Of a stretch of DNA of 39,321 nucleotides, positions 1 through 39,321 are shown piece by piece. Made by a program: the position numbers and the translations under genes. Positions within the stretch are counted from its first letter, which is position 1. Every line of letters starts with the position of its first letter. Under the pieces are notes generated by a model. The model was given only the letters and a program-made list of their open reading frames with translations. It ran no database searches and was not told the origin of the DNA. This DNA comes from Nitrospira sp. (lineage in GTDB: Bacteria > Nitrospirota > Nitrospiria > Nitrospirales > Nitrospiraceae). The stretch spans positions 29,758 through 69,078 of the forward strand of contig PLBR01000149.1 in assembly GCA_003135435.1 (NCBI GenBank). Reading direction: 5' to 3'.

Positions 1-503
1 CCATCCATATCGCCGCCATCCACTGTCGCGACGAGTCGATCTCCAACCTTGGCGCCACTGGGCTGAATGGTCAGGGCGCGGATGGCCGGCGGCGTATTGC
101 CGACAACAACCGACCCGCTACGAACAGGCGGACCCGAAACCTTCCCGTCGTGAGGAATCACTTCGACGGCCACGCGATCCCCGCGGCTCAGACGTTCGGG
201 ATGAAACGTGGACGAGACCTCTTCGGGCCTCAGCTCGTCGTTGACAATCCACTTGAAGGTGAACGTCAAAGCATCTCTGTCCAAGTCTTCGGCTTCAACC
301 GTCGCCGTCACCACCCCTTCCCGAACGATAGGAATAGGGGCAAGGGTGACCGAGCGGATGACTGGGGGATGGTTGGGCCCGGCGGTGCCAGATCCCGTCG
401 CGTCCGTCTGGGACGAATCGAGACTGCATCCCATCAGTCCCAGAACGGCAAGAGATACGATCCCGATGGAGACGTGTTTGACCTGCGCAAGTTCCTTCGA
501 CAT
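1..503 (-). CDS. Lipoprotein with tandem Ig/PKD-like repeats, 3' end outside window
   Basis: The frame is open from the ATG at 503 to the left edge, giving 167 codons of a longer protein. The N-terminus has Lys residues, a hydrophobic stretch and a lipobox (LGLMGCS), so signal peptidase II cleavage before Cys26 and lipid anchoring are expected. After a Ser/Thr/Gly-rich linker there are two similar beta-sandwich-like units, each beginning PPxI and carrying a D-x-D-x-D acidic turn (EDLDRDALTFTFKW; GGDMDG at the edge). This resembles PKD or cadherin-like repeats. It lies 62 bases after the pilY1 stop on the same strand, so co-transcription with the pilus cassette is likely. An in-frame ATG at 587 overlaps pilY1 but would put 28 residues ahead of the signal peptide. 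The ATG at 503 has a purine-rich ribosome site (GGGTGAAGGG) and is preferred. The specific function is not recognised; a pilus-associated surface or anchoring role is inference. Confidence 0.72.
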   Translation of the reverse strand, partial: MSKELAQVKHVSIGIVSLAVLGLMGCSLDSSQTDATGSGTAGPNHPPVIRSVTLAPIPIVREGVVTATVEAEDLDRDALTFTFKWIVNDELRPEEVSSTFHPERLSRGDRVAVEVIPHDGKVSGPPVRSGSVVVGNTPPAIRALTIQPSGAKVGDRLVATVDGGDMD

Positions 504-515
504 GAGGCCCTTCAC

Positions 516-550
516 CCTCTGCGCCCCACCGAACAGGCGACGCGCAGAGG
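516..550 (-). other. Hairpin between pilY1 and the lipoprotein gene
   Basis: A perfect 9-bp stem (cctctgcgc / gcgcagagg) encloses a 17-base loop in the short gap after the pilY1 stop. On the transcript the 3' arm runs into the purine-rich ribosome site of the lipoprotein gene. No T-run follows, so a Rho-independent terminator is unlikely. It could modulate translation of, or mRNA processing before, the lipoprotein gene. Confidence 0.4.
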
Positions 551-565
551 TCTGTGTTTCCCGAA

Positions 566-3500
566 TCAATCCCGCCGATTGATCCATGAGAGGAAATGAC
601 TCAGGACGGACGTCGCCGTGCCGGTATTCACGCAGTTAATGGCTCCGGTGCTGGATTGCGAACAGCCCTTGATACCGGTGGTGCTGCCGCCTCCAGTCGT
701 GCCATCACCTTGGGCTCCCAGGTGGACGGCCACCGTTGTCGCCAACCCCTCGCCCAGGCTCGTCTTACTGTTGATATTCTGACCCGTCATCCCCATGATG
801 GGCGACGAGTAGGCGCCGCCGGTGACGTAATACAATCCATAGAGATTACTGCTTCCTGCCGCGACGCAGACGTCGCCGCTCGGCGTGAAGGTCGGGAAGA
901 ACACAATCCCTCCCAGTACAACTGGGTTGGCCACGGACCGCTCGCTTGGGAGGCCGCCGCCCGGAACCGTCAATTTGGCAAACCAACCTTTTTTACTTTG
1001 CACAAGCGACATGAGCGACGCATACGTCCCGCCGGCCGCCATTGCGGGCACGCTCGTCACCTGCTGATTCACGCCCGTGCCAGTACAGGTTCCGGACCCC
1101 AATTGGCAGATGGTCGCCGTCGACATATCGATCAGCTCGTTGCTGAGCGTGGAGCTCAGACGACAGCCGGCGATCGTGGCATCGACACACCCACCGGAGC
1201 CTTGCATGACAGAGTCTTTGATGCCCACCAGATATTGGACCGAGGTATCGATCTTATCTCCCGTTCCGCTGATTTGAGTATAGTATCGGCCGGTTCCTGC
1301 AAAGACCCACGTATTGCCTGTCTGGTCGGTCGCCACGCCAACAGCGGCAGGCACCGGTCCCAACGTCTTGGTCGTCCCCCCTCCATCCAGAAATTGATAC
1401 AGGATCTCGGAGGGCGCTTGAACGCCGACCGTACCCGAAGGCACACCCCACAAACTGGGGTTCGTGTTACAGACCGGCGAAGAAGCACTCCAGCAGCCGG
1501 TCGTGAGACGGATGAGTTTCCCTTCCCACGGTGCCGCGCTGATGGCTTTCCCGCCGAATATGACATCGGTTCGGTAATCGAGGTTGCGGTCGAACGCGAC
1601 CAAATCGCCGACGAAGGAGTTCGGAGGAGTGACTCCCCCACCCGAGGCATCGAACGTGGTGACCACGCCTGCGGCGGTCGAGGTCATGCGGTTCTTGATA
1701 TTGACGGCGAACATTTTGCCCGTCTGTCCAACCCCCGCATCATAACTCGTGGGGCCGGACCCCACGACCATGAACCATTGTGCGTTGGTGTTATCGGTCT
1801 TGAGGTCAGTCAACGGACTCACACGGGCGACTGCCGGATAGCTCGTGGTCAATCCGAGATTCGTGTCCGAATAGCTCCAGAGCAATGTCGGCACCTTGTC
1901 CGGGTTGGTGACATCCAGCACAAAATAGGAGCTCAAGAAGGTTCGCGCCGCATCAACCCCAGCGACGTTATCAAAATTATCCGCGAAGGTCATAGGCGTT
2001 CCTTGCGTGGTACAGTTGCCACAGCTCCCGCCCATGCGAAATCCGCCGATGAGAATCGTGCCCCATCCTCCAGGATGGTCTGCATCGACCGGGAAAATGC
2101 GCACATCGGTCACCTTGGGCTTCAAATCGACGTAGTACACGTGCGTATAGGTCGGATTGAGCAGCCATTGTAAATGCGGGAGCAGTTCCTGCGGAATAAA
2201 GCCCCAGAGTTCATCGCCGATGTTCACGCCACGCCCATCCGCGGTGGTTGTATTGGAGAACCACCCGTGCTCAACCTTCGTCGGCGTTGTGGGGTCGTCT
2301 CCTTGGTTGTAGACGCCGACGTTGAAGGCATGCATCATCCCATCGTTGGCGCCGAGATAGGCCACCTGCCGCCTCGTTTTGTACTGGCTATAAAACGCGG
2401 TGTAGGAGGTATCCCCGTACAGGAGGTCGTAGCGTTCCTTGGGGGCGCCGACGATGACGGGCGTCGAATACACTGCATCGCCGAGCTTCCACACCGCAGG
2501 CACGGAGACGCCAGAGGTGTTCATGACGTTCAACGTGCGGTTACGGAGCCCCGTGATTTGATTGCCTAGGATGAAATTCACGAGATTCGCGGCCGTATAC
2601 GGTGCCGTGGGTGTGGCACCGAGATTGAAATAGCCCGTGAGCTTGGGTAGATTGGTGCTGTTAAATGCAATATACTCATCCGACGCGGCCCCCGTCGGTG
2701 GGGCAATGTTCTTCACCAGCTTATCGTTATCGAGATCCAGCCACGTGAGAATCGTTCGGCTGCTTGGACTCATCAGCGCAAGATTGCTGCCCCCTTCCCA
2801 GATCGGGTTGATACTGCCCATGGGATTGCTGCACGAATTGGGGGCATCGTCACAAAAGGCTGTGTCGAGGATGCCATCGCCGTTCGTGTCGCGCGTCGGG
2901 TCGGCTTTCCCGTCCCCGTTGGCATCGACGAAGATATCGATGACGAGGATGTCTTTCAGCGGATCATAGCGCTGGACGATGATGCGATCATCGCTCAGCA
3001 CCAGTCGATTGTCCTTGACCGTATCCTCTCTGAAGTTCCCATAGGTATCGACCCAGAGGCTTTGTACGTAGCCCGCATACCTGACTTCCGCCTCCAGTTG
3101 GAACTGGGTCGGATAGAAATACGATTGATAGATCGCGCCTTCGCCCGTGGTGGACGACGACAACACCGACGCCGCCGTTCCGGACGACGTCTGGTTCAGG
3201 ATCGCTGCGAAAGCGGCCGCGAGTTTCCCTTCCAACTGCAGCGGGTTTTGCGCATAGAAATAGGTGTCGGGCAACCCGTCGCCGTTCGCATCCCATTCGG
3301 CGGTCTTGTCCGGCAGGTTATAGCCGGTCGTTCCCAGCGTATCGCTATCTTTGAATCCGCCATACTTGCTGGCGAACCACAGCGGATCCTTCAAGATGCC
3401 CGCATTCGTCCCCGTGACGGTGAAGGTCCGTTCCACCGCAAGCGTATACGGAACGGTTTGCACTGTGCCACCAAAATACCGCTGGCATCCGACTGAATTG

Positions 3501-5959
3501 CCGGTGATCCCGTTTCCGCAGCGGATATCATAATATTCCCCGGACCCCGTGTTGGAGGCAGCGCCACCTCCCGCGGCTGAGATAGCATCCGCTGTGACCT
3601 GACCTCCACTCACCCCATTGATGTAGTAGCCGGCCCAGTTGCCGTTCCCCGAACTGGCCCACCGGGGTTTGGTCTTGACGGTAATCGTCGTCGAGCCGTT
3701 ATTCTTGACGTAGAGGCGATAACGAAGGTCGAGCTCGTAGTCATTTCCATAGGTCGCATCGTCCCACATGATTTCGTAGCATGAGGTATAGCCAAGCCCC
3801 TGTTCCGCCGTCCAATCCGCATCATTCGCACAAATCTCGAAGGCCACGAGCTGGCCCTTGTTCCCCTTGTAGGTCGCGGAGGGCGCGCTCCATCCACCCC
3901 TCCCCGCTGCATCGCAGTCTCCTGCGGCAGGGGGATTGGGTCCGAACCGCTTGAGATCGCTGGCAGGAGCTGACGTCGCCGCCGCTGGGCAACCGCTGTG
4001 AAACGCCGCGTTTATCTGAACCGTGTTGCCTCCCACGGTAAATTGCAATATCGGAACCGGCGCGCTGGCCACGACGGCATAGGTGGTAATGTTTTGTTGG
4101 ACTGTATTCGTTGTGTCGTTCCCTAAGGCCCCGCGCAGGTCTGTGGTTTTCGCGTAATGCGCGAGCATCGGGAGGTAATAGGTACCGAACTTGCCCGGCT
4201 CTTCCGGGCAGAGGCCTCGGAGATTCAAGAACGTTGTGGTCGACTTGGCCGAGCACACGCTGTCGTTCGCGCTCCCACCAACCTCTCCAACGACCACGCT
4301 GGACGGCCCAGGACTGAGGCCTTCCAGTGAATCCATGGTTGAATTCGCCAGTACGGTCGAAAGGGACAATCCCGTATCGTTTGGACTGGGGTTGGCCTGG
4401 AGGGGAGCCGTCGTCCAGGCCTGGGCTCCCGGCAGCTGGTCGGAGTCATGCGAGGGAAAGGCATCCCCGAACATCAAGACAAAGGGCTTGGCGCAATACT
4501 CACAGAGCAGCGGCGAACCGGTGTAGGGATCGCCGTAGGCGTTGTTGGCGACGACGGGAAACGTACTCAACGCGAAGGTGCCGTCTCCGATAGCGTAACT
4601 CTGAAGGCCATTGTCGGGGCTTGCCGAATAGAACTGGGTAGTGGCATTGCCGGTCCCGGCCAAGCCTCGGAAATACCGGATCGCTTCATAGAACATCTCC
4701 GCCATGGGCTCGCCCCAACTGCGGCACGTCCCTTCGGCAGGGATCCCTCCTAAAGGGCCACAGCCACCATCAGGACCACCGGTAAAGTTAAAGCTCGGCG
4801 AGTACGGGTATCCAAAAATCTTGAACATATCGATCATCTTGATGACTTGAGAGGTACCGAGAATCTGCCCGGTTCGGCGATTGATCTCCTGGCTGTAGAG
4901 GTCGGTGATCTTGCTTCGCAGCACACCGCCGCTGAAGTTTTTGTCATAACTACCGGAGATCAGACCAAACCGCATCGTAATGGTGTCGTCGCTCGTGCCG
5001 GCGCTCCCGTTCGAATTCATCGCCATGCGCTGGATTAATCCCTGGGGTTTGTAGGTGTAGATATTCGTCGGGCTAGGTGTATTGTCGTCGTAGTAGGTAT
5101 CGCAATTGGATTCCAATCCCACGACCCAATCGCAGACTTTGACGGCGACGCGATAGGTCGTGAGGAGCACGGGATTGGTTGCTCCTAGATCGAACTGGAT
5201 GCCTGTTTCTGATGTCTTGTAACATTCCACACCGTTTGTGCTGTCGGCATCGGGAAAGTTGCCGTTCAGCACCATCATATAGCCGACGGTTTCTGTGGCC
5301 ACGCTATTGGTGTTGCAAATGGTCACGGCTGCGCCGATCCCCAAGGCCGCAGTGGGGACCAACGAGGCAAGATCGGCGCCGGTATAGGGCTTGGCCCAGG
5401 AATGGGCACTGCGCGGGGACATCGTTCGCCCCAAGACGGTCAGCCCGTTATTCCCGCTCAACGGCACGGTGGAGCTGCCCGCATTGTCCACAATGCGCCT
5501 TCCGCCGTAGAGGACCTTGCGGATGATGTCGATCCGCGCCATGGTCGCCCAGTTCAGAAAGTTCCCGCTCCATTTGGCCGTGCAGTAGTGCCCGTAGGTT
5601 CCTGTCCCGGCGACAGCGGGATTGAACCGTCCTGTGTTGGCAAATCCGGCTCCTCCCGAGGAGGCATAGTCGTAACACTTCTTCGGATCGAAGTAGCCGA
5701 CGTAGTCGATGTTGTCTTTGTACGTGGTATCGACCGCCGCATCGCCTCCCGGCGTGCCGTGCTCCAGATCGACGATGTCGTTGTAGCCTTTGAGGAACAG
5801 CCGGTGGTCTTTGGTCATCATGAGCATGACGGCGGGAGGGACGGACTTGTTGATAAACGGAGGATAGGCCGAATAGCTATTCATCGTCTGCGCCATAGCC
5901 TGATGATGGCCCACGGTCACGACCATCGTAACCAAGAGAGCAATGGTAAAGCGTTTCAT
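566..5959 (-). CDS. pilY1: PilY1-like type IV pilus tip/adhesin protein
   Basis: This is a 1797-residue secreted protein. The ATG at 5959 was chosen because AAGGAGG lies 9 bases upstream and the product then starts with a signal peptide (MKRFTIALLVTMVV, likely cleavage after AMA at 23). The open frame itself continues upstream without a plausible start. Near residues 40-60 it has the PPAVMLMMTKDHRLF segment seen in many PilY1 proteins. No DxSxS metal site of a von Willebrand A domain is visible. Acidic calcium-type loops occur near 886 (WDANGDGLPD) and 1005-1025 (DANGDGKAD, DTNGDGILD). These precede the C-terminal PilC/PilY1 beta-propeller, marked by YLGANDGMMHAFN near 1196. PilY1 proteins act in pilus biogenesis, adhesion and surface sensing. 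Placement after pilX, pilW, pilV and fimT supports the assignment. It is longer than the roughly 1100-1200 residues of Pseudomonas PilY1. Confidence 0.93.
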   Translation of the reverse strand: MKRFTIALLVTMVVTVGHHQAMAQTMNSYSAYPPFINKSVPPAVMLMMTKDHRLFLKGYNDIVDLEHGTPGGDAAVDTTYKDNIDYVGYFDPKKCYDYASSGGAGFANTGRFNPAVAGTGTYGHYCTAKWSGNFLNWATMARIDIIRKVLYGGRRIVDNAGSSTVPLSGNNGLTVLGRTMSPRSAHSWAKPYTGADLASLVPTAALGIGAAVTICNTNSVATETVGYMMVLNGNFPDADSTNGVECYKTSETGIQFDLGATNPVLLTTYRVAVKVCDWVVGLESNCDTYYDDNTPSPTNIYTYKPQGLIQRMAMNSNGSAGTSDDTITMRFGLISGSYDKNFSGGVLRSKITDLYSQEINRRTGQILGTSQVIKMIDMFKIFGYPYSPSFNFTGGPDGGCGPLGGIPAEGTCRSWGEPMAEMFYEAIRYFRGLAGTGNATTQFYSASPDNGLQSYAIGDGTFALSTFPVVANNAYGDPYTGSPLLCEYCAKPFVLMFGDAFPSHDSDQLPGAQAWTTAPLQANPSPNDTGLSLSTVLANSTMDSLEGLSPGPSSVVVGEVGGSANDSVCSAKSTTTFLNLRGLCPEEPGKFGTYYLPMLAHYAKTTDLRGALGNDTTNTVQQNITTYAVVASAPVPILQFTVGGNTVQINAAFHSGCPAAATSAPASDLKRFGPNPPAAGDCDAAGRGGWSAPSATYKGNKGQLVAFEICANDADWTAEQGLGYTSCYEIMWDDATYGNDYELDLRYRLYVKNNGSTTITVKTKPRWASSGNGNWAGYYINGVSGGQVTADAISAAGGGAASNTGSGEYYDIRCGNGITGNSVGCQRYFGGTVQTVPYTLAVERTFTVTGTNAGILKDPLWFASKYGGFKDSDTLGTTGYNLPDKTAEWDANGDGLPDTYFYAQNPLQLEGKLAAAFAAILNQTSSGTAASVLSSSTTGEGAIYQSYFYPTQFQLEAEVRYAGYVQSLWVDTYGNFREDTVKDNRLVLSDDRIIVQRYDPLKDILVIDIFVDANGDGKADPTRDTNGDGILDTAFCDDAPNSCSNPMGSINPIWEGGSNLALMSPSSRTILTWLDLDNDKLVKNIAPPTGAASDEYIAFNSTNLPKLTGYFNLGATPTAPYTAANLVNFILGNQITGLRNRTLNVMNTSGVSVPAVWKLGDAVYSTPVIVGAPKERYDLLYGDTSYTAFYSQYKTRRQVAYLGANDGMMHAFNVGVYNQGDDPTTPTKVEHGWFSNTTTADGRGVNIGDELWGFIPQELLPHLQWLLNPTYTHVYYVDLKPKVTDVRIFPVDADHPGGWGTILIGGFRMGGSCGNCTTQGTPMTFADNFDNVAGVDAARTFLSSYFVLDVTNPDKVPTLLWSYSDTNLGLTTSYPAVARVSPLTDLKTDNTNAQWFMVVGSGPTSYDAGVGQTGKMFAVNIKNRMTSTAAGVVTTFDASGGGVTPPNSFVGDLVAFDRNLDYRTDVIFGGKAISAAPWEGKLIRLTTGCWSASSPVCNTNPSLWGVPSGTVGVQAPSEILYQFLDGGGTTKTLGPVPAAVGVATDQTGNTWVFAGTGRYYTQISGTGDKIDTSVQYLVGIKDSVMQGSGGCVDATIAGCRLSSTLSNELIDMSTATICQLGSGTCTGTGVNQQVTSVPAMAAGGTYASLMSLVQSKKGWFAKLTVPGGGLPSERSVANPVVLGGIVFFPTFTPSGDVCVAAGSSNLYGLYYVTGGAYSSPIMGMTGQNINSKTSLGEGLATTVAVHLGAQGDGTTGGGSTTGIKGCSQSSTGAINCVNTGTATSVLSHFLSWINRRD

Positions 5960-6033
5960 ACTGCTACTCCTCCTTCTCGACCATCGACGTGGGTCGACGT
6001 TGTGACAGTCCACCAAACCGCGTTGTCTGCTTT

Positions 6034-6717
6034 TCAGATTTTCTGACATTGGCCGTTTAGGGTACAGGCGTAGACGGACGCCACGCGACTTTCGGTTCCG
6101 ATGCCCGTCGCCACGCCGACGGCCGTCGCCACGCAATCGATTTTATACAGCATATCGATTCCGTCCGCCGAGGCACTGCCACCGGCTCCTTCATATCCCG
6201 CCCCAGATGACCCTCCGTTTCCGGCTTTCGGCACGCGGTACAAGAAATCGATATCGCCTAGGACGGTATACCCATTGATTGTCAGACTGAGGTCAGGCCC
6301 CGTGATGGGGGTCAATCCCGTCACCAGGTCCGGATCGTTGGCCGAACTCCCCGAGATTTCCATGGTCACAGAGGTCGCCGCCCCTTCCGCTGCGGTCAGA
6401 ATCGGGCCGCTCGCCGAGACGAACGCTGCCGGCACGGTGAGATTGCCCGTCGCCAGTGTCTGCTGAATAATGTTCACCGACGTGCCCACACATGATTCCG
6501 CCGCACTGGTCGCAGATTCGCCGGTTCGCTGGAACCCCGCGATCCGATTTTCCAACGCTGTGACGGCTACGGCCCCCACCCCCAATACGGTCATGATGAG
6601 CAAAATAATCAGTGTCGTGATGAGCGCAATGCCCTCTTCGCCCCTATGGGGCTGGCTGAGACCCTGCCTCATTATTCGTACACGCGTTCTCATTCGCATC
6701 CCCTTGCGCAGGATCAC
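6034..6717 (-). CDS. pilX: PilX-like minor pilin (cassette A)
   Basis: This 227-residue protein has a short basic leader, then a glycine and a long hydrophobic helix (GIALITTLIILLIMTVLGVG), followed by ALENRIAGFQ and SAAES. That is the PilX N-terminal pattern, which lacks the canonical Glu at +5. The rest is a Gly/Ser-rich globular region. The GTG at 6717 overlaps the pilW stop in a GTGA and has AAGGA 7 bases upstream, which suggests translational coupling. An ATG at 6693 with AAGGGG 6 bases upstream is an alternative. The pilY1 ATG lies 74 bases beyond the stop. PilX-type minor pilins prime pilus assembly together with PilV, PilW and PilY1. Confidence 0.85.
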   Translation of the reverse strand: MILRKGMRMRTRVRIMRQGLSQPHRGEEGIALITTLIILLIMTVLGVGAVAVTALENRIAGFQRTGESATSAAESCVGTSVNIIQQTLATGNLTVPAAFVSASGPILTAAEGAATSVTMEISGSSANDPDLVTGLTPITGPDLSLTINGYTVLGDIDFLYRVPKAGNGGSSGAGYEGAGGSASADGIDMLYKIDCVATAVGVATGIGTESRVASVYACTLNGQCQKI

Positions 6718-7880
6718 TGCATATTCCTTGTGTCGACGGTCCGTGTCAGGAAACGACGGCGGAATGACTGATAGGTCGCCGCAGCGTATCCTGCATCGTT
6801 CGAGGGCAGATGGTCGCTGACCTGAAGCGGCGTGCTCAAGGCCCCTGCTTGAATCCCCTCCCCCGTCCCTTGATCAATCGCTGTTTGGCGCGCGACGATG
6901 TTGATCTGGACGAGTCGAATCGTCGCCGGGTCAAACGTCCCGACTGCCCAGACCCTATTGGTTTGGAAGTCGGCTACGTCGAACGTATTGTTGGCGTTCC
7001 AGTCATCGATCACGCCGTCGGCGACGCCCCCATTGATCGCGGCGTTACACCCGTCGCATCCATAGGCAATTTGCAGGTCTTCAACGCCGTCCACGAGGGA
7101 CGTGGTGACGGTCGGAGCCGTTCCGCTAGTCACCGTTCGCGTCAGACAGGGACCGGCAGCACCACTACAGAGGGTAGGGGTGATGAGCACTTGCGCTGGA
7201 GTTGCCACTTGATAGGTGACGCACTGTAGGAGGTAGACCTGAGTTCCAACCGGGAAGTTGATTGGGGCATAGGTGGGGGTCCCGAGTGTAATCGTCGCTC
7301 CGGCGCTCCCTGTCACGGGCACAGTGACCACTCCTCCCAGCGAGACATAGGCGCCGGAGCCGTTCACCATCCCTTCGGTCACCATCTCGGTGACCGCCTG
7401 GTTCGTCAAGGTGATGGTGTTAAATGTTCCTGCCCCTCCCGTTGGAGCCGCACTGGCTAACACCCAACCAAGGTATGCGCCGTTGGCCGAATTCGTTCGC
7501 GGGACGACGAGCGAAATGGAATCCGCGCCCGTATCGTTGACGGCGGTTAGTGGAATGGCGGAATTGTTGTCGACCGGCCTGATCGCCGCATTCGCCCCGC
7601 CCGCCGCGCAATTGCCGGCCGCCCCCCCCACAGGGGTATTGGGAGCCGGCGGCATGCCAAATCCAGCTTGTTTGATATCTCTGGCAATCACCTCCATGGC
7701 CACCCGGGTGTTTTGCTGCGTTCCGACCGCTCGCTCATTCGAGATCGTGGCCCTGTGTGTCGTGGTCAGTACGGTGTATCCGGCTGCAACAATGACTGAC
7801 GAAATCACGATTGCGATCATCAACTCAACGAGCGTGAATCCTCGTTCACCCAGCACCCGCACATCCTTTACATGAACCAC
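6714..7880 (-). CDS. pilW: PilW-like minor pilin (cassette A)
   Basis: This protein of about 388 residues carries a canonical class III (type IV prepilin) signal, GERG before FTLVELMIAIVISS, with Glu at +5 of the mature chain. PilD would cut after the Gly and methylate the Phe. Downstream, RVAMEVIARDIKQAGFGMPP is typical of PilW. Near the C-terminus an acidic segment (DWNANNTFDVADF) resembles a calcium-type loop. The start is uncertain. GTG 7880 has GGAGAGG 6 bases upstream and was chosen; in-frame ATG 7895 and GTG 7901 (touching the pilV stop) are possible. It sits between pilV and pilX and overlaps pilX by a few bases. Confidence 0.87.
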   Translation of the reverse strand: MVHVKDVRVLGERGFTLVELMIAIVISSVIVAAGYTVLTTTHRATISNERAVGTQQNTRVAMEVIARDIKQAGFGMPPAPNTPVGGAAGNCAAGGANAAIRPVDNNSAIPLTAVNDTGADSISLVVPRTNSANGAYLGWVLASAAPTGGAGTFNTITLTNQAVTEMVTEGMVNGSGAYVSLGGVVTVPVTGSAGATITLGTPTYAPINFPVGTQVYLLQCVTYQVATPAQVLITPTLCSGAAGPCLTRTVTSGTAPTVTTSLVDGVEDLQIAYGCDGCNAAINGGVADGVIDDWNANNTFDVADFQTNRVWAVGTFDPATIRLVQINIVARQTAIDQGTGEGIQAGALSTPLQVSDHLPSNDAGYAAATYQSFRRRFLTRTVDTRNMQ

Positions 7881-7900
7881 CGTGCACCTCTCCATCCTCA

Positions 7901-8449
7901 CTATTCAGGCGCGACCACTTTGGCCAAACTAACCGTCTTCGCAGTTGCTGTTACCACATCGCTGGCCAACTCATTCCATGTCACCACGACTGTCACGGTA
8001 TTGCGATTCAATCCGAGCGGGTCCGGAGCCGGAGGAGTCGGATTACTCAGAATGACAGTCCCTGTGATGTTTTGAAGGTTGGAACTCAGCAGCAACGTGC
8101 GCCACTGCGTGCAATCTCCGTTCGCCATCACGTCGGCTGCAGCGGTTGGACACGTCGTCGTACCTGCACTCACATTGATGTTGTGATAATTTGCCGCCTT
8201 ACGACGATTAAATTGAATGCGTTCGAGCATATCCGCCGCCAGATTCGTCACCCGCGTTTGGTTGTTGGCATCGACGTTCTTTCTCAATGAGAACGATTGC
8301 ATGCCCGTCAAAGCCAGGAGGCCGATCGCCAGTATCACGGCCGCAACCATGCTCTCGATGAGCGTAAACCCCTCGTCCCTGCTCCGCGAGGCCCGAGTCG
8401 TCACGCGGAGACGTCGCGTATTTATGGACACGTGAACGTTGGACACCAT
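7901..8449 (-). CDS. pilV: PilV-like minor pilin (cassette A)
   Basis: The product is 182 residues. After a basic leader of about 26 residues comes a canonical prepilin site, RDEG before FTLIESMVAAVILAIGLLAL, followed by the PilV-type GMQSFSLRKN and LAADMLERIQFNR segments. Two cysteines (TTCPT and GDCTQW) may form a disulfide, as in many minor pilins. The ATG at 8449 lies inside the end of the preceding fimT gene (28-base overlap) and has GAAGG just upstream, so expression is probably coupled. It is part of the pilus-tip priming complex by family knowledge. Confidence 0.88.
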   Translation of the reverse strand: MVSNVHVSINTRRLRVTTRASRSRDEGFTLIESMVAAVILAIGLLALTGMQSFSLRKNVDANNQTRVTNLAADMLERIQFNRRKAANYHNINVSAGTTTCPTAAADVMANGDCTQWRTLLLSSNLQNITGTVILSNPTPPAPDPLGLNRNTVTVVVTWNELASDVVTATAKTVSLAKVVAPE

Positions 8450-8889
8450 GTCACCTTCCCTGATGGCAGCACCGACACGGAGTAGACCAATCCCGCCGTA
8501 TTTGCGATCTGAATGACCTGATTCGCAGCGGCTGTACTCAAGCCTAGTGACGAAAACGCCACGTTCGTCGTGCCACCTGGTAATCCCGTCACATTTCCGT
8601 TCAGCGTCTGAGCGCTAAATATTGGAGCCCCTCCAGCAGTTCCGCTGACGTTAATGAGTCCACCGCCCAACTGAATCGTGACCGTCGCTTGGCGGTTGCG
8701 ATTCATCGCTACGACCCTCGAGAGGTTTAAGTCACTGGAAAACTCGCTCACGGCCTCCCGCAGATCATGCTGGGCTTTCCATTGCGTATAGGATGGGATC
8801 GCAAGTGCCGAGGCGATCCCGATGATCGCGCAGACGATCATCACCTCGATCAGTGTGAACCCGCTCTCGCGGTGTTTCCTTCCGAGCAT
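8422..8889 (-). CDS. fimT: GspH/FimT-like minor pilin, first gene of cassette A
   Basis: The product is 155 residues, with a ten-residue leader (MLGRKHRESG) before FTLIEVMIVCAIIGIASALAIPSY, a textbook prepilin signal with Glu at +5. It is followed by SEFSSDLNLSRVVAMNRNR, the hallmark helix of GspH/FimT/FimU pseudopilins, and a C-terminal WCPTFTCP that may hold a disulfide. The frame is open upstream (ATG 8922, ATG 8988). ATG 8889 was chosen because AGGA lies 8 bases before it and because a sigma-54 promoter match at 8941-8955 would place the transcript start near 8929, leaving almost no leader for ATG 8922. It heads the fimT-pilV-pilW-pilX-pilY1 transcription unit. Confidence 0.85.
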   Translation of the reverse strand: MLGRKHRESGFTLIEVMIVCAIIGIASALAIPSYTQWKAQHDLREAVSEFSSDLNLSRVVAMNRNRQATVTIQLGGGLINVSGTAGGAPIFSAQTLNGNVTGLPGGTTNVAFSSLGLSTAAANQVIQIANTAGLVYSVSVLPSGKVTWCPTFTCP

Positions 8890-8940
8890 ATCATCTGTCC
8901 TATTTTGTCCTGGTACACCCATAGCGCCAGTCCCCCTCAC

Positions 8941-8955
8941 GCAAGGGACGTGCCG
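8941..8955 (-). promoter_or_regulatory. Sigma-54 (-24/-12) promoter for pilus cassette A
   Basis: Reading the minus strand, the sequence is CGGCACG-TCCC-TTGC. GG and GC are separated by exactly ten bases, and only one base differs from the TGGCACG-N4-TTGC core. The predicted start is near 8929, about 40 bases ahead of the chosen fimT ATG. Sigma-54 control through PilS/PilR is well known for type IV pilin genes, though no pilR gene is in the window. Confidence 0.68.
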
Positions 8956-9154
8956 TTTAGAACACAAGAACAGCCATTCATAAGCCATTGATATTCAACG
9001 GCGTATCATGGATTATTCCCTTATGCATGAACGTTTTTCGGACTTACTGGAGACAATTTTTGTCGAAGGAGGAACGTCTCAATGGAGGGAATTCCTGAGC
9101 GGGAGGGAACCGTGAGACAGACGATTGCTGGCTGAAGCGAATACTACGGACCAG

Positions 9155-10900
9155 CTATTTCATCGCCACAGCTCTGACTTGGCGATAGGTGGTGAATCCC
9201 TGTAGCGCCTTTCGAATGCCGTCTTGGACCAGTGTGACCATCCCGTCTGTCAGCGCAAGAGTCAGCATCTCGGCAGTGCGTGATCGAGTCTGGATGAGCC
9301 GCTTCATCTCTTCCAATCCTCTTAACAGTTCGTGCAAGGGAATCCGCCCCTTGAAGCCGGTTCGGTTGCAAGCCTCGCAGCCTCGTTCACGATACAGACT
9401 CCAATCGGCGCGGTACTCGATGCCGAGGGTGGGCCAGTCCTGCGCGCCATACCCCTGCACCAGTTCATCGTACTCCTGTCGACTCGGATGGTAGGCCTCT
9501 TTGCACTGGATGCAGATCCGTTTGCACAGGCGCTGGGCAAGCACTCCCAACATGGCGTCGGCAAAGTTGAACGAGTCACACCCGAGATCCAACAAACGGA
9601 TCACCGTTTCGACTGCACTGTTCGTATGCAGGGTACTGAGCACCAAGTGGCCGGTGAGCGAGGCCTCAATGGCAATGTCGGCCGTTTCTTTGTCCCGCAT
9701 CTCGCCGATCATGATGACGTCGGGGTCGGCACGCAGAAACGCCCGCATTGCAGTCGCGAAGGTGAGACCGATCTTCGGATGGACCTGGACTTGGCGGAGA
9801 CCGTCCTGGGTAATTTCAATGGGGTCTTCGGCCGTCCAAATCTTTCGTTCGTCGGTATTAATGTGCTTGAGAATCGCGTGCAAGGTCGTCGTTTTGCCGG
9901 ACCCAGTCGGTCCGACACACAGGATGATCCCGTGCGGTTTCTCCGCGATGGCTTGAATGGCCTGCAAGATGGCAGGAGCAAATTCCATCGCGTCGAGCGG
10001 CATCGGTTGCTTGGCAGTCAAAAGACGCAGCACGACGTCTTCGTCCTGTCCGGCGGTGGGCAGGGTCGCGACGCGTAATTCGATCTCTCGATCCTTCGCC
10101 AACCGGTACCGGATCTTGCCGTCTTGGGGTCTGCGTCGTTCCGAGATGTCGAGATTGGCCATAACCTTGATGCGTGACACGACAGCACGCCGATAGGCCG
10201 AGGGAATCCTCATGTAGGTGAAGCAGGTGCCGTCGATGCGCAGGCGCACAGCCATGTCTTTACGATCCGCGTATGGTTCGATGTGAATGTCCGACGCGCC
10301 GAGGCGGTCGGCTTCGAGGATCACTTGGTTGGTCAGCCGTACAATGGCTGAGTCGTTCTCGTCGATCCCGCCGGATACGGGATCGATGGCAGGCTCAAGA
10401 TGGATTTCATTGACCAACTCACCGAGAATGGAGCCGATGGACCCGCTGGTTCCCTGGCCCCTGGCCAGATGGAGCAATTGCTCGATGTCCCTGCGCAGGC
10501 CGACGGCATAGCGAATGGTCATTCCAGGAAATGTGCGCCGCACGTCCCAGCCTTTGTCGAGATCGTGCGGATCGCTGGTGAGCACGTCGATCAGTGAGCC
10601 TCGACGCGCAATCGGCAGCCAGAGGTTCTTCTTGAGATAGTCGAGGTTGAGTGTTTTCAACAGGTCGGCATCGATGACCGTTCGTTCGTCATACGGCAGG
10701 TAGGGACATTGATAAAAGTCGCTCAGGGCGGACCCTAAGGCGTCCTTCGGAACACGATAGCGGTCGAGGAGCACCGTTTCGAGATCGAAGGCGCCGTCTT
10801 TCGAATCGTCCACCGCCGCCAGCACATCGGCCTGGCTGATGATCCTGCGATAGACCAGCGCATCCAGCACGTTCTGCTCGATCGTGCGAGACGATTTCAC
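9155..10900 (-). CDS. pilB: PilB/GspE-type pilus assembly ATPase
   Basis: This 581-residue cytoplasmic motor ATPase of the secretion/pilus superfamily has an N-terminal GspE/MshE-like domain (about 1-150). The ATPase core shows Walker A GPTGSGKTT at 330-338, the Asp box (TAEDPIEI), Walker B (DPDVIMIGEMRD) and the His box (GHLVLSTLHTN). A four-cysteine zinc site typical of extension ATPases is present (CIQC at 463-466, CEAC at 508-511). The zinc site argues for assembly (PilB/GspE) rather than retraction (PilT). The GTG at 10900 has AAGGGGAA upstream. The gene lies between the two minor-pilin cassettes on the same strand. Without pilC or gsp genes nearby, type IV pilus versus type II secretion cannot be fully settled; PilY1 nearby favours the pilus. 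Confidence 0.88.
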   Translation of the reverse strand: MKSSRTIEQNVLDALVYRRIISQADVLAAVDDSKDGAFDLETVLLDRYRVPKDALGSALSDFYQCPYLPYDERTVIDADLLKTLNLDYLKKNLWLPIARRGSLIDVLTSDPHDLDKGWDVRRTFPGMTIRYAVGLRRDIEQLLHLARGQGTSGSIGSILGELVNEIHLEPAIDPVSGGIDENDSAIVRLTNQVILEADRLGASDIHIEPYADRKDMAVRLRIDGTCFTYMRIPSAYRRAVVSRIKVMANLDISERRRPQDGKIRYRLAKDREIELRVATLPTAGQDEDVVLRLLTAKQPMPLDAMEFAPAILQAIQAIAEKPHGIILCVGPTGSGKTTTLHAILKHINTDERKIWTAEDPIEITQDGLRQVQVHPKIGLTFATAMRAFLRADPDVIMIGEMRDKETADIAIEASLTGHLVLSTLHTNSAVETVIRLLDLGCDSFNFADAMLGVLAQRLCKRICIQCKEAYHPSRQEYDELVQGYGAQDWPTLGIEYRADWSLYRERGCEACNRTGFKGRIPLHELLRGLEEMKRLIQTRSRTAEMLTLALTDGMVTLVQDGIRKALQGFTTYRQVRAVAMK

Positions 10901-11157
10901 CCCACGGTTCCCCTTCTTGGAAGAGCCATCACTCCCCTCCGTCTTGCCCGCCCTTCCCCCACTCTCAGGATGTCGGTCTCGACGGTCATATCCGATGCCT
11001 CATCTCAATTCCCAGCCTCTAGCATGAGGCTGAAGAAGTCCGCCGGCACCAAAGGCCGTGGCGCATGAAGCGCGAGATAGGCGAGAAAGGCGCGACGTGG
11101 ACAGATTTGATTCTCACCTCGTCTCGCCCGTCCCGCCAGTCTCGCCCAGCTATTCTG
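10901..11157. other. Gene-free spacer upstream of pilB
   Basis: About 257 bases contain no convincing gene. Besides the 9-bp-unit inverted repeat listed separately, there is a 7-bp hairpin at 11013-11032 (cagcctc / gaggctg, six-base loop) inside the presumed pilB leader. No clear sigma-70 or sigma-54 promoter was found by eye, so pilB may depend on read-through from cassette B. Confidence 0.5.
11070..11147. repeat. Inverted repeat built of 9-bp units (REP-like)
   Basis: The left arm (11070-11096) is three 9-base units: gcgcgagat, aggcgagaa, aggcgcgac. The right arm (11121-11147), read on the opposite strand, is gggcgagac, tggcgggac, gggcgagac. The arms match at about 21 of 28 positions across a 24-base loop. 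It lies ten bases beyond the stop of the cassette-B pilX remnant. It may be an extragenic palindromic element, an mRNA-stabilising stem or a weak terminator. Confidence 0.55.
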
Positions 11158-12189
11158 CTAGTACTTCGCCAGCCAGGTTCCCGGCGCTCGATATACAACC
11201 GGAAGCCCCCGAAAGAGTCCCTGCGCCAAGTCGGCGTTGTACCAGACCTCAATGACGGTACCGGTTCCAATCGACGTCACACTCTGTCCTGCCATCATCG
11301 CTCCGTACAGGCGAGCGGATCGTTCAATCTTGATCGCACCCGCCGCATACAGCAGGCCGTTGACGTGGATGCCGGACAATTGTACCGGCACCCTTGTCCC
11401 TAACGACTGTGTCTCCGGCGGAGATGGACTGAGGACCGGAACAGATTTTCCTGCTGCACGAGGCCTGAACACCATATGACCTTGCACGACCAGAAGCCCT
11501 TCAAAATAGTCCGTATCCAGCACCAGCGTTCCCATATTATCGACCAGCGGCGGTTGCCCATCGACCGTGTCGATGAAGACCAATCCACGATGGTCTCCGA
11601 TGGCCTGAGATTCCAGCGCGTCTGCAGGCGCGATTCCCTGATCCGAGTCCGAGGCCCCCTGCGAATGGAGCTGACCCATACGATCGAGTCGATAATAGGT
11701 CCCCCAGCGTAGCGCGATCTTCTTGAGCGAGTCGTAGTCCCACTGATCAAGCCTCACCCCAGGCGTCGGATATTGGTGCAGGTGCACGTTTTCATGAAGC
11801 GGAGGATTCGCACCTTGGCCAGGTGGAGGAGAGATGACCGAGACGGTCCCTCCAATCCAATATTCCGTCCAGCGATCCTGCGCATACAGCATCTGGTCAT
11901 ACGACTGACCCGTCACCGACGCGCTGTTGCTCTTGAGAACCAGATCCTCGACTCGCTGCACCGCGAGATCGCCCAATACTCGCTGATCTCCCCAATGCGC
12001 CAGCACGGGAGATTCGCCTCCTGGCTGCAGGGTTCCGAGCGCCTGTCCGACTTGCACCGCCGCGCGGACCGCTGGAATTGTCACAGCCCCAAGCTGAAGC
12101 TGAACTGTTCGTGTAACCGGCCGGCGATCGACCGTCGTGGCCGTTACCTCAACTGTGCTCAGCAAGCCTGGCTGCAGAGGACCATACAC
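11158..12189 (-). pseudogene. PilX-like protein, C-terminal part after a frameshift
   Basis: The frame is open from 12246 down to the stop at 11158. The only early start is a GTG at 12189, which lies inside what reads as a continuous domain (GGLGRILKLKVYGPLQPG). The piece upstream (12192-12644) holds the PilX-like N-terminus. Adding one base to the run of four C (minus strand; GGGG at 12241-12244) joins the two frames without a stop, reading NDSPSGFYNVLGGLGRILKL. The joined product would be about 495 residues. This portion is beta-rich and ends with repeated hydrophobic strands (SGIHVNGLLYAAGAIKI, ARLYGAMMAGQSV), as in long PilX-domain proteins. It is either a recent one-base deletion or a sequencing error; the rest of the frame looks intact. 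Confidence 0.7.
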
Positions 12190-12191
12190 TT

Positions 12192-12644
12192 TCAGCTTAA
12201 GAATGCGGCCGAGTCCTCCCAGGACATTATAGAAGCCGCTGGGGAATCATTTAACATCTGATTGTCCGCTTGGTTCGCCGCATCGAGCATGATGTCGGGA
12301 CGCTCAACGGTTCCGACAAACTGCGAACGCCCGGCTGCGTCGAAGAACGACGGCCCGCTTGTGAGGTCCCCTTGACGCTTGGCGAGCAGTCCAGCGACTA
12401 TCATCGGTGTGGCACTCGGATCGTGAAACCAACTCATCACAACATCCGCCGCACCGTCGGCCAGCTGTTGCGCGACGTTGTCCTCTTTCATGGCGCTGAC
12501 GCCCGGTCCATCCTGACCTGCCAGATATAAAGACGTCATGCCGACGATTCCAAGCAGAAAGATCAGCATGAGCGCCGCGAGAAGCACGTGACCCTTGTCG
12601 CACAGATGCATGAATTCTGATGCGCGCCGTTTTTCCATCCCCAT
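12192..12644 (-). CDS. PilX-like protein, N-terminal part before the frameshift
   Basis: These 150 codons start MGMEKRR (ATG 12644; ATG 12638 is better spaced from GAGG). The N-terminus has a basic leader and one long hydrophobic helix (HVLLAALMLIFLLGIVGMTS), then AMKEDNVAQQLADGAADVVM, in the PilX N-terminal style. There is no Glu at +5. The last 16 or so residues, ending in a TGA at 12192, read poorly, while the alternative frame continues sensibly into the downstream piece, so this is best read as the first part of one broken gene. It is the last pilin gene of cassette B, before pilB. Confidence 0.7.
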   Translation of the reverse strand: MGMEKRRASEFMHLCDKGHVLLAALMLIFLLGIVGMTSLYLAGQDGPGVSAMKEDNVAQQLADGAADVVMSWFHDPSATPMIVAGLLAKRQGDLTSGPSFFDAAGRSQFVGTVERPDIMLDAANQADNQMLNDSPAASIMSWEDSAAFLS

Positions 12645-12678
12645 ATCCTCACTCCATTTCTTATTGAAGGTGCCGCCG

Positions 12679-13419
12679 TTATGTCCTGAGGCTAATTTCT
12701 CGAACGGCGCGAATCCCTTGATCCGACATCATCACCTCAACGACGACCAGCTTGACGAGCGCGGGTTGTGTCACAGCCTGCCCGTTTTCATCCCAGTAGG
12801 AGAACCGAGCCTCCCTGATATCTCCGACCAGGACACTCGCGCCGCCATCGGCCTGTCGCAGCAACCTCAGAACACCCTGGTCATCGCGACGGCTGTAGTA
12901 GCGGACACGATTCAGGAGGAAGACAAAGGCCCCGGTTGGAATCGCCCTTGCCAGCGGCTGCGTCACCGTGAGCAGGTGTCGTTGTCCATCACGAGCCAGG
13001 ACAAGCGTCTCGCAGCGCTCGGCCCAACAGGCCACAATGGTTTTCCGATCATCCCACCCTCGCCCGTCTTCGACCGACAGAGTCGTTTGGCCGGTCGACG
13101 CCGTCGCCGTGATCGTCGTCGAGAGGCCTTGCAGATTCGCCGAGAACTCCACGGAGTCCGAAGCCGCCGTGGTAAGAGAACCGGACCCTGCGAGCCGCAA
13201 TTCCTGCTCAAGAACTTCTAACCCAAGGCGAAGATCTTGCTGTTGCGCGACCTCACGTTGTTGCCTCATAAATTGTTGTTGGAAATAGGACAGGGTCTGA
13301 AGCGTGGCGCCCAAGACGACCAGCCCAGCCGCTATGGCAAGCATCAGTTCGGTCAGGCTAGTCCCTGCCTCCGTCCATATTCTATGGTACCTGCTTCTTG
13401 TACGCCGTCCTGTCCGCAT
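12679..13419 (-). CDS. PilW-like minor pilin (cassette B)
   Basis: The product has 246 residues from the ATG at 13419, with GGAG 8 bases upstream and 25 bases after the preceding stop. The longer open frame upstream overlaps the neighbour and is unlikely to be used. A class III signal is present but unusual: TEAG before TSLTELMLAIAAGLVVLGAT, with Thr instead of Phe at +1 and Glu kept at +5. It is followed by QREVAQQQDLRLGLEVLEQELRLAGSG, a PilW-type helix. The C-terminal domain is beta-rich with a Cys pair (ACWAERCET). PilW-like identity rests on this order and the helix. It is more diverged from cassette A than a recent duplicate would be. Confidence 0.78.
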   Translation of the reverse strand: MRTGRRTRSRYHRIWTEAGTSLTELMLAIAAGLVVLGATLQTLSYFQQQFMRQQREVAQQQDLRLGLEVLEQELRLAGSGSLTTAASDSVEFSANLQGLSTTITATASTGQTTLSVEDGRGWDDRKTIVACWAERCETLVLARDGQRHLLTVTQPLARAIPTGAFVFLLNRVRYYSRRDDQGVLRLLRQADGGASVLVGDIREARFSYWDENGQAVTQPALVKLVVVEVMMSDQGIRAVREISLRT

Positions 13420-13444
13420 CCTGTCTACTCCGAGTGACGACACG

Positions 13445-13936
13445 TTACTGGCTCCCAATGAACACTGGATTGGCCCGCAGGGTGGCAACTCGTACTTCAC
13501 GCGGACCCTCGCCTGCTGCGTAGACTGCGCGAGCCTCAATTAGGGCATGCCCTGAGTTCGACAGCGAACCGGAACGGCTTGGTGTCACCGTCCAGATCAG
13601 ATGGACGCCATCCTGGTCCCAACTACCGAAGTACACCCCATCACCGGCCAGCACATCGTCACCTGCTCCATCATCACGCATGACAAGATCCGGGACACCA
13701 TCGTGGTTCAGATCATCCATCAAGAGACGATCCCATCGCGCAGATCGCTTGGCCTCAATCCGCGATTCCGCCATCGCCAGGGCACGCGTCGCCAATGTCC
13801 CTGTTCGAAGACTCCGTTCTGCTGCCTGAAATGCCCCCATCGCACCGGCTAACCCGATCATCGTGAGCGCCATGGCCACGAGCACTTCGGCAAAACTGAC
13901 CCCGCCCTCTGCATGAAGTAATCGATCCCGCGTCAT
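13445..13936 (-). CDS. PilV-like minor pilin (cassette B) with calcium-type loop
   Basis: The product has 163 residues. The ATG at 13936 overlaps the upstream stop in an ATGA, a typical coupled start. The prepilin site is EGG before VSFAEVLVAMALTMIGLAGAM, with Val at +1 and Glu at +5. A PilV-like AMAESRIEAKR helix follows. Residues 75-83 (DLNHDGVPD) match the D-x-N-x-D-G-x-x-D calcium loop of EF-hand/dockerin type, and more acidic turns follow (DDGAGDD, DQDG). It is expected to be inserted into the inner membrane and processed by PilD. The PilV label is by position and general form only. Confidence 0.76.
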   Translation of the reverse strand: MTRDRLLHAEGGVSFAEVLVAMALTMIGLAGAMGAFQAAERSLRTGTLATRALAMAESRIEAKRSARWDRLLMDDLNHDGVPDLVMRDDGAGDDVLAGDGVYFGSWDQDGVHLIWTVTPSRSGSLSNSGHALIEARAVYAAGEGPREVRVATLRANPVFIGSQ

Positions 13937-14382
13937 GAGGCGGACACTCTTCCCGTGATGCTCACAGTGAAGGTGGTTTCCCGTCCCTGATTGTCGCGCA
14001 CGCGAATGGTTGTAGGGGTCGCCGACCGACCGCTGGGATGAAACAGAAGTTCGGGGCCGGCGGTTGGCTCCTCCACAACCACTCCCTTGTCCGCATACTG
14101 ATAGACGTGCAGGATACCCTCGGCATCTGCACGTTGGAGCGTGATCGTACGGCCCTCTCGATCGAATATGACCCGAAGGCGCTCTCGCCTGGCCATCGCC
14201 AGTTGTCTGGCGAGCCGGAGCTCCGAAGCAATCTCTGCGGTGACGCTGCGCGCCTGGACCCTAGCGGTCAATGTCTGATAACTCGGCCCGGCCAATACAG
14301 CCATGATGCCAATGATCGCCAGTACGATGAGAAGCTCTGTCAGACTCCAGCCTTGTTCCTGTATCTGTGATTCTCTCGGCAT
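13933..14382 (-). CDS. GspH/FimT-like minor pilin, first gene of cassette B
   Basis: The product has 149 residues. The signal is MPRESQIQEQG before WSLTELLIVLAIIGIMAVLAG, so Trp replaces Phe at +1 while Glu at +5 is kept. It is followed by ASELRLARQLAMARRERLRV, the GspH/FimT helix, and a beta-rich C-terminus. The ATG at 14382 has AAGGAG two bases upstream, which is rather close; a TTG at 14433 in the same frame is the only longer option and would disturb the signal. The gene is first in the fimT-pilV-pilW-pilX-like series and is coupled to the next gene by ATGA. Confidence 0.82.
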   Translation of the reverse strand: MPRESQIQEQGWSLTELLIVLAIIGIMAVLAGPSYQTLTARVQARSVTAEIASELRLARQLAMARRERLRVIFDREGRTITLQRADAEGILHVYQYADKGVVVEEPTAGPELLFHPSGRSATPTTIRVRDNQGRETTFTVSITGRVSAS

Positions 14383-14644
14383 GGCTCCTTCGCGCAGACG
14401 AGTTTCCCTTACGAGGAAGAACGTGGCCTCCAAGACCCGTGCCCACGGTGATCCCCATCCTGATGACTCAATGCTTTGTGAGGAGCGGGAGCGTAATACT
14501 TCGCAAGTTCGCGCGGTTTCGCGTTATCACGAGGAGACATGGAGACGGAGGGCCGTGCATTGGCCAAGAAAGAGGAGAGAAACTGGAGAAGCACCTCACT
14601 ATATTTAGATACAGGGATTCGCCCGAAGAGATACAGAGAGACGG

Positions 14645-15427
14645 TTAGTAGGCAGGGGCAAGAAGACCTTGATACCAATCGAGGAGCGGCTGGGCGAAAA
14701 ACATAGAGAGGAGGGCTCCCAACACAAGGAAGGGGCCAAAGGGGATATAGTCATCACGCTTGATGATGTGCAGGGCGATCAAGCTAATGCCGATGATAGA
14801 ACCAGTGAGCGAACCGATCATGATGGTGAGGAGCGCCGGCTTCCAACCAAGAAACGCACCGACCATAGCCAGTAGCTTGATATCGCCACCTCCCATTCCC
14901 TCTTTGCCGAAGAGATAGGGGCTCAGCCAGGCCAGGAGCCAGAGGATGCCGCCTCCCACGGTGAAGCCGAGCACCGAGTTGATCACACCTACCGGCAGGA
15001 CGGTCACTGCGCCCAGTAGTCCAACCACCATCCCCGGTATGGTAATGACATTGGGGATCATCTTATGGGTGAGATCCGTTCCCGTCACCACGACCAACGC
15101 CGAAAACAACAGGGCATAGAGGGCGGCCGTCCAGCTTGGACCGAAGAACCATAAGATGGTGAGATAGCCGAGGGCATTGGTGGTTTCGACGAGGGGATAA
15201 CGTATCGAAATTGGTGCGCGGCAAGCCCGGCAACGCCCACCAAGCCACAGGTAGCTCAGCAGAGGAATATTGTCGTAGAACTCAAGAGGGTGAGCGCACG
15301 AGGGGCAATGGGAACCGGGCCAGACGATCGATTCGCCTCGGGGCAGTCTGAAGATACAGACGTTGAGAAAACTGCCGATCAGCGCGCCTAGGGTCCCGAC
15401 CACAAGATAGAGAGACCATTCATGCAT
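14645..15427 (-). CDS. pilD: Prepilin peptidase/N-methyltransferase PilD (GspO)
   Basis: This 260-residue polytopic inner-membrane aspartic protease cleaves class III signal peptides and N-methylates the new N-terminus. It shows GSFLNVCIFRLPRGESIV, the zinc-binding cysteine pairs CPSC and CRAC in the cytoplasmic loop, and the two catalytic aspartates in TDLTHKMIPN and in GMGGGDIKLLAMVGAFLGW. Six to eight hydrophobic segments are visible, and the length is normal for the family. The ATG at 15427 has only a weak ribosome site. The gene lies just upstream of cassette B on the same strand, with 262 bases between (14383-14644) that contain nothing clear. It would process the pilins of both cassettes. 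Confidence 0.94.
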   Translation of the reverse strand: MHEWSLYLVVGTLGALIGSFLNVCIFRLPRGESIVWPGSHCPSCAHPLEFYDNIPLLSYLWLGGRCRACRAPISIRYPLVETTNALGYLTILWFFGPSWTAALYALLFSALVVVTGTDLTHKMIPNVITIPGMVVGLLGAVTVLPVGVINSVLGFTVGGGILWLLAWLSPYLFGKEGMGGGDIKLLAMVGAFLGWKPALLTIMIGSLTGSIIGISLIALHIIKRDDYIPFGPFLVLGALLSMFFAQPLLDWYQGLLAPAY

Positions 15428-15525
15428 AATCGACTCAGGAACAGACTCCGAATCGGAACACCCGAGTCACTTTGCCTGCCAAATGGAATAAATTAGGTAG
15501 CTTCACTGGAGCCACTATCCTATAG

Positions 15526-15554
15526 TTTACTTATGGCGAGAGAACTCTTATAAT
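15526..15554 (+). promoter_or_regulatory. Sigma-70-type promoter for the LuxR-type gene
   Basis: TTTACT (15526-15531) and a perfect TATAAT (15549-15554) are separated by 17 bases. The predicted start near 15561 would leave a leader of about 87 bases before the ATG at 15648. It faces away from pilD in the shared 220-base spacer. Confidence 0.55.
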
Positions 15555-15647
15555 CTGCTGCCTGCTGGGCGAGGGTTTGTTCTTGCGCGTTTCTCCGTCA
15601 CGTTGAATTATACCGTACTATGTTATTCGTCAAAGGAGAACAAGATA

Positions 15648-15923
15648 ATGGCACGGACTGCAAAGACGAAAACCAGACCTTCCCTGGCCAATCTGACCCC
15701 GCCACCTCGCAAAAAGCGGCCTGAATCGCTCACCAGTCGGGAGCAGGAGATCTTGGAACTGATTTGGGCCGGGTTCAAAAACAAGGAAATTGGTCAGCGA
15801 CTCAAGATCAGCGTCAAGACCGTCGAGGCGCATCGGGCCAACATGATGAAAAAGATGCGCGTGTCGAATACCGCTCAGCTGCTCAAAACCGCGATCCAAG
15901 ATGGGACGATCAAGATTCGGTAG
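15648..15923 (+). CDS. Stand-alone LuxR/GerE-type DNA-binding protein
   Basis: The product has 91 residues. The ATG at 15648 was chosen because AAAGGAG lies about 9 bases upstream. The N-terminus (1-35) is basic and proline-rich (ARTAKTKTR, PPPRKKRPE). The rest is one LuxR-type helix-turn-helix: LTSREQEILELIWAGFKNKEIGQRL, then ISVKTVEAHRANMMKKMRV. No receiver or ligand domain is encoded, so activity is not set by phosphorylation in cis. It is transcribed divergently from pilD and its 3' end overlaps the convergent rlmB by 14 bases. A regulatory role for the adjacent pilus genes is possible but is inference from position only. Confidence 0.85.
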   Translation: MARTAKTKTRPSLANLTPPPRKKRPESLTSREQEILELIWAGFKNKEIGQRLKISVKTVEAHRANMMKKMRVSNTAQLLKTAIQDGTIKIR

Positions 15924-16701
15924 GCGTCGCCGCCTGGACGACGCCCCTGCGACGCTGGCGGACCACTTCGAATAGCGTGACGGCTGCTGCAGCTGAGACA
16001 TTCAACGACTGTACGCGGCCCTGCATCGGAATCCTGATGCGGTCGTCGCACTCCCCCAACACACCAGGGCGAATGCCTTCCCCTTCTCCTCCAAGCACCA
16101 GCGCGATCGGCCCGGTCATGTCGATGTCGGTATGGAGCTTCTCCGCCTGTGGGTCCACGCCGTAGACCCATAGGCCGGTTTTTTTGAGTTCCTGAATCAG
16201 ACGGATCAGATTGCCCACGCACCCGACAAAGATGTGATCGAGCGCTCCGGCCGATACTTTCGCCACCACCGATGTCAGGCCGACTGCACGGCGTTCCGGG
16301 ATGAACACCCCATGGACACCCGCCGCTTCAGCCGTCCGTAAAACCGCTCCTAAGTTGTGCGGATCTTCGACCCCATCAAGGAGCACGAGAAAGGGCTGCT
16401 CACCTCGTGTCTTCCCTCGCTCGAGAATCTGCTCCGTCGTGTTGTAGGATTTCGCAGCGATGAACGCAATCACGCCCTGATGGTTTCCGCTCGGCACCAA
16501 TCGAGCGAAGGCAAGAGGAGGTTCGATGTGAACGGGGACTCGCTGCGCCTTCGCCAGCTGCGCGAGATCGGCAAATTGCCGATCGGTCCGCAGCATGAGC
16601 AGCCGCTGAAGCGGACGAGCGCCGGCGCGCAAGGCTTCGCGCACGGCATGCAGACCGTAAATCAGTTCCGGCGGACTACCGCTTCCACCGACTGGTGCCA
16701 T
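15910..16701 (-). CDS. rlmB: 23S rRNA 2'-O-ribose methyltransferase, RlmB/TrmH family (SPOUT)
   Basis: This 263-residue SPOUT-class methyltransferase has an N-terminal substrate-binding domain (LIYGLHAVREALRAG to about residue 80). The trefoil-knot catalytic domain follows, with motif 1 (DPHNLGAVLRTAEAAG), motif 2 (LVLGGEGEGI) and motif 3 (IPMQGRVQSLNVSAAAAV). By homology it methylates a conserved guanosine in 23S rRNA (G2251 in E. coli) using S-adenosylmethionine. The RlmB/TrmH split cannot be settled by eye, but the N-terminal domain favours RlmB. The ATG at 16701 overlaps the cysS end by 26 bases; upstream codons in frame belong to the cysS overlap. The pair cysS-rlmB is a common arrangement. 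Confidence 0.88.
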   Translation of the reverse strand: MAPVGGSGSPPELIYGLHAVREALRAGARPLQRLLMLRTDRQFADLAQLAKAQRVPVHIEPPLAFARLVPSGNHQGVIAFIAAKSYNTTEQILERGKTRGEQPFLVLLDGVEDPHNLGAVLRTAEAAGVHGVFIPERRAVGLTSVVAKVSAGALDHIFVGCVGNLIRLIQELKKTGLWVYGVDPQAEKLHTDIDMTGPIALVLGGEGEGIRPGVLGECDDRIRIPMQGRVQSLNVSAAAAVTLFEVVRQRRRGVVQAATPTES

Positions 16702-18205
16702 CGGGCTTGTCCTCGATGACGATGCCGTGGGAGGCGAGGAACTGACGAATCTCGTCGGCCTTCTTGAAATCTTTCTGTTTCCTGGCTTCATTACGTTCAT
16801 CTACTTTCAATTGAACCTCGGTATCCGCTAGCTCTGGTTGGAGCCTTAAGGTCCGAGGTGGGGGAGATTGACCCATCTCCCCATCCCTAGGCCTAGGGAT
16901 GGGTGGGCGCATAAAACTCTCCACACCAGGCCTGAATGGCATCTGGCAAAATTGCCACTGGTCATTCTCGATTTGAAACAACCCCAGAACCTTGCCAAGG
17001 AATCGGAACTCACCCCTTGCCTCACTCCTGACTTCAGTCGAAAGTCCTTGCTTGATCAATTTATTCAGTTCGCTACGTAAACTCTGCAATTCTGCTAACG
17101 CCACAGGGGTATTTAGATCGTCGTCCATACCCATTCTGAAGCCCTCTCGGGTATAACCAATCGCCATATTGGCCTTCCCATCAGTTTCCACCGAACCCTG
17201 CCCCGATTCGGCCAATCTCTTAAAGAGATCATAAAACCCGTTCAATGCATTCTTTGCCTCTTTCAAGCTCTGATCCGAAAAGTCGAGCGGCCCTCGATAC
17301 TGCGTAGAGAGGAGGAAGTATCGCAAAATTTCTCCCGTGACCTCTACCGACCACTCGGACTTCTCGAAGATCTCTCTGATCGTGAAGAAGTTCCCCAGGG
17401 ACTTGGACATCTTCTCCTGGTTGATTTGCACGAAACCGTTGTGGACCCAGTAACGCGCAAACTCCTTGCCGGTGGCGCCGCAGGACTGGGCGATTTCATT
17501 CTCGTGATGGGGGAAAATGAGATCCATCCCCCCGCCGTGAATATCGAAGGTCTCACCCAAATGGCGCATCGACATGGCGGAACATTCAATATGCCAGCCG
17601 GGGCGTCCGGCCCCCCAGGGGCTCTCCCATGACGGCTCGCCCGGCTTACTGCTCTTCCAAAGAGCAAAATCCATCGGATGGCGCTTTCGTTCATCCACCT
17701 CCACCCGCGCGCCGGCCTGCAAATCGTTGAGCTTGCGTTTCGAGAGACGTCCGTAGGCCTGGTATTTCTCAACCTGGAAATAGACATCGCCGGCCACTTC
17801 GTAGGCGAGGCCTTTCTGAATAAGTGTACTGACCAGATCAATGATCTCGGCCATATGTTCAGTCGCTTTCGGCTCGTGCGTGGCCTGTCGAATTCCGAGC
17901 TTCCCCATGTCCTGATAATAGGCCTCGATGTACTCGGCGGTAATCGCGTCGCAGGATACGCCTCGTTCATTCGCCCGCTTGATGATCTTGTCATCCACGT
18001 CGGTAAAGTTCTTGACGAATTTAACCTGGTAGCCGCTGAACTCGAGATGCCGCCGGATCACATCGAACACGAGCGCGCTGCGCGCATGGCCGATATGGCA
18101 GTAGTCGTAGACGGTCACGCCGCAGACATACATCCGAACAGTCTTCGGCTGGAGCGAGTGGAACGGCTCCTTTTTCCCTGTGAGCGTATTGTAGATCGAG
18201 AGCAT
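16676..18205 (-). CDS. cysS: Cysteinyl-tRNA synthetase
   Basis: This 509-residue class I synthetase charges tRNA-Cys. It shows the zinc Cys28 (YVCGVTVYD), the HIGH motif at 37-40 (CHIGHARS), GWHIECSAM and HHENEIAQS, and KMSKS at 265-269. The C-terminus ends in the normal ERNEARKQKDFKKADEIRQF helix. The ATG at 18205 gives the canonical start LSIYNTLTGKK; upstream codons overlap dedA. Between the anticodon-binding domain and the final helix is an extra segment of roughly 40-45 residues, rich in Pro, Arg and Gly (about 415-460), that most bacterial CysRS lack. Part of it is encoded by a double palindrome (16861-16903). All catalytic motifs are intact, so the enzyme is expected to work. Confidence 0.95.
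   Translation of the reverse strand: MLSIYNTLTGKKEPFHSLQPKTVRMYVCGVTVYDYCHIGHARSALVFDVIRRHLEFSGYQVKFVKNFTDVDDKIIKRANERGVSCDAITAEYIEAYYQDMGKLGIRQATHEPKATEHMAEIIDLVSTLIQKGLAYEVAGDVYFQVEKYQAYGRLSKRKLNDLQAGARVEVDERKRHPMDFALWKSSKPGEPSWESPWGAGRPGWHIECSAMSMRHLGETFDIHGGGMDLIFPHHENEIAQSCGATGKEFARYWVHNGFVQINQEKMSKSLGNFFTIREIFEKSEWSVEVTGEILRYFLLSTQYRGPLDFSDQSLKEAKNALNGFYDLFKRLAESGQGSVETDGKANMAIGYTREGFRMGMDDDLNTPVALAELQSLRSELNKLIKQGLSTEVRSEARGEFRFLGKVLGLFQIENDQWQFCQMPFRPGVESFMRPPIPRPRDGEMGQSPPPRTLRLQPELADTEVQLKVDERNEARKQKDFKKADEIRQFLASHGIVIEDKPDGTSRWKR
16861..16903. repeat. Double palindrome inside cysS
   Basis: Two nested dyads lie within the coding sequence. One is a hairpin with 7-bp arms (ggggaga at 16861-16867, tctcccc at 16876-16882). 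The other is a perfect 24-bp palindrome at 16880-16903 (half-site cccatccctagg). They encode part of a Pro/Arg-rich stretch (RPPIPRPRDGEMGQSPPP) absent from typical CysRS. This looks like an in-frame inserted palindromic element. Confidence 0.6.
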
Positions 18206-18212
18206 GGGCTGG

Positions 18213-18851
18213 TTACAACTCCGGAGTGATGCGGCGCTTCGGCCAATGGGCCCAGAGAAAATAGCCCAGGGCAAGCACCAAGCAGAGGCCGATCACGATG
18301 TCGAATTGATGGAAATAGTCTCTCAGATGCTCCCACTGCTCTCCCATTTTCACGCCGACATAGGCCAGGAGATAGCACCAAGGCAATGCACCGAGAAAGG
18401 TGAGGAGGACGAATCGATAAATATTCATACCGGCGATGCCGGCCGGCAAGGAGATAAAGGTCCGGACGACCGGAAGCATCCGGCCAATAAATACAGCTGC
18501 CTCGCCATATTTGGCGAACCATTGATCAGCCATTTCGATGTCTTTTCGCGACACCAACATATAGGGCCCGTATCGCTCGACGAAGGGCCGACCGCCCCAC
18601 ACGCCGGCATAATAAGCCACAAGCGACCCCGCAACGTTCCCAATGGCGCCGGCCAACGTCACGCCAAGCATCGTGAACTGCCCCGTCGTCGTGAGATACC
18701 CGGCAAAGGGCATGATGATTTCGCTGGGCAACGGAATGCAGGCACTCTCAATAGCCATGGTAAGGAAAATGCCGGTATAGCCGAACGCCGAGATCATCGA
18801 CACGACAAACCGGCTGAGCTCTGTAATAATCGCTTCGATCAGATTCCCCAC
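18213..18851 (-). CDS. dedA: DedA-family inner-membrane protein
   Basis: This 212-residue membrane protein belongs to the DedA/VTT (SNARE-associated) family, proposed to flip undecaprenyl phosphate or phospholipids and needed for envelope homeostasis. It shows the family motifs ESACIPLPSEIIMPFAGYL near residue 36 and FIGRMLPVVRTFISLPAGIAGM near 120, with four to five hydrophobic segments and a basic C-terminus. The start is a GTG at 18851, six bases after the surE stop, with GGAG 10 bases upstream. It sits between surE and cysS in one transcription unit. The exact transport substrate cannot be told from sequence. Confidence 0.88.
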   Translation of the reverse strand: MGNLIEAIITELSRFVVSMISAFGYTGIFLTMAIESACIPLPSEIIMPFAGYLTTTGQFTMLGVTLAGAIGNVAGSLVAYYAGVWGGRPFVERYGPYMLVSRKDIEMADQWFAKYGEAAVFIGRMLPVVRTFISLPAGIAGMNIYRFVLLTFLGALPWCYLLAYVGVKMGEQWEHLRDYFHQFDIVIGLCLVLALGYFLWAHWPKRRITPEL

Positions 18852-18857
18852 AGCACC

Positions 18858-19661
18858 CTAGCTCCTCTGCTTCCCCTTCAACTTCGACGATACCGCCACC
18901 CGACGCGCATGTGGTCGGCGCACCGTTTCCCACTTCCGGAATCGGTCCAACGCCCCATGATTGGTCGTATCGAGGTGAATGGGGGTAAGCGAAACCGCCC
19001 CTTGCTCAAGCGCTTCATGGTCGGCATCCTTGCTTCGGCTCCACGACACACGGGTCCCGGCAATCCAGTAGTAGGTCCGGCCATGCGGATCGACCTTTTC
19101 AATGATCGGATTGTCGAAGCGCCTGCGGCTGAGACAGGTGACTCGGACTCCGGTGATCGACCCGAACGGCCGATTCGGGATATTGAGATTCACGAGCGTT
19201 TCGTCCGGCAAGCCCTCTTTCAGGATTAAACGAGCGATACGAACGGCATACCGAGCCCCGGCGTCGAAATAAAAATGTTCCTGTCCCTCCTGTGACACAG
19301 CCATAGAGGGGACACCGAGGATCGTTCCTTCCATCGCTGCCGAGACTGTTCCGGAATACAAGACGTCGTCGCCAAGGTTCACGCCTTTATTGATCCCTGA
19401 CACGAGGAGATCGGGGGGTGCCGATAGAAGTTTCAATATGGCCAGATTCACACAATCGACCGGTGTTCCGTTAACAGCGTAGATCCGTGTCCCGAGCTGC
19501 TGCACTCGCAGCGGCTTGTGGAGCGTCACGGCATGCGCCACCGCAGTCCGCTCACGATCCGGCGCGACCACCCACACCTCACCCACTCTCGACAAGGCCT
19601 TGGCAAGCGCCGTCAAACCAGGGGAGTGAATCCCATCATCGTTGGTAACCAGAATGCGCAT
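18858..19661 (-). CDS. surE: 5'/3'-nucleotidase SurE
   Basis: This 267-residue cytoplasmic metal-dependent nucleotidase/exopolyphosphatase is linked to stationary-phase survival. It opens with [10 protein letters not shown], where Asp8 and Asp9 bind metal. It continues with [42 protein letters not shown] (Asn ligand) and SAAMEG. The conserved Ser of the PDRxRS segment is read here as Thr, a mild substitution. Length is normal. The ATG at 19661 has only a weak ribosome site. It is first in a surE-dedA-cysS-rlmB run with gaps of 6-7 bases and then overlaps. Confidence 0.94.
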
Positions 19662-19676
19662 GGGTTCTTCAGGAAC

Positions 19677-19700
19677 AAAAAAAGCTGCCTGTGGCAGCTT
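19677..19700 (-). terminator. Rho-independent terminator after tRNA-Pro
   Basis: On the minus strand an 8-bp stem (aagctgcc / ggcagctt) with a three-base loop is followed by a run of seven T. It lies 87 bases after the tRNA and 16 bases before the surE start, so it closes the ihfA-merR-tRNA unit and separates it from surE. Confidence 0.75.
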
Positions 19701-19786
19701 CTTCGGTCGGTGTTGGCTCAGGCGATGATCAAGGAGATCCGTCCAACGTCTCCTGTCACGCCTGCTCCCTTACCCTTCACGATATT

Positions 19787-19863
19787 TGGTCGGGGCGAGC
19801 CGATTTGAACGGCCGACCACTCGCACCCCAAGCGAGTACGCTACCGGGCTGCGCCACGCCCCG
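19787..19863 (-). tRNA. tRNA-Pro (anticodon GGG), CCA encoded
   Basis: The 77 bases fold as a full cloverleaf. The acceptor stem is CGGGGCG / CGCCCCG with discriminator A and genomic CCA. The D stem is GCGC / GCGT, the anticodon stem CTCGC / GCGAG with loop TTGGGGT (34-36 = GGG), and the T stem GGCCG / CGGCT with loop TTCAAAT. It reads CCC and CCU proline codons. It lies 92 bases after merR, probably on the same transcript. Confidence 0.96.
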
Positions 19864-19955
19864 ACACGCTCTATTCAATTTCACCGTCTTCTGCATTGTC
19901 TCCTTGGAGGCGACTGGAATGCAACCGGCTTGGAAGAGACGAGGCGAGACCCTCG

Positions 19956-20306
19956 TCAGTCAGAATGCGACTCCAAAATTTTGAGAATCGCCTGGAGATT
20001 CCCTCGCAGTTTCTGCGCGAGTTCTTTGGGGCGCACCCGTTGGCTTGCCACCCGTCCTCGCCTAACCCAATATCGTTTAACGCCTGCAAGTGTGTGCCCT
20101 TCCTCATAGAGCATTCGCTTGATCTCCAATACCGTTTCGACTTCTCGCCTGACATAGAGCCGCTGATTCCCACGACTTTTCTTGGGCTTGAGAAACGGGA
20201 ACTCTGATTCCCAAAATCGCAGCACGTACGCCGGTAGCTCGGCGATCCGACTGACTTCTCCGATTTTATAAAAGACCTTGCTGCCCAGCCTGGGCTCGTT
20301 CCCCAT
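19956..20306 (-). CDS. MerR-family transcriptional regulator
   Basis: The product has 116 residues. The N-terminal MerR winged helix shows [25 protein letters not shown], then the wing with [26 protein letters not shown]. The remaining 45 residues form a short basic helix and no ligand-binding domain is present. There are no effector cysteines, so it is not a metal sensor of the MerR/CueR type. ATG 20306 has GAGGA 6 bases upstream. A MerR-like gene directly after ihfA and before a tRNA-Pro is a recurring arrangement in deltaproteobacteria and relatives; its target is unknown. Confidence 0.88.
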
Positions 20307-20349
20307 GACCGGTCCTCGTGGTGGGATGAGTTAAGGTGAGTGAACGCGG

Positions 20350-20625
20350 CTATGAATTGACGTATTTCTTAAATACTTGACTGGGACGAAAGGTCACCAC
20401 ACGACGAGGCGTGATTCCTATTTCTTCGCCGGTCCGAGGGTTCCGGCCCTTCCGTGCCCCTTTACTGCGTACCACAAAGTTTCCGAATCCGGCAATCTTG
20501 ACCGACTCTCCCTTATGCAACACCGCTTTCAACATATTCAGTACGAGTTCGACGATATCTGCGGCTTCATTTTTCGAAATACCGACCTGCTTGTAGATTT
20601 CGTTCGCGATATCTGCCTTCCTCAT
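20350..20625 (-). CDS. ihfA: Integration host factor alpha subunit / HU-family protein
   Basis: This 91-residue histone-like DNA-bending protein starts MRKADIANEIYKQVGISKNEA. It has VKIAGFGNFVVRSKGARKGRNPRTGEEIGI, the beta-arm with the intercalating proline in GRNPRTG, and ends TPRRVVTFRPSQVFKKYV. The TPRRVVTFRPSQ form favours the IHF-alpha class over HU. ATG 20625 has a strong GGAGGGG site. IHF often assists sigma-54 promoters by bending DNA, which may be relevant to the sigma-54 site at 8941; that link is inference. merR follows after 43 bases. Confidence 0.93.
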   Translation of the reverse strand: MRKADIANEIYKQVGISKNEAADIVELVLNMLKAVLHKGESVKIAGFGNFVVRSKGARKGRNPRTGEEIGITPRRVVTFRPSQVFKKYVNS

Positions 20626-20704
20626 GCTTTCCCCTCCGACACCCGCACAAACTTCTCGAACGATCGTCTGTGAACTTACTACGAACGATTGGCAGTTTCG
20701 CTAT

Positions 20705-20733
20705 AAGTTACGTGAGGTTATACGGCCTGTCAA
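20705..20733 (-). promoter_or_regulatory. Possible promoter for ihfA-merR-tRNA
   Basis: A perfect TTGACA lies at 20733-20728 on the minus strand. At 17-base spacing the -10 would be TAACTT (20710-20705), a poor match; TTATAG lies at 20706-20701 with 21-base spacing. It is located in the 137-base gap between cimA and ihfA. Confidence 0.35.
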
Positions 20734-20762
20734 GAAGAAAGATGCCGAATCAGAGGTCCCAC

Positions 20763-22415
20763 TCATTCGTCTTTGGCAAGCAACTTGTATTCGATGCTGT
20801 CCGCCAATGCTTGCCAGCTCGCTTCCATGATGTTCTCAGACACGCCGACGGTGCCCCATTTATCCTTATGGTCGCCTGATTCGATCAATACCCGGACCTT
20901 GGACTCCGTCCCACGATTGGCCGACAGCACCCGCACTTTATAGTCGAGCAGTTTGACTTCTCGGAGCTGGGGATAGAACTTTTCCAATGCTTTCCGCAAC
21001 GCATGGTCGAGTGCATTGACCGGACCGGCTCCAATTGCCGCCGCATGTTCCACCACGTCGCCGACCTTCACCATCACTGTGGCCTCCGACGACGAAGCTC
21101 CCTGGTCCTGTTTTTTCTCGACAATCACCCGAAAGCCCAGGAGTTGGAAAGATGGCCTGTGCGTCCCCATCGCTTTCCGCATGAGCAATTCGAAGGAGCC
21201 TTCCGCTGCCTCAAATTGGTAGCCCTCACTTTCACGCTCCTTCAAGGTATCGATCAGTTCCCGCACCTTGGCGTGGCCCTTGTCCAATTTGATCCCGTAG
21301 GCCTCGACCTTCTCCAGTAACCCACTCCGACCTGCCGCATCCGATACCAACATACGCTGGCGGTTCCCGACCAACCCTGGGATCACATGCTCATAGGTCG
21401 CGGGATTCTTGAGCACCGCATGAATATGGACCCCACCCTTATGGGCAAACGCCGAGTCCCCCACATAGGGCTGGTGCTTATTAGGCATGAGGTTCGCGAT
21501 CTCGGTCACGAATCCCGACACCCGTTTAAGATGGCTCAAACGGTCTCCCAAGGCTGGACGTTTCATCTTCAGTTCAAGATTGGGAATGATCGAACAGAGA
21601 TTGGCGTTGCCGCACCGCTCGCCGATCCCGTTAATCGTCCCTTGCACTTGCACCACGCCGGTTTCAACCGCCACCAGCGAATTCGCAACGGCCATTTCGC
21701 AATCGTTGTGGGCGTGAATCCCCAAGGGCACCGCACACTCCCGCCGAACGACCTGGCAAATCTCTTTGACTTCCCAAGGCATCGATCCGCCATTGGTGTC
21801 GCAGAGAATCACCCGTTCGGCTCCGGCCGCGGCGGCTTGACGAATGGTCTCCAGTGCGTAGTCCGGATTGGTCTTGTATCCGTCAAAGAAATGCTCCGCA
21901 TCGTAGAACACCCTTCGACCTTTCGAGCGGAGATGGGCCACGGAATCGCTGATGAGTTCGAGATTCTTCACAAGGGAAATGCCGAGCGCATCGGTGACGT
22001 GCAGCGTCCAGGTTTTTCCGAAGAGCGTGATGATCTTGGTCTCTGCATCCAGCAACGCCCGGATATTGGAATCCTTCTGTACCGCGTTGCTCGCTTTTCT
22101 GGTCGACCCGAACGCCACAACCGTCGCCGACTGCAACGGGACGGTCTTGATCATTCGAAAGAACTCGATGTCTTTGGGATTCGCCCCGGGCCACCCGCCT
22201 TCAATGAACTGCACGCCCAGCCCATCCAACTGTTGGGCGACCCGAACCTTGTCTTCGGCCGAAAAGGTGACATCTTCGGCCTGGGCCCCATCCCGTAAGG
22301 TCGTGTCATAGATTTCCAGCGCTGCTGGCCGTGCGACAGGAGGAGGTGCACCGGACGACATAGAGCCGATCGGCTTGCCTTGTGAGGATCCTGGTTGTGA
22401 AGATTTTCGAGCCAT
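20763..22415 (-). CDS. cimA: (R)-Citramalate synthase
   Basis: This 550-residue enzyme condenses pyruvate with acetyl-CoA to citramalate, the first step of the threonine-independent route to 2-oxobutanoate and isoleucine. The TIM-barrel HMGL-like domain shows LEIYDTTLRDGAQAEDVTFS near residue 34, FIEGGWPGANPKD, the metal motif GIHAHNDCEMAVANS and GTINGIGERCGNANL. A LeuA-type C-terminal regulatory domain occupies the last 150 or so residues. The DGAQAEDVTFS form and GGWPGANPKD are typical of CimA rather than LeuA or homocitrate synthase. The ATG at 22415 was chosen because earlier codons overlap lysC; it carries a 30-residue low-complexity leader, and a later ATG (about residue 19) is possible. 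It is the last gene of the amino-acid operon. Confidence 0.9.
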   Translation of the reverse strand: MARKSSQPGSSQGKPIGSMSSGAPPPVARPAALEIYDTTLRDGAQAEDVTFSAEDKVRVAQQLDGLGVQFIEGGWPGANPKDIEFFRMIKTVPLQSATVVAFGSTRKASNAVQKDSNIRALLDAETKIITLFGKTWTLHVTDALGISLVKNLELISDSVAHLRSKGRRVFYDAEHFFDGYKTNPDYALETIRQAAAAGAERVILCDTNGGSMPWEVKEICQVVRRECAVPLGIHAHNDCEMAVANSLVAVETGVVQVQGTINGIGERCGNANLCSIIPNLELKMKRPALGDRLSHLKRVSGFVTEIANLMPNKHQPYVGDSAFAHKGGVHIHAVLKNPATYEHVIPGLVGNRQRMLVSDAAGRSGLLEKVEAYGIKLDKGHAKVRELIDTLKERESEGYQFEAAEGSFELLMRKAMGTHRPSFQLLGFRVIVEKKQDQGASSSEATVMVKVGDVVEHAAAIGAGPVNALDHALRKALEKFYPQLREVKLLDYKVRVLSANRGTESKVRVLIESGDHKDKWGTVGVSENIMEASWQALADSIEYKLLAKDE

Positions 22416-22473
22416 ATAGGAAACGATACCAGGAGCAGAACAACCCTGTCGAGACTCACAGCGCCGAAATCTG

Positions 22474-23715
22474 CTACTTCTTGATTCGGCCCCCTGCCGG
22501 CGACTGATCCAACCCGAACGCGGTGTGGAGCGAACGCATCGCGAGCTCGACATACTTTTCATCGATGACACAGGAGATCTTGATCTCCGACGTGCTGATC
22601 ATAAGGATGTTCACGCCTTCCTGCGACAAGACCTCGAACATCTTGGCGGCGACTCCCGAATGAGAACGCATCCCGACGCCGACCAGCGAGACCTTCGCGA
22701 TCGCCTCGGTCACGGCAACCGATTTGGCCGCGATACCGTTTGCCACGTCCTGAATCAGCGGCAGGGCTTTCTTGATGTCTGCCCGTGGAATCGTGAAGGA
22801 AATATCTGTCAGGCCCGACTGACTCATATTCTGGATGATCATGTCGACATTGATGTTGGCCTTGGCCACCGGCCCGAAGAGTTTGGATGCAATACCTGGT
22901 TTGTCCGGCACGCCCACAATCGTGATTTTGGCCTGATTCCGATCACCGGTGACTCCCGACACCGCGACCGCTTCCATATCCTCATCTTCACGCGTCACGA
23001 GCGTCCCCTTTCCTTCTTTGAAGCTGGAGTTTACCTCCACTGGCACATTGAACTTCGCGGCAAATTCGACGGAGCGGCTCTGCAGCACTTTGGCGCCCAG
23101 ACTGGCCATTTCCAGCATTTCCTCATAGGAAATCTTGTCGATTCGCCGAGCCGCCGGCACAATGTTGGGGTCAGACGTGTAGACGCCATCGACGTCGGTA
23201 AAAATGATGCACCGATCAGCCTTCAGCGCAGCCGCCAGCGCGACGGCTGTGAGATCGGAGCCTCCGCGCCCCAACGTCGTGACATCCGACTGCTCGTTGA
23301 TCCCTTGAAAACCGGCGACCACTGGAATGACCCCATTGAGCAAGGCCTCGCGGATTCGATCGGCACTCACACGGGTAATACGCGCTTTCGTATGGGCACT
23401 GTCGGTCATGATCCCGACTTGGCGTCCTGTAAAGGATTGGGCATCGAGTCCCCGGGCCCGCAAGGCCATCGCCAACAAGGCGATGGTTACTCGCTCTCCG
23501 GTCGACAGCAGCATATCGAGTTCGCGATCGTCCGGAAGCGGCGTGACGTTATGCGCCAACCGAAGCAACCGGTCCGTTTCTCCGCTCATCGCGGACAAGA
23601 CAACCACGACGCGATGGCCATCCTTATGAGCCTTCTCGACGCGGTCGGCCACGCCGTGGATCCGCTCGATCGTGCCCACGGACGTCCCCCCATATTTCTG
23701 AACAATCAGCGCCAC
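22474..23715 (-). CDS. lysC: Aspartate kinase
   Basis: This 413-residue enzyme phosphorylates aspartate, the entry step to lysine, threonine and methionine. The kinase domain shows [10 protein letters not shown] at the start, [31 protein letters not shown] and [13 protein letters not shown]. Two C-terminal ACT domains follow ([17 protein letters not shown] and [19 protein letters not shown]), so allosteric feedback by lysine and/or threonine is expected. The GTG start at 23715 lies five bases after the apgM stop. The ribosome site is the AGGA in the end of apgM, slightly far. The length is standard. Confidence 0.95.
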
Positions 23716-23720
23716 GTCCG

Positions 23721-24962
23721 TCAGGATCCTTTTGCGAAAAGTCGCACCACGAACTTCGTCGCATCACGAGGGGGCACGGTCGAGGCCCGAGCATCAGCCT
23801 CGGTAAATCTCCGTCTGGCCCCAACAGCGGGGGCTGCCGCACTGTCACGATAGGCGAAGAACCCCGGACCTTCCGCCGCCTGTCCCTGATGCACGTTGCC
23901 CGAATCGCAGAAAGCCACGATGCGATGGGATCCCAATTTGGCCAACCCTTCGAGCAGCGGCCCTACCAGCTCGCGATCGACCGTTTCGATACCCTTCACC
24001 TTGGCCGCGACATCCGACCCGTAGGCGACCTCGTCCGGTAACTCCATATGCACGTATGCAAAATCATTTTTCTTCAGTTCCTCCAGGGCAACCGCCGCTT
24101 GGGTGCAAAGATCCGCACCGGCCAATCGCGCGCCGTCCACCGCTCCGAGCCCGGCCATGATGCCGAGTCCGCGATGGACATCGCTCTGTGAGACCACCAC
24201 ACCGGACATCTTCAATCGCTCAGAGAGGCTTGGCCAGAGAATGGCCCGGCCTTGGCCCCAGAGCCAGAGACAATTGGCCGGCTTCTGCCCCGCCACACGA
24301 CGTTCATCGTTGAGGGGATGATCGCGCAAGATCTGAAACGAGGCGTCCATGAGTTCCCAAAGAGTGTCGGATCCGTCTCCCGTCGGCAACGCATCGGCGA
24401 TCGGTCGGCCAACCAATAATTGTGGATCGATACAGACCGCTCGCGACTTCCCGTTGACCCACACCATGAGATGACGGTGGCCTAACCCGGGATAGAACTG
24501 AATCATCTCCGACCCGAGTTGTTCATTGATCGCCTCGATCAATTCGCGGGCCTCTTCTGTCGAAATCAGCCCAGCGGTCGCATCGTCCATCACCACGTGC
24601 GGTCCGAGCTTCTTGATCTCGTTCAATCCGCCTTTACTCCCGGACTGGGCATCTGCCCGCAACGTGACCATCGTACAGCGATAGACCACATCATGCTCGC
24701 CGACGGCAACCCCCAGACTGGCCGCTTCGAACGGGCCAGGCCCCTGGTAGTATTTCTTGGGGTCGTATCCGAGGATGGCGGTTCCCATCAGACCGCTCCC
24801 CTGTCGCACGTTCTCAGGCCCCGCGGCCAGGAGCCCAAGCTCCCCACCTTGCGCGAGGCGATCTAGGTGAGGGGTCGAAGCCGCTTGAAGAGGAGTCCGT
24901 CCGCCCAATTCCTGCCGGGGATGGTCTGCCATCCCATCGGCATGGAGAATCACGTGTTTCAT
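23721..24962 (-). CDS. apgM: ApgM-like phosphoglycerate mutase/proposed homoserine kinase
   Basis: This 413-residue member of the archaeal-type cofactor-independent phosphoglycerate mutase family belongs to the alkaline phosphatase superfamily. It shows HADGMADHP (Asp9), [15 protein letters not shown] (candidate nucleophile Ser56), [11 protein letters not shown] and GLGIMAGL. A subgroup of this family sits beside hom and thrC in genomes lacking ThrB and has been proposed to act as homoserine kinase. The context here (hom, thrC, this gene, lysC; no thrB) fits. Two expected metal ligands look changed: the usual DExGH reads DEVAY (310-314) and the usual PDH reads CDS (352-354). Catalysis by the standard two-metal mechanism is therefore doubtful. 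The gene is intact with normal length and starts at ATG 24962, 22 bases after thrC. Confidence 0.8.
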
Positions 24963-24984
24963 CGAGGCCCTGCTCGCATGGTGT

Positions 24985-26043
24985 CTACACCCTTAAAAGA
25001 CGAGCGACATCCTCCCGCGTCGCTCTAACGGTTTTCGGTTGGGCCGATACACTGATGGCAGTGTCGGCATCTTTCAATCCATGACCGGTCAAGGTGCAGA
25101 CCACGGTCTCGCCTTCACGCAGTCCGCCTTGCTTGCTCAACTTCATCACGCCGGCAACCGACGCGGCGGACGCCGGCTCGCAGAAGACCCCTTCCGTCGC
25201 CGCGACCGCCCTATAGGCCTGCAAAATCTCTTCATCCGTCACCGAATCGATCGCTCCCGCGGATTCCTTCACGGCATTCAAGGCCGCTTCCCAGCTGGCT
25301 GGATTGCCGATCCGGATCGCCGAGGCCACCGTCTGCGGATTCTCCACGATGCGGCCGAGCACGATGGGCGCGGCACCGGCCGCCTGAAATCCGACCATGC
25401 GAGGCAGCCTCGTGGATTGATTGGCCGCACGGTATTCCTGGTACCCCTTCCAATAGGCGGTAATATTGCCAGCATTCCCAACCGGCAGCATATGAACAGT
25501 TGGAGCATCGCCGAGCTGATCGCAGACCTCCATCGCGGCGGTTTTCTGCCCCTCGATCCGATAGGGGTTGAGCGAGTTCACCAGCTCGATGCCGTGGATC
25601 ACTGACAATTCCTTCACAATGGCCAAAGCCTGATCGAAGTTTCCTTCGATCTGGATGACGGTGGCTTGGTGCATCATGGCCTGGGACAGCTTACCCATCG
25701 CGATCTTTCCGGCAGGAATCAACACATAGACAGCCAGTCCCGCCCGCGCACCATAGGCCGAGGCAGAGGCGGATGTATTCCCCGTGGAGGCGCAAATCAC
25801 CGCCTTGGCGCCGGACTCAACGGCCTTTGAGATAGCCATCGTCATGCCGCGATCCTTGAACGATCCCGTCGGATTCATGCCTTCGAACTTGAGATAGAGA
25901 TCGATACCGGGAGCGATCTGCTTGGCCAGCCGCGTCGCCCTAATGAGCGGAGTGTTACCTTCACCGAGTGTCACCACGGGGGTACGTTCGGTCACCGGCA
26001 GAAACTTTCGATATTCTTCGATCACACCACGCCAGCGATTCAT
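24985..26043 (-). CDS. thrC: Threonine synthase
   Basis: This 352-residue PLP enzyme of fold type II converts O-phosphohomoserine to threonine and phosphate. It shows [30 protein letters not shown] (Lys of SFKDRG binds PLP), [19 protein letters not shown], the phosphate-binding [15 protein letters not shown] and [12 protein letters not shown]. The length matches the short bacterial class. ATG 26043 lies four bases after the hom stop, indicating one operon. Its substrate needs a homoserine kinase, and none of the ThrB type is seen in the window. Confidence 0.94.
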
Positions 26044-26047
26044 CGCA

Positions 26048-27361
26048 TCACTCGTCCTTGCCCTCGACCCGGATCAAGGTGGTGGGCTCGGAGATGAAGG
26101 CCATGCGATTGATCGCTCGCAATGCCGTTTGGACATCGCGCTCCGTGGCGGTATGGGTCTTGATCACGACCGGAACCGTTTGCCCTTCGCGTCGTCCCTG
26201 TTGGAGGACGGACGAAATACTAATACCGCACCGGCCCAGCTCCCCTGCGATTTGCGACAAGACACCGGGACGGTCCAGCACCATAAAACGGAGGTAATAG
26301 AGCGAGCTGATTTCTTCCATCGGCCGCATCCGAAGCGGACGACGCTGGTCCTGCTGGAACGAGGCGGGCGGCACTCGCCCAACCGCTCCTTTCAACAGAT
26401 TGCGCGCGATAGCGATGAGATCGCCGACCACCGCACTGCCGGTCGGCAGGGACCCCGCACCCCGGCCATAGAGCACCACGTCGCCCACGGCATCGCCGAC
26501 GAGTTGAATTGCGTTGTAGACTCCTTCGACTTGGGCGATCGGAGACGAGGAGGGCAGCATCGTGGGATGCACTCGGGCTTCGACTTCGTTGCCAACCAGC
26601 TTGGCAATGCCCAGCAGCTTGATCGTACAACCGAACTCTTTGGCGTACGCGATGTCAGTCGGCGTAATATGGGTGATCCCCTCGGTGTATACATCTTTAA
26701 AGTTGACCGGTATTCCATAGGCCAGCGCCACCAGGATCGCCAGCTTGTGGGCCGAATCGATACCGGCCACATCGAATGTCGGATCCGCCTCGGCATAACC
26801 GGCCTGCTTCGCTTCGTCGAGTACCGTCTCAAAACTCTGGCCCTCATGGGTCATGCGCGAGAGAATGTAATTGGCCGTCCCGTTGATGATTCCATAAATG
26901 GATTGGATGGTGTTGGCCGCCAGCCCTTCCCTCAATGCCTGGATGACGGGAATCCCCCCTCCTACGCTCGCTTCAAAACCTAGGTCGACGCCCTTGCGGG
27001 AAGCCGCAGCAAATATTTCTTCTCCGTGTAACGCGAGCAAGGCCTTATTGGCGGTGACGACATGTTTGCCTGCCGCAATGGCCTCGAGAATTATGCGTTT
27101 GGCAATATCGCAGCCCCCGATCAACTCAACGACGATGTCGATCGACGGATCGGTGAGAATCTGCTTCGCATCGGTTGTGAGTAGGCCAGGCGGCAGGGTA
27201 AGATCTCGGTCACGTGTCACATCGAGGTCCGCAATCCGAACGATCTCGATCGGCACACCAACCCGGCGGTTGATCAAAGCGGCATTCTGCAAGAGAATCT
27301 TCGCGACACCCGTCCCGACCGTTCCGAACCCAATGATGCCTATGCCAACCCGCGAGATCAT
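26048..27361 (-). CDS. hom: Homoserine dehydrogenase
   Basis: This 437-residue enzyme reduces aspartate semialdehyde to homoserine. It shows the N-terminal NAD(P)-binding site [28 protein letters not shown] and the catalytic domain with [15 protein letters not shown] and [22 protein letters not shown]-terminal ACT domain starts near 355 ([21 protein letters not shown]) and probably mediates threonine feedback. The ATG at 27361 overlaps the upstream stop in an ATGA. This is the monofunctional form, with aspartate kinase encoded separately as lysC in the same operon. Confidence 0.95.
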
Positions 27362-28554
27362 TCTTCCGATCCCTCAAGCTTCAAGGCCTTGCGGATGCCT
27401 CGAACGGCTTGCCTCGTGCGATGTTCGTTTTCAACGAGACCGAACCGCACATATTCGTCCCCGCCTTCACCAAACCCGATCCCGGGAGACACGGCCACTT
27501 TAGCCTCACGGAGCAGAAGCTTCGAAAACTCCAACGACCCCTGAGACCGATAGGGCAGCGGGATTCTGGCCCAGACGAACATGGTAGCCACGGGCTTGTT
27601 CACTTGCCATCCGATGCGATTCAGTCCGCTCACCAACACATCACGACGCTTCTGGTACCGCAGCACCGTCTCCTTGACACAATCTTGCGGTCCATTGAGG
27701 GCAATGACGCTGGCAATCTGCAGAGGTTGGAAAATACCGTAATCCAGGTAGCTCTTAATCTTGGCCAAGGCCCCGACAACCTCGCGATTACCACAACAGA
27801 AGCCCACGCGCCAACCAGGCATGTTGTAGGCCTTGGAGAGGGTATAGAACTCGACGCCGACTTCCTTGGCCCCGGGAACCTGCAGGAAACTCGGCGCCTT
27901 ATATCCATCGAACACCAAGTCGGCGTAGGCCAGGTCATGAATGACAATCACGTTATGCTCTTTGGCAAAGGCGACGATTTTCTTAAAAAACTCAAGATCC
28001 ACCACGGCGGTGGTGGGATTATGCGGAAAATTGATGACCAAGATCTTGGGCCGCGGAAAGGTCTGGCGATAGACCCGTTGTAAGTCGTCGAAGAAGTCAC
28101 TGTCCTGACGCAACTCAATCCCTCTGACCTCTCCCCCCGCAATGATGAAACTATACATATGAATGGGATAGGTCGGCGTCGGCGTCAGGACGACGTCGCC
28201 CGGACCGATCAAGGCCAGCGCCAGATGTGCCAACCCTTCTTTGGAGCCGATCGTGACGATGGTCTCGGTCTCAGGATCTAGATCGACATCGTAATTCCGC
28301 TTGTACCAGCCCGCGATCGCATGTCGCAGCTTCGTAATCCCGCGCGAGGCCGAGTAGCGATGATTTTTTCCCTTCCGCGCCGCCTCGATCATCTTCTCGA
28401 CGATATGGCTCGGCGTCGGTTGGTCAGGATTTCCCATCCCGAAATCGATAATATCTTCGCCCTGTTGACGGGCTTCGAGCTTGAGGCTCTGCACCTGGGC
28501 AAACACATAAGGCGGTAGTCGCTTGATGCGATAAAATCCGTCGCCTAATCCCAT
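27358..28554 (-). CDS. alaC: Class I/II PLP aminotransferase (AlaC-like), first gene of the amino-acid operon
   Basis: This 398-residue fold-type I aminotransferase shows [40 protein letters not shown] and the PLP lysine in [17 protein letters not shown]. Its closest known group by these motifs is AlaC/YfdZ, which makes alanine from pyruvate and glutamate; methionine or other aminotransferase activity has also been suggested for relatives. DapL (LL-diaminopimelate aminotransferase) is related but less likely. The ATG at 28554 has AGGGGA four bases upstream. Its leader holds the 15-bp inverted repeat at 28575-28621. Co-transcription with hom is shown by the ATGA overlap. Confidence 0.85.
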
Positions 28555-28574
28555 CGGGTCCCCTGCCGGTAATT

Positions 28575-28621
28575 CCCCTGACAGGGAGGCGTGAAGAAAC
28601 CACCCTCCTCCCTGTCAGGGG
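28575..28621. repeat. 15-bp perfect inverted repeat at the operon start
   Basis: The arms cccctgacagggagg (28575-28589) and its exact complement (28607-28621) are separated by 17 bases. It lies 21 bases ahead of the aminotransferase ATG and reaches the predicted transcript start near 28619. No T-run follows on either strand, so it does not look like a standard terminator. An operator dyad or a 5'-end RNA hairpin are the main options. Confidence 0.75.
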
Positions 28622-28625
28622 GTCT

Positions 28626-28655
28626 ATTCTAATGGCAGCTGGCGTATCGAGTCAA
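28626..28655 (-). promoter_or_regulatory. Sigma-70-type promoter of the aminotransferase-hom-thrC-apgM-lysC-cimA operon
   Basis: TTGACT (28655-28650) and TAGAAT (28631-28626) each miss one base from consensus, and the spacing is 18 bases. The predicted start is near 28619, about 65 bases before the first ATG, right at the edge of the inverted repeat. The remaining spacer to pdxJ (28656-28838) shows no clear plus-strand promoter. Confidence 0.65.
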
Positions 28656-28838
28656 ATTATGTCGTGATTCTATGGGGTTCGGTATTCCGACCCTTCGGAC
28701 TGATTGAGACAACAGGCTATCAACTCCCCCTCCCGGTCCTTGCCCCACCCTGTTGATTTCTGTTACAACTGCAACGCCTTTCGCTCTCATCATGCAACTC
28801 AGTTTCTCCTTGCTCCACATAGCCAGAACGGAGGATCC

Positions 28839-29552
28839 GTGCCACGACTTGGGGTGAACATCGACCATGTGGCCACGTTGCGGCAGGCCCGTGGTGGAAC
28901 CGACCCGGACCCCCTTACCGCCGCAGTGCTGGTAGAATTGGCCGGCGCCGACGGCATTGTCGTCCACCTCAGAGAAGATCGGCGGCATATTCAAGACCGC
29001 GATCTTCGCCTTTTGCGGGAACTCATCCGCACCAAGCTCGATCTGGAGATGGCCGCCGATGAGACAATGGCCAAAATTGCCTTGACCATAAAACCGGACA
29101 TGGTCACGCTCGTCCCAGAACAGCGTCAGGAACTCACGACCGAAGGCGGCCTCGACCTGGCCGGCCACAGAGATCGTATCCAGCAGGTCGTGGCCCTGCT
29201 CCACGACGGCGGCATTCCCGTCAGTCTCTTTATCGAACCGGATTTGGCACAGGTCAAAGCCGCGCACAGAATCTCAGCGGATTTCATCGAGCTCCATACT
29301 GGCCGCTATGCGAATGCCCTGCGCGCGAAAGAAGCCGATGCGGAAGCGGAAGCTATTACACAGGCCGCGAAGCTCTCCTACAAACTCGGAATGGGCGTCA
29401 ATGCCGGGCACGGCTTGGACTATCGCAACGTGACGCGGTTGCGGCATATTTCTGAAATCGTCGAGTACAACATCGGCCACAGCATCATTGCCCGAGCGGT
29501 TCTGGTGGGCCTCGACCAGGCCGTTAGGGAGATGAAAGCGTTGCTGAGTTGA
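28839..29552 (+). CDS. pdxJ: Pyridoxine 5'-phosphate synthase
   Basis: This 237-residue TIM-barrel enzyme condenses 1-deoxyxylulose 5-phosphate with 3-amino-2-oxopropyl phosphate to pyridoxine 5'-phosphate. It shows [18 protein letters not shown] at the start, [50 protein letters not shown] and [15 protein letters not shown]. The start is GTG 28839 with GGAGG about four bases upstream; the frame is open earlier, but those codons do not match the family. It belongs to the deoxyxylulose-dependent vitamin B6 route. It is followed after 145 bases by nnr; the acpS gene often found between them is not present. Confidence 0.95.
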
Positions 29553-29697
29553 ACCATCGCACCGGTGCGGCACCCTATGCTCTCTGGACAACGCGATTCG
29601 CCCTTGTCATGACATTTCGACGTAGCGAAAAGATATTTCTCCTCCCCCCGCTCACACGATTCCTCATGCGGTATCGATCCCGCACGCAAGGCCACCA

Positions 29698-31251
29698 ATG
29701 AAGATCGTGACCGGAACCGAGATGCAGTCACTCGATCGCCGCACAATCACCGAGGCGCATGTCCCTAGTGCTGTCTTGATGGAGCGGGCCGGCGAGGGGA
29801 TCATCAGACATCTGGAGGAGCACTGTGGGCCAGCGCGAGGCAAGACCATCACCATCCTCTGCGGAAAGGGGAATAACGGAGGAGATGGATTGGTCGCAGC
29901 ACGCCTGCTATGCCGCCGACGTGCTCGGGTTCAGGTGGTGCTTCTCGCGACGGTCACCGATCTGAGTCGCGATGCCGCGGCCATGTATCGTCGGTTCGTC
30001 CACATTGCGGGGCGATCGGCGGTCCGTCGATTCCGGTCTAGTGACCAGGCAGGGAGCCTCCTCGCCTCCAGCGACATTCTCGTCGATGCTCTCCTCGGCA
30101 CTGGATTGTCCTCTGAAGTAACCGGAACCTATCGTGAGGCCATCGAACTCATCAACGATGCCGGGAAACCAGTCATCGCGGTTGATATTCCGTCCGGCAT
30201 CCATGCCGATACCGGCGCCATCCTGGGGCGAGCAATCCGCGCCACGTTGACCATCACGTTCGGTCTCCCGAAACTCGGCCTCTATGTCGGCGCAGGAATT
30301 GACCATGCCGGCATGATCCGTATCGTGGATATCGGCATTCCTCCTGCCTATGTAGACGCCATCGAGAGCCGGACACTGCTCCTGACAAGCGACAGTGCGT
30401 TTCAGTCTCTACCGGAACGCGCACCCTCCGCGCATAAGGGAACCTTTGGCCATGCGGGGATTATTGCAGGGTCAGTGGGAAAAACAGGAGCAGCGGCGTT
30501 AGCGGCCCTGGCGGCACTCCGCGTCGGAGCCGGTCTGGTGACTGTGGCCACCCCAAGCAGCGTCAACGACGTACTGGAAGCGAAGTTACTGGAAGTGATG
30601 ACGATGCCTCTCCCGGAAACGAAGGCACGGACACTCGCCCGTTCAGGACTCGATCGTGTCTTAGCCTTTATCCAGGCACGCACGGCGATCGCCATCGGTC
30701 CTGGACTCTCGACCCATCCTGAGACCGTTGAACTCGTGCAGTCGTTGATAAAACATCTGGATCAGCCCTCCGTCCTCGATGCCGATGCGATTAACGCCTT
30801 GACCGGCCGTGCCTCGTTGCTGACCGAATGTAAAACTCCGCCCATTCTCACCCCCCACCCTGGTGAGATGGCTCGACTCGAGGTCGATGCCACCACGCAA
30901 AGCGTCAACGCAGACCGAATCGGCACGGCCAGACGGTTTGCCCGCGAACGCGGCGTGCTCGTGGTCCTCAAAGGTGCGAGAACTGTGATCGCCCGACCGG
31001 ACGGGCTTGTGGCAATCTGCCCGACCGGTAATCCCGGCATGGCTACTGCCGGAACCGGTGATGTCTTGACCGGCATGATCGTCGGCTTACTGGCACAAGG
31101 GGTTCCCGCATGGGATGCCGCCTGTGCCGCGACCTATTTCCATGGATTGGCCGGTGACTTGGCCGCCCAACGCCTGGGGCAGTCCGGGATGCTTGCCAGC
31201 GACCTGATCGCTCAGATTCCTTATGCGCTCCAGCGGACTAAAACGACCTAA
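29698..31251 (+). CDS. nnr: Bifunctional NAD(P)H-hydrate epimerase/ADP-dependent dehydratase
   Basis: This 517-residue enzyme repairs NAD(P)H hydrates. The N-terminal YjeF epimerase domain (about 1-220) shows CGKGNNGGDGLVAARLL, VDALLGTGLSSEV and VDIPSGIHADTG. The C-terminal ribokinase-like dehydratase domain (about 240-510) shows HKGTFGHAGIIAGSVGKTGAA, LDADAINAL, LTPHPGEMARL, and the ADP and catalytic segment PTGNPGMATAGTGDVLTG. Both domains look complete. ATG 29698 has AAGG 6 bases upstream. The gene is followed closely by tsaE, a frequent bacterial pairing. Confidence 0.95.
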   Translation: MKIVTGTEMQSLDRRTITEAHVPSAVLMERAGEGIIRHLEEHCGPARGKTITILCGKGNNGGDGLVAARLLCRRRARVQVVLLATVTDLSRDAAAMYRRFVHIAGRSAVRRFRSSDQAGSLLASSDILVDALLGTGLSSEVTGTYREAIELINDAGKPVIAVDIPSGIHADTGAILGRAIRATLTITFGLPKLGLYVGAGIDHAGMIRIVDIGIPPAYVDAIESRTLLLTSDSAFQSLPERAPSAHKGTFGHAGIIAGSVGKTGAAALAALAALRVGAGLVTVATPSSVNDVLEAKLLEVMTMPLPETKARTLARSGLDRVLAFIQARTAIAIGPGLSTHPETVELVQSLIKHLDQPSVLDADAINALTGRASLLTECKTPPILTPHPGEMARLEVDATTQSVNADRIGTARRFARERGVLVVLKGARTVIARPDGLVAICPTGNPGMATAGTGDVLTGMIVGLLAQGVPAWDAACAATYFHGLAGDLAAQRLGQSGMLASDLIAQIPYALQRTKTT

Positions 31252-31300
31252 TGTCACCCAGCCAGCCAAGGCGAAACGGCCTGCCGCTCGCCGTAGCGCC

Positions 31301-31846
31301 ATGTCGAGCCTGCTGTGGAAACTGGTGTCCTCATCTCACCAGCACACCGATCGGCTAGGCCAAGTGCTCGGCCGTGCGCTTCGCGGAGGAGAAACGATCG
31401 CGCTCTATGGACCGCTCGGATCCGGCAAGACGGCGCTCGTTCGCGGAATCGCGCAGGGTCTGGGCGCATCGCCGACGGCAGTAACCAGCCCGACATTCGT
31501 CGTGATTCACGAATATCAAGGGCGCCTGCCGCTTGCCCACGTGGATCTGTACCGTATTTGCTCGCCACACGAACTTGAGTCGACAGGACTGATCGAGTAT
31601 TTCTCCGGCCAGACCGTGACGGCAATAGAATGGGCCGACAAGGGCCTTGCCGCGCTGCCGCAGGACCGGATCGAGATTACGCTGAACCATCGTGCCGCGC
31701 AGAGCCGGACGATTCAGTTGAGCGCGACGGGGCCGAATTCTGACGCGGTCCTCGCCCTCGCGCGCAGTCAGTACAGCAAGACCAGCAGGGTGCATCGCGT
31801 GCCACCACGCCAAGCCTTGAACAAGAAGGAAACGACGAGGTCATGA
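31301..31846 (+). CDS. tsaE: tRNA threonylcarbamoyladenosine biosynthesis ATPase TsaE
   Basis: This 181-residue P-loop ATPase works with TsaB/TsaD in t6A37 synthesis on ANN-decoding tRNAs. It shows TDRLGQVLGRALRGGETIALYGPLGSGKTALVRG (split here by eye: Walker A is GPLGSGKT, about residues 38-45), then TSPTFVVIHEYQG, LAHVDLYRI and AIEWADKG. ATG 31301 was chosen because TsaE proteins start about ten residues before the first helix. ATG 31223 in the same frame would overlap nnr by 29 bases and add a basic 26-residue stretch. The last 25 or so residues are a basic tail beyond the family core. The stop overlaps lapA (ATGA). Confidence 0.9.
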   Translation: MSSLLWKLVSSSHQHTDRLGQVLGRALRGGETIALYGPLGSGKTALVRGIAQGLGASPTAVTSPTFVVIHEYQGRLPLAHVDLYRICSPHELESTGLIEYFSGQTVTAIEWADKGLAALPQDRIEITLNHRAAQSRTIQLSATGPNSDAVLALARSQYSKTSRVHRVPPRQALNKKETTRS

Positions 31847-32187
31847 TTAGACTGACGCTGGTCGGAGTTCTTCTGCTCCTCTCCCTGGCCTTTTTCCTTC
31901 AGAACCAGGAACAGGAGGTCACGCTCCGATACTTCTTTGGTCTCTTTGAAGCTTCGACGCCAATCTATAAGCCCATCTTGGCGGGGTTCGCAGTGGGGCT
32001 GCTGGTCTCCGGCATCCTTCTCTTTCCCCCATGGGTGCGGGGCCGGATCGAACTCCGCCGAAAAACCAAAGCGCTTCAGGAAGCCGAAGTGGACTTAGAA
32101 CGCCTACGCCACTCACTCGATAAAGTCACCGGACGCACACCCTCCACCGTGACCAGCGAACCACACCGAGACCGACGCGATGAGTGA
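31843..32187 (+). CDS. lapA: LapA-family (DUF1049) inner-membrane protein
   Basis: The product has 114 residues. Two hydrophobic segments (about 4-20, LTLVGVLLLLSLAFFLQNQ, and 43-62, ILAGFAVGLLVSGILLFPPW) flank the family's short periplasmic stretch (QNQEQEVTLRYFFGLFE). A C-terminal cytoplasmic coiled-coil follows (RRKTKALQEAEVDLERLRHS). In E. coli LapA works with LapB in control of lipopolysaccharide synthesis, but members in other phyla are uncharacterised and LapB is not nearby. It overlaps tsaE by an ATGA and mutS by eight bases, so it is translated as part of the operon. Confidence 0.82.
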   Translation: MIRLTLVGVLLLLSLAFFLQNQEQEVTLRYFFGLFEASTPIYKPILAGFAVGLLVSGILLFPPWVRGRIELRRKTKALQEAEVDLERLRHSLDKVTGRTPSTVTSEPHRDRRDE

Positions 32188-34846
32188 CGCAGAGGCCTCA
32201 CCGTTGATGCGACAATACCGTGAAATCAAGCGCGGCTACCCCGACGCCATTCTGTTGTTCCGCGTCGGCGACTTCTACGAAATGTTTTACGAGGATGCGC
32301 AGATCGCCTCCAAACTGCTCTCCATTGCCCTCACCTCTCGCGATAAATCCAGCGCCAACCCAGTTCCGCTAAGCGGAGTGCCCTTCCATGCCGCGCAAGG
32401 CTATATCGCGAAGCTCCTCAAGGCCGGGCGGACCGTCGCACTCTGCGAACAGGTGGAAGACCCGAATCTCGCGAAGGGTCTCGTGCGCCGCGAAGTCGTT
32501 CGTTTGTATACACCGGGCACGCTGGTCGACACTGAATTCCTCTCACCGGGAGAGTCGCATTTTCTGGTCGCTGTCGCCTTCTCCGACGCCACCGCCCCAT
32601 CTGCCAAGGGGCAATCCGTCATTGGACTCGCCTGTGTGGACGTCTCGACCGGGGAGTTTTGGATGACAGAGTTCCACGGGGCACAGGCAGAGAGCCAGCT
32701 CATGGATGAACTGGCTCGGCTGGAACCGCGGGAACTGCTCCATCCTGATTCCGATGCAAATGCCAGATCGTGTCTGACTCACCTGCGTGGGCCACGCCTC
32801 TGCGCACAACCCTCGGCCTCCTTCAATCCCAAAGATGCCGCACAACTACTCCAGACACAGTTTGCGGTGCACTCGCTCGACGGATTCGGCTGTCGCGGCC
32901 TGACTGCCGGGATCGGAGCCGCCGGAGCGGTCCTGCGATATTTTCGTGAGACCCAGCCGACCGCCTCCCTCGCGCACCTCCGTCGTCTACACACGCGCTG
33001 GAGCGGCGATGCCATGCATCTGGATAGCGCGACGATTCGCAATCTCGAACTCGTGAGGCCATTGGGAGCCGGTGAGCACCGATCGGGGCAGGATCAGCCA
33101 ACGGTCTTGTCCGTGTTGGACCGCACCGCGACGGCCATGGGCAGTCGCTTATTACGCGATTGGCTCGTCAGACCGCTCCTCGATCGTGGCGCCATTCAAG
33201 GTCGGCTCGAAGCGGTCGGCGAGTTGAAAGACCGGATTCAACAACGCGTGTCGCTCCGGACTACGCTCCGTAACGTACAAGATATCGCGCGTTTGAGCAG
33301 CCGTGTAACGCTCGGCGTCGCAGGACCTCGTGAGTTACTCGCGTTGAAACAGTCCGTGAGCGCCCTGCCAGAGTTACGGTCCCACCTCCAGCCGTTCGGC
33401 GCCTCATTGCTGACCAACGTCCGCGAGTCGTGGGACGACTGTCGCGACGTGCATGACGCGATTGAGCAGGCCGTCAAGCCGGATGCGCCGATGTCGCTCC
33501 GTGACGGCGGCATGATTCGGGAAGGGTACCATGCCGGGGTCGATGAACTGCGCAAGGCAAGCACGGAAGGCAAGGGCTGGATCGCCTCGTTGGAAGCCAA
33601 AGAACGGGGGCGAACGGGGATCGATTCTTTGAAGGTTCGCTACAACCAGGTGTTCGGCTACTACATCGAAATTACCAAGACACACCTGTCTCGCGTCCCG
33701 CCTGACTACATTCGCAAGCAGACGCTGGTCAATGCCGAACGGTTCATGACGCCGGAGTTGAAAGAGTTAGAAGAGCGTGTCACAGGCGCTGAAACCAAAC
33801 TGCTGGCGCTCGAGCAGGAGCTGTTCCAACAATTACGCGCACGCTTGGCGAATGAGGTGCCTCGTCTTCAAGCGATGGCCCAGACGGTCGCGTTGCTCGA
33901 CGTCCTCGCCGGTCTGGCCGAGACCGCCGCATTACATCGCTATGTCAAACCCCTCGTCGACGAGAGCAGCACGATCCTCATACGGGAAGGCCGCCACCCT
34001 GTCGTTGAGCAGCTCAGTAGTGATCTGACGTTCGTACCCAACGACACGGTCCTTGACTGTGAGGGCAACCGGCTTGTGATCCTCACCGGACCCAATATGG
34101 CAGGTAAAAGCACCTACCTCCGTCAGGTCGCGTTGATCGTCCTGTTGGCGCAGATCGGGAGTTTCGTGCCGGCGGCCGAGGCCCGTATCGGACTGGTCGA
34201 TCGAATTTTCACGCGCGTAGGAGCCTCGGACAACTTGGCCGCAGGACAGAGCACCTTCATGGTGGAGATGATCGAATCGGCTCACATCTTAAACAGTGCG
34301 ACCTCCCGCAGCTTGATTCTCCTGGATGAGATCGGCCGAGGGACCAGCACCTATGACGGACTGAGCATCGCCTGGGCTATTGCAGAGCATATCCAAGACC
34401 GCCGGCACTTGGGAGCCAGGACACTGTTCGCCACTCACTATCACGAGATGACGCAACTGGAAGGGTTACGGGAAGGAATCAGAAACTATTGCGTCGCGGT
34501 CCAGGAACGGAATGGAGACGTGGTCTTCTTGCGTAAAATTGTGCCGGGCGGCGCAGACCGCAGTTACGGTATTCATGTCGCCAAACTGGCGGGACTTCCT
34601 CCAATGGTCATCGCCCGGGCGCAACAAGTCCTGGCCCAGTTGGAACAACCGGATACCAACATCGAGGGCACGCCCGTATCTTTGGAGAAAGAAGCACCAC
34701 GGGCCTCGCTTCCCCAACCACATCCGATCATCGAGGAAATGAAACAAATCGACCTCTTCTCCATGACGCCGCTCGATGCGCTCAATCGCCTCGCTGACCT
34801 CCAGCGCCGGATCGGTCCAACCGGCCAAGACAATCACGACAAATAA
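32180..34846 (+). CDS. mutS: DNA mismatch repair protein MutS
   Basis: This 888-residue mismatch-recognition ATPase has the N-terminal mismatch-binding domain with the Phe-x-Glu motif inside LLFRVGDFYEMFYEDA. The lever and clamp regions follow in the middle. The ATPase domain shows LTGPNMAGKSTYLRQVA (Walker A near 637), DNLAAGQSTFMVEM and the signature LDEIGRGTSTYDGLSIAWA. Length is in the normal range (about 850-890). ATG 32180 overlaps lapA; the ribosome site is weak, so coupling is likely. It is the last gene of the pdxJ-nnr-tsaE-lapA-mutS run and ends two bases before a terminator stem. Confidence 0.97.
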   Translation: MSDAEASPLMRQYREIKRGYPDAILLFRVGDFYEMFYEDAQIASKLLSIALTSRDKSSANPVPLSGVPFHAAQGYIAKLLKAGRTVALCEQVEDPNLAKGLVRREVVRLYTPGTLVDTEFLSPGESHFLVAVAFSDATAPSAKGQSVIGLACVDVSTGEFWMTEFHGAQAESQLMDELARLEPRELLHPDSDANARSCLTHLRGPRLCAQPSASFNPKDAAQLLQTQFAVHSLDGFGCRGLTAGIGAAGAVLRYFRETQPTASLAHLRRLHTRWSGDAMHLDSATIRNLELVRPLGAGEHRSGQDQPTVLSVLDRTATAMGSRLLRDWLVRPLLDRGAIQGRLEAVGELKDRIQQRVSLRTTLRNVQDIARLSSRVTLGVAGPRELLALKQSVSALPELRSHLQPFGASLLTNVRESWDDCRDVHDAIEQAVKPDAPMSLRDGGMIREGYHAGVDELRKASTEGKGWIASLEAKERGRTGIDSLKVRYNQVFGYYIEITKTHLSRVPPDYIRKQTLVNAERFMTPELKELEERVTGAETKLLALEQELFQQLRARLANEVPRLQAMAQTVALLDVLAGLAETAALHRYVKPLVDESSTILIREGRHPVVEQLSSDLTFVPNDTVLDCEGNRLVILTGPNMAGKSTYLRQVALIVLLAQIGSFVPAAEARIGLVDRIFTRVGASDNLAAGQSTFMVEMIESAHILNSATSRSLILLDEIGRGTSTYDGLSIAWAIAEHIQDRRHLGARTLFATHYHEMTQLEGLREGIRNYCVAVQERNGDVVFLRKIVPGGADRSYGIHVAKLAGLPPMVIARAQQVLAQLEQPDTNIEGTPVSLEKEAPRASLPQPHPIIEEMKQIDLFSMTPLDALNRLADLQRRIGPTGQDNHDK

Positions 34847-34847
34847 A

Positions 34848-34881
34848 AAGGGCGGCATCCCCTTTCGGAGATGCCGCCCTT
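34848..34881. terminator. Bidirectional-type terminator between mutS and the secreted-protein pair
   Basis: The perfect 12-bp stem aagggcggcatc / gatgccgccctt has a ten-base loop. On the minus strand it is followed by TTTTTATTT, giving a strong Rho-independent terminator for the gene ending at 34903. For mutS on the plus strand the stem is the same but the T-run is weak. Confidence 0.85.
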
Positions 34882-34902
34882 ACAAACAGAGACTGACTCA
34901 GT

Positions 34903-35571
34903 TCAGTGAGCGGACCCGAGGTTGTACTTCGCGGTCCAGGGAATCAAGCCAGCGATGGGCTGGCCACCTGGGAGCAATACATCATACTGCATAGGTATAG
35001 CGGCCCCATCTGGAGACTTCGGTGAGGTGTTGAGCCCCTGCTTCGCTGCTGCACAGCCTGCCTCAACTTCGCTTTTCCCCGCGCACTCCTTCAAGCGCAG
35101 ACCGGAGATGCTCAGCGGCTTCCCCATGGAACCGGCCACTTCCGGAAGCTTCTTGACCGAGGAAATGACACGATGATTCTGCTCTGGTTCTGTTGCAGTA
35201 AACTCGATCAAGTCCGTCGTGCTGGAGGGCGGCACTTCCTTTGCGGCAGCCGGTCCCGCATGGGGACGACCCATCTTCTTCAACTCTTCCCAGGCTCCCT
35301 TGTCGGCATAAAACTTGAGGTTCTTGCCCGGGAACATCTTCTGCCAGAAGAAGCCGCTTTCAGCGTTGCCGCCGAACACCGCCACGTTAATCCAGACCGC
35401 CTCATCATAGGGATCGAGCACGATCACGCGACCCTGCAATGTCGTCGGCTTGCTCATATCGCCCCACTCAAAGCGCTCTTGGAACGATTCGATTGCCAAT
35501 GCAGTGGAGGCCGCAGAGACCACCAGCGCTCCGGCGGCCATCACGGCCCACCCTTTCATATGACACTTCAT
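34903..35571 (-). CDS. Secreted protein of unknown function (222 aa)
   Basis: Not recognised. ATG 35571 has AAGGAGG eight bases upstream. An N-terminal signal peptide is clear (KGWAVMAAGALVVSAASTALA, cleavage near residue 26), so the product is periplasmic or exported. The mature part begins with a beta-rich stretch (TTLQGRVIVLDPYDEAVWINVAVFG) and then a Pro/Ala-rich middle. Two cysteines (KECAGK and AGCAAAK) lie about 11 residues apart and could form a disulfide. No enzyme motif was seen. It follows the 182-residue-frame neighbour by 49 bases and ends before a strong terminator, so the two form a small operon. The shared L-x-GRV strand hints at a distant relation between the two products. 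Confidence 0.8.
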   Translation of the reverse strand: MKCHMKGWAVMAAGALVVSAASTALAIESFQERFEWGDMSKPTTLQGRVIVLDPYDEAVWINVAVFGGNAESGFFWQKMFPGKNLKFYADKGAWEELKKMGRPHAGPAAAKEVPPSSTTDLIEFTATEPEQNHRVISSVKKLPEVAGSMGKPLSISGLRLKECAGKSEVEAGCAAAKQGLNTSPKSPDGAAIPMQYDVLLPGGQPIAGLIPWTAKYNLGSAH

Positions 35572-35620
35572 AATCGCATCCTCCTTAACAGGACATGAAA
35601 GAATTAAAACTTGTTAAGGT

Positions 35621-36136
35621 CTATTCCTTGATAACCTTAAAGGCTGTGATCGTCCGACCATCCAGGCTCACTTCCATGGCCACGAGTTCCTGGGAGGCCT
35701 TGATGATCTGGTCCATCAACGCTTTGTCCTTCACTGCCAGTCGAACGGTCGTGGCAGCATGGTACCAACCGGAATAGGGGCTGTTCTTATCGGTGCCTCC
35801 GACAAAGCCCCAGGCGCAGCAAGAGAACAATGGATCCGGTGGTTTCACATCGAGATCGGAAGACGAACGGCCATTCGGGGTTCCCGAACCCGGCTCACCG
35901 GTGTTCCAATATTGAATTCCGAAGAGCAACTCGCCATCGGGATTGTCGGCCCACTGTGACCATACCCGGCCCTTGAGGGTCTTGGTGACTTCACCCTTCA
36001 TGGGCTTCCCACCGGCGATGTTGTCAGTTGGGCCAACCCCAGTACTTTCCACATCAGCAGCAACGGCGAATTCGGCCGTCAGCATGCCGAGCACAGAAAA
36101 CGCTGTAACGGCGGCTATAAGTAGGACCTTTTGCAT
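35621..36136 (-). CDS. Secreted protein of unknown function (171 aa)
   Basis: Not recognised. ATG 36136 is chosen (AAGGAGGG seven bases upstream); the open frame extends 11 codons further without a ribosome site. The signal peptide is QKVLLIAAVTAFSVLGMLTAEFAVAA, with cleavage near residue 27. The mature part has KTLKGRVWSQWADNPDGELLFGIQYW, a Gly/Ser/Asp loop region, an unusual adjacent cysteine pair (FSCCAWGFVGG) and a helical segment (KDKALMDQIIKASQELV) before a final strand (DGRTITAFKVIKE). No catalytic motif is apparent. It is the first gene of a two-gene operon with its own promoter (36323-36351) and a long leader. The strong ribosome sites of both genes suggest high expression. Confidence 0.8.
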   Translation of the reverse strand: MQKVLLIAAVTAFSVLGMLTAEFAVAADVESTGVGPTDNIAGGKPMKGEVTKTLKGRVWSQWADNPDGELLFGIQYWNTGEPGSGTPNGRSSSDLDVKPPDPLFSCCAWGFVGGTDKNSPYSGWYHAATTVRLAVKDKALMDQIIKASQELVAMEVSLDGRTITAFKVIKE

Positions 36137-36482
36137 ACTTAGTCCCTCCTTCATAACAATAACAACCACAATAACCGATTGACTCTTAGCTTAAGGACGA
36201 CGAAAGCCATGAAACAGCTTCGGAGATCACGCCGCCACGGGTGACGGCATTTCGGTCACCTCTCTTTGCTCTTCTTCGTACTGCGTCCCTTCGATTGAGA
36301 ATCGTTGTCAAAAAGTTCGGTCATGGTACTCAAATCATGAAACTGTGTCAAGAAATTGCTTGCCCTATGTATAGCTTCGAACGTAATTAAAAATACATTC
36401 AATAATCAATATCTTACAGGCAACCATGTTGAGCTTAATTTATCCACTTTTGAGGGCTCGACGAGTTTCTATTAGAGAATTC
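36137..36482. other. Gene-free 346-base spacer with promoter, leader and AT-rich block
   Basis: No gene is supported here. From right to left it holds an AT-rich block (about 36360-36480), the TTGACA promoter of the secreted-protein pair, and a leader of about 180 bases. The leader contains a hairpin at 36239-36259 (ggtgac / gtcacc, nine-base loop). A second TTGACA at 36311-36306 lacks a -10 partner. No T-run terminator for the M16 gene was found. Confidence 0.55.
36323..36351 (-). promoter_or_regulatory. Sigma-70-type promoter of the secreted-protein pair
   Basis: A perfect TTGACA (36351-36346) and TACCAT (36328-36323) are separated by 17 bases on the minus strand. The predicted start is near 36316, giving a leader of about 180 bases. 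The AT-rich DNA just upstream could act as an UP element. Confidence 0.6.
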
Positions 36483-37736
36483 TTATCTATAGGACTGCAG
36501 ACTGCGGGGGGCGAGAGGCCCGAGCCCGGTGATCGCGAGGGAGTCCAGTCTGATAAATTGGCGGCCCACGTTGAAGACTTGCTCCTCATTCACGCGATCA
36601 ATATGAGCCAGCATGCCTTCCAGTGACATGTGCCGACCATGCGTGAGTTCATCCTTCGCCAACTTGCTCATGCGGCTGTGGGAACTCTCCAAGCTCAGCA
36701 TCAGGCTGCCCTTCATCTGGGTCTTCGCTCGCTCAAGCTCTTTCCGTTCGACGCCCTTGATGCCGATCCGCCGAATCTCTCGGCAGACGAGATCTACGAC
36801 GCGATCCACCTCTTTCGGCCTCGTCGCCGCATACACGGTGATCATGCCGCCGTCCGAATAGCCGGACAAGAAGGAGTAAATCGAGTAGGCGAGTCCCCGT
36901 TTCTCTCGTATTTCCTGAAACAGTCGCGAACTCACACTGCCGCCCAACACGCTGTTGAGCGCATACAGGGCATACCGATCCTTATGGCCGGCAGCAATGC
37001 CTTTGAGCCCGAGGCACAAATGCACCTGCTCCAACCGCTTCTTCCTCAATAAGACGCCACCGTGCACGTCAGGAGGGCGGCGCCCGTTGGCGTGGTTCGT
37101 CTTTGCCCCTCGGCCTTTGCCGAAATACCGCGCGACCATCGGATCAAGGTGGGCTTGATCGAAATTCCCTGCAATGGAAACCACGGTCTGCCCAGGATCG
37201 TAGTAGGTCACAATATAGTTCAGCAGATCCTGACGTCGCAGCCCTCTGATCGTCTTCTCTCGGCCTAGAATAGCGCGACCGAGCGGATGACGCCCCAACA
37301 CTTGGCCCATATGAAGTTCTTGCACGAGATCTTCCGGATCGTCCCGGACCATGCGAATTTCTTCCAGGACGACCTGTTTTTCTTTTTCAATTTCTTTGGG
37401 TGCGAAACGGGAATGATGAAACAAGTCCGAGAGGAGTTCGAGCGCCCGCTGCAGTTGCTGATCCAACACCTTCACGTAATAGGTCGTCGTCTCACGCGAA
37501 GTAAAGGCATTCATCTCTCCGCCAAGCGCATCGATTTCGCGAGAAATTTCAGCGGAGGAACGTCTGCTCGTTCCCTTGAAGAGCATGTGTTCGATAAAAT
37601 GGGAATATCCTGCCTGGGAAGGCTGTTCGTCCCGCGACCCGGCGTTGACCCACACGCCGACGGTGACCGACTTGAGCGTCGGCATCCGTTCGGTCACCAC
37701 CCGCACCCCGTTGTCCAGGACGAGCTTGCGATACAA
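36483..37736 (-). CDS. M16-family zinc peptidase (processing-peptidase-like)
   Basis: This 417-residue protein has the inverted zinc motif HFIEHMLFKGT (HxxEH near residues 46-50) and the distal Glu ligand in EKEKQVVLEEI. The C-terminal half has the substrate-side segment REKRGLAYSIYSF. It resembles the short single-chain M16B peptidases (PqqL/YmxG-like) often found right after pnp. The likely start is a TTG at 37736, five bases after the pnp stop, because YRKLVLDNGVRVVTERMP is the canonical first strand. No better start is in frame, so translation is probably coupled to pnp. There is no signal peptide, so it is cytoplasmic. The physiological substrate is unknown. Confidence 0.9.
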   Translation of the reverse strand: MYRKLVLDNGVRVVTERMPTLKSVTVGVWVNAGSRDEQPSQAGYSHFIEHMLFKGTSRRSSAEISREIDALGGEMNAFTSRETTTYYVKVLDQQLQRALELLSDLFHHSRFAPKEIEKEKQVVLEEIRMVRDDPEDLVQELHMGQVLGRHPLGRAILGREKTIRGLRRQDLLNYIVTYYDPGQTVVSIAGNFDQAHLDPMVARYFGKGRGAKTNHANGRRPPDVHGGVLLRKKRLEQVHLCLGLKGIAAGHKDRYALYALNSVLGGSVSSRLFQEIREKRGLAYSIYSFLSGYSDGGMITVYAATRPKEVDRVVDLVCREIRRIGIKGVERKELERAKTQMKGSLMLSLESSHSRMSKLAKDELTHGRHMSLEGMLAHIDRVNEEQVFNVGRQFIRLDSLAITGLGPLAPRSLQSYR

Positions 37737-37741
37737 GGCAG

Positions 37742-39321
37742 TTACCCGCCGGACGGATTCGGCGCACCAGCCCCGGTCGGAGCCGGCATGGCTTCTTTGC
37801 GACTGAGGCGAATCTTTCCTTGACGATCCACTTCCAGGACCTTCACCAGGATTTGATCGCCTTCCTTCACCTCGTCGGACACCGCCTGGACTCGATGGTG
37901 CGCCAGCTGCGAGATGTGCACCAGCCCATCGGTTCCCGGCAGGACTTCGACAAACGCGCCGAAGTCCATGATCTTCCGAACCGTGCCCATGTATATCTTC
38001 CCGATCTCAACCTCTTCGGTAATCCGACTGATCATTTCTTTGGCCTTCTCGGCCGAGGCTCCGTCAACCGACGCGATCGTGACGGTTCCGCTGTCGTCGA
38101 CATTAATCTTGACCCCGCAATCCGCAATGATGCCACGGATCGTTTTGCCGCCCGGACCGATGATCTCACGGATCTTGTCTTGCTTCACCTTCATCGTGAA
38201 GATCCGTGGCGCGTAGGCCGACAGAGTGATTCTTGGCGCTTGGAGCGCCTTCTCCATACAGCTCAAAATATGCAAACGGCCGGCTTTGGCCTGTTCTAAG
38301 GCCTTTTGCATCAAGGCCGACGTAATGCCGCCGATCTTGATATCCATCTGCAACGCCGTCACGCCCTGCTTGGTACCGCAGACCTTAAAATCCATGTCAC
38401 CCAGGTGATCCTCCAGCCCGAGAATATCGGAAAGGATCATGACCCGATCGCCTTCCTTGATCAATCCCATCGCGATCCCGGCCACGGCTTCTCTGATCGG
38501 CACGCCGGCATCCATCATGGCAAGGCTCCCGCCACAAACGGTCGCCATCGAAGAGGATCCGTTGGATTCGAGAATGTCGGACACGATGCGGAGCGTGTAG
38601 GGGAAGGCTTCCTTGCTGGGAACCACCGGAGCCAACGCCCGTTCCGCCAATGCACCATGGCCAACCTCCCGACGTCCCGGTGAGCGAAGCGGCCGCGCCT
38701 CGCCGACACTGAACGGCGGAAAATTGTAATGGAGCATGAACGTCCTCATGTACTCCCCTTCCAACGCATCGATCCGCTGCTCGTCGTCCGTGGTCCCCAA
38801 CGTGACCACGGCTAAACTTTGGGTCTCCCCCCTAGTGAAGATCGCGGAGCCGTGTGTCCGCGGTAGCGCACTGACTTCGCACGTGATCGGACGAATATCA
38901 GCCGGACCACGTCCATCCGCCCGCGACCCTTTATCCAGAATCATGTTCCGAACTTCCGTATATTCAAGCTCATGGAACACCAACTTGACGTGCCGTTCCC
39001 GATTCGGATCGTCCGCGCTCTTGAGCTTTTGAACCGCGCCGTTCCTGACCTCATCCAATTGCTCCTGTCTGGCCGCTTTGTTCGGAATCATGATGGCATC
39101 GCGGATCCCTTGCGCCACCAGAGCCTTCACTTGAGCGGCGAGCGCGGAGTCGATCTGCTCCTTCGCCACCTTCCGCTTGGACTTGCCGGCGACGGCTTGC
39201 AGTTCGCGAATCTTGGCCACAATCTTCTTGATCTCGGCATGGGCGAGTTCGATCGCCTCGAGCATGATGGCTTCGGACAGTTCGTTCGCCCCCGCTTCGA
39301 CCATCATGACCGCATCAGCCG
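37742..39321 (-). CDS. pnp: Polyribonucleotide nucleotidyltransferase (PNPase), 5' end outside window
   Basis: 526 codons of the C-terminal part are present, and the frame continues open past the right edge. It starts within ADAVMMVEAGANELSE at the end of the first RNase PH domain. The alpha-helical linker follows, then the second RNase PH domain (RADGRGPADIRPI, HGSAIFTRGETQSL, GLEDHLGDMDFKVCGTKQGV). Next are the KH domain (IREIIGPGGKTIRGI) and the S1 domain (GTVRKIMDFGAFVEVLPGTDGLVHIS). The enzyme degrades RNA phosphorolytically from the 3' end and is a degradosome component. A short Pro/Gly-rich tail ends the protein. It lies directly before the M16 peptidase gene. Confidence 0.97.
   Translation of the reverse strand, partial: ADAVMMVEAGANELSEAIMLEAIELAHAEIKKIVAKIRELQAVAGKSKRKVAKEQIDSALAAQVKALVAQGIRDAIMIPNKAARQEQLDEVRNGAVQKLKSADDPNRERHVKLVFHELEYTEVRNMILDKGSRADGRGPADIRPITCEVSALPRTHGSAIFTRGETQSLAVVTLGTTDDEQRIDALEGEYMRTFMLHYNFPPFSVGEARPLRSPGRREVGHGALAERALAPVVPSKEAFPYTLRIVSDILESNGSSSMATVCGGSLAMMDAGVPIREAVAGIAMGLIKEGDRVMILSDILGLEDHLGDMDFKVCGTKQGVTALQMDIKIGGITSALMQKALEQAKAGRLHILSCMEKALQAPRITLSAYAPRIFTMKVKQDKIREIIGPGGKTIRGIIADCGVKINVDDSGTVTIASVDGASAEKAKEMISRITEEVEIGKIYMGTVRKIMDFGAFVEVLPGTDGLVHISQLAHHRVQAVSDEVKEGDQILVKVLEVDRQGKIRLSRKEAMPAPTGAGAPNPSGG

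Follow-up and report, generated by a model that had tools for sequence, protein, structure and literature searches.

Several bacterial mRNAs carry a stem-loop at or near the 5′ end that leaves the ribosome site free, among them ompA and papA of E. coli and aprE of B. subtilis. In these stem-loops it is the structure and its place that matter, not the letters. The leader of an amino-acid operon in Nitrospira resembles them in both respects. A hairpin at a place fixed relative to the promoter is conserved in relatives though its letters change, a pattern of conserved structure and unconserved sequence that becomes weaker in thinned tests, and the ribosome site lies outside the stem (mean unpaired probability of 0.63 in the window, i.e. 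the whole 39,321-nucleotide stretch of DNA that was analysed). The locus differs from ompA, papA and aprE in its host, a Nitrospira with a nuclease set of its own (homologues of RNase E/G and RNase Y are encoded in the genome, both over cut-off) and in standing before a biosynthetic operon. According to a review that cites the papers on ompA, papA and aprE (PMC3997798), RNase E cuts faster at an accessible 5′ P end than at a base-paired one, and the Bacillus pyrophosphohydrolase requires at least two unpaired 5′ nucleotides.

The predicted hairpin is encoded by a dyad in the 284-bp gap that separates two divergent genes: pdxJ on the + strand, for which a start at 28839 was assumed, and, on the − strand, an aminotransferase gene starting at 28554. 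The latter belongs to the alanine transaminase/LL-DAP aminotransferase family (27358–28554; NF006033, 654.6 bits against a cut-off of 647) and is the first gene of an operon. It is followed on the − strand by hom, encoding homoserine dehydrogenase (26048–27361; NF004976), thrC, encoding threonine synthase (24985–26043; TIGR00260), an apgM or putative homoserine kinase-type gene (23721–24962; TIGR00306 with 325.4 bits against a cut-off of 320, TIGR02535 below cut-off), an aspartate kinase gene (22474–23715; NF005155) and cimA (20763–22571; TIGR00977). Given this gene content downstream of the dyad, the description as a threonine/isoleucine operon in a first-pass annotation of the same DNA is fair. 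The operon as a whole (20763–28554, − strand) brings the threonine genes together with the citramalate synthase encoded by cimA, an enzyme of the threonine-independent isoleucine route.

The promoter proposed by that annotation, TTGACT-N18-TAGAAT, looks real: the −35 element TTGACT (28650–28655, − strand) and the −10 element TAGAAT (28626–28631, − strand), separated by an 18-bp spacer, both precede the gene in 31 of 31 sequences of the genus. TTGACT followed by TA[GAC]AAT, with a spacer of 17 or 18, also precedes the gene in all 56 sequences of the groups g2/g6/g19 and in all 10 of a set defined by 88% identity. At other, mostly outer, loci the promoter pattern was found in 21 of 64, where the pattern demanded TTGAC plus a −10-like hexamer and near variants were scored as absent. 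The transcript is predicted to start at 28619 (− strand), 7 nt past the −10 element, and the best folding offset lies at about the same spacing in two genome groups. No Nitrospira transcript-start data came up in a literature search. From the promoter to the start codon the leader measures 71 nt. An inverted-repeat scan and folding place the 5′ arm of the hairpin first in the transcript (28607–28621, − strand) and the 3′ arm at 28575–28589. Between them lies a 17-nt loop region (28590–28606), inside which the MFE fold predicts a further 4-bp apical stem (28600–28603 with 28591–28594). If the RNA starts at 28619, the two outermost base pairs lie upstream of the start and the transcript contains 13 of the 15 pairs. 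About 10 nt downstream of the hairpin (about 15 bases in the earlier estimate) comes the ribosome site AGGGGA (28559–28564, − strand), which is purine-rich.

Two further features of this promoter were observed. The stretch between the −10 element and the predicted start (28618–28625, − strand) is GC-rich and conserved, reading AGGCCCC in most of the genus, and resembles GC-rich discriminators, a feature of stringently controlled promoters. Just upstream of the −35 element, the block GAACCCCAYAGAATCAC (28664–28680, − strand) is present in 30 of the 31 genus sequences and 23 of the 56 g2/g6/g19 sequences, and is absent from the 88%-identity set. It is single-copy in the genome except for one match with 2 mismatches. 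Its possible identities include a binding site for an activator, an upstream promoter element and a portion of the pdxJ promoter, which points the other way.

As first described, the dyad is perfect: its arms, that at 28575–28589 having the sequence CCCCTGACAGGGAGG, are 15 bp each, 100% reverse-complementary and 17 nt apart. It is the longest of the four perfect inverted repeats in the window with arms of at least 10 bp and loops of up to 40 (15, 12, 10 and 10 bp). Among 40 first-order Markov resamples that preserved the dinucleotide composition, the longest arm reached 14 bp in one and 15 bp in none. A genome-wide check for many copies at unrelated sites, which the first-pass annotation had named as a refuting observation, found that the dyad occurs once: the 47-base pattern, at up to 3 mismatches, has no second copy in the 4.34-Mb genome. 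Since it is single-copy, the dyad is not a dispersed repeat, and a mobile element was likewise ruled out. An intrinsic terminator or attenuator was also rejected; downstream of the 3′ arm the sequence reads AATTACCGGC, and the lack of a T-run (U-run in the RNA) after the dyad noted earlier holds for the downstream sequence. A terminator is further ruled out because the flanking genes diverge, so that no gene ends at the dyad. Elsewhere in the window, a near-perfect 15-bp inverted repeat with a 4-nt loop (34848–34881) lies between converging ORF ends (34846 on the + strand, 34903 on the − strand) and is probably a bidirectional terminator.

Perfect symmetry over the +1 region, with each arm nearly palindromic by itself as read from the sequence, would suit a DNA operator. 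A repressor would then bind at the start, either to the dyad as a whole or to its two CCCTGWCAGGG half-palindromes, which are spaced 34 bp apart; an amino-acid-responsive repressor had been suggested on first reading. The locus shares with operators of start-site dyad symmetry the perfect dyad at +1; here, however, it is present in a single copy and its sequence is not conserved. Genome-wide, CCCTGWCAGGG (0 mismatches) was found only at the two arms of the dyad. Upstream of the related operons, where the same dyad was to be sought, the promoter hexamers are invariant (31/31) but the perfect 15-bp dyad is confined to the window species (1/31), the longest in the other 30 sequences being 4–10 bp. 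Even the relative G023, whose protein is 99% identical, keeps the left half of the dyad and differs in the right half. The hairpin of the window species appears to be an exceptionally perfect version of one that is more interrupted in its relatives. In G023 the hairpin is kept through G-U pairs with the DNA dyad broken (−27.7 kcal/mol on the sense strand, −15.3 kcal/mol on the antisense strand), which is what one would predict if pairing in the RNA, G-U included, is what matters. Because the RNA hairpin in G023 outlasts its DNA dyad, and because the dyad is not conserved, a sequence-specific operator appears unlikely, and we find repressor binding at the start scarcely credible. Across the genus, the sense and antisense folds do not differ significantly (p 0.14–0.83 over offsets, clusters); in g2/g6/g19 the sense fold is the better one at offset 8 (p = 0.03), the antisense fold at offset 0 (p = 0.003).

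Folding was compared across several sets of relatives. The genus set comprises 31 sequences, of which 28 entered the fold tests; those excluded were two near-duplicates of other sequences, L023 and L025, and L030, whose hairpin is deleted. Within the family, 163 of 175 genomes gave a match, which after subtraction of the 30 of the genus leaves 133 outside it, and 60 leaders were fetched from these. L038–L047 were assigned to g2/g6/g19 by identity alone. The 88%-identity set (also g26; n = 10) includes one g22 genome (L166), and L048–L051 were placed in it by identity alone. After the whole-leader z step, testing continued without L171–L175, which come from other genera.

The leader of the window folds with −39.2 kcal/mol (z −3.15), a value matched by only 1 of 200 shuffles. 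Over the whole leader the signal in relatives is weak, with z −0.85 for the 31 genus sequences and −0.03 for an outer set of 70. Because the whole-leader z was diluted, the fold window was cut to the first 47–50 nt, a choice made after the whole-leader z had been seen, and g2/g6/g19 served as a second group. In the genus (28 of 31 sequences), nucleotides 7–53 past the −10 element have a mean z of −1.75, with 17 of 28 sequences below −1. Control stretches of the same loci gave mean z values of +0.41 for coding nt 1–50, −0.05 for coding nt 101–150, −0.37 upstream of the −35 element and +0.69 for the promoter.

To locate the signal, a 47-nt window was moved in 12-nt steps over 13 offsets and z was averaged over clusters of similar leaders. 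The sole clear dip in the genus starts 6 nt past the −10 element (12 clusters, z −1.65, p = 7 × 10⁻⁴). In g2/g6/g19, where the leaders differ in sequence from those of the genus, the sole clear dip lies at the same 6-nt spacing (30 clusters, z −1.04, p = 4 × 10⁻⁵). Both dips hold after correction for the 13 offsets. No comparable dip before the start codon was seen in control regions upstream of pdxJ, yjeF and a pilB/gspE-like gene, the lowest values being −0.56 at −147 for pdxJ and −0.85 at −7 for the pilB-like gene (a window that is mostly coding); when windows were positioned relative to the start codon and not the promoter, the dip of the operon itself had a z of −1.20.

The same spacing emerges from the predicted stems. 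When the RNA is taken to start 6 or 7 nt past the −10 element, a long stem with at most 3 free 5′ nucleotides is predicted in 79% or 82% of genus sequences (n = 28) against 47% of shuffles, and in 51% or 56% of g2/g6/g19 sequences against 30% or 32%. At offset 4 neither set exceeds its shuffles (39% against 45% in the genus). The window sequence would have 0 free nucleotides before the stem at the predicted start of 28619. Hence, the fold signal and the usual distance from −10 to start both indicate the same start. The hairpin does not extend to every relative. None was found in the 10 sequences of the 88%-identity set (z +0.49), and the genus member G025 (L030) has a 33-nt leader from which the hairpin is deleted with the promoter intact, a natural knock-out for comparison. 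Together with the weak whole-leader z, this loss and the 88%-identity set without a hairpin indicate an element that is common but not universal.

Is base pairing itself selected? Swapping the left and right halves of the hairpin between species makes it 2–3 kcal/mol weaker in distant pairs (permutation p = 2.5 × 10⁻⁴ on 28 sequences, in a test that ignores relatedness). In clade-thinned swap tests the median p was 0.016–0.14 with L001, the window sequence, and 0.02–0.37 without it, hence the support for coevolution is modest. RNAalifold found no central helix over all 28 sequences, since the pairing register slips between clades. This slip also blunts column-wise tests, and the sequences were therefore split into two sub-alignments. 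In A2 (11 sequences), a 7-pair inner helix named from single-sequence folds has 92.2% of cells paired, compared with 26–71% in slid versions, and 5 double-change cells compared with 1.7 in shuffles, among them U-A to C-G and C-G to U-A; RNAalifold on the 11-sequence set picked another register. In A3 (17 sequences), the helix was taken from RNAalifold and has 88.2% of cells paired with 3 double-change cells, a count exceeded by two slid versions (6 and 4). As regards compensatory changes in the arms, a check advised by the first-pass annotation, double changes were found in A2, and support is weaker in A3 and in the thinned sets.

These tests bear on the possibility that the hairpin has no function under selection. 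Hairpins would form easily wherever a C-rich discriminator and start region, kept for DNA reasons, is followed by G-rich sequence, and the perfect arms of the window species would have arisen by drift or by an inverted duplication due to chance. Conservation at the DNA level in the genus does cover the promoter and the C-rich stretch behind it, and a C-rich leader start kept for such reasons could mimic part of the fold signal. The weak thinned coevolution tests, the loss of the stem in one genus member and its absence from the 88%-identity set are in keeping with this. Such an origin does not readily account for perfect 15-bp arms, which arose in 0 of 40 resamples, for a dip at the same spacing in two groups with different leader sequences, or for paired double changes in relatives, and we consider it unlikely.

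RNAalifold on the 28 sequences reports one helix alone, 4 pairs between the 5′ end and the ribosome site, of which one has changed on both sides, from C-G to U-A, in 4 sequences. This might reflect a regulated leader, in which the 5′ CCCCUG alternatively pairs with the ribosome site CAGGGG and an amino acid, a protein or the ribosome shifts the balance and so controls translation; such control makes sense for a gene that heads a biosynthetic operon. However, the swap test gave no coevolution for the helix (p 0.87, 0.80), and a start rich in pyrimidines will pair with whatever purine-rich ribosome site it meets. Furthermore, for an RNA that starts at the predicted +1, the probability that its 5′ end is paired to the ribosome site is at most 0.10 in 27 of 30 sequences, the others giving 0.21, 0.38 and 0.40. 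RNAalifold also pointed to a switch involving the 3′ arm and the ribosome site, which was dropped as unsupported by the swap test. The window contains 0 Rfam matches at gathering score, those at E ≤ 5 being at chance level. With peptide attenuators, T-boxes and riboswitches the locus shares a structured leader before threonine/isoleucine pathway genes; unlike amino-acid operon leaders of these kinds, it is 71 nt long and has no terminator-like U-run, conserved core or Rfam match, and no leader peptide was seen in it. For the new leader-type control element suggested earlier, coevolution gave no support to a ribosome-site switch, and neither a U-run nor a leader peptide was evident on reading the sequence. 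On balance, we regard a regulated leader as rather improbable.

The hairpin starts at the predicted +1 and would be complete by about +45, and as a nascent structure it might affect promoter escape or pausing and not decay. With no U-run after it, and with the sequence past the hairpin varying between relatives, an early-transcription signal of this type seems highly improbable to us.

What is kept at this locus is shape and distance from the promoter, with no sequence core; a ligand or protein site would normally retain some letters. This pattern fits a 5′-terminal stem that hides the 5′ end. Of the roles listed in the first-pass annotation, a 5′-end stabilising stem agrees best with position and folding that are conserved and letters that are not, from which we infer a function as a protective 5′ stem. 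Transcription would begin at about 28619, and the first ~45 nt would fold into a single long hairpin with almost no free 5′ nucleotides, the ribosome site remaining outside. The hairpin would hide the 5′ end from 5′-end-dependent decay (entry by a pyrophosphohydrolase or an RNase E-type enzyme), and the long biosynthetic mRNA would thereby be kept stable. A second possible role is that the hairpin keeps the leader off the ribosome site; the modelled folds are compatible with a C-rich 5′ end held away from that site by the hairpin. We put at about an even chance the proposal that the dyad is the DNA of a 5′-terminal stem-loop, fixed in position and free in sequence, that probably shields the mRNA 5′ end from decay. 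More tentatively, and with less confidence, the hairpin may have stayed in step with a single fixed promoter ahead of an aspartate-family operon in several Nitrospira-type genera, as a fast-evolving, sequence-free element selected only for its shape and its distance from +1. It would have become near-perfect in the window species, possibly locking the leader in a form with the ribosome site free.

Among titles and the beginnings of abstracts in Nitrospira-related literature, no paper on this operon leader was found. If the proposal is true, selection can act on the shape and position of a 5′ stem and leave its sequence almost free to change, and ordinary motif or Rfam searches would consequently miss such stems. 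Folding z-scores phased to a conserved promoter would be a simple way to find leaders of this kind in uncultured bacteria, and would also lend support to predicted transcript starts. For Nitrospira itself, the stem would give a first clue to how such a bacterium preserves the mRNA of a core amino-acid operon.
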